Translations under genes and position numbers: made by a program | DNA from: Nitrospira sp. ND1 | GTDB lineage: Bacteria; Nitrospirota; Nitrospiria; Nitrospirales; Nitrospiraceae | Length of the DNA stretch: 64,000 nucleotides | Assembly (NCBI RefSeq): GCF_900170025.1 | Contig: NZ_FWEX01000006.1 | Location: 2,285,625-2,349,624, forward strand | Direction of reading: 5' to 3' | In this document: positions 1 through 64,000 of the stretch, one piece after another | How positions within the stretch are numbered: position 1 is the first letter of the stretch | Layout of the letters: each line of letters opens with the position of its first letter | The notes under the pieces: generated by a model | Database searches by the model: none | What the model saw: the letters and a program-made list of their open reading frames with translations, nothing else | What the model was told of the DNA's origin: nothing

Positions 1-2
1 AG

Positions 3-2153
3 GAAGTCGCCCGGGTCAAGGAGATCAAGGGCGATGTCGTCACGTTCTTCAAGCCGCTGAAGCACCATCACCCGGCGGGCGATCTCGTGTCGCCGGAGTT
101 CGTGCGCTATCGGTGGTGGGTGGACGTGGATATGGGAACCGTGTTCTGGCATGACCACGCGTTCGGCGCGACGACCTGGCCCCATGGCGGGTTCGGCGTG
201 ACGATCGTAGAGCCATTCGGATCCACCTACCATGATCCGAAGAACGGCAAGTTGGTATATAGCGGTCCGATCGCGGACATTCACAGCAACGAGCCGATCG
301 GTGCCGGTGTCAGCGGCAGCTTCCGTGAGTTGATGGTCTCCATCCACGACACGGTTCCGCACACCGTCAACGTCATCGAAGCCGGCAATCCTCCCGGACA
401 GCCGATCGAAGTGGCGTTGGAAGCAGGAAAGACGGTGTCCTTCCAGATGCCGGACAAGATCCTGAATGCGCCGAACAAGTACATCAACGGCGGCACGCAC
501 ACGACCGGCAGCGGTTTCAACTTCCGCGCGGCTCCGTTTGCACAACGCCTGTCTAACAATCCTGACACGTCCAAGCTGTTCAGCAGCGCGATCCACGGTG
601 ATCCGGGCACGCCGCTTCTCCGGGCGTACACGGGCGACACCATGGTGTTCCGTCTGTTGCACCAGCTGATGAACGAATCCCACGTCTGGACGATCGCCGG
701 ACATACCTTCCTTACGGAGCGGTACGCGCCGGAAGCCAACCGGAAGAACTCGATTCACGTCGGGATCGCCGAGCGGTACGACCTCGTCACCAAGGCGGGT
801 GGATTCCAGGGTATGCCGGGTGACTACATCCACTTCAACGGCAGAACGTCACACTTCGCCGAAGGTGGATGGGGCATCATTCGCGTGCTCGACAAGGAAG
901 TGGCGGACTTGAAGCCGCTGCCCAAGGGGACCAATCCTCTCGGGATTCCAGCGACTCCTAATTCCGTGTGTCCGTCGGATGCCCCGGTGAAGAGCTTCAA
1001 CGTCGTGGCGTTGGATCGCCCGATGAAGCTCAATCCGAAGGCCCCGGATGCGATCGAGGTGGACTTCGAGCGGAAGATCGAAATGACCATGCCGGAAGGC
1101 AAGATCTTCGCGCTGGAGGAAGAAGCCGCGACCGTCGCGGGCAACGTGATGCCGAATCCGCTCACGCTGCGCGCCAATCTGGGCGATTGCATCAAGGTGA
1201 ATCTGAAGAACAAGATGAAGGCGAGCCGGGCGTCGTTCTTTGCGCCGGGTCTGGCCTTCGATCCGAAGGACAGCCAGGGCTTGAACGTCGGCAACAATGC
1301 CGGCGATCAGACCGTGGCTCCGGGCGAAAGCCGCACCTATACCTACTACGCGCATCCTGCAAACAAGGAAACGACGTCGTTGGTGTGGGACGGTGGTAAC
1401 ATCGTCGTCAATCCGCGCAACGGATTGTACGGCGCGATCGTCATCGGGCCGAAGGGATCGCAGTATCGTGATCCAGTCACCGGTGCCGATGTGTCACAGA
1501 AGAACACATGGCGGGCCGACGTCATCGTCGACACCACCTTGTCTGAAAATGCCGGAAAGCGGAACTATCGTGACGTGGCCCTCTTCTTCCAAGATGAGGA
1601 CAACATCATCGGAACCGCCTTCATGCCCTATGTGCAGAACGTGGCCGGTTTGACGTCGGTGAACTACCGCGCTGAACCGTACAAGTTCCGTGAAGAACAA
1701 GGGTGCTCCTTGGGCAAAATCTTCCAGCCTTGCGCGGTCGATAAGCCCGAAGATCCCGTGACGCCTTTGATCGAGGCGCACGCGGGTGATGCGCTCCGTA
1801 TCCATGTGATCGGAGCGAACAGCGAGCAGAACGGCATGTTCAGCGTCGAGGGCCACGAGTGGCCGATCGAGCCGTACATGGCGGGTGCCGACATGATCAG
1901 CGTGGTGGAGTATGCCGGATCTGAGATCCTCGATGTCTTCATCCGTGGCGGTGCGGGCGGACCGTATCGTCAGGTGGGTGACTTCGTGTGGTCGAATGCA
2001 CGGCTGCCCTACACGCAGTCCGGACAGTGGGGCTATCTGCGCGTGTTGCCGACTGGCGATGCGCGGATTCAGCCTCTCAGCGCAAGTGGAGCGGGTGCAC
2101 GTCAAGCCGAAGTGCTGCCCGAGCCGCAGGCGATTCCGACTGCCATGAAGTAA
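3..2153 (+). CDS. Multicopper oxidase, 5'-truncated by window edge
   Basis: The reading frame is open from base 3, so the N-terminal part lies outside the window; about 716 residues are visible. Cupredoxin repeats are recognisable. A WHDHAF/HGG segment near the start resembles the second copper motif of multicopper oxidases, and an ESHVWTIAGHTF segment resembles the third. The equivalents of the HCH-x3-H motif read FNGRTSHFAEGGWG and, near the C-terminus, WSNARLPYTQSGQWG. The copper cysteine and most histidines are therefore missing from these domains, and any catalytic centre must use ligands in the upstream part. The great length recalls the MnxG-type or ceruloplasmin-like multidomain enzymes (inference). 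It is followed by a strong terminator and then by a cupredoxin-like gene. Confidence 0.85.
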   Translation, partial: EVARVKEIKGDVVTFFKPLKHHHPAGDLVSPEFVRYRWWVDVDMGTVFWHDHAFGATTWPHGGFGVTIVEPFGSTYHDPKNGKLVYSGPIADIHSNEPIGAGVSGSFRELMVSIHDTVPHTVNVIEAGNPPGQPIEVALEAGKTVSFQMPDKILNAPNKYINGGTHTTGSGFNFRAAPFAQRLSNNPDTSKLFSSAIHGDPGTPLLRAYTGDTMVFRLLHQLMNESHVWTIAGHTFLTERYAPEANRKNSIHVGIAERYDLVTKAGGFQGMPGDYIHFNGRTSHFAEGGWGIIRVLDKEVADLKPLPKGTNPLGIPATPNSVCPSDAPVKSFNVVALDRPMKLNPKAPDAIEVDFERKIEMTMPEGKIFALEEEAATVAGNVMPNPLTLRANLGDCIKVNLKNKMKASRASFFAPGLAFDPKDSQGLNVGNNAGDQTVAPGESRTYTYYAHPANKETTSLVWDGGNIVVNPRNGLYGAIVIGPKGSQYRDPVTGADVSQKNTWRADVIVDTTLSENAGKRNYRDVALFFQDEDNIIGTAFMPYVQNVAGLTSVNYRAEPYKFREEQGCSLGKIFQPCAVDKPEDPVTPLIEAHAGDALRIHVIGANSEQNGMFSVEGHEWPIEPYMAGADMISVVEYAGSEILDVFIRGGAGGPYRQVGDFVWSNARLPYTQSGQWGYLRVLPTGDARIQPLSASGAGARQAEVLPEPQAIPTAMK

Positions 2154-2180
2154 GCGGGTCAGTCATGGCGTAACACCGGA

Positions 2181-2213
2181 TGGGGGAGCTGCCTGTATCA
2201 CGCAGCTCCCCCA
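2181..2213 (+). terminator. Rho-independent-type hairpin after the multicopper oxidase
   Basis: A perfect 12-bp inverted repeat (TGGGGGAGCTGC and its complement) surrounds a 9-base loop 27 bases after the stop codon. It is followed by TCTGTGTTTTG rather than a clean T-run. It likely ends the copper oxidase transcript. Confidence 0.75.
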
Positions 2214-2315
2214 TCTGTGTTTTGAGCCCCGGGGGAAGAAAAACGTGACGGCTTCCCTGTATGATCGAAGATATCTGTCGATCGCATCATGAACCAATCA
2301 CAGAGGAGGCCGGAC

Positions 2316-3305
2316 GTGACACTGGGTAGCACAATTCAAAGTGAACCGCAGACGATGAAGGAGAGTTGTTTCGGGTGGGTCCTGGCATTGGCTACGGTGG
2401 CCCTCGCATCGTCCCTCGCGAGCAGCCCTGTATCAGCCTATGAAGAAGTCACCGTATCGGATGGCGGGACATTGACCGGGGTTGTGAAGCTGGAGGGGAC
2501 GGTTCCGAAGCCGAAGGGGTACAACCTCACCACGCTCCCGGATCCGTTCTATTGCGGGCGCATTTCCGACGGAGAAGGCTGGCGCATTCTGCAACCGTTC
2601 AACGTCGGTCCGGGAGGCGAGTTTCGAGAAGTCGTCGTGTATCTGGAGGGGATCGAGAAAGGAAAAGCGTTCACTGAAAAAGAGGTGCCGCAAATAGAAG
2701 CGAAGGATTGCCTCTTCCTGCCGTTTACCACGGTCGTGCGAGACGATCAGTCGGTCACCGTCGTCAACATGGACCCGGTCATGCACGACATTCAGGCTTA
2801 CGAAACGTCGAATTTAGGTGCGCGAGTCCTGTTCAACGTGCCGCTTCCGATGAATCCGCAGCATCCGCGCAACTTCAAGGATCGCAGTGAAGCCGGGATG
2901 TATCACAAGCACATGGCTGGTCCACCGATGAAGGAGCTGGTGAAGTTGAGCAAGGGGCGCCGGATTTTTGTGATGCAATGCGGTTTTCATGCCTACATGG
3001 AGAGCTGGGGGCTGGCCATCACCAATCCCTACTTTGCCAAGACGGACGAGCAAGGCCGATTCACCATGACCGATGTGCCGCCGGGTACCTATAGGTTGGT
3101 CATCTGGCATCCCTATATCAGGACCGCGACGGAACGAACCGTCACCATCGGCCCAAAGGGCACCGTCGAGGCCACGATCGGAGTTCCGGCGCCGACCGGA
3201 CGGCTGTATGCCAATGAGGTTCTGGACCATGCGTATACCCGCTATAACGTGACCGAGGAAGCGAAGAAGGAAATCGATCCCCTGCTGCAAAAGCAAGCGC
3301 ACTAA
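2316..3305 (+). CDS. Secreted cupredoxin-like protein with carboxypeptidase regulatory-like domain
   Basis: GTG at 2316 is preceded by AGAGGAGG at good spacing; an in-frame ATG at 2289 lacks a ribosome site, and ATG 2355 begins directly at the signal peptide (hydrophobic stretch ending PVSA-YEE). The protein has a histidine in MDPVMHDIQAYE and a later QCGFHAYM segment. Together these form a His...Cys-x2-His-x2-Met set like the type 1 copper ligands of amicyanin. The C-terminal part (DEQGRFTMTDVPPGTYRL) is a carboxypeptidase regulatory-like beta-sandwich. It probably acts in the periplasm as an electron carrier or copper-binding partner of the upstream oxidase (inference from context). Confidence 0.8.
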   Translation: MTLGSTIQSEPQTMKESCFGWVLALATVALASSLASSPVSAYEEVTVSDGGTLTGVVKLEGTVPKPKGYNLTTLPDPFYCGRISDGEGWRILQPFNVGPGGEFREVVVYLEGIEKGKAFTEKEVPQIEAKDCLFLPFTTVVRDDQSVTVVNMDPVMHDIQAYETSNLGARVLFNVPLPMNPQHPRNFKDRSEAGMYHKHMAGPPMKELVKLSKGRRIFVMQCGFHAYMESWGLAITNPYFAKTDEQGRFTMTDVPPGTYRLVIWHPYIRTATERTVTIGPKGTVEATIGVPAPTGRLYANEVLDHAYTRYNVTEEAKKEIDPLLQKQAH

Positions 3306-3336
3306 GTGGGGGCGCGCGAGTGCCGAAGTGTTCGTG

Positions 3337-3374
3337 GATCAGTGGACGCACTGATCCATCCGATCAGTGCGTCC
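3337..3374 (+). promoter_or_regulatory. Two mutually exclusive hairpins ahead of SUMF1 gene
   Basis: GATCAGTG at 3337-3344 can pair with CACTGATC at 3349-3356. Alternatively GGACGCACTGATC (3344-3356) can pair perfectly over 13 bp with GATCAGTGCGTCC (3362-3374). The two structures compete for the same bases. The second ends immediately before the GGAG (3375-3378) that serves the ATG at 3389. The arrangement could modulate translation or termination; no function is proven. Confidence 0.5.
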
Positions 3375-3388
3375 GGAGTGATCGTGTA

Positions 3389-4321
3389 ATGAACATCTGG
3401 TTACCTGGTTTAATTCCGGCTTTTGTGCTGGGCATCGCCGCCGGGGTGGTATTCGGCTCCGTTGCGCCGAGCCACGCTGACCATGAGTTGCCGAAGCCTC
3501 CGCCGCTCTGGTCCCCACTGGACGACATAGAGCGGCTGGCGTTGATTGAGGTGCCGGACGGGATGGTGCCGGTGCCGGCCGGTTCGTTCCTGATGGGAAG
3601 CGACCCAAAATTTGATCGAGCCGCCGGACCGCAGGAACTGCCTCAGCACCAGGTCTATGTCGACGCGTTCGGCATCGACCGGTACGAGGTTAGCAATGTG
3701 AACTATCTGCGCTTCGTGCTGGCGACCGGCGCGGCCTGGCCCCACTACTGGCGAGCCCAGCCGTTTCCGGACAAGATGGCGAAACATCCGGTCATCGGCG
3801 TCTCCTGGCGGGAAGCCGATGCCTATTGCCGTTGGCGCGGGGCCCGCTTACCGACCGAAGCGGAATGGGAAAAGGCGGCGCGCGGTGAAGACGGACGGAT
3901 GTTTCCCTGGGGCAATGAGCCGGCCGGTTGGATCAAGAGCAACATCGCCCATTCGGGTTCCAAGCGCGGGGCCAAGTATCCGCCGTTGGCGAATGTCGAT
4001 CGTTATGACAACGGCGTGAGCCCATACGGGGTGCATCAAATGGCCGGCAATGTGAGTGAATGGGTCTCGGACTGGTTCGATCCGGAGTATTACCGGCGCC
4101 AGGAGAATCGTAACCCCCAGGGGCCTGAATCCGGGCAGGACAAAGTGTTTCGCGGAGGATCATGGAATGAAGATCCTGAGGTGGCCCGTTCAGCCGGGCG
4201 TAATGCCGGGGGGCTGGATCACTGGAGTTATTTGACGGGGTTTCGTTGCGCAACATCAGGCGAGAGTGGTCGTCAGCTTTCGTCCATCGATCCGGGCATT
4301 CTGCGGAATACCGATCGCTGA
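3389..4321 (+). CDS. SUMF1/formylglycine-generating-enzyme-fold secreted protein 1
   Basis: ATG 3389 follows GGAG at about 10 bases. The N-terminus has a hydrophobic signal or anchor segment (residues 3-25). The SUMF1 fold is shown by MVPVPAGSFLMGS near residue 55, YEVSNVNYLRF, RLPTEAEWEKAARG, GNVSEWVSDW, FRGGSW and the closing TGFRCA. True formylglycine-generating enzymes have two active-site cysteines just after the RGGS segment; here that stretch (GGSWNEDPEVARSAGRN) has none, so sulfatase-activating chemistry is unlikely. It is adjacent to a second paralogue and to copper proteins, suggesting a structural or binding role in a periplasmic oxidase complex (inference). Confidence 0.85.
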   Translation: MNIWLPGLIPAFVLGIAAGVVFGSVAPSHADHELPKPPPLWSPLDDIERLALIEVPDGMVPVPAGSFLMGSDPKFDRAAGPQELPQHQVYVDAFGIDRYEVSNVNYLRFVLATGAAWPHYWRAQPFPDKMAKHPVIGVSWREADAYCRWRGARLPTEAEWEKAARGEDGRMFPWGNEPAGWIKSNIAHSGSKRGAKYPPLANVDRYDNGVSPYGVHQMAGNVSEWVSDWFDPEYYRRQENRNPQGPESGQDKVFRGGSWNEDPEVARSAGRNAGGLDHWSYLTGFRCATSGESGRQLSSIDPGILRNTDR

Positions 4322-4353
4322 GTTTTGACGGCAGGACAACGAGGAGGCCAAAC

Positions 4354-5316
4354 ATGAAAAGACCACGAACGGGCATCACAAGGAAACGAACCAGGTTGGC
4401 ACAGGCCCTGGTGATCGGAGCGGCGCTGTTTGCGCTGGCTCCTGCCGCACGAGCGTTGGATACACAGGATATTGTCGTTGAGTGGAGCGAGGAAGGCAAG
4501 AAGCTCGCGCAGGAGCGGGTCGCAAAGTGGAAGACCAAGGAAGAAATGGTCCTCATTCCGGCCGGCGAATTCCTCATGGGGAGCGATAAGAAGACGGATC
4601 GGTTGGCTTACCGTAGCGAAATCCCACAGCGGTCGGTCTATCTGGATGCGTTCATGATCGGCAAGTACGAAGTCACGGCGCTCGAGTATCTCAAGTTTGT
4701 CCTGGCCACGGATCGTCTGCCGCAGCTGGATTGGCGGTACGATGGAGGGAACTTCCAGGACACGATGGCGCATCATCCGATCATGCACGTCAACTGGTAC
4801 GACGCCGATGCCTATTGCAAATGGGCGGGCAAGCGGTTGCCGACGGAGGCGGAGTGGGAGAAGGCGGCGCGTGGCGTCGACGGACGTCTGTTCCCGTGGG
4901 GCAGCGAATATGCCGGTCCGACCCGGGCGAATTTCGGCAGAACGGGGTTGTCCGGTCCGGTGCGGGATCGTCCTGAGCGGTTGTTGCTCTACCCGCCGAT
5001 CATTTCAGTCGATAGGTACGAGAATGCGTTGAGCCCGTACGGTTTGTATCAAACCATCGGGAATGTGGCCGAGTGGGTTTCCGATTGGTACGACCAGGAT
5101 TATTACAAGACGGCGCCCAACCGGAACCCGAAAGGGCCGGAGACCGGCACGCAGAAAGCGTTCCGCGGCGGTGGATGGATGGATAGCACCACGACGATGC
5201 GGGCGGCGATGCGGAACGGCACCGATCCGAAGACGAAGATCAATTGGATGGGCTTCCGTTGTGCGCAAGATGCCAAAGAGGACGCGGGGGCGAAGGTTTC
5301 GCTGACGAAAGAGTAG
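4354..5316 (+). CDS. SUMF1/formylglycine-generating-enzyme-fold secreted protein 2
   Basis: ATG 4354 has GAGGAGG just upstream. Residues 1-36 form a signal peptide (basic start, LVIGAALFALAPAARA). A short charged helix (EWSEEGKKLAQERVAKWKT) precedes the SUMF1 domain, which has MVLIPAGEFLMGS, RLPTEAEWEKAARG, GNVAEWVSDWYDQDYY, FRGGGW and MGFRCA. It is clearly a paralogue of the preceding gene and also lacks the catalytic cysteines after FRGG. The two lie 32 bases apart and are probably one transcript with the cupredoxin gene. It carries an extra loop of about 20 residues (near 4945-5000) compared with its paralogue. Confidence 0.85.
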   Translation: MKRPRTGITRKRTRLAQALVIGAALFALAPAARALDTQDIVVEWSEEGKKLAQERVAKWKTKEEMVLIPAGEFLMGSDKKTDRLAYRSEIPQRSVYLDAFMIGKYEVTALEYLKFVLATDRLPQLDWRYDGGNFQDTMAHHPIMHVNWYDADAYCKWAGKRLPTEAEWEKAARGVDGRLFPWGSEYAGPTRANFGRTGLSGPVRDRPERLLLYPPIISVDRYENALSPYGLYQTIGNVAEWVSDWYDQDYYKTAPNRNPKGPETGTQKAFRGGGWMDSTTTMRAAMRNGTDPKTKINWMGFRCAQDAKEDAGAKVSLTKE

Positions 5317-5652
5317 TGTAGGGAGCGGGGGCGGAAGGACGGTCTTCCTCCTCCGCCAAATCTATGGGCCGGTTCGTCTCCAGCTGGATCGGGGACGACC
5401 GGCTCCCCGTCGCTCCGCTTGCTCGCCCTGATGTTGTGTCGGCCAATGGCGGGCCGCTCGGGAAGCGCGGAGAAGCCCCACCCTCTAGCGCGGGCAGTCC
5501 GAAGAAATCTTGGCGAACAGGAAAGGCCGACCGGAGGTGGACGGCCGGGCTTGAAGGGTTCATCTGAATGCGCTGTGAAAGGTCCGGTTTGACCGTGTTT
5601 CGAGCAGTTTTCGAGAGCACGGTGTTGGATTAGCGCCAGGAATCGGCAAATC
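5317..5652. other. Intergenic region without a supported gene
   Basis: This is 336 bases between the SUMF1 pair and the regulator gene. Short open frames occur on both strands but none has a ribosome site or a recognisable product. A G-rich/C-rich imperfect hairpin (GGCGGAAGGA with TCCTCCTCCGCC, about 5330-5357) may act as a weak terminator. The promoter of the regulator is presumably near the 3' end. Confidence 0.5.
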
Positions 5653-6363
5653 GTGAAACGGAAGCCCTGCCTTATCGAAAATTGCGACACCTGCGGGCTT
5701 CGCGAAAAGGTCGTCTTGTGCGATATTTCAGGAAGCGATCTCGCCGAATTTCAAAAAATTAAACGCACGCTCGAGTACGCGCCTCACCAGACCGTCTTCT
5801 ACGAAGGTCATCTGTGCTTGGGTCTCTACCTGTTATGTTCGGGTAAGGTCAAGCTCACTCGCTCTTCGACGCGAGGCCGGCGGCAGATCGTCCGCATCTT
5901 GGGCCCTGGTGAGTTGATCGAGAAACACGTCTTCGGTGAGAGCCCCTTTCATGAAGTGACGTGCGAAACCTTGGAGCCCTCTCAAGTCTGTGTCATCGAG
6001 AAGGAACGCTACCTCGCCGTCATCCACAGAAATCCTCAACTGGCGATCAAGCTGATCCAGCTCCTCAGTAACGAAGTCGGGGTCAACATGGATCATCTCG
6101 ATCAATTCACGTTCAAGTCTGCCCGTGAGCGACTAGCCGGCCTGTTGCTGGAACTCGGAGATCGATTCGGCAAAAAAAATGACGATCATGTCCGGGTGGG
6201 ACTCACGCTCAAACGGGAAGAAGTGGCCGAGATGGCCGGTATTACCGTTGAAACCGCCATTCGGCTGCTGGGCGTCTTTCGCGACGAGGGTGTCCTCACC
6301 ATCGATGGAAGAACCATCACCTTGCTGAATCCAGACCGCCTCTCCAGAATTGCCGAGCGCTGA
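5653..6363 (+). CDS. Crp/Fnr-family transcription regulator with N-terminal Cys cluster
   Basis: GTG start, 236 residues, the usual length. The N-terminus has Cys6, Cys11, Cys14 and Cys23, with further cysteines at 55, 62 and about 104 and 113. The clustered N-terminal cysteines plus one in the roll domain resemble FNR, which holds an oxygen-labile [4Fe-4S] cluster, though the spacing differs from E. coli FNR. The cyclic-nucleotide-binding roll occupies about residues 25-140 (GLYLLCSGKVKL, ILGPGELI). The C-terminal winged helix-turn-helix is LKREEVAEMAGITVETAIR. It is probably an oxygen- or redox-responsive regulator. The divergence of Cys spacing leaves cluster binding unproven. Confidence 0.85.
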   Translation: MKRKPCLIENCDTCGLREKVVLCDISGSDLAEFQKIKRTLEYAPHQTVFYEGHLCLGLYLLCSGKVKLTRSSTRGRRQIVRILGPGELIEKHVFGESPFHEVTCETLEPSQVCVIEKERYLAVIHRNPQLAIKLIQLLSNEVGVNMDHLDQFTFKSARERLAGLLLELGDRFGKKNDDHVRVGLTLKREEVAEMAGITVETAIRLLGVFRDEGVLTIDGRTITLLNPDRLSRIAER

Positions 6364-6685
6364 ACTAAACCCGTCGACCGTAATTCGTGAAGCGTCGTTC
6401 GTGAAGTCCGACAGGCGGAAAGCGACGTTCACGCCTCGAGGGTTCACATCCCGCACCGCTTGAGTCCTTCTCCCTTTCGTCGTTCTCGTACGCGCCACTC
6501 ATCTCGATGTTCGCCGCATCTCTGCAGACATAGGTCCAATGGCCTATCCGAAACCTTGAGATAAATCATGTATCAGACTGGCCGATGCCAGTGTGTGCTC
6601 GCCTACCTGTTCGGTACAGTGCGCACGGCATGACGCTGTCGCATTGCTCGCATGTTGGAGCTTCCGTCCATGGGATCCCGAAACG
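6364..6685. other. Intergenic region before hemerythrin gene
   Basis: This is 322 bases with no supported gene. It contains the direct repeat TTCGTGAAG (6386-6408), the FNR-like site at 6556-6569 and presumably the hemerythrin promoter. The TTCGTGAAG unit recurs near 9405, suggesting a degraded short repeat. Confidence 0.4.
6556..6569 (+). promoter_or_regulatory. FNR-like half-conserved palindrome
   Basis: TTGAG-N4-ATCAT matches the FNR consensus TTGAT-N4-ATCAA in 8 of 10 defined bases. It lies 117 bases upstream of the hemerythrin start and downstream of an FNR-like gene. One such match in a long intergenic stretch could arise by chance. Confidence 0.25.
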
Positions 6686-7234
6686 ATGGTGTCTCAAGGT
6701 AGCAGGCGAACGAGTCTCAACGTCGATCCGTTGGCGCTGCTCAAACGGGAGCACCGAATGATTCTGGACCGACTGGCCATGGTCGAAACGGCGATGAGTC
6801 CTCGCTCATCCGGGAGCGGTACGGTCAAGGGAACGAACCGGGAAACGCTGCGAGAACTGCTCGAATTCTTTACCGGCCCCGTGGACGTGCATTTCAAACG
6901 GGAAGCAATGCTGGTGGGCGATCTCCGGCGAATCCTCGGCCGGAAGCAGGAGGAGCAGGAGCAGTTCCAGAGTTTCTTGGACGAACACCGGGCGTTAAAA
7001 GCCGCCGCGGCCGCAGTGATGAGACAGCTGGCGAGCAAGCGGACCGATGCTCAAGACGCAGCGGCGTCAAAAGCATTCGGCGGATTGCGGACGCTGACCG
7101 GGGAGCTTCACGCGCTGATTCGTCGCTACCGTGGACAGATCGCCTGCGAGGAGCGGCTGCTGTTTGCCTTGGCCGAGATGCGGTTGACCGCAGAACGAAG
7201 ACGGCGAATCAGCCGGCGCATGTTGCAAGTGTGA
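6686..7234 (+). CDS. Hemerythrin HHE-domain protein
   Basis: The ATG at 6686 gives 182 residues; the reading frame extends further upstream without a ribosome site. An alpha-helical bundle is predicted with metal-ligand candidates EHRMI (residue ~23), HFKRE (~72), DEHRAL (~104) and a late HALIRRYRGQIACEERLLF helix. This is the pattern of HHE-type hemerythrin-like proteins that bind a di-iron centre and sense or carry oxygen or nitric oxide. No signal peptide is seen, so it is cytoplasmic. It follows an FNR-like regulator, compatible with an oxygen-related role. Confidence 0.75.
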   Translation: MVSQGSRRTSLNVDPLALLKREHRMILDRLAMVETAMSPRSSGSGTVKGTNRETLRELLEFFTGPVDVHFKREAMLVGDLRRILGRKQEEQEQFQSFLDEHRALKAAAAAVMRQLASKRTDAQDAAASKAFGGLRTLTGELHALIRRYRGQIACEERLLFALAEMRLTAERRRRISRRMLQV

Positions 7235-7475
7235 AGTCGCGCATGAGCGGCAACGGGCTGGGGCCGATGAGGACCGCGACTCGCTGCCGTGAGGCAGGCA
7301 CGAGCGTCGCCGGGATGTTGGATGATCGAAGCAGGGCTCAGACGAGGAATGTCCACGATGTTCAGAAGAGTGACCCACATACTTTCGCTGCTCCTGCCTC
7401 AGGCCGGTGAGGACAAGACGGGGAGCCAACCCGGGCGCCGGTCAGGCGCTTCGGTGATACATCAAGGAGGGGACT

Positions 7476-8177
7476 ATGATGCGGGTTCGGAGAGTCGTGC
7501 GGAACATTGGAATGTGGGGTGCGGGGCTTGCGATCGCCGCGGTGTTCGGTGTTGCTTGTGTGCAGCCGGCATCGGCTGAGGAAGGCACCGGCAACATGGT
7601 GTTCTTCAAGGGCGGGTTCATGAATTTGAACCAGGACCGGAGCGGGCAGATTTTTACGGATACGGCCGGGATCGCGGGTGCGAACGGAGGCAATGCCGGG
7701 TGGTATGCCGGCGCGGGGTTGGATCTGGTGATGTCGAAGGATGTCTGGGGCGGAATGGACAAGACGTGGGTGGTCGGTGAAATCGGCCTGCAATTCAACA
7801 GCATCAATTCAAACCGTGTGAACAATGCCGCCGGAAGTATTGCCACCCGGACGTTGACCGACACCCTGGCCACCGACCCGCAGAAGGTGCAGCTCACGAT
7901 GGTGACGATCGACGTGGCACCGAAGATCAAATTCATGGAGGGCAGCGCATTCAGGCCCTGGGTCATTCCGATCGGTCTGGACATCCATGTGATCAGCCCT
8001 CCGTCGAATCGGACGCAGTATCTCGATCTCGGGGTGCAGTTCGGCGGTGGATTCGAATATGCGGTGTGGAAGGCCTTTAAGGTCGGGGTCGACGCCCGGT
8101 ATCACCTGACGGCGCGACTGACCAACACCAACAACGATTACTTCCAGGTCGGGCCGTATATCGGGATTTCGTTCTAG
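7476..8177 (+). CDS. Outer-membrane beta-barrel protein
   Basis: Start chosen because AAGGAGG precedes ATG 7476. Residues 1-35 are a signal peptide ending PASA-EEG. The mature part alternates polar and hydrophobic residues, is rich in Gly and aromatic residues, and ends in phenylalanine (YIGISF), as outer-membrane barrels do. About 233 residues suggests 8-10 strands. I cannot assign a specific function. It stands alone with its own ribosome site. Confidence 0.7.
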   Translation: MMRVRRVVRNIGMWGAGLAIAAVFGVACVQPASAEEGTGNMVFFKGGFMNLNQDRSGQIFTDTAGIAGANGGNAGWYAGAGLDLVMSKDVWGGMDKTWVVGEIGLQFNSINSNRVNNAAGSIATRTLTDTLATDPQKVQLTMVTIDVAPKIKFMEGSAFRPWVIPIGLDIHVISPPSNRTQYLDLGVQFGGGFEYAVWKAFKVGVDARYHLTARLTNTNNDYFQVGPYIGISF

Positions 8178-8524
8178 GAGGAAATAAAGGCGGTCAGGAA
8201 GACGCCCTGTTTCACAATCGCGACTTCGGCTGTAGGCGAAAAAGTACGACGCTGCCATGCCGGTCGGTACCGCACGGTCCGACCGGCGTGGCGGCCTTCC
8301 TCAACGCTCGACTCATGAGCTCGGGTCTTGGTGATGATCGCCGTATATCTTCTGGACGACGGTTCCTTGCCAGCCTCGAAAAGAACACACTGCCTCGCTC
8401 CCATGTTGGTACCTTCATGAGCCGAATCTGCGTCGTCCTCCTCACCTCTAAGACGCCCTCCCTTGCCGCTCCACGCTCTCCTCGGTCATAGTGCGCTTAG
8501 TGATGCGAGAGAAAGGAAGGTCTT
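8178..8524. other. Intergenic region, no supported gene
   Basis: This is 347 bases. An inverted pair GGTCGGTACCGCACGGTCCGACC (8260-8286) forms an imperfect hairpin. Short frames on both strands lack ribosome sites and recognisable products. I see no known repeat family here. Confidence 0.4.
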
Positions 8525-8998
8525 GTGTTTGCACTGGTCTGGATTCACTTGCTGGCGGCCATGGTATGGATCGGGGGGATGGTATTCCTATCCGTCGTGC
8601 TGGTGCCGGTGCTGAAGCGGGATGGGGCATTTGCTCAGTATGCCCTGCTGTTCCGAACGATTGCCTATCGGTTCAGAGCTGTGGTCTGGGGGGCGATGGG
8701 GATCCTGGTGGCCACCGGACTCACGCTGGCTGCAGGTCGATCGATTCCGTTGATGGAACCATCCCGCTGGCCCACGATTTTTGCCGCCAAGATCGGATTG
8801 GTAACGCTGCTATTCACCCTGACGCTGCTGCACGATCTCGTGGTCGGGCCGCGTGTGCGACGGAGCTTGGGAATCCCTGAGGCAGAGCGATCCGCGAGAG
8901 ATCGGGTGCTCCTGCGCTACTCGGTGCTCGTCCCGCGTATTTCGTTACTGGTCGCGCTGCTGGTGCTGTTGCTCGCCGTCGTCCTGGCCCGCACCTAA
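8525..8998 (+). CDS. CopD-like integral membrane protein
   Basis: GTG start with AGGAAGG upstream; 157 residues with four hydrophobic helices. The first contains WIHLLAAMVWIGGMVF, the typical opening of CopD-type copper-resistance membrane proteins and related families with a conserved His and Trp. A further His is in LHDLVVGP. It is likely an inner-membrane copper- or haem-associated protein, but the exact family is uncertain. Its TAA stop coincides with the left end of a palindromic repeat element. Confidence 0.6.
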   Translation: MFALVWIHLLAAMVWIGGMVFLSVVLVPVLKRDGAFAQYALLFRTIAYRFRAVVWGAMGILVATGLTLAAGRSIPLMEPSRWPTIFAAKIGLVTLLFTLTLLHDLVVGPRVRRSLGIPEAERSARDRVLLRYSVLVPRISLLVALLVLLLAVVLART

Positions 8999-9190
8999 CC
9001 CGCATTATTCATGAGCGTTTCTGCTGCAATCGCGGATTCGCAGCTGCGACTAGCCTGTCGGCGGGCGGGCTCGCCGCTCGGTCGGTCGACATCCTGTTCA
9101 AGGATGCCTTCCTCCCTCACGCCTCCGCGCGCCCGTCTCGCTGTGCGACTCCGCACTTTCGCGACGAACCGTCATGAATAATGCGGGCTA
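8996..9190. repeat. MITE-like element A1 (195 bp, TA-flanked)
   Basis: The left terminus TAACCCGCATTATTCATGA (8996-9014) and the right terminus TCATGAATAATGCGGGCTA (9172-9190) are inverted with 18 of 19 matches. The element is bounded by TA at both ends. No coding capacity. Related elements are at 11813 and 33687. Confidence 0.8.
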
Positions 9191-9375
9191 GAAGTTTGTC
9201 CGAGTCACGCCATTCTCCTGCGGCAAACGATCTGCAGCCATCTGTCTCGTTCTCGGCCCGAAAAAATCCTCAACGTATTTCAGCGAGTACGCTTACGGTT
9301 TTTTCGAGCCTGCGGCCTCGCATCTCCCAGCAGCTCCTTCGCCTCGCAACGAAGGATGACTCGGACAGACTCCTA
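9189..9375. repeat. MITE-like element B1 (187 bp)
   Basis: The left end TAGAAGTTTGTCCGAGT (9189-9205) and the right end ACTCGGACAGACTCCTA (9359-9375) are inverted repeats. The body closely matches the element at 33502-33688, which has exactly the same length (shared CATCTCCCAGCAGCTCCTTC and CTCGCAACGAAGGATGACTC). Its left TA is shared with the right end of element A1. Confidence 0.85.
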
Positions 9376-9510
9376 GCAGGAAGATCACAAGGGATAGCTT
9401 CGTCGTTCGTGAAGCGTGTCGTTCGTCTCTCGTGGAAGCGCGGACGGCGTCTGTGAGCGGGCAGCAACGCGGCCACCTGTTTAGAGTGTCGCGCTGCTGC
9501 TGCGCAGTCC
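9376..9510. other. Short intergenic tail with TTCGTGAAG motif
   Basis: It contains GTCGTTCGTGAAGCG (about 9399-9413), resembling the motif at 6386-6408. It separates the repeat pair from the 3' end of the minus-strand sensor gene. No gene seen. Confidence 0.35.
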
Positions 9511-10212
9511 TTATCGTGTTGCCGGGGTAGCCTGGGGGGCTTGGAACGAGTGGAGGAGGCGTTCAGCCTGTGCCTGGCTGGTGAGGGCCATTTTGATCAC
9601 GATGCCGCAGAGAGTGAACACCACCGCATTCAGGAGGAAGAACACGGCGGCGAACGAGCCGGTCGTAAAGGCCCAGGCTTCAGAGTCTGCCCGGTGGCGC
9701 TCCAGGACCCTGGTTTCCTCCTTGCGGATTTGCGCGCTGATATCCTGGATGGTATCCATTGTCCGGTTCTGTTGATTCACCGCCACGGCCGACTTGGCAT
9801 AGAGGAGCCCCTTGCTGCGACGTGTCACGATGGCCTGGTCCATTTCCTCCGATCGCTGTTCGACCTGTGTGGCAAGATAGGCCACCCGGTCCTGCTGGAT
9901 CGAATTGTCCCTCGTCAGCCCTCCGATCCGCCGGATCTGGTCCTCAAGCGTGACGACTGCCTCGCGATAGGGTGCAAGGTACTCGTCCGAGCCGGTAATG
10001 ATGTATCCGCGTTGGCTGGTTTCAGCCCCCGCCACGGCACTCATCATCCGTTCCAACTCAAGCAGCACCTGCTCACTTTTCGTGGCCCAATTGTTGGAAG
10101 TCTTGAAGTGCAGCAGGCTCAGGAAACTCGCTGCGACGATAGATTCAACCGCTATAAATCCCACGGCAAGGGCGATGATAAGGCCTTTGCCGGCAAAAAG
10201 ACGATGGAGCAT
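9511..10212 (-). CDS. CHASE3-domain membrane sensor-like protein
   Basis: Start chosen at 10212, where GAGGAGGG lies six bases upstream; the frame is open further upstream without support. Residues 8-30 form a first membrane helix. A periplasmic helical domain follows with AETSQRGYIITGSDEYLAPY, the hallmark of CHASE3. A second helix lies near residues 190-215, and only about 20 cytoplasmic residues remain. It has no kinase, HAMP or methyl-accepting domain, so it is a stand-alone sensor or a truncated receptor. It is the only minus-strand gene in the first 57 kb and is divergent from the sqr-like gene. Confidence 0.75.
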   Translation of the reverse strand: MLHRLFAGKGLIIALAVGFIAVESIVAASFLSLLHFKTSNNWATKSEQVLLELERMMSAVAGAETSQRGYIITGSDEYLAPYREAVVTLEDQIRRIGGLTRDNSIQQDRVAYLATQVEQRSEEMDQAIVTRRSKGLLYAKSAVAVNQQNRTMDTIQDISAQIRKEETRVLERHRADSEAWAFTTGSFAAVFFLLNAVVFTLCGIVIKMALTSQAQAERLLHSFQAPQATPATR

Positions 10213-10567
10213 GGGGGACCCTCCTCGATAATACGTCCATAGTAGGAGTACCGGCCCGTCAGCGGCTATGTCAACCCGACAAATCCCCCTAGGTATCGTA
10301 AGATCTGTCGTAGTGTTCGTGCGAGACACAGTGGAATGAGGGATCACTACCCCGAGCCCAGTCTTGGAGCGGGGTATAAAATTTCCCCGCAGCCGGTTTA
10401 TCTCTACTCCGGCTGAATCCAAATGACCTGTGATGGCTCTTAACAAGAGGAGTGGGAACGGACCGTGCATGGTCCCAGGTTTGGAGCGGGATGGGTGACT
10501 CGCGGGAGGGACGGGATCGCGCAGCGAGGCAAGGACGGTAGGAATCTACTTTGAGGGGAGGTGGATC
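10213..10567. other. Divergent intergenic region
   Basis: This is 355 bases between the CHASE3 gene (minus) and the SQR-like gene (plus). It must hold both promoters. I see no convincing -35/-10 pair by eye. The SQR-like gene has GGGGAGG ahead of its ATG. Confidence 0.4.
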
Positions 10568-11815
10568 ATGGCAAGGGTCGTCATCATCGGTGCGTCCATC
10601 GGCGGGTTGCCGGCAGCCTATGAAGCCCGGGAATTGCTGGCGAAGAAACACAAAGTGACGGTGATCTCCAACGTGGAGTCGTTCCATTTCGTCCCCTCCA
10701 ATCCCTGGGTGGCGGTCGGATGGCGAACGAGGAAAGACATCAGTTTTGCACTGGGCCCTGTGCTGGAGAAAAAAGGCGTGGAATACATTCATGCCATGGC
10801 GGAGCGGATTGAGCCTGAACAGAATCGTGTCATCACCTCGAAGGGCGAAGTCCCCTATGACTACCTGATTATCGCCACCGGGCCGAAGCTGAACTTCGGC
10901 GCGGTGCCCGGACTCGGGCCAAGCGGGTATACGCAATCGGTCTGCAATGTGGACCATGCCGAACAGGCCTGGGGCACCTACCAAGCGTTCCTGAAAGACC
11001 CCGGTCCCATCGTGGTAGGGGCGGCGCAAGGCGCCTCCTGTTTCGGACCGGCCTACGAAATGGCGTTCATTCTGGATGCCGATCTCCGCAAGAAGAAACT
11101 CCGGAAGAAGGTGCCGATCTATTTTGTGACGCCGGAACCCTATATCGGACATATGGGGCTGGCGGGTGTGGGGGCCTCCCGACGCCTGATGGAAGATGAG
11201 TTCGCCGACCATTCGATGAAGCCCATTTGTAATACCGCCATTAAGGAAGTGCAGCCGGGCAAACTATTGCTCGACGGAGGACAGGAAGTCCCGTTCCGGT
11301 ATTCGATGATCATTCCGCCGTTCGCCGGCGTGGATGCGGTGGCAGGGACGCCGGGGCTCTGCAATCCCAAAGGGTTTGTGAATATCGATGCCTATCAAGC
11401 CAATCCCAAGTATAAGAATATCTATTCGGTCGGCGTCTGTGTGGCCATTCCGCCGGTGGAACAGACTCCGATTCCGACCGGTGCGCCTAAGACCGGGTAC
11501 ATGATCGAGTCGATGGTGTCGGCGGCGGTACACAACATCAAGGCCGATATCGAGGATGACCCGAAGCGCGAGACCGCGACCTGGAATGCGATCTGTCTCG
11601 CCGACATGGGGGACACCGGTGTGGCCTTTGTGGCGTTGCCGCAAATGGCACCACGGAATGTCACCTGGGCGAAGAAGGGCAAGTGGGTGCACCTTGCCAA
11701 AATTGCGCTGGAGAAGTATTTCTTGCGCAAGATGAAAAAGGGCGTCAGCGAGCCCTACTATGAGAAGGTGATTTTGAAGGCCCTGGGGATTGCCAAGTTG
11801 GAAGGCCCGGCCTAA
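10568..11815 (+). CDS. sqr: Sulfide:quinone oxidoreductase-like FAD flavoprotein
   Basis: GGGGAGGTGGATC precedes ATG 10568; 415 residues. The N-terminal dinucleotide fold reads VVIIGASIGGLPAAYEA. The pattern LIIATGPKLNF near residue 100, the cysteines at 126, 158 (QGASCFGPAYE) and 343 (CLADMGDTG), and a second Gly-rich region match the SQR family, where two conserved cysteines carry the polysulfide and reduce FAD. The enzyme would oxidise sulfide and pass electrons to quinone at the inner membrane; C-terminal amphipathic helices (LEKYFLRKMKKG) could give membrane contact. The TauE/SafE gene and the downstream sulfur genes fit. Exact SQR type is not determined. Confidence 0.8.
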   Translation: MARVVIIGASIGGLPAAYEARELLAKKHKVTVISNVESFHFVPSNPWVAVGWRTRKDISFALGPVLEKKGVEYIHAMAERIEPEQNRVITSKGEVPYDYLIIATGPKLNFGAVPGLGPSGYTQSVCNVDHAEQAWGTYQAFLKDPGPIVVGAAQGASCFGPAYEMAFILDADLRKKKLRKKVPIYFVTPEPYIGHMGLAGVGASRRLMEDEFADHSMKPICNTAIKEVQPGKLLLDGGQEVPFRYSMIIPPFAGVDAVAGTPGLCNPKGFVNIDAYQANPKYKNIYSVGVCVAIPPVEQTPIPTGAPKTGYMIESMVSAAVHNIKADIEDDPKRETATWNAICLADMGDTGVAFVALPQMAPRNVTWAKKGKWVHLAKIALEKYFLRKMKKGVSEPYYEKVILKALGIAKLEGPA

Positions 11816-12057
11816 CCCGGACTATTCATGAATGCCTGCTCCGTCGTCCGATTCTCTCGCCCGGCGGGGCTGTTCTCGTTCGGCCGCCCGGCCGCCTCAC
11901 CGGCTCGGCGGCGCGCACAGACGTGGCGCTCTTTAGTCATCGCGCCGTGTGCCCTCGACGGACTGTCAGTACGCCTGCGTCGGCCTCGCTCGCGAGAAGC
12001 CCCGGCGGGCTTCGGTCTCGAACGCCTCGCGACGACATTCATGAATAATCCGGGCTA
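11813..12057. repeat. MITE-like element A2 (245 bp, TA-flanked)
   Basis: It begins with the TAA stop codon of the SQR-like gene. The terminal inverted repeats (11813-11834 and 12036-12057) match at 20 of 22 positions; the core is ATTCATGAATG. The interior is shared at both ends with A3 (GCCTGCTCCGTCGTCCG and AACGCCTCGCGACG). No coding capacity. Confidence 0.85.
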
Positions 12058-12107
12058 AACGATATGGAGACGGGGCATCGCGTAGCGAGGATCGACAAGG
12101 AACCGGC

Positions 12108-12905
12108 ATGATCGACCAGGCGTTGCGTTCCCTGCTGGCGGGCGTCCCCATCGGTTTGCAACTGGGCGCGACGGGGACGGGTGGCGCGATTCTGGGCCTC
12201 CCCCTCATGGTCTACCTCGCCGGGATTCCCATGCAGCAGGCGGCGGCGATGTCGTTGATCATCGTGGCCACCTCGTCGTTGCTGGGTGCGTGGGAATATG
12301 GGCGGCAGGGACAGGTCAAGGCCAAAGCCGTCCTGGCGTTCAGTTGGACCGGCGCGATCGGTTCGTGGGCGGGCGCGTTCGGGCATCGCCTGGTTCGCGA
12401 GGAAATCTTGCTGGTGCTGTTCGGACTCCTGCTGCTGCTGGTCAGAGCGGCGATGACTCGCCATCGTCGGATGTCTTCCGGATCTGACGGGGAAGAAAGT
12501 TGTGCGACCCGCTTTCCCCGCACCTGCTGGCTGAAGGTCGGCGGCATCGGACTGGCGGTGGGAACCATGAACGGTTTGTTCGGAGTCGGTGGCGGATTCA
12601 TGGTGGTCCCGGCCCTGATCCTCATCCTCGGGTTCCCGGCCAGGTTGGCGATCGGAACGTCGCTCAGCATCATTGCCTGTATCTCCATCGGCGGGGTGGT
12701 CGGCCATCTCCAATTCGGGCGGATCAACTGGCCGCTCACCGCATGGGTATTGGCAGGGAGTCTGGCGGGGATGCTTCTGGGGGTGCGGGTCGGCACCTGG
12801 CTTTCTCCGACCACGATGGGTCGCATTACGGCCTTCATCACGGTCTCGATCGCGGTCAGCATGATCGTGGTGAATCTGGTGAAGTTATGGGGTTCACAAA
12901 TATGA
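12108..12905 (+). CDS. TauE/SafE-family sulfite/sulfonate exporter
   Basis: AAGG lies upstream of ATG 12108; 265 residues with about eight membrane helices in two homologous halves. The halves are marked by GATGTGGAILGLPLMVYLAG near residue 20 and NGLFGVGGGFMVVPALIL near residue 150, the signature of the TauE/SafE family. Members export sulfite, sulfoacetate and similar anions, though substrates vary. The position right after the sulfide oxidoreductase gene supports a sulfur role, but an MITE-like element now separates the two. Confidence 0.85.
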   Translation: MIDQALRSLLAGVPIGLQLGATGTGGAILGLPLMVYLAGIPMQQAAAMSLIIVATSSLLGAWEYGRQGQVKAKAVLAFSWTGAIGSWAGAFGHRLVREEILLVLFGLLLLLVRAAMTRHRRMSSGSDGEESCATRFPRTCWLKVGGIGLAVGTMNGLFGVGGGFMVVPALILILGFPARLAIGTSLSIIACISIGGVVGHLQFGRINWPLTAWVLAGSLAGMLLGVRVGTWLSPTTMGRITAFITVSIAVSMIVVNLVKLWGSQI

Positions 12906-13040
12906 ACTTTGTTGACGGGAGGCTTGTTCTGTCGGACGCTCAGCAGCAGGCTCTCGTGGGATGGCCCCTGTTCCGCGATGGCGTGCGAAACTGACGGGGA
13001 TGTGTTCCCCATTCCATGCTCCTGTGGGCCACACGAATCG

Positions 13041-14066
13041 ATGATGCGGTACCCGCATTCCCTCCTGTCCACCCTGTGCCGCGCCGCCTTGTGGGGCGTG
13101 CTGGCAAGTTTGATGTGGGGGCCGGATCGGCCGGCGCAAGCCGAATGGTCGGCCGTCGCTGAACAGAAGACCAGCTACACGACCGACGCCTTTCAGTTTT
13201 CCTCCGCACGCCGGCTTCGCTTGACGGAAGATCCTTCGCAACCGACGGTGGTCTCCGCCGACAAGCCGGAGGATGTGATTTGGGAGCCGGCGCTGGAGGT
13301 GATGCACTCAACGCCCACGGCGCAGGGGAAGAATGAACTCTCGGTGAAGGCCCAGGGGGCGATCTATACCAATAACCCCATCTTCAACCATGCCGACTAC
13401 CGTATCCAGGACCGATTTTCTCTCGATCGGGCGACCTCGGTGATGGTGCGGTATCGGTATGTGCCCAATCTTTTCCTGGGACCCAATTTCGAGCGGCGCA
13501 CCGGCACCCGCTCGATTCAGGAAGAGCGGGTCAGCTCGCACCATTGGCGCGCCGAAATCGAACGCCGTTTGACGGACACCGTCACCGGCACGCTGATTAC
13601 CCGGTACGGGCTCAGGCGTTACAACGACTCATTTGCGGAACGGAATACGAATTTTTTTACTCTGGGCCCTCGCGTCGACTACCGTGCCATGGAGTGGCTC
13701 ACAGTGACGCTGACCTATCTCTATGAACGGGGGTTGGCCGACGGGCACAAGGACACGCAGTTTGCGGACGACGTGTCCTACTACCTCCATATGGTGTCGG
13801 CCGGTACGGAGTTTCGGCTTAATCGACAATGGGATCTCGGGTTCACCTATATTCACCGGCGAAAAACATTTACCAGCGGCCTCGCCGGCGACACGCACGT
13901 GGGCCGGTTCGATGCCACGCACCAGGGCATCGCGGAGCTGCGGTATCACATGTCGGCTGCCGCGACGGTGATGCTGTCGTACCAGTACGGCCAACGCACC
14001 TCGACGAATGTCCTCCGGGACTTTCAGGACTCGATTTTTTCCATCGGCGGGCAATATCGCTTCTGA
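13041..14066 (+). CDS. Outer-membrane beta-barrel protein
   Basis: ATG 13041/13044 starts directly at a signal peptide (cleavage PAQA-EWS near residue 33). An upstream extension is possible but lacks a ribosome site. The mature part has many alternating strands with motifs such as VMVRYRYVPNLFLGP, WLTVTLTYLYERG and LGFTYIHRR, and ends QYRF with terminal Phe. This is typical of a 14-16-strand outer-membrane barrel. It follows the TauE/SafE gene by 135 bases. No specific substrate can be assigned. Confidence 0.7.
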   Translation: MMRYPHSLLSTLCRAALWGVLASLMWGPDRPAQAEWSAVAEQKTSYTTDAFQFSSARRLRLTEDPSQPTVVSADKPEDVIWEPALEVMHSTPTAQGKNELSVKAQGAIYTNNPIFNHADYRIQDRFSLDRATSVMVRYRYVPNLFLGPNFERRTGTRSIQEERVSSHHWRAEIERRLTDTVTGTLITRYGLRRYNDSFAERNTNFFTLGPRVDYRAMEWLTVTLTYLYERGLADGHKDTQFADDVSYYLHMVSAGTEFRLNRQWDLGFTYIHRRKTFTSGLAGDTHVGRFDATHQGIAELRYHMSAAATVMLSYQYGQRTSTNVLRDFQDSIFSIGGQYRF

Positions 14067-14226
14067 TCGTTCGCGTACGGGGCGGCGGCGCTCAAGTTGG
14101 TGCCGGGGTGAGAAGAAAGTTTGTGCCGGAGACGAGGGAAGTCCTTGATTCATGGCGGACTTCGCCTTCTAGCGAATCCTTTTTCCCCCTGCTTACTCAT
14201 ATGGTGTAAGAAAGGGGGTGCGGCAC

Positions 14227-14415
14227 ATGAGACTCAATGAATCGCTTCGTTTGATCGCCGGGGTGTTTGTCCTGGGCGCGGTCGTGCTGGGCGCCACAGT
14301 CCATCCCTACTATAATTACTTCGCCGCGTTCGTCGCGGCCAATCTGATCCAGTCGTCATTCAGCGGCTGGTGCCCGATGATGGCTCTCTTGCGGAGGCTG
14401 GGTGTTCAGGAATAA
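14227..14415 (+). CDS. DUF2892 (YgaP-like) small membrane protein
   Basis: AAAGGGGG precedes ATG 14227; 62 residues with two membrane helices. The sequence SSFSGWCPMMALLRRLGV matches the DUF2892 family end, with the conserved Cys-Pro. In some bacteria this domain is fused to a rhodanese. The 3' end overlaps the next gene by 14 bases, so it is probably the first gene of the RND efflux operon. A second member of the family is at 37504. Confidence 0.8.
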   Translation: MRLNESLRLIAGVFVLGAVVLGATVHPYYNYFAAFVAANLIQSSFSGWCPMMALLRRLGVQE

Positions 14416-15490
14416 CGACGCATCTGTGAAGGCGGGATGGCTTGTGGTCGCTCTCCTGGTAGCGGCGGGCTGCGGGCAGTCCGAGCAGCCGTCCCGGACC
14501 GGAGAGGCCCCGTCGGTGGCGGCCGTTCAGCCCGCCCTCCAGCTGGCGGTGATCGAGGTGGAGACCGGCCAGGTCCCGGTGACGGTCGAAGTGACCGGGC
14601 AAGTTACGGCGGTGTATCAGGCGACCTTGGCCAGCCGCATACAGGGCACCATCGACAATCTGCTGGTCCGCGAAGGCAGCGTCGTGCGCAAGGGGCAGAC
14701 CCTGATGGTGCTCGACAATCGTGACTTGCAGGCCGAGTTATCCCGGGTGACGGCAGAGCTCGACAATGCCAACGCACACCAGACCCGGATGGAAGACCTC
14801 TACCGGAAGGATGCGGTATCCAAGCAGGAGCTGGAGAATGCCACGCGCGGGCTGCGGGTCGCCGAAGCCGCTCGCAAGGCTGTTCTCGCGCAGTTGAGCT
14901 ACACCATCGTGAAAGCGCCGTTCGATGGCGTCATCACGGAGAAGAAGGTTGAGATCGGGGAACTGGCCTCCCCGGGGCAGCCGCTGCTCAAGATGGAAGA
15001 CCCCGAACAACTCCGGCTGGAAGCGACTGTGGCCGAAAGCGATGTGCGGGTTGTCTCGATCGGGTCGTCGGTCCCGGTCGTGATCGATGCGTTGGGTGCC
15101 GATCCTCTCAAGGGGAAGGTGTCGCAGATTCTTCCTGCCGGCGATCCGCAAACCCATACCTTCACGATGAAGGTGGACCTTCCCAAAACGGGCGGGCTCA
15201 AGTCGGGAATGTTCGGTCGGCTCCGCCTGGAAAAAGGTATGAATACGACGCTGCTCCTCCCGAAGTCGGCCTTCATCGAGCGGGGCGAGCTAGCCAGCCT
15301 GTTTGTGGTCGGGAGCGACCGGGTGGCTCGTCTTCGATGGGTCAAGATCGGCCGTACGTTGGAGCGGGGGGTTGAAGTCCTCTCCGGCGTGGACGCCGGT
15401 GAGCGAGTCATCGTGGAGGGGGCCAAGGGCAGGGACGGCGCGTTGGTACAGGATATGACGGCAGTGGCATCGCCGCCTCAGGGATCGTGA
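14402..15490 (+). CDS. RND efflux periplasmic adaptor lipoprotein
   Basis: GTG 14402 follows CGGAGG and overlaps the preceding gene. A lipobox (LLVAAGC, Cys about residue 24) anchors the protein. The adaptor layout follows: a beta-barrel strand start (VPVTVEVTGQVTAVYQATLASRIQGT), the biotinyl-lipoyl motif with LLVREGSVVRKGQTLMVLD, the coiled-coil hairpin (residues ~105-150), YTIVKAPFDGVITEKKVEIGE, and the membrane-proximal domain. It connects the inner-membrane pump at 15588 with the outer-membrane channel at 19182. Confidence 0.9.
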   Translation: MFRNNDASVKAGWLVVALLVAAGCGQSEQPSRTGEAPSVAAVQPALQLAVIEVETGQVPVTVEVTGQVTAVYQATLASRIQGTIDNLLVREGSVVRKGQTLMVLDNRDLQAELSRVTAELDNANAHQTRMEDLYRKDAVSKQELENATRGLRVAEAARKAVLAQLSYTIVKAPFDGVITEKKVEIGELASPGQPLLKMEDPEQLRLEATVAESDVRVVSIGSSVPVVIDALGADPLKGKVSQILPAGDPQTHTFTMKVDLPKTGGLKSGMFGRLRLEKGMNTTLLLPKSAFIERGELASLFVVGSDRVARLRWVKIGRTLERGVEVLSGVDAGERVIVEGAKGRDGALVQDMTAVASPPQGS

Positions 15491-15502
15491 CTCGCCCAAA
15501 GA

Positions 15503-15597
15503 GCCTATAGCTCATGGCGTATGGCAGGATCGAAAACAGGCTGATCTGTCGAATGGCGTCAAACCCCATCCATACGCTATAAGCCATATGCTATCAG
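15503..15597. repeat. Palindromic repeat family D, copy 1
   Basis: The left arm contains CTCATGGCGTATGGC and the right arm CCATACGCTATAAGCC followed by ATATGCTATCAGCT. The right arm matches the element near 54998 (ACTATAAGCCATGCGCTATC). The copy fills the gap between adaptor and pump genes and includes the pump start codon. Confidence 0.65.
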
Positions 15598-18500
15598 CTC
15601 CCCCACAGTCCCCAGCTCCCCTTGGAGTAAGCGGCCGCCTCGCGGCGCTCTTCGTCGGCAGCAAACTCACCCCATTGATCATCATTGCCAGCCTCCTGCT
15701 CGGGCTGTTTGCCATTGTCCTGACCCCGCGCGAAGAAGAGCCGCAGATTGTCGTGCCTATGGCCGACGTCTGGCTCTCATTTCCCGGGGCCTCCGCGAAG
15801 GTGGTCGAAGAGCAGCTCACCAAGCCCATCGAGCGCAAGCTGTCCGAAATCAAGACCGTCGAATATGTCTACTCCATCTCCCGTCCGGGCGGGGCGTTGA
15901 TCATCGTCCGCTTTTATGTCGGCGAGCCGATGGAACAGAGTCTGGTGGATCTCTACGACAAATTGATGTCGAACCAGGACCTGCTTCCGCCCGGCGCTCA
16001 GCCGTTTCAAGTCAAACCGAGGGATGTGAACGATGTGCCGATCGTCACCCTGACCCTGTCCAGTGAACGGTATACGGATTTCCAGCTACGGCAACTGGGC
16101 GATCAGGTCTTGGAAGATGCGAAGAAGGTCCCCGGCACTGCAGCTGGCTTCGTGGTGGGCGGTCGCGGCCGCGAGTTGCGTGTGCAGATCGATCCATCGC
16201 GCCTGAAGGCCTATGGCCTGACGCCGTTGCGGGTCGCCGGCGTGATTCAGGGCGAAAATCTCGCGTTGCCCACCGGCCGGTTCGAAAGCCGGAATGAAAG
16301 TTTTCTGGTGGAGACCGGCCGGTTCATCCGCTCGAAAGAGGACCTGGAGGGAGTGGTCGTCGGCGTCAACGAACAACGGCCGGTGTACCTTCGCCAGGTG
16401 GCCGAGGTGACCGATGGCCCGACCGAAGCGACCAGTTATGTATGGCATGGCGAGGGACCCGGCGGTGCGCATGAGACGTTACACGTGAAAGGTGAAACGA
16501 ATACTCCCGCGTCTCACCTTCTACCTTTCACGTCTCACGAAAATCAGGCTGTGACCGTGGCGATTGCTAAACAGGCCGGCACCAACGCCGTGACGATTGC
16601 GCAGGGCGTCATTCGAAAAGTCGAGGAACTCAAAGGAACCCGGATTCCCGACGAGGTGCGGGTGACGGTGACGCGGGATTACGGCGAGACCGCCGATGAA
16701 AAAGCCAACGAGCTGCTGTGGCATCTCCTGATCGCCGTGGTCGCCGTCGTGGTGTTTCTCGGAGTGACACTGGGGCTGCGCCCCGCACTGGTGGTCTCAA
16801 TCGCCATTCCACTCACGCTCGCCCTGACCCTGTTCATTTCCATGCTCATCGGCTACAGCATCAACCGCGTGACGCTGTTTGCGTTGATCTTTTCCATCGG
16901 CATTCTCGTGGATGACGCCATCGTGGTGGTGGAGAACACCTACCGGCATCTCACGTTGCGGATTCGCCCGCACCGCGAAGCCTCGCTGTTTGCCGTCGAC
17001 GAGGTCGGCAACCCGACGATTCTGGCCACCCTGACGGTGATTGCCGCGCTCCTGCCCATGGCGTTTGTCTCGGGCTTGATGGGGCCCTACATGCGGCCCA
17101 TCCCGGTGAATGCGTCGATTGCCATGTTCGTCTCCCTGCTGGTCGCGTTCATCGTCATCCCCTGGTTTTGCCAGACCTGCTACCGGCCCGGTGTGCACAT
17201 GGCCGGGGTCGATCACGAATCGTTCGAAGGCAGCCGCAGTTATCGCCTGTACCAGCGGCTCCTGGCTCCGGTGTTGTCCCATCCGGTCGTGGCCTACCTG
17301 GTGTTGGCGGTCATTGCGCTCTTGCTGGTCGGGTCGGTTGCGCTGTTCTATACCCGGGCGGTGGTGGTGAAGATGCTACCGTTCGACAACAAGAGCGAGC
17401 TGCAGCTGGTGATCGATATGCCGGAGGGCACGACGCTTGAGGAAACAGCCCGGGTGACGAAGGCTTTGACGCAGTACGTGCGAACGATTCCGGAGACCCG
17501 CGATTACCAGGCCTATGTCGGCACGGCCTCGCCGTTCAATTTCAACGGACTGGTTCGGCACTACTATCTGCGCGACCAACCGTACGAGGCCGACATTCAA
17601 ATCAATCTGGTGGCCAAGGAACAACGGAAGACGCAAAGTCATGATATCGCGCAACGGATTCGTTCCGCGGTCCAGGACATCGGGCGGCCTTTCGGAGCGA
17701 ATGTGAAAGTGCTGGAGGTGCCACCCGGCCCGCCGGTGCAATCTGTGCTGGTGGCGGAGATCTATGGGCCCGACTATGAGCGGCAGAGAGCGATTGCGCG
17801 GGAGGTCCGCGGGCTGTTCGAGACGACGGCCGGCGTCGTCGATGTCGATGACTACCTCGAAGCCGACCAGGTGAAGTATGTGTTCAGCGTGGATCGCGCG
17901 AAGGCGGCGCTGGCCGGGATTCCGTCGGAGGAAATCGTTCGGACGTTACGACTGGCATTGGAAGGCGCCGACGTAGGACTGGTGCACATTCCCAAAGAGA
18001 ATCGGCCGGTGCAGGTGCGACTGCGCCTGCCGGTCATCGAACGGACCGGTTTGGAGCATCTCGGGGAGATTTCGTTGCGAACCACTGCCGGCCACATGGT
18101 GCCGTTGTCTGAGCTGATTCGCGTGGAACAGACCGTGCGGGATACAGCCATCTATCACAAGAACCAAAAGCCGGTGGTCTATGTCATTGCGGATGTGGGA
18201 GGAGTGGGCCCGGACAAAGGTGAGAGTCCGGTCTATGGTGTGATGGGCATCGGGAAGAAACTGGAGCAGCTGGTGTTGCCGGAAGGGTATGCGATGACGC
18301 AGCAGTATGCCGTGCAGCCCTGGTCGGAACAGCGGTTTGCGATGAAGTGGGACGGCGAATGGCACATCACCTATGAAACATTTCGAGATATGGGGATCGC
18401 CTTTGCGGTGGCGCTGCTGTTGATCTATTTGCTGATCGTGGCGCAGTTCCAATCGTTTCTCACGCCGGTGGTGATCATGGCGCCCATTCCGCTCACGCTC

Positions 18501-18935
18501 ATCGGCATTCTTCCCGGTCACTGGCTCACCGGGTCCTATTTCACGGCCACCTCGATGATTGGATTTATCGCCCTCGCCGGTATCATCGTGCGCAATTCGA
18601 TTCTGCTGGTCGATTTCATTCAACATCAGGAGGCGGAGGGGGTCTCGCTGTTGGAGGCCGTGATTCGCGCGGGCGCGATCCGGACGCGTCCCATTCTGTT
18701 GACGGCCGCGGCATTGATGGTCGGGGCGTTCGTGATTATTCTCGACCCGATTTTCCAAGGACTGGCCGTCTCGCTGTTGTTCGGCGTCGGCGCCTCGACG
18801 GTTCTGACGCTGGTCGTCATTCCCGTGCTCTATTACCTGTGGATCGGTGGCCCTCGAAATTCATCTGCCGGCCTGATACCGAAACAAGAGCACACAGAGC
18901 TGCCACAGCCGGTCGTGGGAAGCCGACCGGAATGA
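15588..18935 (+). CDS. RND-family inner-membrane efflux permease
   Basis: 1115 residues with the RND layout: helix 1 (~28-48), large periplasmic loop with PREEEPQIVVP, helices 2-6 with GILVDDAIVVVENTYRH, a second periplasmic loop, and C-terminal helices with IALAGIIVRNSILLVDFI. It is of the hydrophobe/heavy-metal efflux branch, proton driven. The start ATG 15588 lies within a palindromic repeat and has no evident ribosome site, so translation may rely on coupling or a different start. Residues ~299-316 are encoded by an inserted palindrome (16483-16533) that keeps the frame. The substrate is unknown. Confidence 0.9.
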   Translation: MLSAPPQSPAPLGVSGRLAALFVGSKLTPLIIIASLLLGLFAIVLTPREEEPQIVVPMADVWLSFPGASAKVVEEQLTKPIERKLSEIKTVEYVYSISRPGGALIIVRFYVGEPMEQSLVDLYDKLMSNQDLLPPGAQPFQVKPRDVNDVPIVTLTLSSERYTDFQLRQLGDQVLEDAKKVPGTAAGFVVGGRGRELRVQIDPSRLKAYGLTPLRVAGVIQGENLALPTGRFESRNESFLVETGRFIRSKEDLEGVVVGVNEQRPVYLRQVAEVTDGPTEATSYVWHGEGPGGAHETLHVKGETNTPASHLLPFTSHENQAVTVAIAKQAGTNAVTIAQGVIRKVEELKGTRIPDEVRVTVTRDYGETADEKANELLWHLLIAVVAVVVFLGVTLGLRPALVVSIAIPLTLALTLFISMLIGYSINRVTLFALIFSIGILVDDAIVVVENTYRHLTLRIRPHREASLFAVDEVGNPTILATLTVIAALLPMAFVSGLMGPYMRPIPVNASIAMFVSLLVAFIVIPWFCQTCYRPGVHMAGVDHESFEGSRSYRLYQRLLAPVLSHPVVAYLVLAVIALLLVGSVALFYTRAVVVKMLPFDNKSELQLVIDMPEGTTLEETARVTKALTQYVRTIPETRDYQAYVGTASPFNFNGLVRHYYLRDQPYEADIQINLVAKEQRKTQSHDIAQRIRSAVQDIGRPFGANVKVLEVPPGPPVQSVLVAEIYGPDYERQRAIAREVRGLFETTAGVVDVDDYLEADQVKYVFSVDRAKAALAGIPSEEIVRTLRLALEGADVGLVHIPKENRPVQVRLRLPVIERTGLEHLGEISLRTTAGHMVPLSELIRVEQTVRDTAIYHKNQKPVVYVIADVGGVGPDKGESPVYGVMGIGKKLEQLVLPEGYAMTQQYAVQPWSEQRFAMKWDGEWHITYETFRDMGIAFAVALLLIYLLIVAQFQSFLTPVVIMAPIPLTLIGILPGHWLTGSYFTATSMIGFIALAGIIVRNSILLVDFIQHQEAEGVSLLEAVIRAGAIRTRPILLTAAALMVGAFVIILDPIFQGLAVSLLFGVGASTVLTLVVIPVLYYLWIGGPRNSSAGLIPKQEHTELPQPVVGSRPE
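16483..16533. repeat. Palindromic insertion inside RND permease gene
   Basis: ACGTGAAAGGT (16483-16493) is the perfect inverse of ACCTTTCACGT (16523-16533). The motif resembles the intergenic CGTGAAACG repeats at 43463, 47260 and 52577. It encodes a hydrophilic Thr/His/Ser-rich loop in the periplasmic domain. Confidence 0.7.
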
Positions 18936-19181
18936 GCCGGAGCTGATTCCGTCCCGCCGGTCTGCCGCTATCTGCCACAACCCCGCGAGGAAGCCTGTAG
19001 CGAACCTCCACGATTCGGCGCTAGGCTGGTCCTCGATCGACGACGATCCGCCCGTTCCATCGGCGATGATGCGGGCTTCGATGTCGCGGCGTTGGAGGGT
19101 GTCATCTTTGCACATCGAGACACGATGGACGGGGATGTCGGAATGGTCCGTCTGCCTGTTCACCGTTGGAAGGAGGCCCCT

Positions 19182-20540
19182 GTGAGGCGGTTATGGAGAC
19201 TCGTCTTGTTGGTGCAGGCCTGCTCTGGCTTCATCGTCATGCCATGGCTGCCCGGCTCGGCCGCCGAGCCGCCGGCCGGGACGCCGGAACTGCGGTTGAG
19301 TTTGCACGAGGCGATTCAGGCGGCCATCGACAATAACGCCAATGTGCGGTTGTTGAAAGAACGGATCGTGGCGGCCCAATCGGCGGCCAGTACGAGTTTG
19401 GGCGCGTTATTGCCGAACGTATCCGGATTCATGAGCGGGAGCAATCAAACGGTCAATCTCGCCGCCTTCGGACTTCCTCCCGACAGACTTTCCGGCTTGG
19501 GACTGCAGAGACCCGTGACGGAACCGTTCGATGTGTACAACGCGCGGGCCAACCTCGTTCAGAATATTTTCAGCCTGAGCCTGATCCAGCGCTGGCGGGC
19601 GGCAAGAACCGGCGTTGATGTGGCAGGGCTTGAGGCCGAAGTGACCAAGCGTGATGTCATGGCCACTGCGGGGCTGCTGTACATGGAGGCTTCCCGAGCG
19701 GAGGCAGCCGTGAAAGCCCGACAGGCGGACCTCGAACTCAGCCAACAATTGTTGAAGCTCGCGCAGGATCGAAAGCAGGCCGGCGTGGCTACGGGCCTCG
19801 ATGTGACCCGGGAAGAAGTCCAGGTTGAGAATACCCGCCAGCGACTGCTCGTCGCTCAAAACGATCACGAAAGCGCGAAGTTGAACCTCATTCGCACCTT
19901 GGGCATCGATTTCAATGTGTCCGTGATACTGACCGACGAACTCTCGTCGGCGAAGGTCGAATTCCAAACCCCCGACACGGCCCTCGCCGTCGCGCGAGAG
20001 AATCGCGCAGAACTCAAGGCGCAGATCACCCGCCAAAAGCTCGCCTCACTCAGCCTGAGTTCCGTAACTAGTGAGCGGATTCCTTCTCTATCCTTGAACG
20101 GCGACTATGGATGGATCGGCCTGAAACCGGATGAGGCCTTAGCAACCAGGTCGGTCGGTCTTATGCTCTCGGTGCCCATTTTCGACGGGGGACAACGGGA
20201 GGGACGCATTTCGGAGAGTCGGAGTCGCGTGCGGCAGGAATTGATCCGAATGAAGGACGTGTCGGATCAGGTGACGCTGGAAGTGCGAAACGCGCTGCTG
20301 ACCCTTGATTCCTCTACGCAACAAGTCACCGTCGCCGAGAAGGGGCTGGAGTTGGCGCTGAAGGAACTGACGTTTGCGCGGGACCGGTTTGCGGCGGGGC
20401 TGGCGACCAACATCGAGGTGACGAACGCTCAGACCTCGGTGGCGCGCGCGCGCGACAACATCATCGAAGCACTCTTTCGATTCAATGCTTCACGCATCAA
20501 TCTGGCCAGGGCGAAGGGCGAAATCGAGCAACTATTCTGA
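19182..20540 (+). CDS. TolC-family outer-membrane efflux channel
   Basis: GTG 19182 follows AAGGAGG. A signal peptide ends near GSAA-EPP. The mature protein has the tandem helical repeats of TolC: LSLHEAIQAAIDNNANVRLL, a VNTRQRLLVAQ-type coiled-coil (residues ~215-255), and the second repeat with VAEKGLELALKELTFARDRFAAGLATNIEV. It would complete the tripartite pump encoded by the two preceding genes. The 246 bases between pump and channel hold nothing recognisable. Confidence 0.9.
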   Translation: MRRLWRLVLLVQACSGFIVMPWLPGSAAEPPAGTPELRLSLHEAIQAAIDNNANVRLLKERIVAAQSAASTSLGALLPNVSGFMSGSNQTVNLAAFGLPPDRLSGLGLQRPVTEPFDVYNARANLVQNIFSLSLIQRWRAARTGVDVAGLEAEVTKRDVMATAGLLYMEASRAEAAVKARQADLELSQQLLKLAQDRKQAGVATGLDVTREEVQVENTRQRLLVAQNDHESAKLNLIRTLGIDFNVSVILTDELSSAKVEFQTPDTALAVARENRAELKAQITRQKLASLSLSSVTSERIPSLSLNGDYGWIGLKPDEALATRSVGLMLSVPIFDGGQREGRISESRSRVRQELIRMKDVSDQVTLEVRNALLTLDSSTQQVTVAEKGLELALKELTFARDRFAAGLATNIEVTNAQTSVARARDNIIEALFRFNASRINLARAKGEIEQLF

Positions 20541-20549
20541 ATCCGCGGC

Positions 20550-20754
20550 CGGCATCGTGTTCAACCTTGCCGGACAGATCGCCGGTCGGTTTAGTGAGCC
20601 CCTTCTGCAGACTCGTTTCGTCCGAGCGACCGATCAGCCGGGCGCCCGGGCCCGCGTGGTGCCGGAGATGCGTGTCTGGTTCAACGAGAATCTGGAAAGC
20701 CGCAACTTCTACGTCCCTGGCGCCATCGTGTTGATCGTGACCTCTTCGCCTTGA
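20550..20754 (+). pseudogene. Remnant of an ABC-2-type permease
   Basis: One frame encodes RVWFNENLESRNFYVPGAIVLIV, which resembles the conserved start of the membrane domain in YhhJ-type ABC-2 permeases (RVWYNPELRSRNF..PG). It is then cut off after VTSSP by a stop at 20752. No start codon or ATPase partner is present. It directly follows the TolC-like gene and appears to be the leftover of a deleted exporter. Confidence 0.5.
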
Positions 20755-20864
20755 CGAACTACATTGTAAACGACATCGTTCATCTGACCGGGTCGTTGCG
20801 TGTCGGATTGTCGAATGGCGCGCCGAATTACGGATTGGGCGCAGGGGTCAGATTCCGGTCTTAG
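20737..20864 (+). pseudogene. Remnant of an outer-membrane protein C-terminus
   Basis: In a different frame from the permease fragment, codons read DLFALTNYIVNDIV then HLTGSLRVGLSNGAPNYGLG and end AGVRFRS before TAG at 20862. This looks like the last strands of an outer-membrane barrel. It begins about where the permease fragment loses similarity, which suggests a deletion that joined two genes. No start is present. Confidence 0.45.
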
Positions 20865-20943
20865 TGGACGGCCGTGTGGGCCGCTCGACAGCCGAGCGCC
20901 GCCTCACGAACGTCGGACATTGTAGAGTCAAAGGAGGTGAACA

Positions 20944-21282
20944 ATGGAAGTGGTCAACGCGCGAGAGGCCGATCTCACTCAGAATCCGCATCAGGTCAAG
21001 GCGAGTCGGTTGTACGACACGGAGCATGCCCAGGTCGTTCATATCACGTTGGAACCGGGTGAATCGCTCAAGAAGCACGTGACACCCGTCGATGTCTTTT
21101 TCTATGTCCTGGAAGGACGAGGGATCGTCGAGATTGGAGAGGACACGAAAGAAGTCGGGCCGGACATGCTCATTCCCAGCCCGGCTCGCATTCCGCACAG
21201 GTGGTCCAACCGGAGCGACAAGCCGTTTCGCGTGCTGGTGGTCAAGGTTCCGCGCCCGACCGAAGCCACGAAGTTGCTGTGA
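20944..21282 (+). CDS. Cupin-domain protein
   Basis: AAGGAGGTGAACA precedes ATG 20944; 112 residues form one cupin barrel. The metal-site motifs are LEPGESLKKHVTPVDVFFYVLEG (His and Glu-like positions) and IPSPARIPHRWSN. It lacks a signal peptide. Small stand-alone cupins have varied roles, so no substrate is assigned. It appears monocistronic. Confidence 0.8.
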   Translation: MEVVNAREADLTQNPHQVKASRLYDTEHAQVVHITLEPGESLKKHVTPVDVFFYVLEGRGIVEIGEDTKEVGPDMLIPSPARIPHRWSNRSDKPFRVLVVKVPRPTEATKLL

Positions 21283-21543
21283 GAGACCGATTGGGTCAGC
21301 AGTGACAGGCGCGTGACGAATTTTGCATCAGAGCGCCGCCGGCGCACTGGCTATTTACCCGTCGGTCTGGCATGCTTTCGCGCCGGATCGAAGCGCCGGG
21401 TTCTATGCCTGGTGCATCATTCTGCGCAGGCGAAGAAACCCGTCCTATACGTCGTTCGACAGGATCGTCTTCTTCGGGAGGCGCTTGTGATGGAACAGCC
21501 GTGACGTGCGTGGGCATAATCCGGAAACGGGGGGAGTGCTGAG

Positions 21544-23253
21544 GTGTTGGTCGAACAGGTGATGAATCAGGACGGAACGGATGAACGTCCGCAGTCGAAT
21601 GCCGCCATTCGCCGGTACGTTGAAATTGCGCTGCTGGCGCTGGTCGGCGGCTGGGCCTATTTTGCCAATCTCCATCTGTCGTTATTGGAAGGCAGCGAAG
21701 GACTGTATGCCGGCATTGCGGGAGAAATGGGGCGCCGGCGTGAATTTTTCGACCTGACCTATCACGATGTGCCGTACTTCAATAAGCCGCCGCTGTTCTT
21801 TTGGTTGCTCAATCTCTCGACATCAATATGGGGCGATCACGAAGTGGCCTTGCGGCTGCCCGGCTCGCTTGCCGCCGTGGGCACCATCGTTCTGACCTAT
21901 GTGCTTGGAGCCAGGCTGGTGTCTCCGACTGCGGGATTCTGGGCGGCGCTGGTCGTCGCCACCAGCCATGTGTTTCTCTGGTACGGGCGTCGCGTGCTGT
22001 TCGATTCGACCCTCACATTTCTGGTCACACTCGCCCTCTTCGCGTGGATTCAGGTGCAACTGCTGGGGCGAAACTCACGCTGGTATCTGCTCGCCTTCGT
22101 CAGCATGGCTCTCGGTGCGATGTTGAAAGAGATGCACGGGTTTTTTCTGCCGTTGCTCGTGATGGCGCTGTATGCCGCCATTCAGCGCGATACGCGGATG
22201 CTGAAAGATAGATACTTCTGGGCCGGCTTGGCGGTGGCTGTCGCGATGATGGGGGCATACGCGCAGATGCTGGGGCCCGGGTATCAGCACCATTTTCGAA
22301 TCGGCAAAGCCATCGAATCGACTTGGAATACCGGATTCATCGGCAAAGCAGGCCCGGCCACCGACGGGCACCCGCTCTATTGGTATCTGGGGATGATGTG
22401 GGCCGACTTTTTCCCCTGGTGCGCGGTGCTTCCGTCGGCGCTGCTCTTGCTCTGGGCCCAACGACCGTTTCGTGCTCATCCCACGGAGCTGCTGCTGCTC
22501 GTCTGGGTGCTGGGGCTCTTTACGGCCTTCAGCCTGGCGACACTCAAACGGGAGCCCTATCTCACGACGATCGTACCCGGTATCGGCTTGATGATCGGAT
22601 ACTATTATCATCGGGTGCTCGCGTCCGCCGAGGACTCCGCTGCGATGACGCCCCTGCTCCGTATGTTGCTGGGTGTGTTGGCCGTGACGTTCGCCGCCGG
22701 GATGTTCTTTGGCGCAGCACCGCTTCGCCGCCGGTGGCTGGTGTCCACTGCCGTGGTGTCTCCGATGTTCATCGTGACGATCGTTTCACTGGCCGGCTTG
22801 CTCCTCTATGCCGTGCTTCGATCACGCGTACGCCTGGCACTCGGCATGGTCGGAGCCCTGGCGATCGCCTACGTGGTGCTGGTGGTGAACTACGTGTTTC
22901 CCGCGATCGATCAGGCCGCATCGCCCCGAAAGGCCGTGGAGGAAATCAAGACCCTGGCTCTGGGCACTCAGCCCGCCCTGTTTATGTATATCCCGGGGTG
23001 GCCGAAGAATGAAGACGCCCTGTATTATCTGAAGCGGGACAATGTGGTGCCGGATCTACCGAGTCAGGATGCGGTGCGTGAAGCGGTGCGCACACATGGG
23101 ACCATCCGGGTGGTGACTGAGGAGCAACATGCCGCTGCGCTGCAAGCACAAGCGGGGTTGGTCGTAGGGAAGCTGCAGGAGTTTCGACAACCCGGTCGCA
23201 AACATCTATTCCTGCTTTCTGTGCAGGAACAGACCTCAGCTCCGGTGCTGTGA
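21544..23253 (+). CDS. PMT/ArnT-type glycosyltransferase (GT39/83-like)
   Basis: 569 residues, with GTG 21544 (or ATG 21562) after a GGGGGGAG tract. About twelve membrane helices. The first periplasmic loop contains LLEGSEGLYAGIAGEMGRR with the conserved acidic residue and TYHDVPYFNKPPLFFWLL, the signature of dolichyl/undecaprenyl-phosphate mannosyl- and aminoarabinose transferases. It would transfer a lipid-linked sugar to protein or lipid A outside the inner membrane. The acceptor is unknown and no neighbours help. Confidence 0.85.
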   Translation: MLVEQVMNQDGTDERPQSNAAIRRYVEIALLALVGGWAYFANLHLSLLEGSEGLYAGIAGEMGRRREFFDLTYHDVPYFNKPPLFFWLLNLSTSIWGDHEVALRLPGSLAAVGTIVLTYVLGARLVSPTAGFWAALVVATSHVFLWYGRRVLFDSTLTFLVTLALFAWIQVQLLGRNSRWYLLAFVSMALGAMLKEMHGFFLPLLVMALYAAIQRDTRMLKDRYFWAGLAVAVAMMGAYAQMLGPGYQHHFRIGKAIESTWNTGFIGKAGPATDGHPLYWYLGMMWADFFPWCAVLPSALLLLWAQRPFRAHPTELLLLVWVLGLFTAFSLATLKREPYLTTIVPGIGLMIGYYYHRVLASAEDSAAMTPLLRMLLGVLAVTFAAGMFFGAAPLRRRWLVSTAVVSPMFIVTIVSLAGLLLYAVLRSRVRLALGMVGALAIAYVVLVVNYVFPAIDQAASPRKAVEEIKTLALGTQPALFMYIPGWPKNEDALYYLKRDNVVPDLPSQDAVREAVRTHGTIRVVTEEQHAAALQAQAGLVVGKLQEFRQPGRKHLFLLSVQEQTSAPVL

Positions 23254-23570
23254 GCGGGGCGATCGACAAGCCTTGCGATGCCAGGTTCGTTGCCGTGTCC
23301 TATTTTTGATCCCCTGGCTCTGTTGCATTCTGCCACAGAGCCAAGGAGTCCCTCTGTAGCAGTCCTCCCCGATTCTGCCCCGCCTTCTGGAACTCCCGCC
23401 TCTCCTGCTCCGGTCTTGTCGTAAGCTTTTGCATGCCACTGTGTCTGCAAGGAGTAGGGCTCCATCCTTGCACTTCTGGATTGGAAGGCGCCAATCTTGG
23501 ACGGTCCTGTCCGTTTTGACGATTCCAGATGAGGCCGTGCCGAGTTACTGTGTGCAACGAAGGAGAGGGC
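23254..23570. other. Intergenic region with a perfect hairpin
   Basis: This is 317 bases. GGCTCTGT (23316-23323) pairs with ACAGAGCC (23335-23342) around an 11-base loop; there is no T-run after it, so terminator function is uncertain. A CTCCCCGATTCTGCC tract follows. I see no gene. Confidence 0.45.
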
Positions 23571-23996
23571 ATGCATCCCATTCATCCGATGGTCGTCCAT
23601 TTTCCCATCGCATTGTTGTTGGCAAGCACCCTGTTCGATGCGTTGGCGTTTCGATGGCGGAGCCAGCAGTTTCGGGAGACCAGTTTATCTCTCCTGATCC
23701 TCGGTATTCTGGCAGCCGGAGCGGCAGTGCTGACCGGACATTTTGCCGAAGAGGCCGCGGAACGCAGCGGCATCCCGAAACAGGCCATCGAAATTCATGA
23801 GGAGCTGGGCGGCTCCGTGTTCTGGGTATTTCTCGGCCTGCTCGGGGTGCGGCTGGCCTCCTTTTGGGGCTGGGTACGCGAACGGCCGACGCTGGTGCTG
23901 ATCATCGGCCTGGGCGGCGGCCTGTTGTTGTTGATTGCGAGTTATTTCGGCGGGGACCTGGTCTATCGATTCGGAGCCGGCGTCCTGCCACGATGA
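23571..23996 (+). CDS. DUF2231 four-helix membrane protein
   Basis: GAAGGAGAGGGC precedes ATG 23571; 141 residues with four membrane helices. The opening MHPIHPMVVHFPIALL is the DUF2231 signature with conserved histidines that may bind haem or metal. EIHEELGG adds further candidates. It overlaps or adjoins the next gene and may be co-transcribed. The biochemical role of the family is not established. Confidence 0.85.
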   Translation: MHPIHPMVVHFPIALLLASTLFDALAFRWRSQQFRETSLSLLILGILAAGAAVLTGHFAEEAAERSGIPKQAIEIHEELGGSVFWVFLGLLGVRLASFWGWVRERPTLVLIIGLGGGLLLLIASYFGGDLVYRFGAGVLPR

Positions 23997-24046
23997 GCGC
24001 GGTTCCAGGTCGGGTATGGCCTGCGGCGCTTTCGAAGGGAACTCAC

Positions 24047-25201
24047 ATGACGACACGTATGGTGATGTTGTTGATCCTGTGCATGCTGCCTGCCGCTGCC
24101 CAGGCCGATGAACCGTTGTCTCGCGCGCCGTGGAAGGAGCGGGCCGTGTTACGTGCGGGGCAGATTGTGCAGGGGGACTATTTCGCCTTCGGCCCGCATG
24201 TGGAAATTTCCGGCATCGTCAACGGCGATCTCTATGCCGCCGGTGGTGAGGTGTTGATCGATGGAGTGGTCAACGGCGATGTGATCGTGGCGGGAGCCAA
24301 AGTGATCCTGTCCGGCACCGTGGCTCAGGATGCCAGAATTGCCGGTGCGCAGGTGACGGTGAGTGGAACCATAGGGAGGAATGCCACCCTCGGTGGCGCG
24401 GATGTGCATCTGACCGAGACGGCAAAGGTGCGGGACAACCTCATCGCCGGCGGTGGCCATGTGCAACTTGCCGGGTCTGTCGGTCGGGATGCGAGGGTCG
24501 GTGCCTGGAAAGCGACGCTCTCGAACCAGATTGAGCGAGATGTGATCGTGGCGGCGGGGTCGGTGCGTCTCACCTCGAAGGCCACGGTCGGGGGCAGGCT
24601 GAGGTACTGGGGTGAAGCGGCCCCCTCAATCGACGAAGAGGCGACCGTTCGGGGCGCGATTACACAACGGCCGTTGCCCGAAGGGTGGAGCATCGAACGG
24701 GCGCGCCAGGGGCTCGTCGGCATCCGGCTCATGGCTGCATTCATCGGATTCGTCTCGACGTTGATCCTGGGATTGGTGCTCTTACAGGTCTACCCGGTGT
24801 TTGCCAGGCGGGTCACCGCGACGATCCGTGAACGTCCGACCGCGGCTCTCGGGTGGGGCACGGTGGCTCTGGTTGCCACGCCCGTAGTGGCGCTGAGTTT
24901 CGTCGTCACATTGTTCGCGCTTCCGATCGGCGTGTTGCTGCTCGCCTTGTATGGCGCGACGGTCTATCTGGCGAGAGTCTACGCCATCACCTATGTGGGA
25001 CAAATCCTGATTCGCCGGCAGGAGGATTCGTCGTCGCTTGCCTGGCCCTTCGTGGCGGGGCTGGTCCTGTATTCGTTGCTGTCGCTTATTCCGGTGGTCG
25101 GAGGGCTGTTGACGTTGTTGACGGTGCTGTTCGGGCTGGGTGCGCTGCTGGTCAGTAAGAAAGAACTCATTGCGACGTTGCGCGAACAGAATCAGGTGTA
25201 A
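24047..25201 (+). CDS. Bactofilin-like polymer-forming domain with membrane C-terminus
   Basis: GAAGGGA precedes ATG 24047 and a signal peptide follows directly (cleavage AQA-DEP). Residues ~40-210 form a run of short beta-helix repeats (GIVNGDLYAAGGEVLIDGVVN and similar), as in polymer-forming cytoskeletal proteins. Residues ~225-375 contain four or five membrane helices. The signal peptide would place the beta-helix in the periplasm, unlike cytoplasmic bactofilins. It precedes the Mla-type operon and may be part of it (gap 20 bases). The function is unknown. Confidence 0.75.
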   Translation: MTTRMVMLLILCMLPAAAQADEPLSRAPWKERAVLRAGQIVQGDYFAFGPHVEISGIVNGDLYAAGGEVLIDGVVNGDVIVAGAKVILSGTVAQDARIAGAQVTVSGTIGRNATLGGADVHLTETAKVRDNLIAGGGHVQLAGSVGRDARVGAWKATLSNQIERDVIVAAGSVRLTSKATVGGRLRYWGEAAPSIDEEATVRGAITQRPLPEGWSIERARQGLVGIRLMAAFIGFVSTLILGLVLLQVYPVFARRVTATIRERPTAALGWGTVALVATPVVALSFVVTLFALPIGVLLLALYGATVYLARVYAITYVGQILIRRQEDSSSLAWPFVAGLVLYSLLSLIPVVGGLLTLLTVLFGLGALLVSKKELIATLREQNQV

Positions 25202-25221
25202 GGCGCGAGTCGAAACGGCGG

Positions 25222-26361
25222 ATGAAGCGCGGTCAACTAATGGCTAACCAGCAGCAGCCGGCCGGTGTGACGTGGCTGGAGGGCCGGACCCTCCGTTGTC
25301 GGGGAGCCTGGACCATGCCCGATGTGGCGCCGGTCGAACGTGCGCTCAGAGGAATGGTCTGGCCTGCTCGAAGTGCGCTGGTCTTTGAGGCGAGCGGGAT
25401 CGAGGCGTTCGACACCGGCGGTGCGGTCGTGTTGTATCGCGCCTTGATGGAAGCCAGACGCCAGGGCTGCGAGGTCTCGATCGAAGGCCTTCGGCCGGAC
25501 TATGCGCAGCTGATGAACCTGGTGTCGTCCAATTGGGGCGCGATTGTGGCTGAGGTCGCCTCGCGGTCGAACGGGACTGAGCGGTTTCGGACGTCGATCA
25601 GAAATCGTGTCGCCCAGGGTGCCCGGGCGCTGGAGTTTCTCGGGGAGAGTGCGACGGCGCTGGTTCGTTTGGTGGCGTCGCCCGGTCGCATGCGTTGGCG
25701 CAGTTGCCTGAATAGCCTCCGGCTGGACGGGGTCAATGCGTTGCCGATCACCGGGCTGCTGACGTTTCTCATCGGCGTGGTGATTGCGTACCAGGGCGCC
25801 GAGCAGCTTCGGAAGTTCGGGACGAATATTTTTATCGTGGATCTGGTGGGTATCTCGCTGTTGCGGGAAATCGCCCCGTTGATTGCGGCGATTCTGATCG
25901 CCGGGCGGTCCGGGTCGGCCTATGCGGCGCAGATCGGCACGATGAAGGTGACTGAGGAATTGGATGCGCTGCAAACCTTCGGCCTGTCGCCGATCGAGCT
26001 GTTGGTGTTGCCGCGGGTCCTCGCGTTGGTCGTGGCGCTGCCGCTCCTGACCGCCTATGCCGATGTGCTGGGTGTCTTCGGCGGCATGTTGATCGCGTCG
26101 AATCAGCTCAACGTGAGTTTCACCGCCTTTCTTTCGCGCTTCGATGAGGCCGTGGCGCTACGACATATGCTCATCGGTCTCGGCAAGGCGCCCTTCTTTG
26201 CTGTCATCATCGCGCTGGTCGGCTGTTATCAGGGGTTCCAGATTCGCGGCGGGGTGGATGATGTGGGGCGGCATACGACGATCAGTGTGGTGCAAAGTAT
26301 TTTTCTCGTCATCATCTTCGATGCGATTTGCAGCATTTTGCTCAACTGGTGGGACCTGTAG
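25222..26361 (+). CDS. mlaE: MlaE-family ABC permease with N-terminal STAS domain
   Basis: 379 residues. Residues ~15-105 form a STAS/MlaB-like domain (ALVFEASGIEAFDTGGAVVLYRAL). Residues ~130-379 are the MlaE permease (GVVIAYQGAEQLRKFG, MKVTEELDALQTFGLSPIELLVLPR, GCYQGFQIRGGVDDVGRHTT). In many bacteria MlaB is a separate protein; here it is fused. With the ATPase, the MCE protein and the lipoprotein downstream it forms a phospholipid transporter of the inner membrane. Start ATG 25222 or 25240; neither has a strong ribosome site. Confidence 0.9.
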   Translation: MKRGQLMANQQQPAGVTWLEGRTLRCRGAWTMPDVAPVERALRGMVWPARSALVFEASGIEAFDTGGAVVLYRALMEARRQGCEVSIEGLRPDYAQLMNLVSSNWGAIVAEVASRSNGTERFRTSIRNRVAQGARALEFLGESATALVRLVASPGRMRWRSCLNSLRLDGVNALPITGLLTFLIGVVIAYQGAEQLRKFGTNIFIVDLVGISLLREIAPLIAAILIAGRSGSAYAAQIGTMKVTEELDALQTFGLSPIELLVLPRVLALVVALPLLTAYADVLGVFGGMLIASNQLNVSFTAFLSRFDEAVALRHMLIGLGKAPFFAVIIALVGCYQGFQIRGGVDDVGRHTTISVVQSIFLVIIFDAICSILLNWWDL

Positions 26362-26365
26362 ATAC

Positions 26366-26484
26366 AGGATGTTGAAAATGGTTCCCTGGTTCGTTCTCGC
26401 GTCGCGCAGAGCCTCAACGTACCACAAGGGTACGCATCGGCTCTTTGCTTGCTGCGGCCTCGCAGGAAACCATTTTGAACATCC
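26366..26484. repeat. Palindromic repeat family C, copy 1
   Basis: The left arm AGGATGTTGAAAATGGTT (26366-26383) is inverted in AACCATTTTGAACATCC (26468-26484). The body contains GTTCGTTCTCGCGTCGCGCAG and TTGCTTGCTGCGGCC, closely matching the element at 63053-63178. It sits between the permease and ATPase genes of the lipid transporter operon. Confidence 0.85.
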
Positions 26485-26505
26485 CGTGGAGCTGAAGGTT
26501 TGAGG

Positions 26506-27339
26506 ATGCGTATGCACGAGTTGCCTTCCACGCTCGCAACAGCAGCGCAGATTGGCGTCCCCGTGATCGAAGTCAGCCATGTCTCGACGCGGTTCGGCAC
26601 GGCGGTCGTGCATCGGGATGTGAGTCTCACGGTCGTGCGTGGCGAGGTGTTCGCCATTGCGGGCGGCAACGGTTGCGGGAAATCGACGTTGCTGCGAGAA
26701 ATCATCGGATTGCTGGCTCCGACGACGGGGACGATTCGTCTGTTGGGCACAGACAGTCGTCAGCTGACACATTCGAACGGAAGCCCGCTGCATCGGCGGT
26801 TCGGCGTGATGTTCCAGCATGGCGCCCTGTTCAGTTCCATGACCCTGGCGGAAAACGTGGCGGTGCCGCTTCGTGAGCATACGCCGTTGAGCGCTGAAGC
26901 GATTCGGGATATCGTGGCGCTCAAAATCGCCCTGGTCGGATTACCTCCGGACAGCGCGATCAAATTCCCGAGTGAGCTCAGCGGCGGGATGAGAAGACGC
27001 GCGGCGCTGGCCCGTGCGATCGTTATGGATCCGGAGCTGCTGTTTCTCGACGAACCGACGGCCGGACTCGATCCGATGATTGCCGCCGGATTCGACGATC
27101 TGGTTCTGGAGTTGAAACGATTGTTGGGTCTGACCGTTGTGATGGTGACGCACGATCTGGATTCGTTGTGGCGCATTGCGGATCGGGTGGCGGTGCTGGG
27201 TGAAGGGCAGGTGCTCGGGTTGGGAACGATGGACGCGCTGGCCCGTTCGGACGATCCCGTTATCCGGAGCTATTTCCACGGTCCCCGAGGGCGTGCAGCC
27301 CATCTGAATCATTCCGGAACGGGACTGCATCGGGATTGA
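26506..27339 (+). CDS. mlaF: Mla-type ABC transporter ATPase
   Basis: ATG 26506 after GAAGG. Walker A is GGNGCGKST (residues ~52-60), the Q-loop lies in VMFQHGALF, the signature is LSGGMRRR, and Walker B is LLFLDEPTAGLDP with a following H-loop THD. This is the energising subunit of the phospholipid transporter. It is separated from the permease by a palindromic element, but order and orientation indicate one operon. Confidence 0.9.
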   Translation: MRMHELPSTLATAAQIGVPVIEVSHVSTRFGTAVVHRDVSLTVVRGEVFAIAGGNGCGKSTLLREIIGLLAPTTGTIRLLGTDSRQLTHSNGSPLHRRFGVMFQHGALFSSMTLAENVAVPLREHTPLSAEAIRDIVALKIALVGLPPDSAIKFPSELSGGMRRRAALARAIVMDPELLFLDEPTAGLDPMIAAGFDDLVLELKRLLGLTVVMVTHDLDSLWRIADRVAVLGEGQVLGLGTMDALARSDDPVIRSYFHGPRGRAAHLNHSGTGLHRD

Positions 27340-27349
27340 GAGGTGGCGG

Positions 27350-28312
27350 ATGGAACCGAAGGTGAACTATATCCTGGTCGGCGCGTTCGTCGTCCTGCTG
27401 GGCGCCACGATCCTCGGTGCGATTTTCTGGTTGGGCAAAACCGACTATCGCGGGATCTACGATCGGTATTATGTCTATACGCGTGAGTCCGTCGCCGGAC
27501 TCAGCGTCGATTCGACCGTGAAGTATCGCGGGGTGGATGTCGGGCGTGTGAAACAAGTCATCCTCAACCCTGAGAATGCCGAAGAGGTGCGGGTGACTCT
27601 GGACATTGTCGGCGGGACACCCGTCAAGACCGATACGCAGGCTGTGCTGGTCACGCAAGGGCTCACGGGCTTGGTCACGCTCAATTTGACGGGTGGTACC
27701 CGGGAGGCGCCTCTCCTGACGCCGAGTGCCGGGCAAGACTATCCGGTCATCAAGAGCGTGCCCTCGTTATTCGGTCGTCTGGACGGGACGCTGGCGAAAC
27801 TGTTGTCGGATCAAGGCCTGTCGACCCTCGTGGCCAATCTGAACGGGTTGGCCCAAAATGCTGCTTCTGCGCTGGATGAAGAGAATCGTACGGTCTTGAA
27901 GCAGATCCTGAGAGATCTGTCGGAGGTCACAAAAGTGCTGGCGGAGCGCAGCGGTCAGATGGACCGCGGAGTTCAGCAGGCGGTGCAGGCGGCCGATCAG
28001 TCGGCGCGTATGACGGAGCAACTCGGTAAACAGCTTCCCGCGCTGGTGGAGCGCCTGAGCAGGAGCGCGGCCGGATTGCAGCAGATGACGGAAGACTTAT
28101 CGCGGACAAGCCGCTCGGTCGGAGAGATGGTCGGCGCCAGTCGGCCCGGCATCGAACAGTTTTCGCGGCAGACGCTGGCCGATACGGGGCTGCTCGTCAC
28201 GGAGCTCCGGCAACTGACCGCCACCTTGAATCGTGTGGCGCAGCAGGTCGAGCGGCAACCGAATGTGCTGGTCCTGGGCCGATCCTCCCAGCCGAAAGGC
28301 CCGGGGGAATGA
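27350..28312 (+). CDS. mlaD: MlaD/MCE-domain protein
   Basis: GAGAGG precedes ATG 27350; 320 residues. One N-terminal membrane helix (residues 8-28) is followed by the MCE domain (YTRESVAGLSVDSTVKYRGVDVGRV, GLVTLNLTGG) and a long helical tail (~150-310), which suggests the tail forms a tube or coiled coil. It would bind lipids in the periplasm for the MlaEF complex. It overlaps no gene and is spaced 10 bases from the ATPase. Confidence 0.9.
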   Translation: MEPKVNYILVGAFVVLLGATILGAIFWLGKTDYRGIYDRYYVYTRESVAGLSVDSTVKYRGVDVGRVKQVILNPENAEEVRVTLDIVGGTPVKTDTQAVLVTQGLTGLVTLNLTGGTREAPLLTPSAGQDYPVIKSVPSLFGRLDGTLAKLLSDQGLSTLVANLNGLAQNAASALDEENRTVLKQILRDLSEVTKVLAERSGQMDRGVQQAVQAADQSARMTEQLGKQLPALVERLSRSAAGLQQMTEDLSRTSRSVGEMVGASRPGIEQFSRQTLADTGLLVTELRQLTATLNRVAQQVERQPNVLVLGRSSQPKGPGE

Positions 28313-28322
28313 GGGGAACCGA

Positions 28323-28970
28323 GTGGTAATCCGGCGTGCGATATCATGGGTCGGCATGGTCACGCTGTCATGCGCGCTCGCTGCCTGCGTGTTGCCTCGA
28401 TCCACAGAGAATCCGGTCCATACCTTTCTGCTGACTCTCGATGAGTCCGCCTGGAGTGCGGGTGTGCGCGCCGCACAACCGGGAATCCACGGTGTGCTGG
28501 TCGTCGGGTTGCCGCAGGCGGAGGCCGGATTTGAGCAGCCGCGGATGGCCTACCTGCGACGGCCGTATGAAGTGAGTTATTACGCCACCAACGTCTGGGT
28601 CGATGCCCCGGCGCGAATGTTGGCGCCCTTGCTGGTCCGCTCGCTGGAGGCCACCGGCCTCTGGCGTGTGGTGGTGTCCATGCCTACGGTAGTCCGGGGT
28701 GATTATCGGCTGGACACCTCGGAGTTGTTGCTGCAGCAAGAGTTTCTTCAGCCACCGAGTCGGACTCGATTGCAGTTGCGCGCGCAATTGCTCGAAATGA
28801 AGGAGCAACGCGTGCTGGGAGTCCGGAGTTTTGAGGTCCTCGAACCGACCTCGAGCGACGATGCCTATGGAGGTGTTCAGGCGGCCAATCGTGCCGTGAC
28901 CCATCTGCTCGAGACGCTGAATGACTGGGTCGCGTCTTGTCTGCGAGGCGCGGGGAAGGACGCCTGTTGA
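28323..28970 (+). CDS. ABC-type transport auxiliary lipoprotein (PqiC/MlaD partner type)
   Basis: GTG 28323 with GAGGGG upstream. A lipobox SCALAAC is present at about residue 24. The rest (VHTFLLTLDE..., YEVSYYATNVWVDAPARMLAPLLVRSLE, YRLDTSELLLQQEF) matches the auxiliary lipoprotein that accompanies MCE transporters. It would be an outer-membrane-anchored acceptor. It is the last gene of the lipid transport operon. Confidence 0.8.
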   Translation: MVIRRAISWVGMVTLSCALAACVLPRSTENPVHTFLLTLDESAWSAGVRAAQPGIHGVLVVGLPQAEAGFEQPRMAYLRRPYEVSYYATNVWVDAPARMLAPLLVRSLEATGLWRVVVSMPTVVRGDYRLDTSELLLQQEFLQPPSRTRLQLRAQLLEMKEQRVLGVRSFEVLEPTSSDDAYGGVQAANRAVTHLLETLNDWVASCLRGAGKDAC

Positions 28971-29031
28971 TCCTCGACTCCGACGACCCGCACCGTCTAA
29001 GACGGTCTGTCGCGATGACAAGGTATGGGGT

Positions 29032-29508
29032 ATGCGCACCGCGTTGAAGATCGGGTTCAGCTTCGGACTCACCTCCGGCGTGATCACCACGTTGGGGTTG
29101 ATGGTGGGACTGCATGCGGGCACCCATTCGAAGTCCGTGGTCCTGGGCGGGCTGCTCACCATTGCGGTCGCCGACGCCATGTCCGATGCGTTGGGCATCC
29201 ACATCGCGGAGGAATCCAAGAATCATGGGAATACGAATGAAATTTGGGAATCGACCCTGGCGACCTTCGCGGCGAAGTTCGTGATTGCCGCGACCTTTGC
29301 GGTTCCGGTGTTGTTCATGCCGTTGGATCTGGCTGTAGCGGCCAGCCTCGTCTGGGGGTTGTCGCTGTTGGCGGTGCTCAGTTATGCGCTGGCGCGCGCG
29401 CAACGGGTCCCGCCCTGGAAGGTGATCGGGGAGCATGTCGTGATCGGACTCTGTGTGGTCGCGATCACGCACTACCTTGGTGATTGGGTTCGCGTGACGT
29501 TCGGGTAG
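29032..29508 (+). CDS. VIT1/CCC1-like membrane protein
   Basis: ATG 29032 gives 158 residues with four to five membrane helices. The opening FGLTSGVITTLGLMVGLHAG and the conserved AVADAMSDALGIHIAEES resemble the VIT/CCC1 family of ferrous iron and manganese transporters, with acidic residues in the first helices. The protein is shorter than usual, and the cytoplasmic metal-binding loop is reduced. Substrate is unproven. Confidence 0.7.
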   Translation: MRTALKIGFSFGLTSGVITTLGLMVGLHAGTHSKSVVLGGLLTIAVADAMSDALGIHIAEESKNHGNTNEIWESTLATFAAKFVIAATFAVPVLFMPLDLAVAASLVWGLSLLAVLSYALARAQRVPPWKVIGEHVVIGLCVVAITHYLGDWVRVTFG

Positions 29509-29536
29509 AAGAGCAGCGATAGAAGTTCGGAGACGG

Positions 29537-30835
29537 ATGCATGAGGGAGATTCAGGGACAATGGAATTGAAGACGCAGTTGCCGAAAGTCGGCATCGGAC
29601 GACGATGCGGATCGATACAAGCCAATCTGGATGGGTACCGAAAGCTGATGAGCGAGGAGGCCTATGAGGAGCTGAGGACGCTCGCGAAAGAACTGCAGGG
29701 CGTCAAAGTCTGTCATGTGAACTCTACGGCGGCCGGCGGGGGCGTGGCGGAACTGTTGGCGCGGTATGTGCCGATGTTACAGGCGCTCGGTGTGCAGGCG
29801 GACTGGCGCTTGATCCATGGCGAAGCGGATTTTTTTGCCATCACCAAGGCGTTCCATAACGCACTGCAAGGCGGGCACTACGGCTTGGGGAAAGCGGCGC
29901 AGGACCTGTACCTCAAGGTCAATGAACGCAGCGCCAAGGCGCTCGGCAATGACTACGATGTGTATATCGTGCACGACCCGCAGCCGGCGGCTATTCGACA
30001 TTTTGCCGGGCCCCGCGATGCCAAATGGATCTGGCGGTGCCATATCGACAGTTCGGCGCCTGACAAAGAGGTCAGTCAGTTTTTGCGCCCGTTGCTCGAA
30101 GAGTATGAGGCGGTCGTCTTCACCATGAGCCAGTTCGTGCTGCCCCAATTGGCAGCGAAGCGGGTGGCCTTCATCGCCCCGGCCATCGACCCCCTGGCCA
30201 CGAAGAATATGGACTTGCCGGAAGATTTGTGTCGGCGCGCGATCGCGGACTCCGGGGTGGATCCGAGGAGGCCGTTGCTGTTGCAGGTGTCGCGGTTCGA
30301 TCCCTGGAAGGATCCGCTCGGGGTCGTCCGGGCCTACCGCCTCGTGAAAGAGGCCATTCCAGCCGTACAACTGGTACTCATCGGCGCGATGGCAGGCGAC
30401 GATCCGGAGGGCTGGGAGATTCTGGACCGAGTCGAGGAAGAAGCCGCGAAGGACCCGGACCTGTTCGTCTTTACGAATCTCGCCGGCGTGGGGAGCATGG
30501 AGGTCAACGCCTTCCAGCGCGGCTGTGATGTGGTGATCCAGAAATCCTTGCGGGAGGGATTCGGGTTGGTCGTATCCGAAGCATTATGGAAGGAAAAACC
30601 GGTGGTGGCGGGGAATACCGGAGGCATTCCCATGCAATTCCCCGAGCCCTTTCAGAAGAATTTGGTCGACAGTGTGGAAGCCTGCGCGGAGCGGCTGCTC
30701 CATCTGCTGCAGCGACCGGGCGAACGTGGAGAGTTCGGCCGGGCCGGGCGTGAACATGTGCGCCGGCATTTTCTCATGCCGCGGCTGGTGCGCGATGAGC
30801 TTCGGCTGATCAAGCAGGTGCTGGAGGCCTCATGA
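29537..30835 (+). CDS. GT4 glycosyltransferase, TreT/trehalose synthase-like
   Basis: 432 residues, start ATG 29537 with GGAG upstream (ATG 29573 possible). The N-terminal Rossmann fold has [20 protein letters not shown], and the C-terminal donor domain has [18 protein letters not shown] and [15 protein letters not shown], the GT4 signatures. Closest by eye are trehalose glycosyl-transferring synthases (TreT), which make trehalose from a nucleotide sugar and glucose. It overlaps the glycogen phosphorylase gene by four bases (ATGA), so the two are co-translated, linking trehalose and glycogen metabolism. Confidence 0.75.
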
Positions 30836-32553
30836 CCCGGCAGAACAGCCACACCCTCGTGGCGTATTTTTCCATGGAGATCGGTTTGAATCCGTTGATG
30901 CCGACCTACTCGGGAGGACTCGGGGTGCTGGCCGGCGACACCATTCGTTCCGCGGCCGATCTGGGTGTGCCGATGGTCGGTGTCACACTGCTCCATCGGC
31001 GGGGTTATTTTTATCAGCGGCTCGATCAGAAGGGGTGGCAGTCGGAGGAGCCGGTGGCCTGGGCGGTCGACGATTTCGCCGAACCGATGGAACCGCGAGT
31101 CTCCGTCGAAATCGAGGGCCGGACCGTGCACGTGCGTGCCTGGCGGCATCACGTTACCGGCATGTCGGGCCATACCGTCCCGGTGTATCTGCTCGATACC
31201 GATCTGCCCGAAAACAGCCCGTGGGATCGGACCATCACGGATACGCTCTACGGCGGGGACTCGCATTACCGCTTGTGCCAGGAAATGATCCTGGGGTTCG
31301 GGGGGTTCGCTCTCCTGCGCGCGTTGGGGTACGGGAACATCTTTCGCTACCACCTCAACGAAGGGCATGCGGCGCTGCTGGTCCTGGCGTTGATCGAGGC
31401 GGCCATCGGGACGGAACCGCGGAACGGAGATGTGCCGCCGGAGGTGATCGAGCAGGTGCGGGAACAGTGCGTGTTCACCACGCACACTCCGGTGCCGGCG
31501 GGTCACGACCAGTTTCCAGTGGAACTCGCGCATCGGGTGTTGGGGAGTCGGCGATGCGATCTCGTGCAGGCCTGCCAGCACCAGGGCGCGTTGAACATGA
31601 CCTTGCTGGCCTTGCGAGGATCCCGGTTCGTCAACGGCGTCGCCATGCGGCACGGAGAGGTGTCCCACTCCTTGTATCCCGGCTACCCGATCCATTCCAT
31701 TACCAACGGCGTGCATGCCGTGACCTGGACCGCGCCCTCGTTTCAAAGCCTCTATGACCGTCATTTGCCCGACTGGCGATACGATCAATTATCGCTTCGT
31801 TACGCCATCAGTATTCCCGGCGCTGAAATCTGGAGGGCCCATCAGGATGCCAAGTTGGCCTTGGTGGACGAAGTGAACCGTCAGACCAACGCGGGATTCG
31901 ATCGCGATGTCCTCACCATCGGCTTCGCCCGCCGCGCGACTGCGTATAAGCGAGGGACCCTGGTGTTTCACGATGTCGAACGGTTGCGGCGGCTCCTGAA
32001 AGAGGCAGGCCCGATTCAATTCGTCTTTGCGGGAAAGGCGCACCCGCAGGATCAGGCGGGCAAAGACATGATCCATCGCATTTACGGCATGCGTGGGCAG
32101 CTATCGGTGGCCTATCTTGCCAATTACGACATGACGCTGGCACGTCTCCTCTGCGCCGGCGTGGATGTGTGGCTGAATACGCCGCTCCCGCCGATGGAAG
32201 CCTCCGGTACGAGCGGCATGAAGGCGGCGATGAACGGGGTTCCGAGTTTGAGCGTGCTGGACGGTTGGTGGGTCGAGGGGCATATCGAAGGGGTCACGGG
32301 CTGGTCGATCGGCGAGAAGATCGAGGCCTGTGTGTCGCCCGCGGAGGACATGGAGGCCTGCCATGCCCGGGCTCTGTACGACAAGCTTGAGCAGCGGGTC
32401 ATGCCTTGCTTTTACAAGGACCGGGAGGGGTTCATCGAGATCATGAAGCATGCGATTGCCGTGAACGGGGCGTTCTTCAACACGCAGCGCATGGTGGGGC
32501 AGTATCTGCGCAATGCGTATCGGCTGGTCGGACAAGACGTCAATGGAGCCTAA
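30832..32553 (+). CDS. glgP: Alpha-glucan (glycogen) phosphorylase
   Basis: 573 residues, of the shorter bacterial type. It begins [24 protein letters not shown], with the substrate motif [10 protein letters not shown] around residue 175. The PLP-binding lysine is in [14 protein letters not shown] (~460-473). It phosphorolyses alpha-1,4-glucans to glucose 1-phosphate. The ATGA overlap with the GT4 gene supports joint control. Confidence 0.9.
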
Positions 32554-33097
32554 AGTGATGGCCCTGGATCAAGATGTGTTGCGATCCGATTATGCGCATC
32601 TATTGACGTTGTGGACGTCCGGCGTGCGGGACTATCACACGATGCTGTCGGACTATCTGACCGCCAATTCGATTTTTGTCGCGGTGATCGGGTTGCTGGT
32701 GTCGCGGGAATCGCTGGCGCTTCCCTTTACCCTCATCATTGTATTGTTCAGCATCATCGGGATTCTCATGAGTGTGCAGATGGCGATCGTGCTCGGGCGG
32801 TTCTCCGGGCAAAATGCGCTCTGGGAGTGGCAGCTACGGGGCATCGAGACCATGCCTGAATGGCGGGAACGAAAGCCGGTGAACAGTCTCTATCGACTCC
32901 GCGAACATCGTGAAACGATCGTCGAGGACACGAATGAGCCGCGCTTCTTCGAGCCCTCCTGGGCGTTCCGGCAACATCGCCAATGGTGGGCGCATCGCGC
33001 GATCAGCTTCCCCTGGTTTTTCGGTACGGTCTATGGGCTCTTTCTGCTGTGGGGGCTGACCCAGGTCGTGCGTGCGAGCACGTTGTCGTGGGGGTAA
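32543..33097 (+). CDS. Unknown membrane protein with three hydrophobic segments
   Basis: Start ATG 32543 overlaps the end of the phosphorylase gene (ATG 32558 is an alternative). 184 residues. Two adjacent helices ([31 protein letters not shown]) and one near the C-terminus ([17 protein letters not shown]) flank a charged cytosolic region with [13 protein letters not shown]. It may belong to small bacterial membrane proteins described as RipA-like, but I cannot confirm this. It is likely co-transcribed with the sugar genes. Confidence 0.6.
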
Positions 33098-33396
33098 TAG
33101 GCCCTGCCTGATTGACGGTGTCTGCATCACCGTGAACATCAGCAGCGCGGAATGGAGAGCGGCACCAGCAACAGAGGCCGTCACCGCCTGCTGTATCACG
33201 TCTTCCAACGACTCACTTTCCGGCGCTTGGTAACAGGCCGATATGCAGTGCGGATGAAGCCTCCATGAAGAAACATTCATGGATGAATTCTTCATGCTCC
33301 GTTCATCGTCGATTCATGTTCTGCTGCTACAGTGACATCGTGACGGGGCGGGGCGACGAGGATCCCGTCTCGGGCGGATCATGAAAGGTGAACGAG
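33098..33396. other. Intergenic region with TTCATG-rich stretch
   Basis: About 299 bases before the 35-residue gene. Between 33262 and 33320 the motif TTCATG or close variants occurs several times (CATTCATGGATGAATTCTTCATG...), a short direct/inverted cluster. No gene is seen. Confidence 0.4.
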
Positions 33397-33504
33397 ATGA
33401 ACAAACTGAGTACCATCGTGCCGGTCACGCTGCTGCTGTTGTCGGTCGTTGGCGCAATGGGGGTGATGGTCTTCTGGGGTTTGTCTCTGCTGAATCCATC
33501 TTAG
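33397..33504 (+). CDS. 35-residue single-span membrane peptide
   Basis: AAAGGTGAACGAG precedes ATG 33397. The peptide is MNKLSTIVPVTLLLLSVVGA-like at its start, with one 22-residue membrane helix and a short WGLSLLNPS end. Its TAG stop forms the first bases of repeat element B2. It resembles small accessory peptides that stabilise membrane complexes, but no partner is evident. The strong ribosome site and clean helix make it credible. Confidence 0.55.
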   Translation: MNKLSTIVPVTLLLLSVVGAMGVMVFWGLSLLNPS

Positions 33505-33688
33505 GAGTCTGTCCGAGTAATACCATTCTGCTGCGGCAAACGAGCTGCCGGTATCTGCGTCGTTCTTGGCCCGAAACAATCCTCGACGTATTCCAGCGAA
33601 TACGCCTCCGGATTTTTCGTGCCTGCGGTCTCGCATCTCCCAGCAGCTCCTTCCCCTCGCAACGAAGGATGACTCGGACAGACTCCTA
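33502..33688. repeat. MITE-like element B2 (187 bp)
   Basis: The terminal inverted repeats TAGGAGTCTGTCCGAGT (33502-33518) and ACTCGGACAGACTCCTA (33672-33688) are perfect over 17 bp and bounded by TA. It is a close copy of element B1 with identical length. It shares its right-hand TA with element A3. Confidence 0.9.
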
Positions 33689-33790
33689 TCCCGGACTGTT
33701 CCTGAATGCCTGCTCCGTCGTCCGGTCCTGTCGCCCCGCGGGCCTCGATCTCAAACGCCTCGCGACGGCATTCATGAATAGTCCTGGCTA
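33687..33790. repeat. MITE-like element A3 (104 bp)
   Basis: Left end TATCCCGGACTGTTCCTGAATG-like and right end with CATTCATGAATAGTCCTGGC, bounded by TA. It shares both flanks of the interior with A2 but lacks the middle ~140 bp, so it is an internal-deletion derivative. Confidence 0.8.
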
Positions 33791-33843
33791 GTTAGGGGCT
33801 CGCTTGGCCTTTATCGAGCGGCCGAGCGAAAAGGGGTGACGAC

Positions 33844-33990
33844 ATGCTTGTGATGTTGGCAGTGGGAGGGATCACCTGTGTGGTGTGGGGGACAATGCTG
33901 TGGCTGTCCTTCCTCGATGAAAAACGGGTCGGATTACTGAGGAGGCCCGTGAAACATGGCAAGAACGCCGTTCGAGACGTCGGAGGTTGA
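33844..33990 (+). CDS. 48-residue single-span membrane peptide
   Basis: AAAGGGGTGACGAC precedes ATG 33844. Residues 1-24 form a hydrophobic helix (LVMLAVGGITCVVWGTMLWL) followed by a basic cytosolic tail (DEKRVGLLRRPVKHGKNAV). No family recognised. It sits just after element A3 and may derive its promoter from the repeat region. Confidence 0.5.
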   Translation: MLVMLAVGGITCVVWGTMLWLSFLDEKRVGLLRRPVKHGKNAVRDVGG

Positions 33991-34391
33991 GAACCGGACG
34001 ACAGGGATATCGTGAGGAAGAGGATGAAGCGCAGGTTGTGTAGATCGGAATCGTACGCACCGGCACAGTGCGACCAGGCGATGGGATCTCGTCGTGGCGG
34101 GGTGTATTGCCTCATGGCAAGGAGGGCCTCTGCTGCAAATGGCAACAGTGGGGAGTTGGAATCGGGGCCCTCTGTCTTATACCTGCCCAGAAAATAAGCG
34201 AGAGACCAACGGATGAACGGGAGAGGTGCTGGCATTTGTCTTGCTCGTGAAGGCGCTATCAGCCGTTGACCGTCTGCGTTCAGATTGCCATCACCCACGC
34301 GCACCGCTCCTTGATCGACCATCCGACGCCGCTTGCCGGAGACCGGTCGCCTCCATGGGAACAGTCGCCCAACCGTTTCAGAGGAGCTATC
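33991..34391. other. Intergenic region before universal stress gene
   Basis: This is 401 bases. An open frame at 34012-34197 has no ribosome site and no recognisable product. The region presumably carries the promoter for the stress-protein operon. Nothing else is supported. Confidence 0.4.
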
Positions 34392-35369
34392 ATGACTAAG
34401 CCACTGATGACACGGATCCTCTTGGCGACCGATTTTTCAGATGGCGCGGCCTGTGCGCAGGACTATGCCATCTATCTCGCCTCCCACTGGGGAGCCACGT
34501 TGGAGGTCCTGCATGTGATCGAGACGCCCCACCGGTCGAGCGCCGAGGCGGAATCCCTTGCCGCGGTTGTACAGGTGCGAGCGGAGGCTGCGCGGCAGTT
34601 GGAGCAGGTGCGTGACGATCTGGTGCGGCGTGGCGTCTCAGTCAAGGTGCGGCTGGTTCTGGGGAACCCGGCAGAGCACATTGGTCTGGCTGCCAAGGAC
34701 AAGGGGGCGGAGCTTGTCGTGCTGGGCGTCCAGGGCCGAACCAACTTGCTGTATGGGCTGATCGGCAGCACGGCGGAACGGGTCGTGACAGAAGGGCCCT
34801 GTCCGGTTCTCGCGGTACCAGGGTTGCGTGAAGAAGCGGGCAGGCCGTCCGCGGCAGGCAGACAGGTACACATCCGGCATATTCTGGCACCGCTGGATTT
34901 TTCGAGTCCCTCGCTGGATGCCGTCGAATATGCCATTCAACTCGCCAACGGCCTCGGCGCCACAGTCACGTTGATGCATGTGTTGGAACCGGTCTGCTAC
35001 GACCTGGATTGCGGCCTCGGTGTAGTCGAACAGGAGGCGCGAAAACGAGACCATTGGAACAGGCAACTGTCGGAACTCCAGACCCTCGTGACCTCGTTCG
35101 GATTGGCGGCCGACGTCGAGATTTCAGGAGGCATTGCCTCCGATGCGATTCTCGCCTCTGCGTTACGCCATCGATCCGATCTGATCGTGATGGGGACCCA
35201 TGGCCGCCGCGGTGTCTCCGCGCAACGGTTCGGAAGCGTGTCGGAGGCGGTGTTGCGCCTGGCAACCTGTCCGGTCTTAACGGTCAAGACGCCGAAATTC
35301 GCCGCAGGCCACCGCCGGGTAGTGCCGCAAGCGATGAGAGAGACGGAAATTAAGGGAGCACAGCCATGA
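34392..35369 (+). CDS. Tandem universal stress protein
   Basis: AGAGGAGCTATC precedes ATG 34392; 325 residues with two UspA domains. Each has the ATP-binding G-x2-G-x9-G-S/T pattern (GVQGRTNLLYGLIGST near residue 115 and GTHGRRGVSAQRFGSV near residue 275). Acts in the cytoplasm in stress tolerance. The ATGA overlap with the next gene shows an operon with rnk and probably the OsmC gene. Confidence 0.9.
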   Translation: MTKPLMTRILLATDFSDGAACAQDYAIYLASHWGATLEVLHVIETPHRSSAEAESLAAVVQVRAEAARQLEQVRDDLVRRGVSVKVRLVLGNPAEHIGLAAKDKGAELVVLGVQGRTNLLYGLIGSTAERVVTEGPCPVLAVPGLREEAGRPSAAGRQVHIRHILAPLDFSSPSLDAVEYAIQLANGLGATVTLMHVLEPVCYDLDCGLGVVEQEARKRDHWNRQLSELQTLVTSFGLAADVEISGGIASDAILASALRHRSDLIVMGTHGRRGVSAQRFGSVSEAVLRLATCPVLTVKTPKFAAGHRRVVPQAMRETEIKGAQP

Positions 35370-35782
35370 ACCAGCGCGATATCTATATTACCGAATTCGA
35401 TTTGAACCGTCTGAGAGATGTCCTGAGGGCTCGTATCAGCATTGAGGCGCGGGACAGGGATCATCTGGAGAGCTTGGAGAATGAGCTCGATCGCGCCCAT
35501 GTCGTGGACCCATCCGCCGTTCCCCATGATGTGGTCACGATGAATTCCCAAGTCCGGATCGAAGACGTCGAGACCGGCATGGAAACTGTCTATACGCTGG
35601 TATTTCCTGCCGATGCCGGTATCCAGGAGAAGAAGCTGTCGATCCTTGCGCCGATCGGGACGGCTCTGTTGGGGGCGCGCGCGGGTGAGACGGTGGACTG
35701 GCCCGTGCCGGCGGGCGTGCGAACCGTGCGCATCAAGGACGTCTTGTACCAACCCGAAGCCGCAGGGCATTATCACCTATAG
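35366..35782 (+). CDS. rnk: Rnk-like nucleoside diphosphate kinase regulator / GreA-GreB C-terminal domain protein
   Basis: Overlaps the upstream stop codon (ATGA). 138 residues with an N-terminal helical part (LNRLRDVLRA) and the GreA/GreB C-terminal fold (VVTMNSQVRIEDVETG, LSILAPIGTALLGARAGETVDW). This is the Rnk layout: Rnk binds RNA polymerase but lacks the Gre coiled-coil tip. Its regulatory partner here is unknown. Confidence 0.85.
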   Translation: MNQRDIYITEFDLNRLRDVLRARISIEARDRDHLESLENELDRAHVVDPSAVPHDVVTMNSQVRIEDVETGMETVYTLVFPADAGIQEKKLSILAPIGTALLGARAGETVDWPVPAGVRTVRIKDVLYQPEAAGHYHL

Positions 35783-35828
35783 CAGGTAGGCTGTAGTCCA
35801 CACAGTATGAACCATACCGGAGGAATCG

Positions 35829-36263
35829 ATGGAAGTTCGCAGCAAGGTCTATACGTATCGTACGGCAGTGAAATGGACGGAACAGAAAAAAGGAACGATT
35901 ACCTGCGAAGGAAAACCGGATATCCAGGTGGCGACACCTCCGGAGTTCAAAGGACATGAGGGGATTTGGTCGCCGGAGGACTTGTATGTGGCGTCGGCCA
36001 ATATCTGCCTGATGACGACATTTTTGGCGGTCGCCGAACGGGCCGGATTGACCTTCACGTCGTACCACTGTGAGGCGGAAGGACGGTTGGAACTCGTAGA
36101 GGGAAAGTTTCAGGTCACCGTGATTACGTTGCGTCCGCAGATTGCGCTTCAGTCGGGAAGCGATGCGGCGAAAGCCAAGGAGCTCATCGAGAAGGCGGAA
36201 GCCAACTGCCTGATCTCGAATTCGATGAAAACGCGTATCGCCCTAGAGCCCACCATCTCCTGA
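35829..36263 (+). CDS. OsmC-family peroxiredoxin-like protein
   Basis: CCGGAGGAATCG precedes ATG 35829; 144 residues with the OsmC/Ohr fold. The reactive cysteines are Cys60 (ASANIC) and Cys127 (EANCLIS). Such proteins reduce organic hydroperoxides in the cytoplasm using lipoyl or other thiols. The gene is 46 bases after rnk. A second, divergent OsmC-like protein occurs at 43552. Confidence 0.85.
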   Translation: MEVRSKVYTYRTAVKWTEQKKGTITCEGKPDIQVATPPEFKGHEGIWSPEDLYVASANICLMTTFLAVAERAGLTFTSYHCEAEGRLELVEGKFQVTVITLRPQIALQSGSDAAKAKELIEKAEANCLISNSMKTRIALEPTIS

Positions 36264-36488
36264 CGCTCCGGATTGGGGCATCTTGCGCCAGCCGGGATCG
36301 AGTGGTGGGGTGATTCTCTCCACGGCCATCCCGGCTGGGCGTCGAGTTTTTCCGCGAATCGGTTACTCTCACCCTGTTTCTCTCATTTCACTTGGTTGTC
36401 CCTTCCTGTCCGACTGGCACGAGGATCGCATTCTCATCGTCGTATGTGGGGTGCCACGGGTGTGCGGCAGCTCCTTACAAAGGAGACG

Positions 36489-36857
36489 ATGATGAACGCC
36501 AGAGTCACCGGTCCGGTTCTCCTGTCGATGCTCCTCATTGCGGCGGTCGGCAGCGGTTCGTATGCGGCCGGGGGGAATGTGGCCAAAGGCAAGGTGCTCT
36601 ATACCAATCTCTGTATCCGTTGCCATGGAGTCGATGGGAAGGGCGACGCCTATATGAAGTTTAATCCTCCGGTCGCCGATCTCAGCTCTCCTGCCGTGCA
36701 AAGCAAGTTAGATGAATCCCTTATGAAAGCGATTCACGACGGACGGAAGGATACGGCCATGGGAGCCTGGAAATTCGTCCTCTCCGAAGAAGAGATCAGT
36801 GACGTGACCGCCTACGTACGAGTGCTCGGGAGTCACGCCAATCGCACGCTGCCGTAG
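36489..36857 (+). CDS. Monohaem cytochrome c
   Basis: AAAGGAGACG precedes ATG 36489; a signal peptide of ~26 residues (ending YA-AGG). One CIRCH haem site near residue 42 and a distal Met in TAMGAW. It is a class I cytochrome c of about 95 mature residues, exported and periplasmic. It begins the large cytochrome island and resembles the cytochromes at 41016 and 61768. Confidence 0.85.
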   Translation: MMNARVTGPVLLSMLLIAAVGSGSYAAGGNVAKGKVLYTNLCIRCHGVDGKGDAYMKFNPPVADLSSPAVQSKLDESLMKAIHDGRKDTAMGAWKFVLSEEEISDVTAYVRVLGSHANRTLP

Positions 36858-36878
36858 CCGAATGGAAAGGAGTGCCTC

Positions 36879-37349
36879 ATGAACTGGCGTGTACTTGGGC
36901 TGGGAACCGCGGTGTTATGGATGGTCACGGTGGGCGTGATTGTGGCGTTGTTCGTCCAGGGGCATACCAGGCCGGGGGCCGACGGGCGCACGGAAATTCT
37001 CCTGGCGCCGGCGGAGCGGGATCTGATCCTGACAGAGATGCGGCAATTGCTTAAGTCGGTGCATGGGGTCGTGACGGTCTTGGGGAGTCCGGACCAAAAC
37101 CTCAAGGCCGCAGAAGCCGCAGCCCGCTCAGCGGGTATGGCAATGGCGGCAGACGTCAATCCCGCCGTCATGTTGAAACTCCCCCTGCCGTTTAAGCAAA
37201 TGGGCATGTCGATCCACAAGGATATGGATCATCTGGCTGACGGCATTGCGCAGGGGGAATCTTCCGTCCAAATTCTCAATCGTCTGTCGAGCATGACGGC
37301 GCGCTGCACCGCCTGCCATGACATGTATCGGTTTGCGACAGCAAAGTAG
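36879..37349 (+). CDS. c-prime/c556-like monohaem protein
   Basis: AAAGGAGTGCC precedes ATG 36879; 156 residues. One N-terminal membrane or signal helix, then helical segments, and a single CTACHDMYRF haem motif close to the C-terminus. The C-terminal CXXCH after a helical bundle is the arrangement of cytochrome c' and c556. Membrane anchoring is likely as the hydrophobic segment lacks a clear cleavage site. Function unknown. Confidence 0.7.
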   Translation: MNWRVLGLGTAVLWMVTVGVIVALFVQGHTRPGADGRTEILLAPAERDLILTEMRQLLKSVHGVVTVLGSPDQNLKAAEAAARSAGMAMAADVNPAVMLKLPLPFKQMGMSIHKDMDHLADGIAQGESSVQILNRLSSMTARCTACHDMYRFATAK

Positions 37350-37503
37350 CGGTCGGCTGTCAGGCTATCCGGAGCGAATCCTTTTTCATGAAGCTGACTC
37401 CTACCGAGTAAGAGCTGGTTTGGCACAGGGGTGGATGATCGGAGGCAGTCGCCCGATTGGCGCTGACAACTGACGGCTTCAAAAGAATGAAGGAGGTGCT
37501 GTG

Positions 37504-37722
37504 ATGGCATGCAATGTTGGTGGAATCGAACGGCCGGTCCGGATCGTGTTGGGGGTCTTGTTGATCGGAATCGGTGTTTTCGCCGGGCTGCCTCCCGTGG
37601 GGATGGGGGTTGCGCTGGCCATGGGAGCGATTGCGCTGGTCACCGGCGCCATCGGGTTTTGTCCGGTATGGACTCTGTTGGGGGTCAACACCTGCCCGAT
37701 CGACGCAGGTAAAAAATCCTGA
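37504..37722 (+). CDS. DUF2892 small membrane protein
   Basis: AAGGAGGTGCTGTG precedes ATG 37504; 72 residues with two helices. MACNVGGIERPVRIVLGVLL and FCPVWTLLGVNTCP match the DUF2892/YgaP membrane domain, with conserved Cys in FCPVWTLLGVNTC. Similar to the gene at 14227. Confidence 0.8.
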   Translation: MACNVGGIERPVRIVLGVLLIGIGVFAGLPPVGMGVALAMGAIALVTGAIGFCPVWTLLGVNTCPIDAGKKS

Positions 37723-37827
37723 CCCAACAGGTTTTGCGGTGAAGTGGCGTGTGCGCAGGGTGATCATAGGCAGTGTGGAGAGTGCCGGTGGCAATTCCGT
37801 CACTGGAGTAGCGCGAAGGAGGACAGG

Positions 37828-38271
37828 ATGACGACGATGGCGAGACCGGGTGTGCCGGTAGGCGGATTTAAGACGGTCGGACAGATTGTAGGGACGAACC
37901 AATTGCGCATTCACCGGAACCAAAGCGCATTGGCGATCGCGGTGGAGTTGCTGACGAGTCATACACCCGGGGCGCCGGTGGTCGATGACGCGGGACAGTA
38001 CATCGGGTTCATCAGTGAATTCGATCTATTGAAAGCCCTGAGGTCGAACCAGGATCTCAATCAGCTGACGGCAGAACAGGTTATGGTCAAGGATCGGATT
38101 ACCGTGACGGCGGAGACATCGATCGACGATGCGGTTCGAATGATGGAAGAGAAGCGTTTGCTCAATCTGCCCGTCGAGAAGGACGGCACGATCAGATACA
38201 CATTGACCCGACACGATTTGCTGCGGGCCTGGATCGGTCTGGGGCTGGATATTGAGAACCAGACGGTCTGA
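37828..38271 (+). CDS. CBS-domain pair protein
   Basis: GAAGGAGGACAGG precedes ATG 37828; 147 residues containing two CBS motifs: the first with ALAIAVELLTSHTPGAPVVDDAGQYIGFISEFDLL, the second with VTAETSIDDAVRMMEEKRLLNLPVEKDGTIRYTLTRHDLL. CBS pairs bind adenosine nucleotides and act as energy sensors. The partner is unknown; it precedes the Rieske gene by 89 bases. Confidence 0.85.
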   Translation: MTTMARPGVPVGGFKTVGQIVGTNQLRIHRNQSALAIAVELLTSHTPGAPVVDDAGQYIGFISEFDLLKALRSNQDLNQLTAEQVMVKDRITVTAETSIDDAVRMMEEKRLLNLPVEKDGTIRYTLTRHDLLRAWIGLGLDIENQTV

Positions 38272-38360
38272 ATCAAGTTGCGAATGGCGGAGGGGGCGGG
38301 AGTGAATAGGCTGCCGCCTCCTCTCCTGCCCGGAATCACCCTACATGATGGATTACGAAC

Positions 38361-38912
38361 GTGAGTTATTCCGACGACACACAGAGCTGTGAAGGGGCAG
38401 GGCTGTCGACTCCGGTCGGGTCGCGGCGGACATTTTTTCACTGGGTGACGGTTGCCGCTGCCGCTGTGGTCGGGGTGGGGCTGGCTGTGCCACTGCTCGG
38501 CTCGCTGGTGTCACCGGCCTTCATGCGACGCAAACGTGAATGGGTCGATGTCGGCCCGGTGGATACGTTGCCCGCGGGGCGCCCTACCCAATTGGATCAT
38601 GTGACCACCGTCCGCGATGGCTGGCTGGAAGCGAAGTCCCAGAAGGCGGTATGGGCGGTGAAGCAGGCGCAAGGCGAGGTGAAGGTCTTCTCCCCCATCT
38701 GCACGCATCTGGGATGCGGGTACCGCTGGGACGATACGGAAAAGAAGTTCCTCTGTCCCTGTCACGGGAGCGCCTATGACATCAACGGTCAGGTGTTGGG
38801 CGGACCCGCGCCGCGTCCGCTGGACGTACTCCCGTCGAAAGTGGAGGGAGGCCGGCTCCTCGTCATGTATCAAGACTTTAAATCGGGCCTTCCACAGAGT
38901 GTGGAGTTGTGA
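38361..38912 (+). CDS. petC: Rieske iron-sulfur protein of bc-type complex
   Basis: GTG 38361. A basic N-terminus and a membrane helix (residues ~25-45) precede the Rieske fold. The cluster ligands are in CTHLGC (residues ~114-119) and CPCHGS (~132-137). It is the [2Fe-2S] subunit that takes electrons from quinol and passes them to a cytochrome c. The gene precedes the cytochrome b gene. The RRTFFHW motif suggests Tat export. Confidence 0.9.
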   Translation: MSYSDDTQSCEGAGLSTPVGSRRTFFHWVTVAAAAVVGVGLAVPLLGSLVSPAFMRRKREWVDVGPVDTLPAGRPTQLDHVTTVRDGWLEAKSQKAVWAVKQAQGEVKVFSPICTHLGCGYRWDDTEKKFLCPCHGSAYDINGQVLGGPAPRPLDVLPSKVEGGRLLVMYQDFKSGLPQSVEL

Positions 38913-38948
38913 GCGGCGATGGTTTCATTGCCGAGATCTGGGAGTTGA

Positions 38949-40274
38949 ATGTCTTCTCGCCTATACGATTGGTTCGACCGTCGGTTGAACCTGAAACCGG
39001 TGCAGCGCACGCTGCTCGACGAACCCATTCCGGGCGGAGCCAGCTGGATTTACGTCTTCGGCTCCGTCACGTTGTTCTTGTTCGTACTTCAGGCCGCCAC
39101 CGGCATGTTCCTCGCGCTTTATTATGCTCCGACGCCGGATCACGCCTACGACAGCGTCCGATTCATTGAAACCGAGGTCACGTTCGGGTGGTTCGTGCGC
39201 GGGCTCCACCATTGGGGCGCGTCGTCGATGGTCGTGGCGATCGGTCTCCATATGCTCCAGACCTTTCTCTATGGCGCGTACAAAAAGCCGCGCGAAGTGA
39301 TGTGGATGGTCGGGGTGGTGCTGTTCCTCGTGGTGATGACCTTCGCGTTTACCGGCTATTTGCTGCCCTGGGATCAAACCGCCTATTGGGCGACTCAGAT
39401 CGGCATCAACATGGTGGGCACGGTTCCGCTCATCGGAGATTTTCTCTCCCGGGTCTTGCGAGGAGGAGAAATCCTCGGCGCATTGACGCTGTCGCGGTTC
39501 TTTGCGATTCATGTGTTGTTTCTTCCGGCCATCCTGATCGGTGGGATCGCTCTGCATCTGTTCGTGTTGAGACGGGTAGGGCCGGCCGGACCCTGGACCG
39601 ACGATCGCGCGTCGCTGGGCAGCGAGACCTTCGCTCCCCGGCAGGTTTATATGGATGCGGTGGTGATTGCCCTGGTGTTTCTCACGGTCGCCGCGCTGGC
39701 CTTGAGCATTCCTCTGCCCCTGACGGATAAGGCTAATCCTTCCGATACGAGCTTCGTGCCGGTCCCCGAATGGTACTTTCTGTTTTACTACGAGCTGCTC
39801 AAGTACGTGCATGGGCCGCTTGAACCGTTGGCGACCTGGGTTCTTCCTCTGTCTGTGATTCTGATCATGTTGTGCTGGCCGTTCATCGATCGTAACCCGG
39901 TGCGCAATCCCATCCGGCGGCCGGTGGCCTTGGGCAGCGGCCTGCTCTTCCTGTTCGTCGTCTTCGGTCTCTTAGGCATCTCGCTCAAGAATCTCTACGC
40001 TGTGCCGAGAACCGATCCGGCCGTCGTCCAGGGACGAGCGATCTATGCCCAGCTCGGTTGTGCCGGTTGTCATCGCATCCATGGTGAGGGAGGCGCCGTC
40101 GCCCCCGACCTGTCTACGATCGGAGACGCGAGACCGGATCGGGCGTGGCATCTCAAGCATTTCCGCGATCCGCAATCCGTCTCGCCGGGATCGTTTATGC
40201 CGAAATTCCCGCTTACCGACCAACAGCTCAATGACTTGACCAGCTACATGCTGAGTTTGAAGCGGGAGAGTTAG
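38949..40274 (+). CDS. Cytochrome b fused to cytochrome c
   Basis: 441 residues. The b domain carries two His pairs: LHH..LH (spacing 14) and AIH..LH (spacing 15). The 15-residue spacing in the second pair is that of cytochrome b6. PEWYFLFYYELLKYV marks the quinol site in the subunit IV-like part. A C-terminal cytochrome c domain has CAGCH near residue 371. It is a fused b6/IV plus c subunit of a quinol:cytochrome c oxidoreductase, replacing cytochrome c1/f. It directly follows the Rieske gene, making a two-gene complex. Confidence 0.9.
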   Translation: MSSRLYDWFDRRLNLKPVQRTLLDEPIPGGASWIYVFGSVTLFLFVLQAATGMFLALYYAPTPDHAYDSVRFIETEVTFGWFVRGLHHWGASSMVVAIGLHMLQTFLYGAYKKPREVMWMVGVVLFLVVMTFAFTGYLLPWDQTAYWATQIGINMVGTVPLIGDFLSRVLRGGEILGALTLSRFFAIHVLFLPAILIGGIALHLFVLRRVGPAGPWTDDRASLGSETFAPRQVYMDAVVIALVFLTVAALALSIPLPLTDKANPSDTSFVPVPEWYFLFYYELLKYVHGPLEPLATWVLPLSVILIMLCWPFIDRNPVRNPIRRPVALGSGLLFLFVVFGLLGISLKNLYAVPRTDPAVVQGRAIYAQLGCAGCHRIHGEGGAVAPDLSTIGDARPDRAWHLKHFRDPQSVSPGSFMPKFPLTDQQLNDLTSYMLSLKRES

Positions 40275-40310
40275 GGTGTGTCTAATGCGGGCAGAGAACG
40301 GAAAGGAGCG

Positions 40311-40994
40311 ATGATGACCGACGTCTGGCGTAGTGGCGGCCTTCTTGTGGCGCTCGTAGTTGGGATGACGACGGTCTTTGCGGTTGCGGTCACTCGCGTT
40401 GCGGCAAAGGGCGAGCAAGCGGGCGAACAATTTGTGAGGAACACCTGTACGGCCTGCCATCGAATCGAAGGTCCGGTCGCAGCCCGCAAAACCAAGAAGG
40501 CACCGGACCTGATTTGGGCCGGTAATAAGTATCAGCCAGCGTGGCTCGTCAACTGGCTCCAGAATCCCGATTTCAAGCACTATCCCGTCGGCTACGATTT
40601 TCGCCCGGATCGAAAGAAGCGACACCTTGCCTTGCCCCTCGATCAGGCGAAAGCGGCGGCGGCGTTTCTGGCTACGCGGAAGGATCCTCGTATCAAGGAA
40701 GGTGTGATGAAGGCAGGCACGGCGGAGCAAATGGCGAGGGGACGCAAGCTCTATCAGGAGCATGGATGCCAGAATTGTCATTACACGCCGGCCGGTACGC
40801 CGAAGGGGTATGTCGGAGGAACGTCCAGTACCTCGTTCATCAAATTGAGCGAGCGGTTAAACGCGGATTGGGTCTACCGTTTTAACCTGAACCCCAACGA
40901 TTTCGAGCCGGACAGCGGGGCCTATATCCCTAAGCCGCCGCTGCCGGATGAGGACATTTACGCCATTACCGCATACATGATGACATTCAAATAG
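40311..40994 (+). CDS. Dihaem cytochrome c
   Basis: GAAAGGAGCG precedes ATG 40311 (or 40314). Signal peptide, then CTACHRIEG and CQNCH sites. 227 residues. It contains KAPDLIWAGNKYQPAWLVNWL, a segment shared with the N-terminal half of the tetrahaem protein at 45836. It is likely an electron acceptor for the bc complex next to it. Confidence 0.85.
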   Translation: MMTDVWRSGGLLVALVVGMTTVFAVAVTRVAAKGEQAGEQFVRNTCTACHRIEGPVAARKTKKAPDLIWAGNKYQPAWLVNWLQNPDFKHYPVGYDFRPDRKKRHLALPLDQAKAAAAFLATRKDPRIKEGVMKAGTAEQMARGRKLYQEHGCQNCHYTPAGTPKGYVGGTSSTSFIKLSERLNADWVYRFNLNPNDFEPDSGAYIPKPPLPDEDIYAITAYMMTFK

Positions 40995-41015
40995 GTTGAG
41001 TGAGAGGAGGGAACG

Positions 41016-41387
41016 ATGAACGATGCAGGTCGCCGGGCGACAGTCGCGGGCGGAGGACTCCTGTTGATGGTAGCGAACATTGTCATGGGCGGAGCCGCGG
41101 GAGGGGCTGAGGGAAAGTCGAATCCCGAGGCCGGGAAGAAGATCTATCTGGAGAGTTGTCAGAACTGCCATGGACCGACGGGCAAAGGCGACAGCGACAT
41201 GGCGGCCTACCTGTCGCCGCCGCCCGCCAATCTTACCGCCAAGGGGACCCAGTCAAAGACCGATGCGCAACTGCGGAAGGTGATTCTGGAGGGGCGGCCC
41301 GGTACGGCCATGACCGGGTATGAGGGAGCGTTTGAAGAACCTCAATTGTCGGATTTGATCGCCTACATCCGCTCGCTCAAGTCATGA
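41016..41387 (+). CDS. Monohaem cytochrome c
   Basis: GAGAGGAGGGAACG precedes ATG 41016. Signal peptide of ~30 residues; the haem site is CQNCHGPTGKGD and the distal Met is in GTAMTGYEG. A class I c-type cytochrome of ~93 mature residues, similar in sequence to that at 36489. It belongs to the same transcription unit as the dihaem protein (22-base spacing). Confidence 0.85.
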   Translation: MNDAGRRATVAGGGLLLMVANIVMGGAAGGAEGKSNPEAGKKIYLESCQNCHGPTGKGDSDMAAYLSPPPANLTAKGTQSKTDAQLRKVILEGRPGTAMTGYEGAFEEPQLSDLIAYIRSLKS

Positions 41388-41509
41388 GGTTCGAGGAGGG
41401 CACAACAGCGGATCTCGACCTCCCCTGCTGGTGGTTCGAAGAAGAGTATCACAAGACTGTACCCGGTGGTCGTCTCTTGGCCGGAGGACCATCATGAAGG
41501 GAGGCTGTT

Positions 41510-42094
41510 ATGTCGATCACACAGAAGCTTGCGGGGGGACTGGTTGTGGCGGTTGCTCTGCTCGGAGGCTGGGGCCCCAGCTTTGCCGGCGCACCATCGG
41601 CCGGCAGTGTCCCGGTTGAAGCGGTGATGGACTATCTCCATTCCGTCCTGGAGGCCAATCGCACATTTTATACCGTCCATGTCGTGGAGCGGATGCAGCG
41701 GAGGGGCGTGATCGAGTCTTCTGAGAAATGGCGCGAACTCAGCGCCCTTCCGCTTCCAGCCCAGTTCTTTCAAGAGGCATCGAGCCTGGCCACGCTGACC
41801 GGCAGCGCCGTCCGGTATCGCTTGATCAGCCTGAACCCGATCAACAAACAAAACGGGCCTCATGGCGAATTCGAGCGCAAGGCGCTCGAAGCGGTCATGG
41901 CACATCCAGAGCAGCCGTATAAGGGGTCGGTGACCGAGGGAGGCGTGCGATACTTTCAGGCCCTGTATGCGGATCTTGCCGTGTCGTCCGTGTGCGTGAG
42001 CTGCCATAACGCCGATCCCCGCAGCCCGAAACGGGACTACAAGATGCGGGACGTGCTCGGCGCGGTCCTGATCTCGATTCCGATCTCGGAGTGA
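41510..42094 (+). CDS. DUF3365 (Tll0287-like) haem protein
   Basis: AGGGAGGCTGTT precedes ATG 41510; signal peptide ending FA-GAP. The single haem motif is CVSCH near residue 165; the rest (NPINKQNGPHGEFERKAL, GVRYFQALYAD) matches the DUF3365 fold known from cyanobacterial Tll0287 and sensor domains. It likely binds haem in the periplasm as a redox or gas sensor. Function not established. Confidence 0.75.
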   Translation: MSITQKLAGGLVVAVALLGGWGPSFAGAPSAGSVPVEAVMDYLHSVLEANRTFYTVHVVERMQRRGVIESSEKWRELSALPLPAQFFQEASSLATLTGSAVRYRLISLNPINKQNGPHGEFERKALEAVMAHPEQPYKGSVTEGGVRYFQALYADLAVSSVCVSCHNADPRSPKRDYKMRDVLGAVLISIPISE

Positions 42095-42606
42095 CTCGTC
42101 TCAGGATGGATCAAGCTGTTCGACGTGATCCGAGCGCTGCGAAGGGGGCTACGGCTTACGGCATAGGCTGCGTAGGGCCGTGCCTATGTTGTGGCCGGAA
42201 CCGGAATCCCCGTAGCGGCGTAGGATTATCGAGAACACCAAAGACATGATGCTCGGAGGCGTGAATGATGAGTGCAAGGCACCGACGTTATATCGGCCGG
42301 TGATCACGTTAGTCCCTTCGTCCATCCTCGAAGCCTCCCGGGCCGGCGCGAGGAAACAGGGCAGATAACGCCTCAGAACGATCAAATCAACATTCTGAAT
42401 CCTTTTCCACAAACCTGTCCCTAATCACCACATTCAAGACGGTGGTGTATGAGTTCGCTGTAGCACGATGCCGCAGGCGGCGGAGGGGGACTGTGGCTTT
42501 TGTCGTCAAGTATGCAGGCATGCATTCCCCTGAGGGCCTGCCAAAAGCTAATTCTCTTAGGCGAGCTCGTGTCGACGTGGTATGCAGTTTGCGAGACCCT
42601 CTACGT
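42095..42606. other. Intergenic region, no supported gene
   Basis: This is 512 bases. It contains a GGCTACGGCTTACGGCATAGGC stretch and its near inverse GCCGTGCCTATG around 42148-42190, and a stretch GGCGTGAATGATGAG (42260) that could start a 35-codon frame without support. An open frame continues into the following gene from 42442 but has no ribosome site or recognisable domain. I find no gene. Confidence 0.45.
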
Positions 42607-43452
42607 ATGAGACACATATTGTTCAGTGCCCTAGTGATCGTCGCGTTCATGACAGGTTGCGTCGATTCGAAGGAAGCACGCAGCGGCGCACAGTCTGCCA
42701 TGAGTCAAGCCGAGCCGGACAGGCTCGATGCCCTCTTCAGCCATCCCTCCCCCGATTCCATCCCCGGCGGGCAGCGCGGGGAGCAGATCCGGTTGGGTTA
42801 TGAGCTCGTCGTTCATACGCAGGAATTCGCCGCACCCTACGTAGGGAATCGGCTCACTTGCGCCAATTGTCATTTGGACGCAGGGCTCGATCCCAATTCG
42901 GCCTCTTATGTCGGGCTCTCGCGGGCCTATCCGGAATATCGCGCGCGAACCGGGCGTGTCGTGACATTGGCCGACCGTATCAATGAATGTTTTGAACGCA
43001 GCTTGAACGGCAAGCCGATTCCGTCGGACAGCCACAAGCTCCGGGCCATCGTGGACTACATCGAATGGTTGTCGAAGGATGTTCCGGCAGGAAGCCGGAT
43101 GGCCTGGCGTGGCATCCCACGGATTCAAGCGCCCAAGCCGCCGGATGTGGCGAATGGTGCCAAGGTCTTCACGTCCCGTTGCGCGTTTTGCCACGGAGCG
43201 GACGGGCAGGGCACGATGGCAGCTCCCGCTGTGTGGGGACCTCAGTCTTACAACATCGGCGCGGAGATGGCGCGCATTCCGGTAGCCGCTTCCTTCATTA
43301 AATCGAACATGCCTCGCACCAGAGGATGGGCCCTATCGGATCAGGATGCCTATGACGTAGCGGCGTATATCAACTCCCAACCACGCCCGGATTTTCACGA
43401 CAAGGGCAATGACTGGCCGAAGGGAGAGAAACCGGCGGATGCACCCTATTGA
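42607..43452 (+). CDS. tsdA: Thiosulfate dehydrogenase-like dihaem cytochrome (TsdA-type)
   Basis: ATG 42607 begins a lipoprotein signal (VIVAFMTGC, Cys near residue 17). Two haem sites: CANCHLDAGLDP and CAFCHGADGQG. TsdA has an unusual His/Cys-ligated haem; the equivalent conserved segment reads NECFERSLNGK, and the Cys is present. PYRARTGRV-like and IVDYIEWLSK segments also match. It would oxidise thiosulfate to tetrathionate, or run in reverse. The assignment is by motif; other dihaem cytochromes share the fold. Confidence 0.7.
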   Translation: MRHILFSALVIVAFMTGCVDSKEARSGAQSAMSQAEPDRLDALFSHPSPDSIPGGQRGEQIRLGYELVVHTQEFAAPYVGNRLTCANCHLDAGLDPNSASYVGLSRAYPEYRARTGRVVTLADRINECFERSLNGKPIPSDSHKLRAIVDYIEWLSKDVPAGSRMAWRGIPRIQAPKPPDVANGAKVFTSRCAFCHGADGQGTMAAPAVWGPQSYNIGAEMARIPVAASFIKSNMPRTRGWALSDQDAYDVAAYINSQPRPDFHDKGNDWPKGEKPADAPY

Positions 43453-43462
43453 ACGCGTGCAA

Positions 43463-43535
43463 CGCATCTCGTGAGGCGTATCTCATGACACATCCCTCCT
43501 GGGAATGAACAACGAGATGCGAAGTACGAGATGCG
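43463..43535. repeat. Short palindromic repeat family E, copy 1
   Basis: GCATCTCGTGAGGCGTATCTC is followed by the inverse-type arm ACGAGATGCGAAGTACGAG. This matches the copies at 47260 and 52577. It sits between the TsdA-like gene and the OsmC gene. Confidence 0.7.
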
Positions 43536-43551
43536 AGCGGAGGAGGACGAA

Positions 43552-43989
43552 ATGAAACTCAGCGTGGCGTATCAGGGGGGAGCGCGGTACGACATCCTGA
43601 GCGATCGGCACCGGATCGTGACGGATCAGCCGGTTGAAGACGGAGGGGCCGACGCCGGTATGAGTCCCGTGGAACTGTTTGTCGGTTCGGTGGCGAGCTG
43701 CGTGGGGTACTTTGTCGGCCAGTTCTGCGCGCGACACGATATCTCACGCGAAGGCCTAAAGGTGGACGCTGAATGGACGATAGCTGAAGCGCCGCATCGA
43801 GTCGGGCAGATCCAACTTGCGATTCGCCTTCCCCATCGAGTGACACCCGAGCTGAGAGAGCGGCTGCTGAAGGTGGCGCACGGGTGCACGGTCCATCAAT
43901 CGATCGTCGTGCCTGCCGCTATCGCGATCGAGCTGAATCCGCACGGCCATCCGGCGACGGCATCTGATCTTATGGAGGAAAAGTCATGA
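43552..43989 (+). CDS. OsmC-family protein
   Basis: GGAGGACGAA precedes ATG 43552; 145 residues with the OsmC fold. The reactive cysteines are Cys50 (GSVASC) and Cys112 (AHGCTVHQS). Overlaps the sulfite oxidase start by the ATGA rule. Some OsmC-like proteins of this branch (YhfA-type) occur near sulfur metabolism genes, so a role with persulfides is possible (inference). Confidence 0.8.
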   Translation: MKLSVAYQGGARYDILSDRHRIVTDQPVEDGGADAGMSPVELFVGSVASCVGYFVGQFCARHDISREGLKVDAEWTIAEAPHRVGQIQLAIRLPHRVTPELRERLLKVAHGCTVHQSIVVPAAIAIELNPHGHPATASDLMEEKS

Positions 43990-45167
43990 CGGTGTCCCGA
44001 CGGGAATGGTTGCGAACGGTCCTGCAAGGAATCGGCATCGGTATGGTGGTTGGGCCCGTGGGCACCGCGATCGCCACCGCGCAGGGGAGTGAGGCGGGGC
44101 ATGGAACCGGGCCGTTGACCGTACGAGTGACCAGGCCGTTCGACGCAGAAACACCGGTCCGGGAATTTGCCTCCTGGCTCACACCCAATGAGCGATTTTT
44201 CACGCGCAGTCACTTCGGCCCTCCTTCAGCCGAGACGGTACAGCCCGATGTCTGGCGACTGACGGTCAAAGGGCTGGTCAAAGAGGAGCTGACGCTCAAC
44301 CTCAAAGACTTACAACAACTCGAGGCCGTCACCCTGACCGCCGTTCTGCAATGCAGCGGAAACGGACGCGCGCACCATCGTCCCAAAGTGCCCGGTGTGC
44401 AGTGGGAACGCGGAGCGGTCGGCAATGCGCAATGGACCGGCGTGCGGCTTCGCGATGTGTTGCAGCGAGCCGGAGTGAAACCGCAGGGAGTCCACGTGCA
44501 ATTGCAGGGGGCGGACCGGCCGGCGCTGGCGACCGTGCCGCTGTTCACGCGAAGTATCCCCCTCGCAAAGGCTCTCCATCCCGATACCCTCCTGGCCTAT
44601 GAAATGAACGGCCGTCCGCTGCCCCTGCTGCATGGCGCGCCGCTGCGGGTGATTACTCCCGGCTGGATGGCGGAGTCCTGCATGAAGTGGCTGACCGAGA
44701 TTACGGTTCGAGCGGATGAAACGCCCGGCTACTACATGCAGCAGGCCTATCGCATTCCGGAAACGGCCGTTCGCCTGTCTTCGGGATTGCCGGGAAGCGC
44801 GATGGTTCCGGTCGAGCAGATGCCCGTCAAGTCGCTTATCGCCGCTCCGGCGGAGGGAGACACGGTACGGATCGGGCCGGTCACGATTCAAGGTGTCGCC
44901 TGGGCCGGCGAGGCGCCGGTGGCGAAGGTTGAAGTGTCCTGCGACGACGGAAAGACCTGGGAGCAGGCCCGGTTATTGGGAGAGGGGCAGCCCTACGCCT
45001 GGCGGCAATGGCAGTCTGTGTGGAATGCCCGCACGCCAGGGCCTATTGCGATTCTCTGCCGCGCCACCGATGCGCAGGGGGAGCAGCAACCGGCGACGAG
45101 CTCTTGGAATCCCGGAGGATTTCTATGGAACGGATGGGATCGCCTGTCCGTCACGGTGGCGGCATGA
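43986..45167 (+). CDS. sorA: Sulfite oxidase, molybdenum subunit (SorA-type)
   Basis: ATG overlaps the OsmC stop. Tat-type N-terminus (SRREWLRTVLQG). The oxidoreductase molybdopterin domain has the molybdenum-ligating Cys123 in LQCSGNGR, then LPLLHGAPLRVITPGWMAESCMKWLTEI. The C-terminal dimerisation domain has VEVSCDDGKTWEQA. It would oxidise sulfite to sulfate in the periplasm, giving electrons to the cytochrome encoded next. Its 393-residue length fits the SorA group. Confidence 0.85.
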   Translation: MTVSRREWLRTVLQGIGIGMVVGPVGTAIATAQGSEAGHGTGPLTVRVTRPFDAETPVREFASWLTPNERFFTRSHFGPPSAETVQPDVWRLTVKGLVKEELTLNLKDLQQLEAVTLTAVLQCSGNGRAHHRPKVPGVQWERGAVGNAQWTGVRLRDVLQRAGVKPQGVHVQLQGADRPALATVPLFTRSIPLAKALHPDTLLAYEMNGRPLPLLHGAPLRVITPGWMAESCMKWLTEITVRADETPGYYMQQAYRIPETAVRLSSGLPGSAMVPVEQMPVKSLIAAPAEGDTVRIGPVTIQGVAWAGEAPVAKVEVSCDDGKTWEQARLLGEGQPYAWRQWQSVWNARTPGPIAILCRATDAQGEQQPATSSWNPGGFLWNGWDRLSVTVAA

Positions 45168-45799
45168 CCCAGAGCACGGCGAAAAAGACCTCCGGTTTCG
45201 TGCTCGCTGCATTACTCTGTACTCTGCTTGGCTGGGTGGTGATCACGGCGGCTCAGGAAGATGACCGTGGAACGATTCAGCCGGCCCAGGCTCGTCAAGC
45301 ACTGACATTGATTCATGCCCGTTGCGCCGTCTGCCACACGACCGACCTGATCGTGCAGCAACGGTTGCCGGCCGACCGATGGACAGTGACGGTTGAGAAG
45401 ATGATGCATTGGGGCGCGGATCTGTCCAAGGACGAGGCGGCGATGGTCTTGCAATTCGTGACGGCGCGGTATCATTCCGGTGCGCCGGACCATCTGCCGT
45501 CGATTGAAGAAGAGTTGGCCATGATCGGGCCTGCGGTAGGCCCGCGTCAGGGGTCTGAGGGGCCGGTGTCCGGTGTGGCATCGAGAGGCGCGGGACTCTA
45601 TGCGCACAATTGCCAGGCCTGCCATGGTGAAGGAGCGTCCGGTGGGGCCGGACCTAAACTCGCGCGCAATACGATTCTGAAAAATGAAGGGGCTTTTTGG
45701 GAGACGGTGCTCCATGGGCGGGGGCCGATGCCGTCCTGGGGCGCAGTGCTGAGTCATCAGGAGATCGCGGATATTCATGCCTGGTTGGCGACACGCTGA
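45164..45799 (+). CDS. Dihaem cytochrome c, SorB-like partner of sulfite oxidase
   Basis: ATGA overlap with sorA. Signal peptide (LLGWVVITAA). The haem motifs are CAVCHTTDLIVQQRL and CQACHGEGASGGAGP, and a distal Met lies in GPMPSWG. The position after sorA matches the SorAB arrangement, though SorB usually has one haem; here the first half is an additional module. It would carry electrons from sulfite oxidase onward. Confidence 0.8.
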   Translation: MTQSTAKKTSGFVLAALLCTLLGWVVITAAQEDDRGTIQPAQARQALTLIHARCAVCHTTDLIVQQRLPADRWTVTVEKMMHWGADLSKDEAAMVLQFVTARYHSGAPDHLPSIEEELAMIGPAVGPRQGSEGPVSGVASRGAGLYAHNCQACHGEGASGGAGPKLARNTILKNEGAFWETVLHGRGPMPSWGAVLSHQEIADIHAWLATR

Positions 45800-45835
45800 C
45801 CGGTACGGCAGTGGGGCGAAAGAAAGGGGTGTTTC

Positions 45836-47251
45836 ATGGGTGGAAGACGGACGGTGGTAGTCGGATGCGCGTTGGTCATATTGGTGGGGTTGTTCTCATT
45901 CCCCCGCTTGCTGTTAGGCAGTGATCAGACTCGCGTCAAGGAGATGATTCAGAACAATTGCGCCGGTTGTCACCGCTTGGAAGGGAAAGCGGATTCGCGT
46001 TTCAACTTGAAGGCGCCCGACCTGATTTGGGCCGGAAGCAAATATCAGCGCTCATGGTTGCTTCGTTACCTGACGGGGAAAGAGGCGCCGCTGTATCCAA
46101 AGGGATATCGCTGGGATTTGTCTGAGGGGCCGACGCGGCATCCGGTGGTCAGCGAAGACGAGGCCCTGGGTATTGCCGAGTATTTCGAACAACACAATAA
46201 AGACCCGCGGGTGAAAGTCGGGGCCTTCGATCTCTCGAAGGTCAGCAAGTTCGATGCGACGTTCGGCGGCATGGCCTACAAGGCTCACGCCTGTCTCGGC
46301 TGTCATTTGGTCGAGGAGAACGGCAAGCTGATCGGCGGGCCGCAGAGCGCGTCGCTGGTAGCGGCCGGTCAACGGTACGACAAGGATTGGCTCTTCCGGT
46401 TCGGACAGAATCCGCAAGATTTCACGGTTCACAACGGGGAGTTCCTGGCGGACGCGACGGAACCGCAACTCCGTGCCGTCATCGGGTACCTGATGGTGCA
46501 GGGCGTCAAGGACTTCAAGTATTACGAACCCTGGACGGCGCCGGAGTTCGGGATGGCGAGTGCCGATCGCGGGAAGGTCCTCTATAAAGAATATTGCGCT
46601 CAGTGCCATGGGTTCACCGGAAAGGGCGACGGTCCGGCTGCGTCCGGATTGGAACCGAAGCCGGCGATCCATGCGAACATCCCGTTCGACAAGGTGCCGA
46701 CCGACTATCTTTACAATGTGATCAATCACGGCGGGGCGGCGATGGGAAAATCGCCGAGCATGCCTTATTGGGGTCTGACCATCGGTCAACAGGGTGTCGC
46801 GGATGTCATGGCCTATTTGAAAGTGACCTTCAAGGGCCAAGCGGAAGTCGCACAGGCAGCCGCAGGGTCCGGTGAAGGTCCGAGCGGGGTCTGCCCGCAG
46901 CCTCGGAAAACGGCGAAGGCGCCGGCAGAGTTTCTATCCAAGGCCAATCCGTTGCCGCAGTCGGATGCGACCATCAAGGCGGGGAAAACCCTGTTTCTCC
47001 AGACGGCCCAGCCCGTGGCCTGCGCAATGTGCCATGGCGACAAAGGCAACGGGCAAGGCTTCATGGGCGCGGCCTTGATCCCGCCTCCCCGAAACTTTAC
47101 GTGCGGCTCAATGATGAAAGATCTTCCGGACGGGCAACTGTTCTGGATCATCAAGAACGGCTCGGCTGGAACCGGCATGATGTCGTTCGCCGGATTGCCG
47201 GATGAGCAGGTCTGGCAGTTGATTGCCTATGTGAGAAGTTTGGCGAAGTAA
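45836..47251 (+). CDS. Tetrahaem cytochrome c (modular fusion)
   Basis: 471 residues with one N-terminal anchor. Four haem sites: CAGCHRLEGK, CLGCHLVEE, CAQCHGFTGKGD and CAMCHGDKGNGQ. Residues ~1-225 correspond to the dihaem protein at 40311 (KAPDLIWAGSKYQRSWLLRYL). The third domain is a class I cytochrome, and the fourth resembles the C-terminal half of the cytochrome at 48804 (FWIIKNGSAGTGMMSFAGLP). It appears built by fusing pieces still present as separate genes nearby. Periplasmic electron wire or terminal donor. Confidence 0.85.
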   Translation: MGGRRTVVVGCALVILVGLFSFPRLLLGSDQTRVKEMIQNNCAGCHRLEGKADSRFNLKAPDLIWAGSKYQRSWLLRYLTGKEAPLYPKGYRWDLSEGPTRHPVVSEDEALGIAEYFEQHNKDPRVKVGAFDLSKVSKFDATFGGMAYKAHACLGCHLVEENGKLIGGPQSASLVAAGQRYDKDWLFRFGQNPQDFTVHNGEFLADATEPQLRAVIGYLMVQGVKDFKYYEPWTAPEFGMASADRGKVLYKEYCAQCHGFTGKGDGPAASGLEPKPAIHANIPFDKVPTDYLYNVINHGGAAMGKSPSMPYWGLTIGQQGVADVMAYLKVTFKGQAEVAQAAAGSGEGPSGVCPQPRKTAKAPAEFLSKANPLPQSDATIKAGKTLFLQTAQPVACAMCHGDKGNGQGFMGAALIPPPRNFTCGSMMKDLPDGQLFWIIKNGSAGTGMMSFAGLPDEQVWQLIAYVRSLAK

Positions 47252-47259
47252 GAACGGGA

Positions 47260-47320
47260 AGCGTGAAACGTATCTCGTGAAACGTTCCGGACGAACGACG
47301 AGATACGCACGACGAATGGC
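47260..47320. repeat. Short palindromic repeat family E, copy 2
   Basis: GCGTGAAACGTATCTCGTGA and the inverse arm ACGACGAGATACGCACGACG. Found between the tetrahaem gene and the DsrE gene. Confidence 0.75.
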
Positions 47321-47338
47321 AAGCGAAGGAGGTTGTTA

Positions 47339-47698
47339 GTGGCGACGTTTATCATTTCCGGCAGTCGGGGCACAGACGATCCGACCATGGCGACTCTTCC
47401 GTTCATGGCGGCCAAGACCGCCAAGGAGCAGGGTCATGATGTGGTGTTGTGGTTGTGGAACGAGGCGGTGACGTCAGCGCGAAAGGGCTCGGCGGATCAT
47501 GTCGTCGGCGTGAATTTGACGCCGCTGAAAGACCTGTTGGCGGCCGTCCAGGCCGCCAACATTCCCATCTGGGTCTGCGGAGCCTGTGCCGTCGCCAGGC
47601 AGATCGGCCAGGCTGATCTCATAGCCGGAGCCGTGATCAAAGGCATGCCGGACTACATCAAGGCTGTGGCTGAGCGCGACCGGACCGTGGCGTTCTAA
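47339..47698 (+). CDS. DsrE/DsrF-family sulfur-relay-like protein
   Basis: AAGGAGG ends seven bases before GTG 47339. 119 residues with the DsrE fold; the cysteines Cys83 and Cys86-type CGACA motif lie in WVCGACAVARQIG. DsrE-like proteins carry persulfide sulfur. The location within a cluster with sulfite oxidase and a TsdA-like protein supports a sulfur role, but DsrE family members can have other jobs. Confidence 0.75.
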   Translation: MATFIISGSRGTDDPTMATLPFMAAKTAKEQGHDVVLWLWNEAVTSARKGSADHVVGVNLTPLKDLLAAVQAANIPIWVCGACAVARQIGQADLIAGAVIKGMPDYIKAVAERDRTVAF

Positions 47699-47733
47699 AG
47701 TTCTAAATAGGTGGGAAGGGGACGGGTATTCGC

Positions 47734-48804
47734 ATGGCATCCGACGAACAAGCGGGCAGGAAAGCTAAAGGCAAAAAGGGGCGTATGGCTGCAGGAGCCG
47801 CGGTCTCGATTGCGGAACACAACGGACGACTTGAGACGGATGACCTGGAGATTATTCCGACGGCCGTGCCGAGGGAGGGAGACGGGTACCAAGCTCCTGA
47901 TCAAGCCACCGGGGGAGTGACGGCCGGATTAACCGGATTAATCGGTGAAGTGGGCCGAACCCTGACCGAAGACGATCTGCGGCGCGTGAATACGCGGCGC
48001 GGGCTGCTGCAGTTGATCAAGAGCAAGAATATCGATCTGGATGACGTGCGCAAGACGCTGCTGTATGAACAGGAATTGCAGCAGCTGCAGGTCGAGCTGG
48101 TCCGTCTTCAACGCTGGGTACAAGCCGATGGGCAGCGTATTGCGATTCTTGTCGAAGGCCGGGATGCGGCCGGGAAGGGCGGAACGATCCGCCGGTTTAC
48201 CGAGCATTTGAATCCGCGTGCCATGCGGGTCGTCGCGTTACCGAAGCCGACGGACGATGAGCGGGGCCAGTGGTATTTCCAGCGGTATATCCGGCAACTG
48301 CCCAACAAGGGTGAGATCGTGTTTTTCGATCGCAGTTGGTACAACCGCGCCGTCGTCGAACCGGTGATGGGGTTTTGCAGCAAGAAGGAGCATCAACGAT
48401 TCTTGCAGCAGGTGACGGAATTCGAGCACATGCTCTACGAGGACGGCGTGACGATCATCAAGTTCTGGTTCTCGATTTCCAAAGAAGAACAGGCCAGTCG
48501 ATTCGAAGCGCGCCGGCAGAATCCCCTCAAGCAGTGGAAGCTCAGTCCTGTCGATGAAAAGGCGCAGGAGCTGTGGGATTCGTACACACGATACAAAGAA
48601 GAAATGTTCAGCAAAACCCATACGACTTTCAGCCCCTGGATCATCGTCAAAGCGAACGACAAGCAGGCCGCGCGATTGGAAAGTTTGCGCCACGTGCTCA
48701 ACCTTCTGGCGTACAGGGGCAAGGAAGAGGCGCAGATCCGCCTGACTCCCGACCCCAACGTCATCACTCGGTTCCATCGTAAGATGGTGGAATTGGATTT
48801 CTGA
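47734..48804 (+). CDS. ppk2: Polyphosphate kinase 2 (PPK2)
   Basis: ATG 47734 with AAGGGGACGGG upstream. 356 residues with an N-terminal extension of ~110 residues. Walker A is GRDAAGKGG (~141-149), the lid region PKPTDDERGQWYFQRY, and Walker B-type FFDRSWYNRAVVEPVMGF (~197). It phosphorylates nucleoside diphosphates using polyphosphate or the reverse. The next gene overlaps by one base (TGATG). Confidence 0.9.
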   Translation: MASDEQAGRKAKGKKGRMAAGAAVSIAEHNGRLETDDLEIIPTAVPREGDGYQAPDQATGGVTAGLTGLIGEVGRTLTEDDLRRVNTRRGLLQLIKSKNIDLDDVRKTLLYEQELQQLQVELVRLQRWVQADGQRIAILVEGRDAAGKGGTIRRFTEHLNPRAMRVVALPKPTDDERGQWYFQRYIRQLPNKGEIVFFDRSWYNRAVVEPVMGFCSKKEHQRFLQQVTEFEHMLYEDGVTIIKFWFSISKEEQASRFEARRQNPLKQWKLSPVDEKAQELWDSYTRYKEEMFSKTHTTFSPWIIVKANDKQAARLESLRHVLNLLAYRGKEEAQIRLTPDPNVITRFHRKMVELDF

Positions 48805-49334
48805 TGCAGAGGCGGCTGAGTATCACATGGGCGATCATGGCGGCGGCCGTGGTGACGGGTGTCCCTGCAGTCGCCCAACATATGCAGCCGTCCCGCGTCC
48901 CGATCGAGCACCTCGAGGAGGCGCGTGCGCTCAAGAGTCCATTGCCTGATTCGCCTGATGTGGTCGAAAGGGGCAAGGTCCTCTATCACGGGAAGGGGAC
49001 GTGCGCCAACTGTCATGGGCCGGAGGGAGCGGGCGATGGGCCGGTGGCGTCGCAGCTGAATCCATCCCCCCGTAATTTTCAGCGCCCTGGATTTTGGCGC
49101 CATCGCACGGAGGGCGAAATTTTCTGGGTGATTAAGAACGGGTCGCCCGGAACCAGCATGGTCGGATTTGCGGGACAGCTGACGGACGAAGAAATGTGGG
49201 CCGTGATCCAGTATGAACGCACCTTCGCTGAGAGCCATGGTCACGGGAGAGGAATGGGGCCTGCTGGAGGGATGGGGCATAAGGGAAGGTATGGGCGGCA
49301 TGGGGCATCGAGGAGCCGGAAACGGGGGCTGTGA
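48804..49334 (+). CDS. Monohaem cytochrome c with His/Gly-rich tail
   Basis: TGATG overlap with ppk2. Signal peptide ending AVA-QHM. CANCHGPEGAGDGP haem motif and distal Met in TSMVGFAG. A C-terminal tail rich in His, Gly and Arg (ESHGHGRGMGPAGGMGHKG) follows the cytochrome fold; such tails can bind metals. Similar to the fourth domain of the tetrahaem protein. Confidence 0.8.
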   Translation: MQRRLSITWAIMAAAVVTGVPAVAQHMQPSRVPIEHLEEARALKSPLPDSPDVVERGKVLYHGKGTCANCHGPEGAGDGPVASQLNPSPRNFQRPGFWRHRTEGEIFWVIKNGSPGTSMVGFAGQLTDEEMWAVIQYERTFAESHGHGRGMGPAGGMGHKGRYGRHGASRSRKRGL

Positions 49335-49389
49335 AGGAGAACATTGCGATCGGTAATGGGGCTGGATGTCGCATGGACCAGGTGAGGCG

Positions 49390-49824
49390 GTGACGGAGAA
49401 ACTCCATCTGGTCTGTCCGCATTGCCGGAGTATCAATCGAGTTCCGGCGGTCCGTCTGGCGGAGCAGCCCAATTGCGGTCAGTGCCATGCCTCCTTGTTT
49501 ACCGGTCACCCGATCGCGTTGACGGCGGCGGATTTCGATCTGCATGCGCAGCGAGCGGAGATTCCCCTGGTGGTGGATTTCTGGGCCCCCTGGTGCGGGC
49601 CCTGCCGCATGATGGCTCCGGCCTATGAACAGGCGGCGCAGATGCTGGAACCTCAAGTTCGCCTGGCTAAAGTAAATACGGAGGAGGAACAGCCCCTGGC
49701 CGCGAGGTTCGGCATCTCGAGCATCCCCACGCTAGTGCTGTTGCGAGGAGGGCGCGAACTGGGGCGTCAGCCGGGGGCGCTGGGGCTTCAGGATATTGTG
49801 CGGTGGGTTCGCAGCAAGATCTGA
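49390..49824 (+). CDS. trxC: Thioredoxin with N-terminal zinc-finger type (TrxC-like)
   Basis: GTG 49390 chosen because the family starts (M/V)TEKLHLVCPHC and AGGTGAGG lies upstream; ATG 49366 is also possible. Zinc-type Cys9/12 and Cys29/32 precede the thioredoxin fold with active site WCGPC (Cys69/72) and cis-Pro in SIPTLVLL. Cytoplasmic disulfide reductase, common in oxidative stress. The position in the cytochrome region may relate to thiol control of haem proteins (inference). Confidence 0.85.
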   Translation: MTEKLHLVCPHCRSINRVPAVRLAEQPNCGQCHASLFTGHPIALTAADFDLHAQRAEIPLVVDFWAPWCGPCRMMAPAYEQAAQMLEPQVRLAKVNTEEEQPLAARFGISSIPTLVLLRGGRELGRQPGALGLQDIVRWVRSKI

Positions 49825-50143
49825 CCGGTCCTCTCTTGTGACCGCGCTTCGTTCGTATCCGTTCTCCTTTCCCTCGGTGCAACCCAGCCCTCCGGATTCT
49901 GAGAGATCCTGATCGCTGGCGCGTTTTGCGCCAGTGCCGAGTCCGGGCCGGTTCTGGAATTCCCCAATCGACATCCCCCTCCGTTGTTGCGGTTTGCTGG
50001 TCCCTGAAAACCCTTGCCAAAGCGGGTATTTCGTTGGTGCGCCGGCATCCTTGCCTGGCACGTCCTCTGCTTTCTCCCAAGAGGGGTATCGAGGGGATAG
50101 GCTGAAGCCGGAACAATCGATAGAGCAGGGAGGACACATCATC
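49825..50143. other. Intergenic region, no supported gene
   Basis: This is 319 bases between the thioredoxin and YtxH-type genes. CCTCGGTGCAACCCAGCCCTCC-like and GCCAGTGCCGAG segments do not form a convincing hairpin. No ribosome site precedes a recognisable frame. Confidence 0.4.
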
Positions 50144-50452
50144 ATGGCAGACCATCATGACAGCTGTTCGGGACTGGGGGTGTCGATCGCGTTTTTGAGC
50201 GGGGCGATGCTGGGGGCGATGGCGGCGATTCTGTATGCGCCCAGTTCCGGCGAGGAAACCCGTCGGGCGATCAAAGGCTATGCGCGTCGGACGGAGGAGG
50301 AGGTGTTGGAGAAGGCCAAAGAAGTGCGAAGGGAAATCTCCCACAGCGTCGACGAAGCCAAGCGGTATCTGAAGGAGACCGAGGCGACGATTGCCGCGGC
50401 GTTGGCGGCGGGAAAGGAAGCGTTCAAGAAAGAAAAGACGGATCGGGCCTGA
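50144..50452 (+). CDS. YtxH-domain protein
   Basis: CAGGGAGGACACATC precedes ATG 50144; 102 residues. One membrane helix (VSIAFLSGAMLGAMAAILYAP) followed by SSGEETRRAIKGYARR and a long amphipathic helix (YtxH type). Stress-related family with unknown biochemical role. It precedes the oxidoreductase genes by one base and may be co-transcribed. Confidence 0.8.
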   Translation: MADHHDSCSGLGVSIAFLSGAMLGAMAAILYAPSSGEETRRAIKGYARRTEEEVLEKAKEVRREISHSVDEAKRYLKETEATIAAALAAGKEAFKKEKTDRA

Positions 50453-50453
50453 A

Positions 50454-51341
50454 ATGTATGCGGTGCGATTTCACGGGCGCGGGGGGCAGGGCGCCAAGAC
50501 GGCGAGCCGGATTCTCGGCACGGCGGCGTTCCTGAGCGGGTACCAGGCTCAGGATTCGCCGATCTATGGAGCCGAGCGTCGCGGAGCGCCTGTCGCGGCA
50601 TTCACGCGGTTCGGCCGGGAGCCGATCCGCGAGCGAGGGGTCATTGCCCATCCCGATCTGGTGGTGGTGGCCGATGCATCGCTGCTGGAAGATCCTGCGG
50701 CCCGCGTGTCGGACGGCATCACCGAGCAGACCATCCTGTTCATCAATTCGCCGCTGCATGCGGAGCAGATTCGCGCGCCGAGCGCGTTATGTGGTCGCAT
50801 CACGACGTTAGGGGTGACGGAGATTGCCCTGCAGCATTTCGGCCAGCGGGAGGCGATCAGCGCGTTGCTCGGTGCCGTCGCCGCCCGGTTGTCCGGGTTG
50901 CAACAGGAACCGCTCCGGCAGGCCATTGAGCAGGAGTTGGGAAATCTCGGCGTAGCCCCGCCGATTATTGAGCGGAATCAAACCGTCGCGCTCACGTGTT
51001 ATGAGTCGGTGCAGGTGATGGAGCGGGAGTCTGTGGCAGAGTCGGCGACTATCGCGACGACTTTCCACATACCGGTCTATGAATCGCCGAGCAGGGGGAC
51101 GGCCAGGATCAGCGCCACCGGGAATTCCGTGCTGCGTGAAACCGGCGGGTGGCGGACGTTTAGGCCTGTGCTGGTCGCCGACAAGTGCAACGGATGCTGG
51201 CTTTGTTTCGTCTATTGCCCCGACGGGGTGATTTCGATGAACAAGGATGACCGGCCGATGATCGACTATGCGCATTGCAAAGGCTGTCAGATCTGCGTGC
51301 ACGAGTGCCCCACGCATGCCCTCGTCGCGGAGCGGGAATAG
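50454..51341 (+). CDS. Pyruvate:ferredoxin oxidoreductase, fused gamma-delta subunit
   Basis: ATG 50454 begins immediately after the previous stop. Residues 1-~185 are the gamma domain (VRFHGRGGQGAKTASRILG). The C-terminal ~70 residues are a delta-type ferredoxin with two [4Fe-4S] sites (CNGCWLCFVYCPDG and CKGCQICVHECPTH). With the alpha and beta genes it makes a complete 2-oxoacid:ferredoxin oxidoreductase. In Nitrospira-type autotrophs this enzyme fixes CO2 onto acetyl-CoA (established for the pathway, inferred here). Confidence 0.9.
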   Translation: MYAVRFHGRGGQGAKTASRILGTAAFLSGYQAQDSPIYGAERRGAPVAAFTRFGREPIRERGVIAHPDLVVVADASLLEDPAARVSDGITEQTILFINSPLHAEQIRAPSALCGRITTLGVTEIALQHFGQREAISALLGAVAARLSGLQQEPLRQAIEQELGNLGVAPPIIERNQTVALTCYESVQVMERESVAESATIATTFHIPVYESPSRGTARISATGNSVLRETGGWRTFRPVLVADKCNGCWLCFVYCPDGVISMNKDDRPMIDYAHCKGCQICVHECPTHALVAERE

Positions 51342-51355
51342 GAAGGCGGAGTGGC

Positions 51356-52594
51356 ATGGACAGCCAAATGATGACCGGCAACCTGGCGGCGGCCTGGGGG
51401 GCGAGACTGGCTGACGTGGATTACATTCCTGCGTTTCCCATCACACCGCAAACGGAAATTGTGGAAGCGCTGGCCAAATGGTGTGAGGGCGGTGAACTGG
51501 CAGCGCGGTTCGTCACGATGGACTCTGAACATTCGATGATGACGGCGGCGGGAGCGGCAGAGGCGACGGGAGCCCGAGTCTTCACCGCGACATCCAGCCA
51601 GGGATTGCTCTACGCCTTCGAAGTGCTCTACTCGATCTCGGGCTGGCGTGCCCCGCTCGTGCTGGTCAACGTATCGCGGGCACTGGCTGCGCCCATTACG
51701 TTGGAGTCGGATCATAACGATGTGCTGGCGGCGCGTGATGCCGGATTTTTACAGATACACGCCGAGACTTGTCAGGAAGTACTCGACTCGATTCTGATGG
51801 CCTATCGGATCGCAGAAGATGAACGGGTGATGTTGCCGGTCATCGTGAATCTGGACGGCTTTTCGCTCTCGTTCACGCGAGAGCCGGTCCGTATCCCGGA
51901 TCCGGAGCAAGTGCAGACGTTTCTGCCGCCGTTCCGTCCCGCTCACCTCGGGTTCAGCGCGTCTGCGCCCCATTCGTTAGGGGTGACGGTGATCGGTGGG
52001 ACGCCCTATGCCTATTTCCGGCATCAAATGCATCTGGCCTCGATCAATGCCCTCGAGGTGCACCGTGAAGCTGCCGCGTCCTTCGAACAGGTATTCGGTC
52101 GGCGTTACGATGCGGTCGAGGGATATCGGCTGGACGATGCGGAGGATGTGCTCGTGATGACGAATTCCTGTTCGAGCACGGGCAAGGCGGCGGTCGATGC
52201 AGCCAGGGGAGAGGGGAAACGAGTGGGCCTGTTGCGGCTTCGGATGATTCGACCCTGGCCGGCGGAGGCGATCCGCGACGCATTGCGAGGGCGTCGCGCT
52301 GTGGCCGTGTTGGATCAGAATCTTGCGCCGGGGCAGGGTGGCATTCTGTTTCAGGAAATTGCCGCCTCGCTGTATCACGAAGTCGAGCGGCCGCGGGCAC
52401 TCTGTTCCTTCATCGGAGGGCTTGGGGGACAGAATCTGTCGGTGGGGGCGTTTCACGCGGTCTTCGAGCAAACGGCGAAAGCCGGAGTCAGCGGAAAAGG
52501 AATCGGTCCGGTTCTCCTCTACACTCAAGCAGAGCATCGGGAGATGACTCAGCTCCAGATGGTAGCGGCAGGAAGCGTGAAACGCGAAACGTGA
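51356..52594 (+). CDS. porA: Pyruvate:ferredoxin oxidoreductase, alpha subunit
   Basis: GGCGGAGTGGC precedes ATG 51356; 412 residues. The alpha fold includes ADVDYIPAFPITPQTEIVEAL, MDSEHSMMTAAGAAEATGARVFTATSSQGL and CSSTGKAAVDAARGEGKRVGLLRLRMIRPWP. The last residues (GSVKRET) and the stop are encoded by a palindromic repeat that has encroached on the gene's 3' end. The catalytic centre is shared with the beta subunit. Confidence 0.9.
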   Translation: MDSQMMTGNLAAAWGARLADVDYIPAFPITPQTEIVEALAKWCEGGELAARFVTMDSEHSMMTAAGAAEATGARVFTATSSQGLLYAFEVLYSISGWRAPLVLVNVSRALAAPITLESDHNDVLAARDAGFLQIHAETCQEVLDSILMAYRIAEDERVMLPVIVNLDGFSLSFTREPVRIPDPEQVQTFLPPFRPAHLGFSASAPHSLGVTVIGGTPYAYFRHQMHLASINALEVHREAAASFEQVFGRRYDAVEGYRLDDAEDVLVMTNSCSSTGKAAVDAARGEGKRVGLLRLRMIRPWPAEAIRDALRGRRAVAVLDQNLAPGQGGILFQEIAASLYHEVERPRALCSFIGGLGGQNLSVGAFHAVFEQTAKAGVSGKGIGPVLLYTQAEHREMTQLQMVAAGSVKRET

Positions 52595-52655
52595 AGAAGA
52601 AATCCTGCTGACCGTTCGGACGCGGCGAGATACGAACCACGAGATACGAGAGACG
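52577..52655. repeat. Short palindromic repeat family E, copy 3
   Basis: GCGTGAAACGCGAAACGTGA and the inverse-type arm CGAGATACGAACCACGAGAT. It overlaps the last codons of porA and reaches to three bases before the ATG of porB. Confidence 0.75.
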
Positions 52656-52657
52656 CC

Positions 52658-53596
52658 ATGTGGCAACGAGAGACATTTAAGAAGATCAAGCAGATTCCAG
52701 GTGAGGAGCATGTGCTTTCGGGAAGCGCGCTCTGCGCCGGGTGCGGTGGGTTGGAGTCGTTGCGACTTGCGGCGAAGGTGCTCGGCGACGAGGTCGTGTA
52801 TGTCAACGCGGCCGGTTGCTTCACTATGTTGGCGGCCTATCCCTACACGTCATTCAAGGGCTCATGGCTCTATACGACGATGGGCTCCGCGCCTGCCGGT
52901 GCGCAGGGTGTGCGTGATGCGTTGGACGTATTGATCGCAAAAGGACGGTTACCGAAGCGCGAGAACCTGAAAGTCGTGGTGCTGGGAGGCGACGGCTCGA
53001 CCTACGATATGGCGCTGTCGTCCACCTCGGGCGCGATGAATCGCGGACTCGATTTCTATTACATCTGTTACGACAACGAGGCGTACGGGAACACCGGTAT
53101 GCAGCTGTCCCCGGCGACCCCTTATGGGGCGCGGACAGCCACCTCGCCTTGCAGCCTGCAGCATCCGAGCGGGGCATCTCAAGAGAAGAAAGACATCTTT
53201 GAAATCTGGCGCGCGCACAAACCGCCGTACATCGCGACCGTCGCGCCTCGATACCCGCTGGATCTGGAAGAAAAATTTGCGCGGGCGGCTGCCTTCACGG
53301 GGCCGAAGATGTTTCTCATGTTAGCCGCCTGCCCGACCGGCTGGCTCTACGATCCAGGGAAAACGCCGGAAGTGGCCAAGTTGGCGGTCGAGACCGGGCT
53401 CTGGCCGCTGAAGGAAGCTATCAATGGAGTGCTCACCCACACCTACGTCCCGAAGCGCAAGCCGGTCGAGGCCTATCTCAAGTTGCAGGGACGGTTCCGG
53501 CACCTGTTTGAGCCGACCGTACAGACGGAGGCGATTCAGCACATTCAAGCGCGCGTGGACGCCTATTGGGAGCGGGCAACCAGGGAGGGATCATGA
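52658..53596 (+). CDS. porB: Pyruvate:ferredoxin oxidoreductase, beta subunit
   Basis: 312 residues. [4Fe-4S] cysteines at 26 and 29 (LCAGCG) and 54. The thiamine diphosphate motif starts GGDGSTYDMALSSTSGAMN and the following YGNTGMQLS is typical of pyruvate-type beta subunits. ATG 52658 has no canonical ribosome site because the repeat occupies the space. It completes the enzyme with the preceding two genes. Confidence 0.9.
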   Translation: MWQRETFKKIKQIPGEEHVLSGSALCAGCGGLESLRLAAKVLGDEVVYVNAAGCFTMLAAYPYTSFKGSWLYTTMGSAPAGAQGVRDALDVLIAKGRLPKRENLKVVVLGGDGSTYDMALSSTSGAMNRGLDFYYICYDNEAYGNTGMQLSPATPYGARTATSPCSLQHPSGASQEKKDIFEIWRAHKPPYIATVAPRYPLDLEEKFARAAAFTGPKMFLMLAACPTGWLYDPGKTPEVAKLAVETGLWPLKEAINGVLTHTYVPKRKPVEAYLKLQGRFRHLFEPTVQTEAIQHIQARVDAYWERATREGS

Positions 53597-54069
53597 TTCG
53601 ACAAGCCGCTGTTCCACTGGTGTTCTTCGCGGCGCTCCTTGCGAGCGGCTGCGCGGAGCCGAAGGCTGCATCCGGCATCAATGGTGTGACGCCGGTTCAT
53701 TTGCCGGATGTGCGCACGCCGGTCCAGCTCGATGCCGACGCCCGACAGGAACATCGCGCCGTCATGCTCCAACATTTGGAGACGGTTCAAGCGATCGTTG
53801 CAGCGCTGGCCGACGAGGATTACAGGCTCGCTCAAGGCTTGACCGAAACGCACTTGGGGTTTTTCATGCACCGACACGCGATGGCTCGCCAGCAGCCGGA
53901 GAATTTTCCGCCGGCCTACCATGACCTGGCGATGGCGCATCATGAAGCCGCGGAAAAGCTGGCCGATGTGATGCCGTCGCGGGACCTGAAGCAGATCCTG
54001 CCCGAGTTCAACAAACTGCTGAAAGCCTGTGTTGCCTGTCACCTGGAGTACAAACTGCGTAGTTCATAA
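53593..54069 (+). CDS. c-prime-like lipoprotein cytochrome
   Basis: ATGA overlap with porB and GGGAGG upstream. A lipobox (LLASGC, Cys19) precedes a helical domain. A single haem site CVACH near the C-terminus. The layout resembles cytochrome c' or c556. Anchored in the periplasm by a lipid. It starts the block of redox genes to 56.2 kb. Confidence 0.75.
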   Translation: MIRQAAVPLVFFAALLASGCAEPKAASGINGVTPVHLPDVRTPVQLDADARQEHRAVMLQHLETVQAIVAALADEDYRLAQGLTETHLGFFMHRHAMARQQPENFPPAYHDLAMAHHEAAEKLADVMPSRDLKQILPEFNKLLKACVACHLEYKLRSS

Positions 54070-54083
54070 CCAAGGAGAGCTGC

Positions 54084-54566
54084 ATGTCCGAAGGAAAGAT
54101 CAGCGTCACGTTCGAGCAGGATCACGACCGTCTCGATGCCCTGTTCACGACGTTTCAGGAGCAGAAGCGAAAGGATTTCGCCAAGGCCAAAGAGGCGTTC
54201 GTCGCCTTCAAGTTCGGCCTGCAACGCCACATTGTCTGGGAAGAAGACGTGTTGTTTCCCAAGTGGGAGGAGAACTCCGGCATGGCGGAAGGCGGTCCGA
54301 CGCAGGTTATGAGAACCGAGCATCGGATGATCGGCGATTGCCTGGAGGCGATTCACCACAAGGTTCAGGCACAGGATCCGGAGAGCGATCAGGACGACCA
54401 GCGGCTGTTGGATATCCTGAAATCGCACAACATGAAGGAAGAACGGATTCTCTACCCGTCGATCGATCAGGTGATCAGCGATCAGGAACGCGCGGAGTTG
54501 TACCAGGCGATGAAAGAAATTCCTGAAGAGCGATATCGCACCTGTTGCGGGAGTGGGCACTCATGA
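54084..54566 (+). CDS. Hemerythrin-domain protein
   Basis: CAAGGAGAGCTGC precedes ATG 54084; 160 residues. The di-iron ligand pattern is EQDHDRLDALF, GLQRHIVWEEDVLFPKWEE, RTEHRMI, HHKVQAQ and SHNMKEERILYP, an almost complete bacterial hemerythrin set (His14, His49, Glu, His and His). Cytoplasmic; the last residues contain CCGSGHS. It overlaps the next cytochrome gene by four bases (ATGA). Confidence 0.85.
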   Translation: MSEGKISVTFEQDHDRLDALFTTFQEQKRKDFAKAKEAFVAFKFGLQRHIVWEEDVLFPKWEENSGMAEGGPTQVMRTEHRMIGDCLEAIHHKVQAQDPESDQDDQRLLDILKSHNMKEERILYPSIDQVISDQERAELYQAMKEIPEERYRTCCGSGHS

Positions 54567-54949
54567 GTCGCCCGGGCCTCGGTGCTGCTTTGTGCATCCT
54601 GGGACTGCTGGTCGTAGCCTCAGTGCCGCGATGGACCTATGCGGTGCCGTACGGTGGTGTGATTGCGTCGGAGGCGGAGGGGCCGTCGATTGCGTGGACG
54701 ATAGCTGATGCCGGTGGCATGGTGGCCAATCCGCACAGCGATTTGATTTTTCGGGCGACGGGCGCCACCACGTGCCTGGATTGTCATCGAGCTGGCAAAG
54801 AGGGGACGTTGAGTCCACAAGTCCAGGACAATGCATTGGTCCAGGAACTCAGAGCTAAGGCCAAGGGGGTTCATGGCCCCGGGCGATTCGCGGACTGTCT
54901 GCGGTGCCATGCCGGGGGCAATAAGGGCGTGGAAAAATACCGAAAGTAA
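54563..54949 (+). CDS. Dihaem cytochrome c (FRATG module)
   Basis: Start ATG 54563 overlaps the hemerythrin gene. 128 residues: signal peptide, then haem motifs CLDCHRAGKEG and CLRCHAGGNKG. The stretch NPHSDLIFRATGATTCLDCH matches the last two-haem module of the pentahaem protein at 55641 (NPHGEFVFRATGTSSCTACH), so the two share an ancestor. Periplasmic electron carrier, likely for the same complex. Confidence 0.8.
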   Translation: MSRPGLGAALCILGLLVVASVPRWTYAVPYGGVIASEAEGPSIAWTIADAGGMVANPHSDLIFRATGATTCLDCHRAGKEGTLSPQVQDNALVQELRAKAKGVHGPGRFADCLRCHAGGNKGVEKYRK

Positions 54950-54959
54950 GTCAGGGAGC

Positions 54960-55024
54960 GAATGGCTTATGGCCGATGATGGCGTGCGTTGAGTTATTTA
55001 CTATAAGCCATGCGCTATCAGCTC
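54960..55024. repeat. Palindromic repeat family D, copy 2
   Basis: AATGGCTTATGGCCGATGATGG and ACTATAAGCCATGCGCTATC. The right arm matches the copy at 15503-15597. It lies between the dihaem gene and the membrane b-type gene. Confidence 0.65.
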
Positions 55025-55049
55025 TCCTCTTGTTCTGAGCGAGCGAGGT

Positions 55050-55637
55050 ATGACATCTGTGCGGCTGCGTGTCCTTGTCGTGACGGTCGTGGTGGTGGCG
55101 GCGGTGTCGGGCGCCCTGATGTTCGAGGCCCTGCTCAGTCTCGGGGAGACCACCCCCTTCGGGCATACGCGGTATGGCCATGCAGCCGGCTGGGTCGGCC
55201 TCGCCGTTACCCTGCTGGTATTTGTGTATCCGTTGCGCAAGCGAATCAGCCCGGCCCGCCGCTGGCCGCGAGGCTGGTTTCGAGTTCATATGGTGGCGGG
55301 GGTGGTGGGCCCGTTGCTGATTTTTCTGCACTCCGGCGCACATTATCACGCGTTGGTGCCGATTCTCGCGATGCTGTCCATGGTAATCGTGGTCGTCAGC
55401 GGGATCGTCGGGCAGGCGGTACATGCATTCAGCCTGAGAGCGCTCAACGATCAACGCCGCCGACTCCAGCACGAAGGATTATCCGAGGGCGATATCGACG
55501 CGCAGTTGCATGGCATGGCGTCCCAAGAGGAAGCGTTCCGCATGTGGCAAGCGATCCACGCGCCGATGACACTGATGTTTCTCGTGTTCACGGTGTTGCA
55601 TGTGGCGGGGGCGTTGTTCTTCGCAGGAATCTCGTGA
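55050..55637 (+). CDS. Putative dihaem b-type membrane protein
   Basis: 195 residues with five predicted helices (8-28, 43-60, 79-97, 103-125, 168-192). Histidines fall in two pairs spaced exactly 14 residues: His80/His94 in helix 3 and His170/His184 in helix 5. That is the pattern of transmembrane bis-His haem b ligation. Other histidines (39, 44, 98, 100, 125) are available. It is not a standard cytochrome b561 or bc-type sequence by eye. It precedes the pentahaem gene by three bases, so the two probably form a membrane-to-periplasm electron conduit. Confidence 0.7.
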   Translation: MTSVRLRVLVVTVVVVAAVSGALMFEALLSLGETTPFGHTRYGHAAGWVGLAVTLLVFVYPLRKRISPARRWPRGWFRVHMVAGVVGPLLIFLHSGAHYHALVPILAMLSMVIVVVSGIVGQAVHAFSLRALNDQRRRLQHEGLSEGDIDAQLHGMASQEEAFRMWQAIHAPMTLMFLVFTVLHVAGALFFAGIS

Positions 55638-55640
55638 CGG

Positions 55641-56195
55641 ATGCGATACCATCCGCTGCCAAGAAGTGCGGTGCCGGTGGTGGCTCTGGTGACGCTTGTG
55701 CTTGTTGTCTGGATCGGCTGGGGGTCGGTGAGAAGTCCCGCTTCGTTCTGGGCACCGGGCGATTTGAGCCGATACCACGTCGATCAAGCCGGGTGTACCC
55801 ACTGCCACGAACCATTCCGTGGCCCTAGTCCGGCTCGCTGTGTGAGTTGCCATTCGGAGCGATATTTCGAGGATCGGGCGACGCCTGCCGTGACGACCTG
55901 GCATCGTGACCTGGTGGCGCAACGCATGGCCTGCACGGCTTGCCACACGGAGCATCGCGGCGCGCTTGCTCAAATCACCGAACGAGCGAGGACCAATCCC
56001 CACGGTGAATTTGTCTTCCGTGCAACCGGCACCAGTTCCTGCACGGCCTGTCACGAGTTCGGTGTGAGGGTCGCGACCAAGCCGACGCTGCGAGACGAGC
56101 CGATCGTGCGGCGGTTGTATGAACAGGGAGGTGGCGCGCATCAGCCTGGTCGTATAGCCGTGTGCCTTGCCTGTCATGGCAGGGGGGCATCGTGA
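55641..56195 (+). CDS. Pentahaem cytochrome c, membrane anchored
   Basis: ATG 55641. One N-terminal helix (residues ~12-28) with no clear cleavage site. Five haem motifs: CTHCHEPF, CVSCHSERY, CTACHTEHRG, CTACHEFG and CLACHGRG. The last two belong to an FRATG module shared with the gene at 54563. The closely spaced CXXCH sites resemble NapC/NrfH- or c7-like chains. With the upstream b-type protein it would move electrons between the quinone pool and periplasmic partners (inference). Confidence 0.8.
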   Translation: MRYHPLPRSAVPVVALVTLVLVVWIGWGSVRSPASFWAPGDLSRYHVDQAGCTHCHEPFRGPSPARCVSCHSERYFEDRATPAVTTWHRDLVAQRMACTACHTEHRGALAQITERARTNPHGEFVFRATGTSSCTACHEFGVRVATKPTLRDEPIVRRLYEQGGGAHQPGRIAVCLACHGRGAS

Positions 56196-56216
56196 GGGGA
56201 GTATGATGGAGTGACG

Positions 56217-56750
56217 ATGCGATTGAATCTCGAACAAGCCTTTCCTACCGAACAAGCCCTGCGCGACATGATCGTGACGCGAAAAGTCTGTTTCGATCAC
56301 GACCCGTTCTATGTGAAGACGGGCGCCGGCAATGTGGTCCAGATTGGATTCCAGCTGAACCTCTATGCGGCGTTTCACGATCCGACTCAGCTGCCGCTCA
56401 ATGATGATGCCGAGCATCGTGAAATTCTTGGCGACCTGCAACGGCTCTGCCGGGTGTTCTTTCAGACGCTGGATCTTCTGAAGCCCTGCGAGCATCCGCA
56501 GCCTCCCGCGCATCGCATCGTCTTCTCCCCGGAGCGAAAAAATCGCGCCGAAGTTTGCCTTCAGATTCCGATCTTCGACCTGGCGAATTATGCCGACAGT
56601 TCGGCTCACCAGGTGCAGGATCTTCTTGCGACCGCGGAATGTCTGCTGACGCATGTCGGTGCGAGACGGCGGGTGTGGGATGAAGAGGGGCGCAAACCGA
56701 AGTCTTCCACCGCTGGTTGTGAAGGCCGTACGGCGGCAGACGGAAGCTAG
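56217..56750 (+). CDS. Unknown soluble protein
   Basis: ATG 56217 follows GGAG; 177 residues; no signal peptide or membrane span. It begins LNLEQAFPTEQALRDMIVTRKVCFDHDPFY with HREILGDLQRLCRVFFQTLDLL and FSPERKNRAEVCLQIPIFDL later. I do not recognise the family. It follows the pentahaem gene by 21 bases and is likely the last gene of that unit. Confidence 0.65.
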   Translation: MRLNLEQAFPTEQALRDMIVTRKVCFDHDPFYVKTGAGNVVQIGFQLNLYAAFHDPTQLPLNDDAEHREILGDLQRLCRVFFQTLDLLKPCEHPQPPAHRIVFSPERKNRAEVCLQIPIFDLANYADSSAHQVQDLLATAECLLTHVGARRRVWDEEGRKPKSSTAGCEGRTAADGS

Positions 56751-56820
56751 ATCTGCGTATGCGTGAGACCCCGGATTGAGGTGAAATCATTCTCTATAAT
56801 CGTCATATGTAGATATGGTA

Positions 56821-56896
56821 GGAAGTGCTGCCTATCGAGGCTCAATTAGTCGAATCATCGGTGCCAGGTGTTGCGGAAGGGCGCGGCCGGTTATGA
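56821..56896 (+). pseudogene. Possible BrnT-type toxin remnant
   Basis: A short stretch reads SRIIGAR near 56847-56867, similar to the RIISAR strand at the end of BrnT toxins, and a second frame reads LRKGAAGYE, like the following RRERRxYE. Both lie directly before the antitoxin fragment, the usual toxin-antitoxin order. Too short and shifted to be sure. Confidence 0.3.
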
Positions 56897-57120
56897 GTAC
56901 GAAAATACGATATAGGGATGAGCCTCTGGGAGAGATCCGTGTCGTTCCAGATTTTGTCCCCTCTCCTGCCCAATTGGCATTTCGTGATGAGGGTGACAAA
57001 GCGACATCCGCATTGAGAAAAAACGCGAAAAATTCTTCAAGGCCGAAGCGCCCCGGCACTACACGCAATACCAGCGCATGATTCGCGGCTTGCTCGATGC
57101 CTATGTCGAGAGGCAGCTTC
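56893..57120 (+). pseudogene. Frameshifted CopG/BrnA-type antitoxin
   Basis: ATG 56893 starts KIRYRDEPLGEIRVVPDFVPSP..., matching CopG-type antitoxins (KIKYTDEPIG..VIPDFLPPP). At about 57004 the frame breaks. The continuation in another frame, from 57015, reads EKKREKFFKAEAPRHYTQYQ then RMIRGLLDAYVERQ, the rest of the same family. A one-base deletion explains the shift. The gene is inactive unless the sequence is in error. Confidence 0.65.
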
Positions 57121-57196
57121 AGAATCTTCTCTCACGTTCGCCGCGGGCCGCGGGCAGGCGGCCCTCAAGCGCAATGCTGCGTAGTTCACCGTTACA

Positions 57197-57278
57197 GACT
57201 AACCGGTATAATGTAACTGAACACCTTCGGAATTCGGAAGAGATGGTTGCGTATCTGGGCATTGATCAGAAGCGGTAG
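57197..57278 (+). pseudogene. Fragment of a second antitoxin N-terminus
   Basis: In frame with the shifted CopG tail, codons read TNRYNVTEHLRNSEEMVAYL and stop at 57276. This resembles the opening of addiction-module antidote proteins (FDxAEHLRTPEDMAAYL). The rest is missing. Together with the preceding remnants it suggests a decayed toxin-antitoxin cluster. Confidence 0.45.
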
Positions 57279-57313
57279 AGGGTACCTCTGTATCAACGAG
57301 GAGGCGGAGCGAA

Positions 57314-57772
57314 ATGGACCGCAGCGAAATCTCTGCCATAGTTGAAAAAGCCATAGATCGCTTTGTCGAGGAACAATCTGCCCTGCTCGATCTTGATGTC
57401 ACGGAGCGCGCGCTATCTCATTACTTGGCCATATATCTCGCAGCACTAGTGCCAGGCACATACGACGTTGATGTTGAATATAATCGACATTTCGGCGATC
57501 CCAAACGCCTTTGGCTCCCCACGAGAAAAGCGTTGGATCGAGAGCTTCGAGCAACCACGGTCTTTCCAGACATTATTGTGCATCAGCGCATCACGGATAA
57601 AAATAATCTGCTTGTTCTAGAAATGAAAAAGCCTGGAGAAGATCTCGCATACGATAATTTGAAACTGCAGGCGTTTCGAAAAGAGCTCGGCTATATCCAC
57701 ACCGCTCACGTAATTCTCGGGCGAGGAAATCTAGGTCAAGTGGTGCGCGAAGTGAAATGGCTCGATGGCTAA
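57314..57772 (+). CDS. Putative PD-(D/E)XK nuclease-like protein
   Basis: GAGGAGGCGGAGCG precedes ATG 57314; 152 residues. The core TVFPDIIVHQR...NNLLVLEMKKPGED has the PD-x(n)-E-x-K arrangement of the PD-(D/E)XK fold. A helical N-terminal part (residues 1-50) precedes it. No methylase or partner is next to it. Codon use and base composition look less GC-rich than neighbours, and it sits beside decayed toxin-antitoxin fragments, suggesting an acquired islet. Confidence 0.6.
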   Translation: MDRSEISAIVEKAIDRFVEEQSALLDLDVTERALSHYLAIYLAALVPGTYDVDVEYNRHFGDPKRLWLPTRKALDRELRATTVFPDIIVHQRITDKNNLLVLEMKKPGEDLAYDNLKLQAFRKELGYIHTAHVILGRGNLGQVVREVKWLDG

Positions 57773-57801
57773 TCAACAAACCGATTCTAGCCTCCAAGTC
57801 T

Positions 57802-60537
57802 CTAGGCTATCTTTCCCACCCTGATCCTCGCATCCACGATGCGGCAGCCCTGGCCCGGCGGCATGGCGAAGATCGGATTCAGATCCAGTTCCACGATCTC
57901 CGGCACCTCTTCGACCAGCCGTGACAGTCTGAGCAAGAGTTCTTGAATCGCATCCACATCGCACGGCGGATGGCCGCGATAACCCTGCAGCAGACGATAG
58001 CCCTTAATGCTGCGAATCAGGTCGGCGGCATCCAGCTCCGTCAACGGCGTGATTCGGAAGCGCACGTCTCCCAGAATCTCGACGTGAATCCCGCCCAGCC
58101 CGAAGCCGATCAAGGGACCGAACGAGGGATCCTGGACCATGCCCGCCATCACCTCGACGCCGCCGGTCACCATCGGTTGGACCAGGACCCCTTCCATGGC
58201 TTCCAGGCTCTGATCCTGTGCGAGCCGTGCGGCGATCTGCTCGAACGCCTGCCGAACCTCAGCCTTCGTGTTGAGGTCCAAATGCACACCGCCGATTTCC
58301 GTTTTGTGGACAAGTGTATGGGACGCCAGCTTCACGGCGACCGGAAATCCGATCTGCTCGGCAAGCAGGGCGGCTTCTTCAGCGCCGGTCGCGACACCGC
58401 CGGGCGGAAGCGGGATCGACATCGCGCTCAACAGGGCCCGTGTCTCGGCTGTCGTCAGCCAGCCGTCTCCACGTGCGGCCAGGGCGTCATGGCAGATGCG
58501 GGTCGCGGTCGGGCGGTCCAGATCGTCGAAATCCGGCACCATGCCGGCGGGGCGCTCTCGCCACTGCACATATCCGGCGATTTTCCCCAGGGCGCGCGCG
58601 GGGAGTTCCGGCAGCGAAAAGGTGGGGATGGTGTCGCTCGTGAAGGAAAATCTCCGCTCACGATCCGTTTCCACCATCCACCCGATATAGATCGGTTTCT
58701 TGATGGATGCCGTGGCTCGCGCTTCGAGGATGCCCTTCTTGATGCCTTCGGCGATCGGGTCCACATCGGTGGCGGTGACGGCAAGGTAGAGAATGATGAG
58801 GGCATCGATATCGTCGGATTTCAAGAGCGCCGCAATGGCTTGGGCGTATTGCTCGGGATCGGCCGAGGCGATCAGATCGACCGGGTTGCGCAGGGCCGCA
58901 GCCGGCGGCAGAAATGAGGCCAGGTGAGTCATGGTCGCTTGCGACAATTCAGGAACCTCCAGGCCGCTCGCTTCGCAGGCGTCGGCGCAGAGGATGGCCG
59001 GCCCGCCGGCGTTCGTGATGATTCCGACGCGGTTGCCCTTCGGCAGCGGTTGATCCGAGAGGCCTGCCGCCAATGCGAACATGTCTTCGAGCGTCTCGGC
59101 GCGCAGGATCCCGGTCTGCTGAAACAGGGCTTCCACCCCGACATCATTGGCGGCCAGCGCAGCCGTGTGGGATCCCGCGGCGCGTTTGCCCGAAGAGGTA
59201 CGGCCTGCCTTCAGGACGACGATCGGTTTGTTGCGACTGACCCGGCGGGCGATCTGCGCAAACCGCCTCGGATTGCCGAACGATTCCACATACAGCAGGA
59301 TGACGCGCGTTGCGGGATCGTTCTCCCAGTATTGCAGGAGGTCGTTGACCGACACATCCGCCTTGTTGCCGACGCTGACGAAGGTGGAAAGACCGAGCTG
59401 CAATCGTTCGGATGCGGCGAGCAGGGCCAACCCCAGAGCGCCGCTTTGTGACGACATGGCAATGGAGCCGGCGAGGGGAAACGTGGATGCGAAGGTGGCG
59501 TTGAGCCGCACGGCCGGATCGGTATTCAGGATGCCGAAGCAATTGGGGCCGACCATGCGCAGGCCCTGTTGCCGAACCTTCTCGAGGAGTTGGTCTTGCA
59601 AACGGCGTCCATCTACTCCGACTTCGGCGAACCCGGCGGTGATGACCACCAGCGCGCGGACTCCGGTCGCCGCACAGTCGTCCAGAACAGAGAGGACGGC
59701 GTCTTTGGGGACGGCGATGACGGCCAGATCGACCGGTTCCGGCAATGCCTGAAGCGACGGATAGGTCTGCATGCCGGCGATGGTGGCGGCATGCGGATTG
59801 ATCGCATAGCAGCGGCCGTGAAAGCCGTTGCTGCTCAAGGCGTCAAGCAACCGGTAGCCGATACTCTGAGGATCGCGCGAGGCGCCGATCACGGCGACGG
59901 CCTGCGGATGGAAGAGGGGCCGGAGCGAAGCTGTGGTGGCGACCCGTTCACGCCACTCGGATTGACGTACGCTGTGGTCGGTCGGTGTCAGCGAGAGCTC
60001 GACCTCCATGTCGCCGCCTTCGACATGTTCTTCCATGGGCAGTCCGGAGGAGGCGAACACCTCGCGCATGGCCACATTGTCGGCGTGGGTGATGGCCCAG
60101 AGTCTCGTAAAGCCGTAGCGGACTGCCAGCAGCGCCAGTCGCTCCAGAAGCAGCGTGCCCAAGCCATGCCCATGAAGCCGATCGTCTACGGCCAGAGCTA
60201 CTTCGGCCTGGTGCGGGTCCCGGGCATGATAGGACCCGGAGGCGATGACACGGAGGGCGCCATTCTGCCGGCGAAGGGCAATCACGGTGAGGCTACGCCG
60301 CGGGTCGGAAGGGTCGCAGAGTGTGCGGATCACCTCGGCGGGCGGCGCGGTTTCGGAAAAAAACCGGTGGCGTCTGGCTTCCGGCGACAGGCGTTCGACG
60401 AAGTGCTGCAATTCATCCGCGTCGGATGGCTGCGCAATACGCAGAAGCGCCGTCGTGCCGTCGCTCAAGACGACATGACCGGCGTCAGGACCCTCGTCAC
60501 GGGAGGGCGGCATGTGGAGTGGGCGGATACGTTGCAT
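57802..60537 (-). CDS. GNAT-ADP-forming acyl-CoA synthetase fusion (Pat-like)
   Basis: 911 residues on the minus strand. Residues ~20-190 are a GNAT acetyltransferase (AEVALAVDDRLHGHGLGTLLLERL). The rest is an ADP-forming acetate/acyl-CoA ligase: CoA-binding domain (AVAVIGASRDPQSIGYRLLDAL), succinyl-CoA synthetase-like domain with phospho-His motif GSHTAALA, and an ATP-grasp domain at the C-terminus (LVQPMVTGGVEVMAGM). This matches Pat/AcuA-like protein lysine acetyltransferases, which may also have acyl-CoA synthetase activity. It ends 30 bases from the plus-strand nuclease gene (convergent). Confidence 0.85.
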   Translation of the reverse strand: MQRIRPLHMPPSRDEGPDAGHVVLSDGTTALLRIAQPSDADELQHFVERLSPEARRHRFFSETAPPAEVIRTLCDPSDPRRSLTVIALRRQNGALRVIASGSYHARDPHQAEVALAVDDRLHGHGLGTLLLERLALLAVRYGFTRLWAITHADNVAMREVFASSGLPMEEHVEGGDMEVELSLTPTDHSVRQSEWRERVATTASLRPLFHPQAVAVIGASRDPQSIGYRLLDALSSNGFHGRCYAINPHAATIAGMQTYPSLQALPEPVDLAVIAVPKDAVLSVLDDCAATGVRALVVITAGFAEVGVDGRRLQDQLLEKVRQQGLRMVGPNCFGILNTDPAVRLNATFASTFPLAGSIAMSSQSGALGLALLAASERLQLGLSTFVSVGNKADVSVNDLLQYWENDPATRVILLYVESFGNPRRFAQIARRVSRNKPIVVLKAGRTSSGKRAAGSHTAALAANDVGVEALFQQTGILRAETLEDMFALAAGLSDQPLPKGNRVGIITNAGGPAILCADACEASGLEVPELSQATMTHLASFLPPAAALRNPVDLIASADPEQYAQAIAALLKSDDIDALIILYLAVTATDVDPIAEGIKKGILEARATASIKKPIYIGWMVETDRERRFSFTSDTIPTFSLPELPARALGKIAGYVQWRERPAGMVPDFDDLDRPTATRICHDALAARGDGWLTTAETRALLSAMSIPLPPGGVATGAEEAALLAEQIGFPVAVKLASHTLVHKTEIGGVHLDLNTKAEVRQAFEQIAARLAQDQSLEAMEGVLVQPMVTGGVEVMAGMVQDPSFGPLIGFGLGGIHVEILGDVRFRITPLTELDAADLIRSIKGYRLLQGYRGHPPCDVDAIQELLLRLSRLVEEVPEIVELDLNPIFAMPPGQGCRIVDARIRVGKIA

Positions 60538-60540
60538 GAA

Positions 60541-61743
60541 TTACCCCGAGAGCAGGTCCGGTTTCACGAGCAGCAGCAGGCCGAGTCCGATCATGACCGC
60601 CCCGCTGATCAGTTTCAACCATCGTCCTTCGCGTTCCGCTAGCTTGTGACGACCCAGGGTGATCACCGCGATCGTCACCATCAGCGCGTCATCGAAGATG
60701 TACGCCGCGTTGTAGAGGCCAAGGTACCCATAATACTGCCAGGTGGAGAGCGACTGCGTGCTGAGGATGTGCGTGTAGAGTGCGGGGAGTCCGGCCGTGC
60801 ACAGCAGCTCGACGACGTTCACCAGCGCGGCCAGGATTACGATCCCGATCAGAGCGCCGGTGAGATTCTCCGCCTGAACGATCCGGCGCAGCCGCGCATA
60901 GAGGCCCGGTTTGGCCGCGGCCGGAATACTCAGCGACAACCCCTGCCGGAAGGCGAAGAAATCTTTCACGTTGACTGCGCCGATCAGGAGTGCCACGCCG
61001 CCCAGCGTGAGTTGGACTGTGCGCGAGAGGCCCACGAAGAGAAAGACATTCAGCCAGGCGGCCATGAAGGCAAAATACAGCCCCCCGCTCATCAGGACGA
61101 AGGTGCCGGCCACGAGCGACATTTTGACGCGGTCCTGCAATGAGACCAGGAGCGATAGGAGAAACAACAGCACCCACATCGCGCAGGGATTGAAGCCGTC
61201 GAGCAGCCCGATGGCGAGGGTGAAGAGGGGGAGCCCGATGTCCGGATAACTGAGGCGGCCGAACCAGGGGTGCAGGATGCTGTCTCCTCCGGCGGAGGTG
61301 TGATCTGCAGGCGTGCTGCAGGCCGGTTGTGTCGGGCGGCAGGCGGACAACGGTTCGGAATCCAGGGAGGGAGCCGCTCGATCAAGGAGTGCAAGCAGGC
61401 GGGCGCCGGTGGTCCCGGCATCTTGATAGCCGATGATCAATTCGCCTTGCAGATAAAAGGCCGGAACGCCGATCAGCGTCACCGCCTGCCGCCTTGCCAA
61501 CGTCTCTAAACGGGTGAGCGCGGTCTGATCCTGACCGACATCCCGAACCAGAATGTGCAGGGCGGGACGATGTTGCCGAAGCTCGCGAAGAAATGCCTTG
61601 GCAGCTTCGCAATGTGGACAGCCGGCGCGGACAAAGACTTCCAGGTCCGCAATCGGTTCGGAGGCGTGAATGGACACCTCTGAACCGAGGAGCCACAGGC
61701 AGACGAACAATAGGCCTGCGTAAAAAATCCTCCGCCGACGCAT
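60541..61743 (-). CDS. Glutaredoxin-like/DsbD-type membrane fusion
   Basis: 400 residues. A signal peptide, then a thioredoxin/glutaredoxin fold with CPHC (Cys42/45) and GVPAFYLQGELIIGY. Residues ~155-400 carry about six or seven membrane helices of the DsbD/CcdA type, with Cys in LLDGFNPCAMW and VELLCTAGLPALY (the intramembrane disulfide pair). It would carry reducing power across the membrane for periplasmic thiols, as needed for haem attachment to c-type cytochromes. It is adjacent to a cytochrome c gene. Confidence 0.8.
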   Translation of the reverse strand: MRRRRIFYAGLLFVCLWLLGSEVSIHASEPIADLEVFVRAGCPHCEAAKAFLRELRQHRPALHILVRDVGQDQTALTRLETLARRQAVTLIGVPAFYLQGELIIGYQDAGTTGARLLALLDRAAPSLDSEPLSACRPTQPACSTPADHTSAGGDSILHPWFGRLSYPDIGLPLFTLAIGLLDGFNPCAMWVLLFLLSLLVSLQDRVKMSLVAGTFVLMSGGLYFAFMAAWLNVFLFVGLSRTVQLTLGGVALLIGAVNVKDFFAFRQGLSLSIPAAAKPGLYARLRRIVQAENLTGALIGIVILAALVNVVELLCTAGLPALYTHILSTQSLSTWQYYGYLGLYNAAYIFDDALMVTIAVITLGRHKLAEREGRWLKLISGAVMIGLGLLLLVKPDLLSG

Positions 61744-61767
61744 CGCTGTGCCTGTGGCGCCTGTCGG

Positions 61768-62130
61768 CTAACTGATGAATTCGGGTGCTGCGACGGAACG
61801 GATGTAGGACAACACGTCCAGCATCTGTTGATCCGTCAATTTCCCGCGATAGCCGTGCATGGGGCTGAACAGGGCTCCGTTCGCAATCGTGATCAGCAAC
61901 TCCCAATCAGTTTTCGCTCGTGAGTTGACCGACTGAAAATTCGCCGGCTTCACGATCAAATACTGGCCATCCGGCCCGTTACCGTCCAGTTTGTCACCAT
62001 GGCATCGCAGGCAGTTCTTTTCATAGATGGCCTGGCCGTCGCGAGGATTGCCGCGATTGGTTTGCGCGGTGGCCCAGGTGCTGCCCAGGATGACGAGGCA
62101 AACGGCAGAAAGAATGCTGAACGTTTTCAT
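61768..62130 (-). CDS. Monohaem cytochrome c
   Basis: 120 residues. Signal peptide ending TWATA-QTN. CLRCHGDKLDGNGPDG haem motif and a distal Met in SPMHGYRG. A class I cytochrome similar to the ones at 36489 and 41016. The upstream sequence GGAGCCTGCGC gives a ribosome site. It lies 24 bases after the end of the DsbD-like gene's 5' region in the minus-strand order. Confidence 0.85.
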   Translation of the reverse strand: MKTFSILSAVCLVILGSTWATAQTNRGNPRDGQAIYEKNCLRCHGDKLDGNGPDGQYLIVKPANFQSVNSRAKTDWELLITIANGALFSPMHGYRGKLTDQQMLDVLSYIRSVAAPEFIS

Positions 62131-62179
62131 GCGCAGGCTCCTTTATGGTTCGGCGCAGTGCGCCGGATTGGTCACAGAC

Positions 62180-63037
62180 TCATCGTACGATCAAGACCGG
62201 ACAGGGCACGTGGTGCAGGAGGGCGTGGGAAATGCTTCCCAGGAGAAATCGCTCCAGCCCCTTGCGTCCATGGGAACCAATGACCAGAAGATCTGCCGAC
62301 TTGGCGCGTTCCGTCAGGATGTCGGTCGGGTCTCCGACGGTCACCTGGGTGCCGACCGTATACCGGTGATTCATGACCGAGGCGGCCAAGTTCTTCACCA
62401 GGTCTTCGGCCGAGCGTACGGCGATCCCGGTCCAATCCTGAAGCGGAAAGAGGCTGAACGGATCGGTGGACGGAATCTGCCGTACGACGCTCACGATGGT
62501 GAGATCGACCGGATTCTTAAACGGATGGCTGAGGAGCCAGTCCTTGATCCTGGCGCCATCCTCATGTCCTTCGACGGCGACCGTTACGCGCTTGACTGGC
62601 CCCTCACGCTCTTTCACGATCAAGGTCGTGCAGTCGGCATGGAGTGCGACGCGATGGGAGACGCTGCCGAGGACGAGTTCGCCGACGCGTCCCCGCCCGC
62701 GCGCTCCGATCACGATCAGGTCTGCATGCGTTTCCCTGGCCTTGTCCAGAATCAGCGAGGCCGGTTTGCCGAATTCGCACACCCGTGTGATGGAGAGGCC
62801 TTCGGATGGCAACATCGTAGATGTGTGGTCGAGCAATTGCTCCCCCGCTTTCTCCATGGCTTTCCGGAAGTCGTCGTACCCCTGCATGCTGCTCACTTCT
62901 GCGACGATCGGATACTGAAACATGCCCAAGTCGATCCCATGCACCAGGATGACCTCGTGCAGATCGTACAGGTAGGACACTTCACGAACGGCTGCGAACG
63001 CCTGTTCCGACCAGTCGAGTGCGATGAGGGCGCGCAT
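62180..63037 (-). CDS. Tandem universal stress protein
   Basis: 285 residues with two UspA domains; the ATP motifs are GARGRGRVGELVLGSVS near residue 110 and GSHGRKGLERFLLGSIS near residue 255. Similar layout to the gene at 34392. Cytoplasmic stress protein. It precedes the cytochrome c gene in transcription order. Confidence 0.9.
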   Translation of the reverse strand: MRALIALDWSEQAFAAVREVSYLYDLHEVILVHGIDLGMFQYPIVAEVSSMQGYDDFRKAMEKAGEQLLDHTSTMLPSEGLSITRVCEFGKPASLILDKARETHADLIVIGARGRGRVGELVLGSVSHRVALHADCTTLIVKEREGPVKRVTVAVEGHEDGARIKDWLLSHPFKNPVDLTIVSVVRQIPSTDPFSLFPLQDWTGIAVRSAEDLVKNLAASVMNHRYTVGTQVTVGDPTDILTERAKSADLLVIGSHGRKGLERFLLGSISHALLHHVPCPVLIVR

Positions 63038-63052
63038 AAGACTCCTTTCGCG

Positions 63053-63178
63053 ACAGGATGCTGAAAAAGTCCTCCAGCGTCGTTCTCGCAGCGCTCAGAG
63101 GTTCAACGTACGGTCCACAGTACGCTTCGCCTCTTCGCTTGCTGCGGCCTTGCTGGACGGCCTTTTTGAGCATCCTGC
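63053..63178. repeat. Palindromic repeat family C, copy 2
   Basis: The left arm CAGGATGCTGAAAAAG and the right arm CTTTTTGAGCATCCTGC are inverted. The body (GTTCTCGCAGCGCTCAGAGG, TTGCTTGCTGCGG) matches the copy at 26366-26484. It lies between the stress gene and the NTF2-like gene. Confidence 0.85.
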
Positions 63179-63257
63179 GAAGATATTGATCGCTTTCCCA
63201 TACGCCCGGCTCCTCGAGCATGCAGGATCTGCACACAGCCTTTCCGCATCCTGCCTG

Positions 63258-63809
63258 CTAGAACAACGGGTGCGGTGACGTGCCGAAGGGCATGAACCGC
63301 GGGGAATCGCCGACGTTGCCGCGAATGCGCCACTGACCGTCATCGAACGTCATGTAGTGCACTTCCTCATACCAACTGTCGATCGGCACACGTAACCCGC
63401 CGGTTTTCGACAGGCCCGACAAACTGCCCGTACAGGTGACCTCGATGATGGTCTTGGAGCCGGATCCGACCTTGATCATCCGGGAAAAATGATGAGTGTC
63501 GGACAGTTCCCGGAATTCGTCGAACAGGTTGATCCAGACCTTCCGCATGTCGGTCTTCTTCAGTCCGTGATAATTGTACTGCTCCGAATACAGGGCCATG
63601 ATGCCGTCCACGTCGCCGGCACGAAGCGCCTGTTCCGCCTGCCGGAACGTTGCCAGCACGTGATCGACGGTCGCTTGATCGAGGTCTGCCGCCGCTCCAG
63701 GAAGGAGCTGCATCTCGGCTGTTGCCGGAGACCCCGTCAGGGTGACCACCAGAAGCCCGCCGATGAGAAACCTGCTCCATCGATCCCACCTCCGTTCCCC
63801 TCCACCCAT
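63258..63809 (-). CDS. Secreted NTF2/SnoaL-like protein
   Basis: ATG 63809 has AAGGAG five bases upstream. Signal peptide with cleavage near PATA-EMQ. The fold has the cone-shaped NTF2/DUF4440 sequence: VLATFRQAEQALRAGDVDGIMALYSEQYNYHG and WYEEVHYMTFDDGQWRIRGN. Exported. Function unknown; family members bind small ligands or act as enzymes. Confidence 0.7.
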   Translation of the reverse strand: MGGGERRWDRWSRFLIGGLLVVTLTGSPATAEMQLLPGAAADLDQATVDHVLATFRQAEQALRAGDVDGIMALYSEQYNYHGLKKTDMRKVWINLFDEFRELSDTHHFSRMIKVGSGSKTIIEVTCTGSLSGLSKTGGLRVPIDSWYEEVHYMTFDDGQWRIRGNVGDSPRFMPFGTSPHPLF

Positions 63810-63839
63810 GATCACTCCTTCTTCCGATGGTGAAGTTGC

Positions 63840-63998
63840 CTACCCGACCCAGGTGACGCGGATAAAATCTTCATCCTTGTCGTATTGCAGTTCCAATTCG
63901 CCGTGATGCGCATGTTTCAGCGCTTCGCCGATGCGTCTGGGTAAGTGGGTATCGGTCGTGAGGACGACAAGCCCCTCTGCCCGGTTCTCGATCGTCAT
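63840..63998 (-). CDS. Small protein at the window edge, possibly longer
   Basis: A 52-residue frame from ATG at 63998 with TAG at 63842-63840. The peptide begins TIENRAEGLVVLTTDTHLPR and contains ALKHAHHGELELQYDKDE before RVTWVG at its end. The frame is open at the window border, so the true start may lie beyond it. No family recognised. It ends 30 bases before the NTF2-like start on the same strand. Confidence 0.5.
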   Translation of the reverse strand: MTIENRAEGLVVLTTDTHLPRRIGEALKHAHHGELELQYDKDEDFIRVTWVG

Positions 63999-64000
63999 AA

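Follow-up and report, generated by a model that had tools for sequence, protein, structure and literature searches.

Short IS1380- and IS1182-type repeats share stop codons with neighbouring genes in Nitrospira sp. ND1

Some short repeats in bacterial genomes begin exactly where a gene ends, which raises the question of whether they have cut the gene short or have a target that leaves its stop codon usable. We addressed this in a 64,000-nucleotide stretch (hereafter the window) of the 4.45-Mb genome of Nitrospira sp. ND1 (G000; G and L numbers denote genomes and loci), for which a preliminary description had reported that three of five A and B repeat elements supply the stop codon of the preceding gene. 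All three cases stand. Bases 8996-8998, TAA, serve as the stop of a CopD-like gene (PF05425; ORF 8525-8998) and are also the three with which element A1 starts; TAA at 11813-11815 ends the ORF of an SQR-like FAD/NAD oxidoreductase (PF07992; 10568-11815) and opens A2; and TAG at 33502-33504 ends an ORF for a 35-residue membrane peptide (33397-33504), with orthologues in G012, G001, G019 and others, and opens B2. These genes, and the element cores described below, all lie on the + strand. B1 (from 9189) and A3 (from 33687) make up the remaining two and do not start at stops, each having inserted into the target duplicated by its neighbour; each of the three independent insertion clusters thus opens at a stop.

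A1 (8996-9190), A2 (11813-12057) and A3 (33687-33790) have a common terminal inverted repeat, TARCCCGSAYTATTCATGA, and B1 (9189-9375) and B2 (33502-33688) have another, TAGGAGTCTGTCCGAGTCA. The two repeats match five and four times in the window, against 0.01 and 0.07 expected from shuffles, and their occurrence there is non-random. The A1 core (8999-9187), placed by its terminal inverted repeats and by genome-wide copies in a 195-bp class of IS1380-type MITEs, is preceded by a left target copy, CTAA (8995-8998), which contains the CopD-like stop and reads CTAG in the empty site of G001. It is followed by CTAG (9188-9191), common to A1 as right copy and B1 as left copy; the B1 core (9192-9372), classed as an IS1182-type MITE by ends that match an IS1182-type element in L091, is closed by a further CTAG (9373-9376). 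The A2 core (11816-12054), from a 179-bp class of IS1380-type MITEs but with ~66 bp extra, lies between direct repeats of CTAA at 11812-11815, which includes the SQR-like stop, and 12055-12058, where empty sites have a single CTAA (G019, G003) or CTAG (G014). The span first given for A2, 11813-12057, was the right element short of one base of each outer target copy. The B2 core (33505-33685), also of the IS1182 type and 88% identical to B1, follows TTAG (33501-33504), which contains the stop of the 35-residue ORF, and shares CTAT (33686-33689), probably a mutated CTAG-type site, with A3, a short (104-bp) A-family MITE whose core (33690-33787) is followed by CTAG (33788-33791).

Beyond the window, searching the genome for the A end by pattern gave 62 matches in forward and 61 in reverse orientation, and the reversed control gave none. 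Paired, the ends delimit 54 transposase-free elements of 32-253 bp, one of them a nested double count. Pooling G000 with two congeners, G028 and G001, gave 133 copies at 116 independent sites. The flanks carry a 4-bp duplication, as in CTAG-CCCG...CGGG-CTAG, TTAA-...-TTAA and CTAA-...-CTAA: in these three genomes CTAG stands on both sides of 58 of the 133 copies and TTAA on both sides of 13, and CTAA or TTAG is repeated directly in 13 and inverted in none. A elements duplicate a 4-bp YTAR, namely CTAG, TTAA or CTAA/TTAG. Duplication of TA only, as reported for IS711 or in TA-target MITEs, was considered and rejected, given that the outer bases vary along with the target and that CTAA, which is not a palindrome, stands as a direct repeat. 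The first proposal, of target choice at stop codons, was therefore essentially the right idea, but the target is the duplicated four-base YTAR and not TA. Minimal elements of 32 bp, barely more than two fused ends, were seen in G000 (L064:2974-3005, L074:3029-3060) and in other organisms (L294, L324, L364, L366), a form expected from deletion between the two copies of a palindrome, TTCATGAA, that the terminal repeats carry at their inner ends.

Orthologous loci that lack the element carry a single YTAR with the stop in place. In G019 and G003 the SQR-like locus reads ...GGC CTAA with the identical C-terminus LEGPA, and the orthologous A2 insertion is shorter in G028 (179 bp) than in G025 (245 bp); in G001 the CopD-like locus reads ...CAC CTAG with the identical C-terminus VVLART. 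C-terminal truncation at A1 and A2, the second explanation in the preliminary description, is ruled out by these element-free orthologues. Searches with joined flanks gave 19 candidate empty sites, about nine of which (A2, A1 and about seven further loci) are clean, with a single YTAR and the stop kept. At L042, one of the clean sites, insertion parted two convergent genes whose stops overlap in TTAA, and each gene retained its TAA.

Intact IS1380-family elements with A-type terminal inverted repeats and YTAR flanks are present in G002 and G014, with transposases that match PF13701 (DDE_Tnp_1_4) at E about 1e-122 to 1e-126; by NCBIfam NF033539 the IS1380 transposase scores 362 bits against a cut-off of 180. 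A ends (19-22 bp) are 84-95% identical to the insertion sequence (IS) ends in L122, L135 and L139, with a somewhat lower match in L123, and 4-bp YTARs flank the ISs in L122, L123 and L135 as they flank the A MITEs. By these ends, the transposase family, the shared duplication and their short (32-245 bp), multicopy, transposase-free form, the A elements qualify as IS1380-derived MITEs. What they have in common with the four ISs sampled is the terminal ~19-23 bp, and no interior similarity to those four was found; hence the A MITEs did not arise from those ISs by recent internal deletion. A search of G000 found no intact IS1380 copy with A ends, and the genome holds a weak PF13701 match (E 2.2e-5) without terminal inverted repeats, so that it is from the relatives that we infer mobilisation of the A elements in trans by an IS1380 transposase. 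Another member of the family, IS1247, makes a 5-bp duplication (PMC3281130), as opposed to 4 bp in A elements, and our literature search found no direct match on IS1380 with CTAG targets or on Nitrospira MITEs.

The B ends (17-23 bp) are 83-94% identical to those of an IS1182-type element of ~1.56 kb in the same genome (G000:C5:412105-413664; L091:2906-4465), which has B ends and CTAG on both flanks, and a similar element with B ends occurs in G028. The transposase frame scores 248 bits with NF033551, under the curated cut-off of 270 and with partial coverage of the profile. In G000 this frame appears interrupted, with an ORF of 342 aa that aligns to profile positions 3-320 of 488. B copies are flanked by CTAG on both sides in several cases and by mutated forms in others. 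From the likeness of their ends to those of this member of the IS1182 family (PF05598, NF033551), the B elements appear to be IS1182-type MITEs with CTAG-like targets, B1 and B2 differing from the family in being ~187-bp derivatives without a transposase. A third repeat family, C, has an end in which CTAG is followed by CAGGATGCGGAAAAAGTCCGCC, and several members stand at gene stops; copies are found at L059:1778, L171:2607, L179:41, L198:2612 and positions 63051-63180 of the window, and in many the opposite end is without CTA.

A YTAR is held in common with a B or C element at 13 of the 116 A sites. Unrelated A, B and C repeats abut on a single YTAR in the window (9188-9191 and 33686-33689) and in L057, L066, L183, L194, L202 and others, as if the duplicated target of each insertion had served the next one. 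In other genomes the CopD stop carries elements that begin like B (L246 in G002, L252 in G015 and L253 in G022), which suggests a single site used repeatedly.

With the A copies tabulated, stops prove to be enriched. In G000, an end lies exactly at the stop of a neighbouring gene in 29 of 53 A copies by a first gene call and in 28 of 53 by a stricter one (gene calls were made with our own hexamer scorer). Across the three genomes, 58 of the 116 independent sites share a stop. If insertions fell evenly on all YTAR sites at stops or in non-coding DNA, the census would give 30.5, and a value as high as 58 did not come up once in 200,000 simulations; none of the 116 sites lies inside a called gene. 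In that census, with YTAR sites drawn from loci picked for carrying elements, the ratio of inserted to unused sites was 62:163 for stops, 10:25 for positions 1-20 bp downstream, 36:346 for those >20 bp away and 8:106 for divergent regions; the stop bin is slightly wider than the strict 58 sites, since it also counts a few genes whose end falls just within an element. Use of stops exceeded that of the remaining sites (P = 1e-8), as did use of the 1-20 bp bin (P = 0.002), and stops and the 1-20 bp bin did not differ (P = 1.0). Separately, the orientation of stop-sharing copies relative to the gene is biased (24:10 in the 179-bp class and 12:4 in the 195-bp class; combined P = 0.014), which the YTAR-target reading does not predict.

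Very probably, then, the A and B elements are IS1380-type and IS1182-type MITEs, respectively; the YTAR duplication of the A elements regenerates the stop codon, and surviving copies concentrate at gene 3' ends. A TAA or TAG stop with C or T in front of it is a YTAR target. Since YTAR is a pyrimidine followed by TAA or TAG, the gene-side copy still reads Y-TAA or Y-TAG after insertion, and the stop and the full protein are kept; convergent genes with stops overlapping in TTAA or CTAG are left one stop each. Insertions within genes and in divergent promoter regions are rare, presumably because they are selected away, and surviving copies for that reason concentrate at or just past gene 3' ends. 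Every insertion also leaves two YTAR copies that later A, B or C elements can enter, which accounts for the abutting A-B pairs in the window. Equal use of stops and of the next 20 bp, with lower use elsewhere, argues against recognition of the stop codon itself, and the simplest reading is that YTAR target choice plus selection sparing 3' ends suffices for the enrichment. We infer that selection, not insertion preference, causes the 3'-end gradient.

A transposase or host factor could instead recognise stops or 3' ends beyond the YTAR, for example through ribosome release, terminated transcription or 3'-end structure. Use of stop sites about twofold above the uniform YTAR expectation would fit such recognition, as would the equally frequent use of sites 1-20 bp downstream and the orientation bias. 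That same equality of stops and neighbouring YTAR sites also speaks against it, depletion in coding and divergent regions is the outcome that selection against harmful insertions would give, and within single intergenic regions the stop excess is not significant (12 observed, 8.9 expected), a comparison with only 19 informative regions that says very little because most regions have one site of the type. On balance, we consider active recognition possible but unlikely. That IS1380-lineage machinery is guided to gene 3' ends beyond the YTAR, with terminated transcription or stalled replication as possible guides, seems to us quite unlikely; if true, such guidance would make stops safe landing sites by mechanism and not only by survival. 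It is very doubtful that the elements are maintained because they act at 3' ends, for instance as RNA hairpins involved in transcript termination or stability. The A2 RNA does fold better than shuffles (z = -4.6), and the orientation bias of stop-sharing copies would suit a transcribed function, but the terminal inverted repeats give a long hairpin in any MITE, close relatives differ in the presence or absence of a copy at one stop, the copies have diverged (median about 84-85% identity to the class reference), and no Rfam family matched in the region.

At B2, the 35-residue gene ends in LLNPS and most relatives are one residue longer, as truncation would have it, but G001 too has the short form, and there another sequence is inserted at the stop, so that truncation is unlikely here as well. 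In the pooled set, 62 genes end exactly on the edge TAR and three end inside an element, at a TGA 17-19 bases in; these three may be truly altered. That the elements generally landed in coding sequence, with their first in-frame TAA or TAG becoming the new stop, is extremely improbable, for although the stop codon that is read does lie in the element, the empty orthologous sites at A1, A2 and several others have an identically placed stop, and random insertion would put one third of gene ends at the edge, spread over three frames (P = 3e-26).

The stop-regenerating YTAR insertion that we favour can be set beside known repeats. BOX repeats of Streptococcus pneumoniae supply the stop to 36 genes, described without good evidence of truncation (PMC3049150), which is the likeness to A elements; they belong to another phylum and a differently named family, the likeness is one of description, and the relevant passages of that source give no explanation by a 4-bp target. 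The termini of GTAG-tagged REPs, mobilised by RAYTs, often give flanking genes a TAG stop (PMC3733652), but REPs are tied to IS200/IS605-type tyrosine (HUH) transposases, whereas the ends of A elements are paired and inverted and their target duplication is 4 bp. With BOX and GTAG-REPs, the supply of stops is a pattern already known for other repeats. The Chunjie MITE of Geobacter uraniireducens (178-235 bp, intergenic, operon undisturbed; PMC10969869) resembles A elements in size, copy number and intergenic placement, as compared by description only. IS711 of Brucella has the same consensus target, YTAR, but is a separate insertion sequence for which duplication of only TA is reported (PMC2266754), against 4 bp in A elements. 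What we add is the A family and its duplicated YTAR, together with the comparison to empty sites and to targets left unused.

Among the matches listed, the exact 19-bp A end occurs in Nitrospirota, Planctomycetota, Myxococcota, Acidobacteriota, Zetaproteobacteria, Gammaproteobacteria and others, and similar ends with YTAR flanks are also found in other phyla. Among the same matches, 24 of 47 end pairs have an open frame of at least 80 codons running to the edge stop, a figure that is indicative and obtained without gene calling. The rule that we propose is simple: a transposon that duplicates YTAR can enter a TAA or TAG stop harmlessly and leaves two new sites for later elements. It explains why repeats can seem to encode gene ends, the abutting of unrelated repeats and the separation of convergent genes, and it warns annotators against taking such gene ends for truncations or gene-repeat fusions. 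Given that A ends occur across many phyla, the rule is widely testable.

Follow-up and report, generated by a model that had tools for sequence, protein, structure and literature searches.

A four-haem cytochrome of Nitrospira with a three-haem cassette that appears to have been exchanged repeatedly across species

Several c-type cytochromes are encoded close together in the stretch of 64,000 nucleotides from Nitrospira sp. ND1 that was analysed here (the whole stretch is called the window), and one of them carries four haem motifs in a single chain. How was this protein put together, and what could it do in an organism whose genome (4.45 Mb) also contains free versions of its modules? Multihaem cytochromes are thought to grow by added haem modules, and an earlier note on this DNA had described the gene as assembled from modules present as separate genes nearby. 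The tetrahaem cytochrome itself is confirmed at 45836-47251, with 471 amino acids and four CXXCH motifs beginning at residues 42, 153, 254 and 396 of the product P0001. P0001 scores above the curated Pfam cut-offs of both Cytochrom_C (PF00034, 108.1 bits for a cut-off of 21.3) and Cytochrome_CBB3 (PF13442, 104.3 bits for a cut-off of 27). With its CXXCH motifs lying within these domains, it is a class I c-type cytochrome; its four-domain arrangement is covered by none of the Pfam and NCBIfam models listed. The best-matching named locus listed is that of Candidatus Nitrospira defluvii (95% identical). The domain limits used below are residues 28-225 for domains 1 and 2 (the dihaem half), about 232-335 for domain 3 and about 363-471 for domain 4. 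The features of the gene are as follows.

45836..47251, + strand: four-haem c-type cytochrome gene (P0001), open frame of 471 amino acids with four CXXCH
45836..45955, + strand: residues 1-40, hydrophobic N-terminus up to haem 1, read by eye as a signal peptide or anchor
45956..46810, + strand: three-haem cassette, apparently exchangeable, about residues 41-325 (domains 1-3), edges approximate, from label changes and MaxChi
45959..45973, + strand: haem 1 motif CAGCH, residues 42-46, in 102 of 102 aligned rows
46139-46141, + strand: His102, invariant (102/102 rows), likely second ligand of haem 1
46292..46306, + strand: haem 2 motif CLGCH, residues 153-157, in 102/102 rows
46430-46432, + strand: His199, invariant (102/102 rows), likely second ligand of haem 2
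46595..46609, + strand: haem 3 motif CAQCH, residues 254-258, domain 3, in 102/102 rows
46760-46762, + strand: Met309, invariant (102/102 rows), likely ligand of haem 3
46922..47248, + strand: domain 4, monohaem and cytochrome-579-like (72.5 bits on NCBIfam cytochrome579 for a cut-off of 280; best stretch 364-469)
47021-47035, + strand: haem 4 motif CAMCH (CXXCH) of domain 4; Met448 invariant in 102/102 rows

Because His102, His199, Met309 and Met448 are invariant and no Met of the dihaem half reaches 90% conservation in the 102 rows, the alignment suggests two bis-His haems (1 and 2) and two His-Met haems (3 and 4), with a path that would run towards domain 4. Cys353 and Cys423 are also invariant in these rows and possibly form a disulfide. 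The predicted structure is of moderate quality (pLDDT 72.6, pTM 0.67), the loops with His199 and Met309 being below 50. The best solved relative, both in the sequence profile search (E 4.2e-19) and in the fold search (E 1.3e-6), is the Kuenenia cytochrome 6h5l_B of the HAO-like complex Kustc0457/Kustc0458, but the profile match covers domain 4 only and the fold match has a TM-score of 0.19 by query length. The alignment with the thiosulfate dehydrogenase TsdBA (5lo9_B) extends over the length but is poor (E 1e-3, TM 0.18), and none of the structure and profile matches listed is convincing for the full four-domain arrangement. Domain 4 resembles cytochrome 579 (NF033864), the single-haem cytochrome of Leptospirillum that serves iron oxidation. 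The domain 4 score of P0001 (72.5 bits) and that of the free protein at 48804 (112 bits) are both far below the whole-protein cut-off of 280 bits.

Three free cytochrome genes of the window bear on the origin of these modules.

40311..40994, + strand (the open frame may begin at 40278): free dihaem cytochrome related to the first half (E 5.4e-33, 33% identity to residues 9-221)
41016..41387, + strand: free monohaem cytochrome directly after the dihaem gene (49.2 bits to domain 4, 31.8 to domain 3)
48804..49334, + strand: free cytochrome-579-like monohaem gene (NCBIfam cytochrome579 112 bits, cut-off 280)

The strings that the earlier note had found in common are present, both between the first half and the 40311 protein (KAPDLIWAGSKYQRSWL vs KAPDLIWAGNKYQPAWL) and between the last domain and the 48804 protein (FWIIKNGSAGTGMMSFAG vs FWVIKNGSPGTSMVGFAG). 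For the first half the likeness goes beyond chance: in a whole-genome search 40311 is found with residues 9-221 at E 5.4e-33 (33%), and the runner-up among places matching the first half alone reaches E 0.023. In the local phmmer set, 40311 scores 116.5 bits and the other cytochromes of the genome 15.3 bits or less. The 40311 protein, colinear over both haem domains, is thus the same module as the first half and its nearest free relative in the genome, so free and fused versions do coexist as had been claimed; it has Asp and not His at the column of His199. The match of the last domain to 48804 is real (E 2.1e-21), but it is not special, the free gene C6:2889161 matching equally well (E 9.7e-22) and C6:2183945 more weakly (E 5.7e-16). 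The same order is seen in the local set (C6:2889161 80.7 bits, 48804 79.6, C6:2183945 64.8, 41016 49.2). In the domain tree, which has few columns and long branches and leaves out some haem domains of the genome (L156, L157 and the first haems of 42532 and 45131), 48804 joins C6:2889161 and C6:2183945 (94/82). The outcome that the earlier note had named as a refutation, modules placed far from each other with better matches elsewhere, does not hold for the first half and holds by half for the last domain. We have ruled out 48804 as the specific origin of domain 4, since C6:2889161 is its equal and 48804 groups with other free genes. The gene 41016 has likewise been ruled out as the source of domain 3, since it is closer to domain 4 (49.2 vs 31.8 bits).

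The claim that the gene was assembled from its neighbours is not supported. In a dihaem tree of 49 rows (the stop-bearing copy L174 being excluded from the free set), the first halves of all 28 fused proteins fall into a single clade (100/99), separate from the 21 free dihaem proteins; the fused forms and the Nitrospira free dihaems lie on one side of a 100/99 branch. Among 61 genomes (that of the window and 60 relatives), 37 carry the full-length fused gene, and two more carry a trihaem version (G033) or a partial one (G010). The fused gene occurs in two families of the order and, besides these, in Nitrotoga. Across the phylum, the dihaem half is matched at E 1e-10 in 92 of 295 genomes, of which 16 lie outside the order with weak matches (E 5e-11 to 1.5e-19). 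The 40311-like gene is missing in four of five close loci where it was searched directly (L038 of N. defluvii, L040, L041 and L042); in the fifth (L039), only its last 70 residues are found (residues 158-227 of 227). From the unity of the fused clade and the patchiness of the 40311-like gene, the fusion looks like one old event, with 40311 as an unfused cousin. Among the sampled sequences the fused form seems to have arisen once, its presence in two families being due to descent or to transfer. The searches beyond the phylum covered one contig scan of genomes, six Nitrotoga-type genomes and plasmids.

The first three haems look like a fused gene pair, because domain 3 is closest to monohaem proteins whose genes come directly after free dihaem genes. 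Such a pair of a free dihaem and a small monohaem gene is seen in five of five Nitrotoga-type regions (L188-L192) and also in L160 and L161, and four of these monohaem proteins are the best matches of domain 3 (62.7 and 53.7 bits for two from other Nitrospirota, 51.8 and 44.7 bits for two from Nitrotoga); the cytochromes of the window's own genome that were compared score 39.6 bits or less. After the Nitrospira-type free dihaems a small monohaem gene comes next in 9 of 12 cases (not in L171, L177 and L186). As judged from these sequences, the most likely source of the fusion is an adjacent dihaem and monohaem gene pair, with domain 4 gained later. The locus L162 encodes a three-haem protein of 419 amino acids that matches the dihaem half at 59.4 bits, domain 3 at 32.0 and domain 4 at 19.0. 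In the Nitrotoga-type regions (L188:6360-11076 and L189-L192), a gene that resembles a copper protein by eye, the free dihaem gene and the monohaem gene form a conserved group. Four of these five stretches hold a domain-4-like monohaem gene nearby as well, the one of L188 scoring 49.0 bits. This gene group holds, in unfused form, counterparts to the pieces that make up the four-haem protein.

Domain 4 has also been lost. In some Nitrospiraceae, 7 of the 36 rows compared (33 different sequences) are three-haem proteins ending right after domain 3, and this absence needs two changes on the tree. The trihaem protein ends in FKGPK in six loci (five genomes) and in L170. A DsrE gene comes next after the trihaem gene in five of the six loci; L146 shows just a broken DsrE-like start. 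A different kind of change is seen at L182:4187-4729, where an internal deletion joins residues 1-155 to 444-471, a decay unlike the trihaem genes.

The comparison of identities domain by domain reveals two kinds of first half in the group of the window, the dihaem halves being about 50% identical. The first half of five second-form rows is 75-79% identical to that of L169, the four-haem protein of another genome, and 48-56% identical to that of the window, while their domain 4 is 84-93% identical to that of the window and 66-69% to that of L169. The DNA follows the same course: identity to the window in the five second-form loci is 74-91% over 45836-45985, 51-65% over 46061-46585, 75-79% over 46586-46735 and 84-96% at the end of the gene, and three first-form loci show 77-93% over 46061-46585. 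The trees of the N-half and of the C-half disagree in line with the two forms. On DNA trees of 22 loci (L054 omitted), the form label changes once for residues 40-250 and seven times for residues 345-471, much as a random label would, at least four of these changes being forced. The tree built from four flanking proteins (23 rows, hand-picked among the loci with upstream SorA-type genes and not all such loci) needs seven changes of the label (shuffled mean 7.3), with at least six of them forced by well-supported branches. The N-terminus does not track the form either (residues 1-39, seven changes, shuffled mean 7.2).

A scan along the gene delimits the exchanged tract. The label changes once in six windows of the scan covering residues 40-320, as in 280-310 and 295-325; it changes twice in 36-60, four times in 28-45 and five to seven times in the other windows tried. 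The form is thus linked over about residues 40 to 325 and unlinked on both sides. MaxChi places the upstream break at residues 39-51 in all five exchanged rows and the downstream break at 240-270 in four and at 335 in one (L097 gave 303 without range limits); none of 2000 permutations was as extreme in any of the five rows, and four unexchanged controls are almost uniform. Of 103 rows, 78 were kept after removal of short rows and of those more than 93% identical. The p-values of the topology tests are descriptive, since the second-form group was defined after the domain identities had been seen. Holding together the 13 rows of the window's group is rejected on the N-half tree (p-AU 6.8e-45). 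On the C-half tree, a clade of all ten second-form rows is rejected moderately (p-AU 0.016), and the test does not reject a grouping of four exchanged rows with L169 (p-AU 0.317), this piece still containing part of the exchanged tract. The clear separation of histories comes from domain 4 alone and not from the C-half. Taken from these mosaics, the three-haem cassette appears to have been exchanged repeatedly across species, the rest of the gene and its neighbours being kept. The three-haem unit is hence delimited in three ways: by its occurrence as separate genes, by what remains after loss of domain 4 and by the exchanged tract.

Could the mosaics arise with no exchange at all, through a first half that evolves faster in some lineages or through errors of assembly? 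In many rows domain 1 shows rather low conservation compared with other parts, and many loci derive from metagenome bins, but faster change alone does not make the second form 75-79% identical to L169 and 48-56% to the window. An assembly error is unlikely because the second form is present in G001 and G007, which are single-contig genomes, and mosaics are also found on contigs over 500 kb (L070, L097). We regard this explanation as highly improbable, and exchange of the cassette is retained in what follows.

The surroundings of the gene suggest with which enzymes it may work. The neighbours on the same strand are as follows.

42442..43452, + strand: dihaem cytochrome with a SoxA/TsdA domain (Pfam SoxA-TsdA_cyt-c 50.1 bits)
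43531..43989, + strand: OsmC-family protein (Pfam OsmC 43.3 bits)
43986..45167, + strand: SorA-like molybdenum sulfite dehydrogenase catalytic subunit (Oxidored_molyb 197.2 bits, cut-off 24; NCBIfam SorA 321.9, cut-off 600)
45131..45799, + strand: SorB-like c-type cytochrome with two CXXCH (SorB 38 bits, cut-off 93; Cytochrome_CBB3 67.3)
47333..47698, + strand: DsrE-family protein, the most persistent neighbour (Pfam DsrE 71.8 bits)

A second, different OsmC-family gene is present at 35829-36263 (65.1 bits) and flanks, together with that at 43531-43989, a cytochrome-rich stretch. Neighbours were counted after dropping 26 of 80 loci with less than 3.5 kb on a side; the loci are related by descent, so the counts are not independent. 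Within 6 kb in the 47 Nitrospirota loci, DsrE, OsmC and cytochrome-579-like genes are each found in 35, SoxA/TsdA-like genes in 34, and SorA (at least 50% identity) and SorB-like genes in 19 each; nine loci have none of OsmC, SorA, SorB-like and DsrE. In the seven Nitrotoga-group loci, DsrE is the only one of the neighbours counted (7/7, with 0/7 for OsmC, SoxA/TsdA-like and SorA), which brings DsrE to 42 of 54 loci overall. In L065, L069 and L076 (about 10001-12080), a stand-alone four-haem gene precedes a gene for a similar small exported protein that looks like a cupredoxin by eye, and none of the eight window neighbours searched is found within 6 kb; the bins ACE_NIT7 and ACE_NIT10 hold a clustered four-haem copy as well (L068, L079).

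With SorA at this identity near 19 of the 47 Nitrospirota loci and near none of the seven loci of the Nitrotoga group, it is not an obligate partner. Counted over the 63 different genes that have 3 kb of sequence to either side, after removal of 33 whose flank is short and of 7 repeats, a SorA-type gene is present within 5 kb in 24 cases, 21 times upstream and three times downstream. When loci with a short side are included, the gene is found downstream on the same strand at 103-732 bases in L099/L030, L036/L177, L114, L117, L169, L171 and L173. The downstream genes of L117 and L171 are just under the NCBIfam SorA cut-off (598.8 and 595.2 vs 600 bits), but that of L099 (340.8) and that of the window (321.9) are far from it: 43986 belongs to the superfamily Oxidored_molyb and not, by this cut-off, to SorA (NF052245). 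As to SorB (NF052246), the cytochrome at 45131, only weakly similar (38 vs 93 bits), lies with the SorA-like gene directly upstream of the four-haem gene; P0001 itself is not listed, and the model of 80 positions does not cover a four-haem protein. PMC12342949 describes SorAB as largely restricted to lineage IV of the Nitrospirales, and PMC6050957 attributes a sulfite:cytochrome c oxidoreductase to Nitrotoga fabula.

Betaproteobacterial records contain the gene in nine loci with 65-71% identity, seven from Nitrotoga, one from Gallionellales and one from Nitrosomonadales, and the rows used fall among the Nitrospira sequences in both half-trees. The DsrE proteins of the Nitrotoga group are 81-84% identical to that of the window in all seven loci with enough flank. 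By these likenesses, the four-haem gene and the DsrE gene have probably travelled together to the Nitrotoga group. Carriage of the gene on plasmids was considered and rejected, since none of the 103 matching plasmid records covers 80% of the protein. Two Nitrospira-like loci (L045 and L089; 89% and 72%, similar gene order) bear titles of uncultured Nitrosospira and are possibly mislabelled.

The recurrence of SorA, DsrE, OsmC and TsdA/SoxA-like neighbours suggests a relay for the oxidation of sulfur compounds. P0001 would be an exported, periplasmic electron relay of two units, the three-haem cassette (the 40311-related dihaem module and the monohaem domain 3) and the C-terminal cytochrome-579-like carrier domain. 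The cassette would dock electron donors, the electrons entering on the probably bis-His haems 1 and 2 and passing to the probably His-Met haems, 3 and then 4. Domain 4, or a free carrier of the 48804 type where domain 4 has been lost, would deliver them towards a terminal oxidase. The likely donors would be periplasmic sulfur-oxidising enzymes, with the sulfite dehydrogenase SorA/SorB as first candidate. Homologous recombination, with one crossover close to haem 1 and the other around haem 3 or beyond it, would be the simplest way for the two forms to replace each other. Such a relay, fused once, with a repeatedly exchanged cassette and sulfur-oxidising donors, is our preferred reading, towards which we lean slightly.

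The main rival is a general relay of the respiratory chain, from a bc-type complex or nitrite oxidoreductase to an oxidase, beside which the sulfur-type genes would be neighbours by history. The pair 40311/41016 directly follows Rieske (38361) and cytochrome b (38949) genes, and at L164:1258-3231 an eight-CXXCH cytochrome, a distant relative of the dihaem half (64.9 bits), comes directly after cytochrome b-like genes. PMC3578206 gives the cytochrome c subunits of bc complexes as mono-, di- and sometimes tetrahaem, a likeness in haem number; however, the four-haem gene itself stands at a distance of about 5.5 kb, with no cytochrome b gene beside it. The four-haem gene is found in 30 of 41 genomes with NxrA vs 9 of 20 without (of these 39, one trihaem and one partial). 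TIGR03479 is too blunt as a marker of nitrite oxidation, with matches in 38 of the 61 genomes and none above cut-off. On the other side, 11 of the 41 NxrA-bearing genomes, the single-contig G041 among them, are without the gene, so nitrite oxidation does not need it and a role as obligate electron acceptor of nitrite oxidoreductase is ruled out. Moreover, SorA-type genes adjoin the gene in two arrangements though the window's genome has just four Oxidored_molyb matches. A general respiratory relay is a serious competitor, which we nonetheless consider the less probable account, and the periplasmic relay for the oxidation of sulfur compounds such as sulfite is kept as the preferred one.

Why two forms should persist is a matter of more tentative proposals. 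No neighbour gene tracks the cassette form among the 11 with enough rows, the SorB-like gene included; label changes are near the shuffled mean (at the lowest, 102 of 500 shuffles were as low, with only 3-6 second-form rows for three genes, and one further gene had too few rows). SorB or another tested neighbour as the co-varying partner is thereby ruled out. Nitrospira may keep a pair of three-haem donor adaptors that can stand in for each other, their dihaem halves being about 50% identical, swapped as cassettes across species and held by long-lived balancing selection on two forms, which would switch the donor or another partner and leave the carrier end unchanged; we offer this as a plausible idea that we would not yet bet on. 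Balancing selection unrelated to redox partners, for example through a phage or a toxin recognising an exposed cytochrome, would fit the label being as scattered as random on the flank tree, an old two-form pattern common to several species, and the lack of any tested local gene that tracks the form. Yet nothing indicates that the protein is exposed at the surface, and both forms retain His and Met at the ligand positions, so that the redox function looks conserved; we find this alternative unlikely. A literature search below full-text level returned no description of the four-haem protein or of its cassette exchange.

A single old fusion, after which the three-haem block still acts as an independent and exchangeable unit, makes a better account of this locus than assembly from nearby genes. 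One locus shows the block as a gene pair, as a three-haem protein, as part of a four-haem protein and as a cassette that appears to move between species. The gene and its DsrE neighbour in common link Nitrospira and Nitrotoga, which are unrelated nitrite oxidisers. The two forms make a testable claim on partner specificity in the respiration of nitrifiers: if the donor-adaptor proposal is true, the electron donor or another binding partner could be switched without change to the carrier end of the chain.
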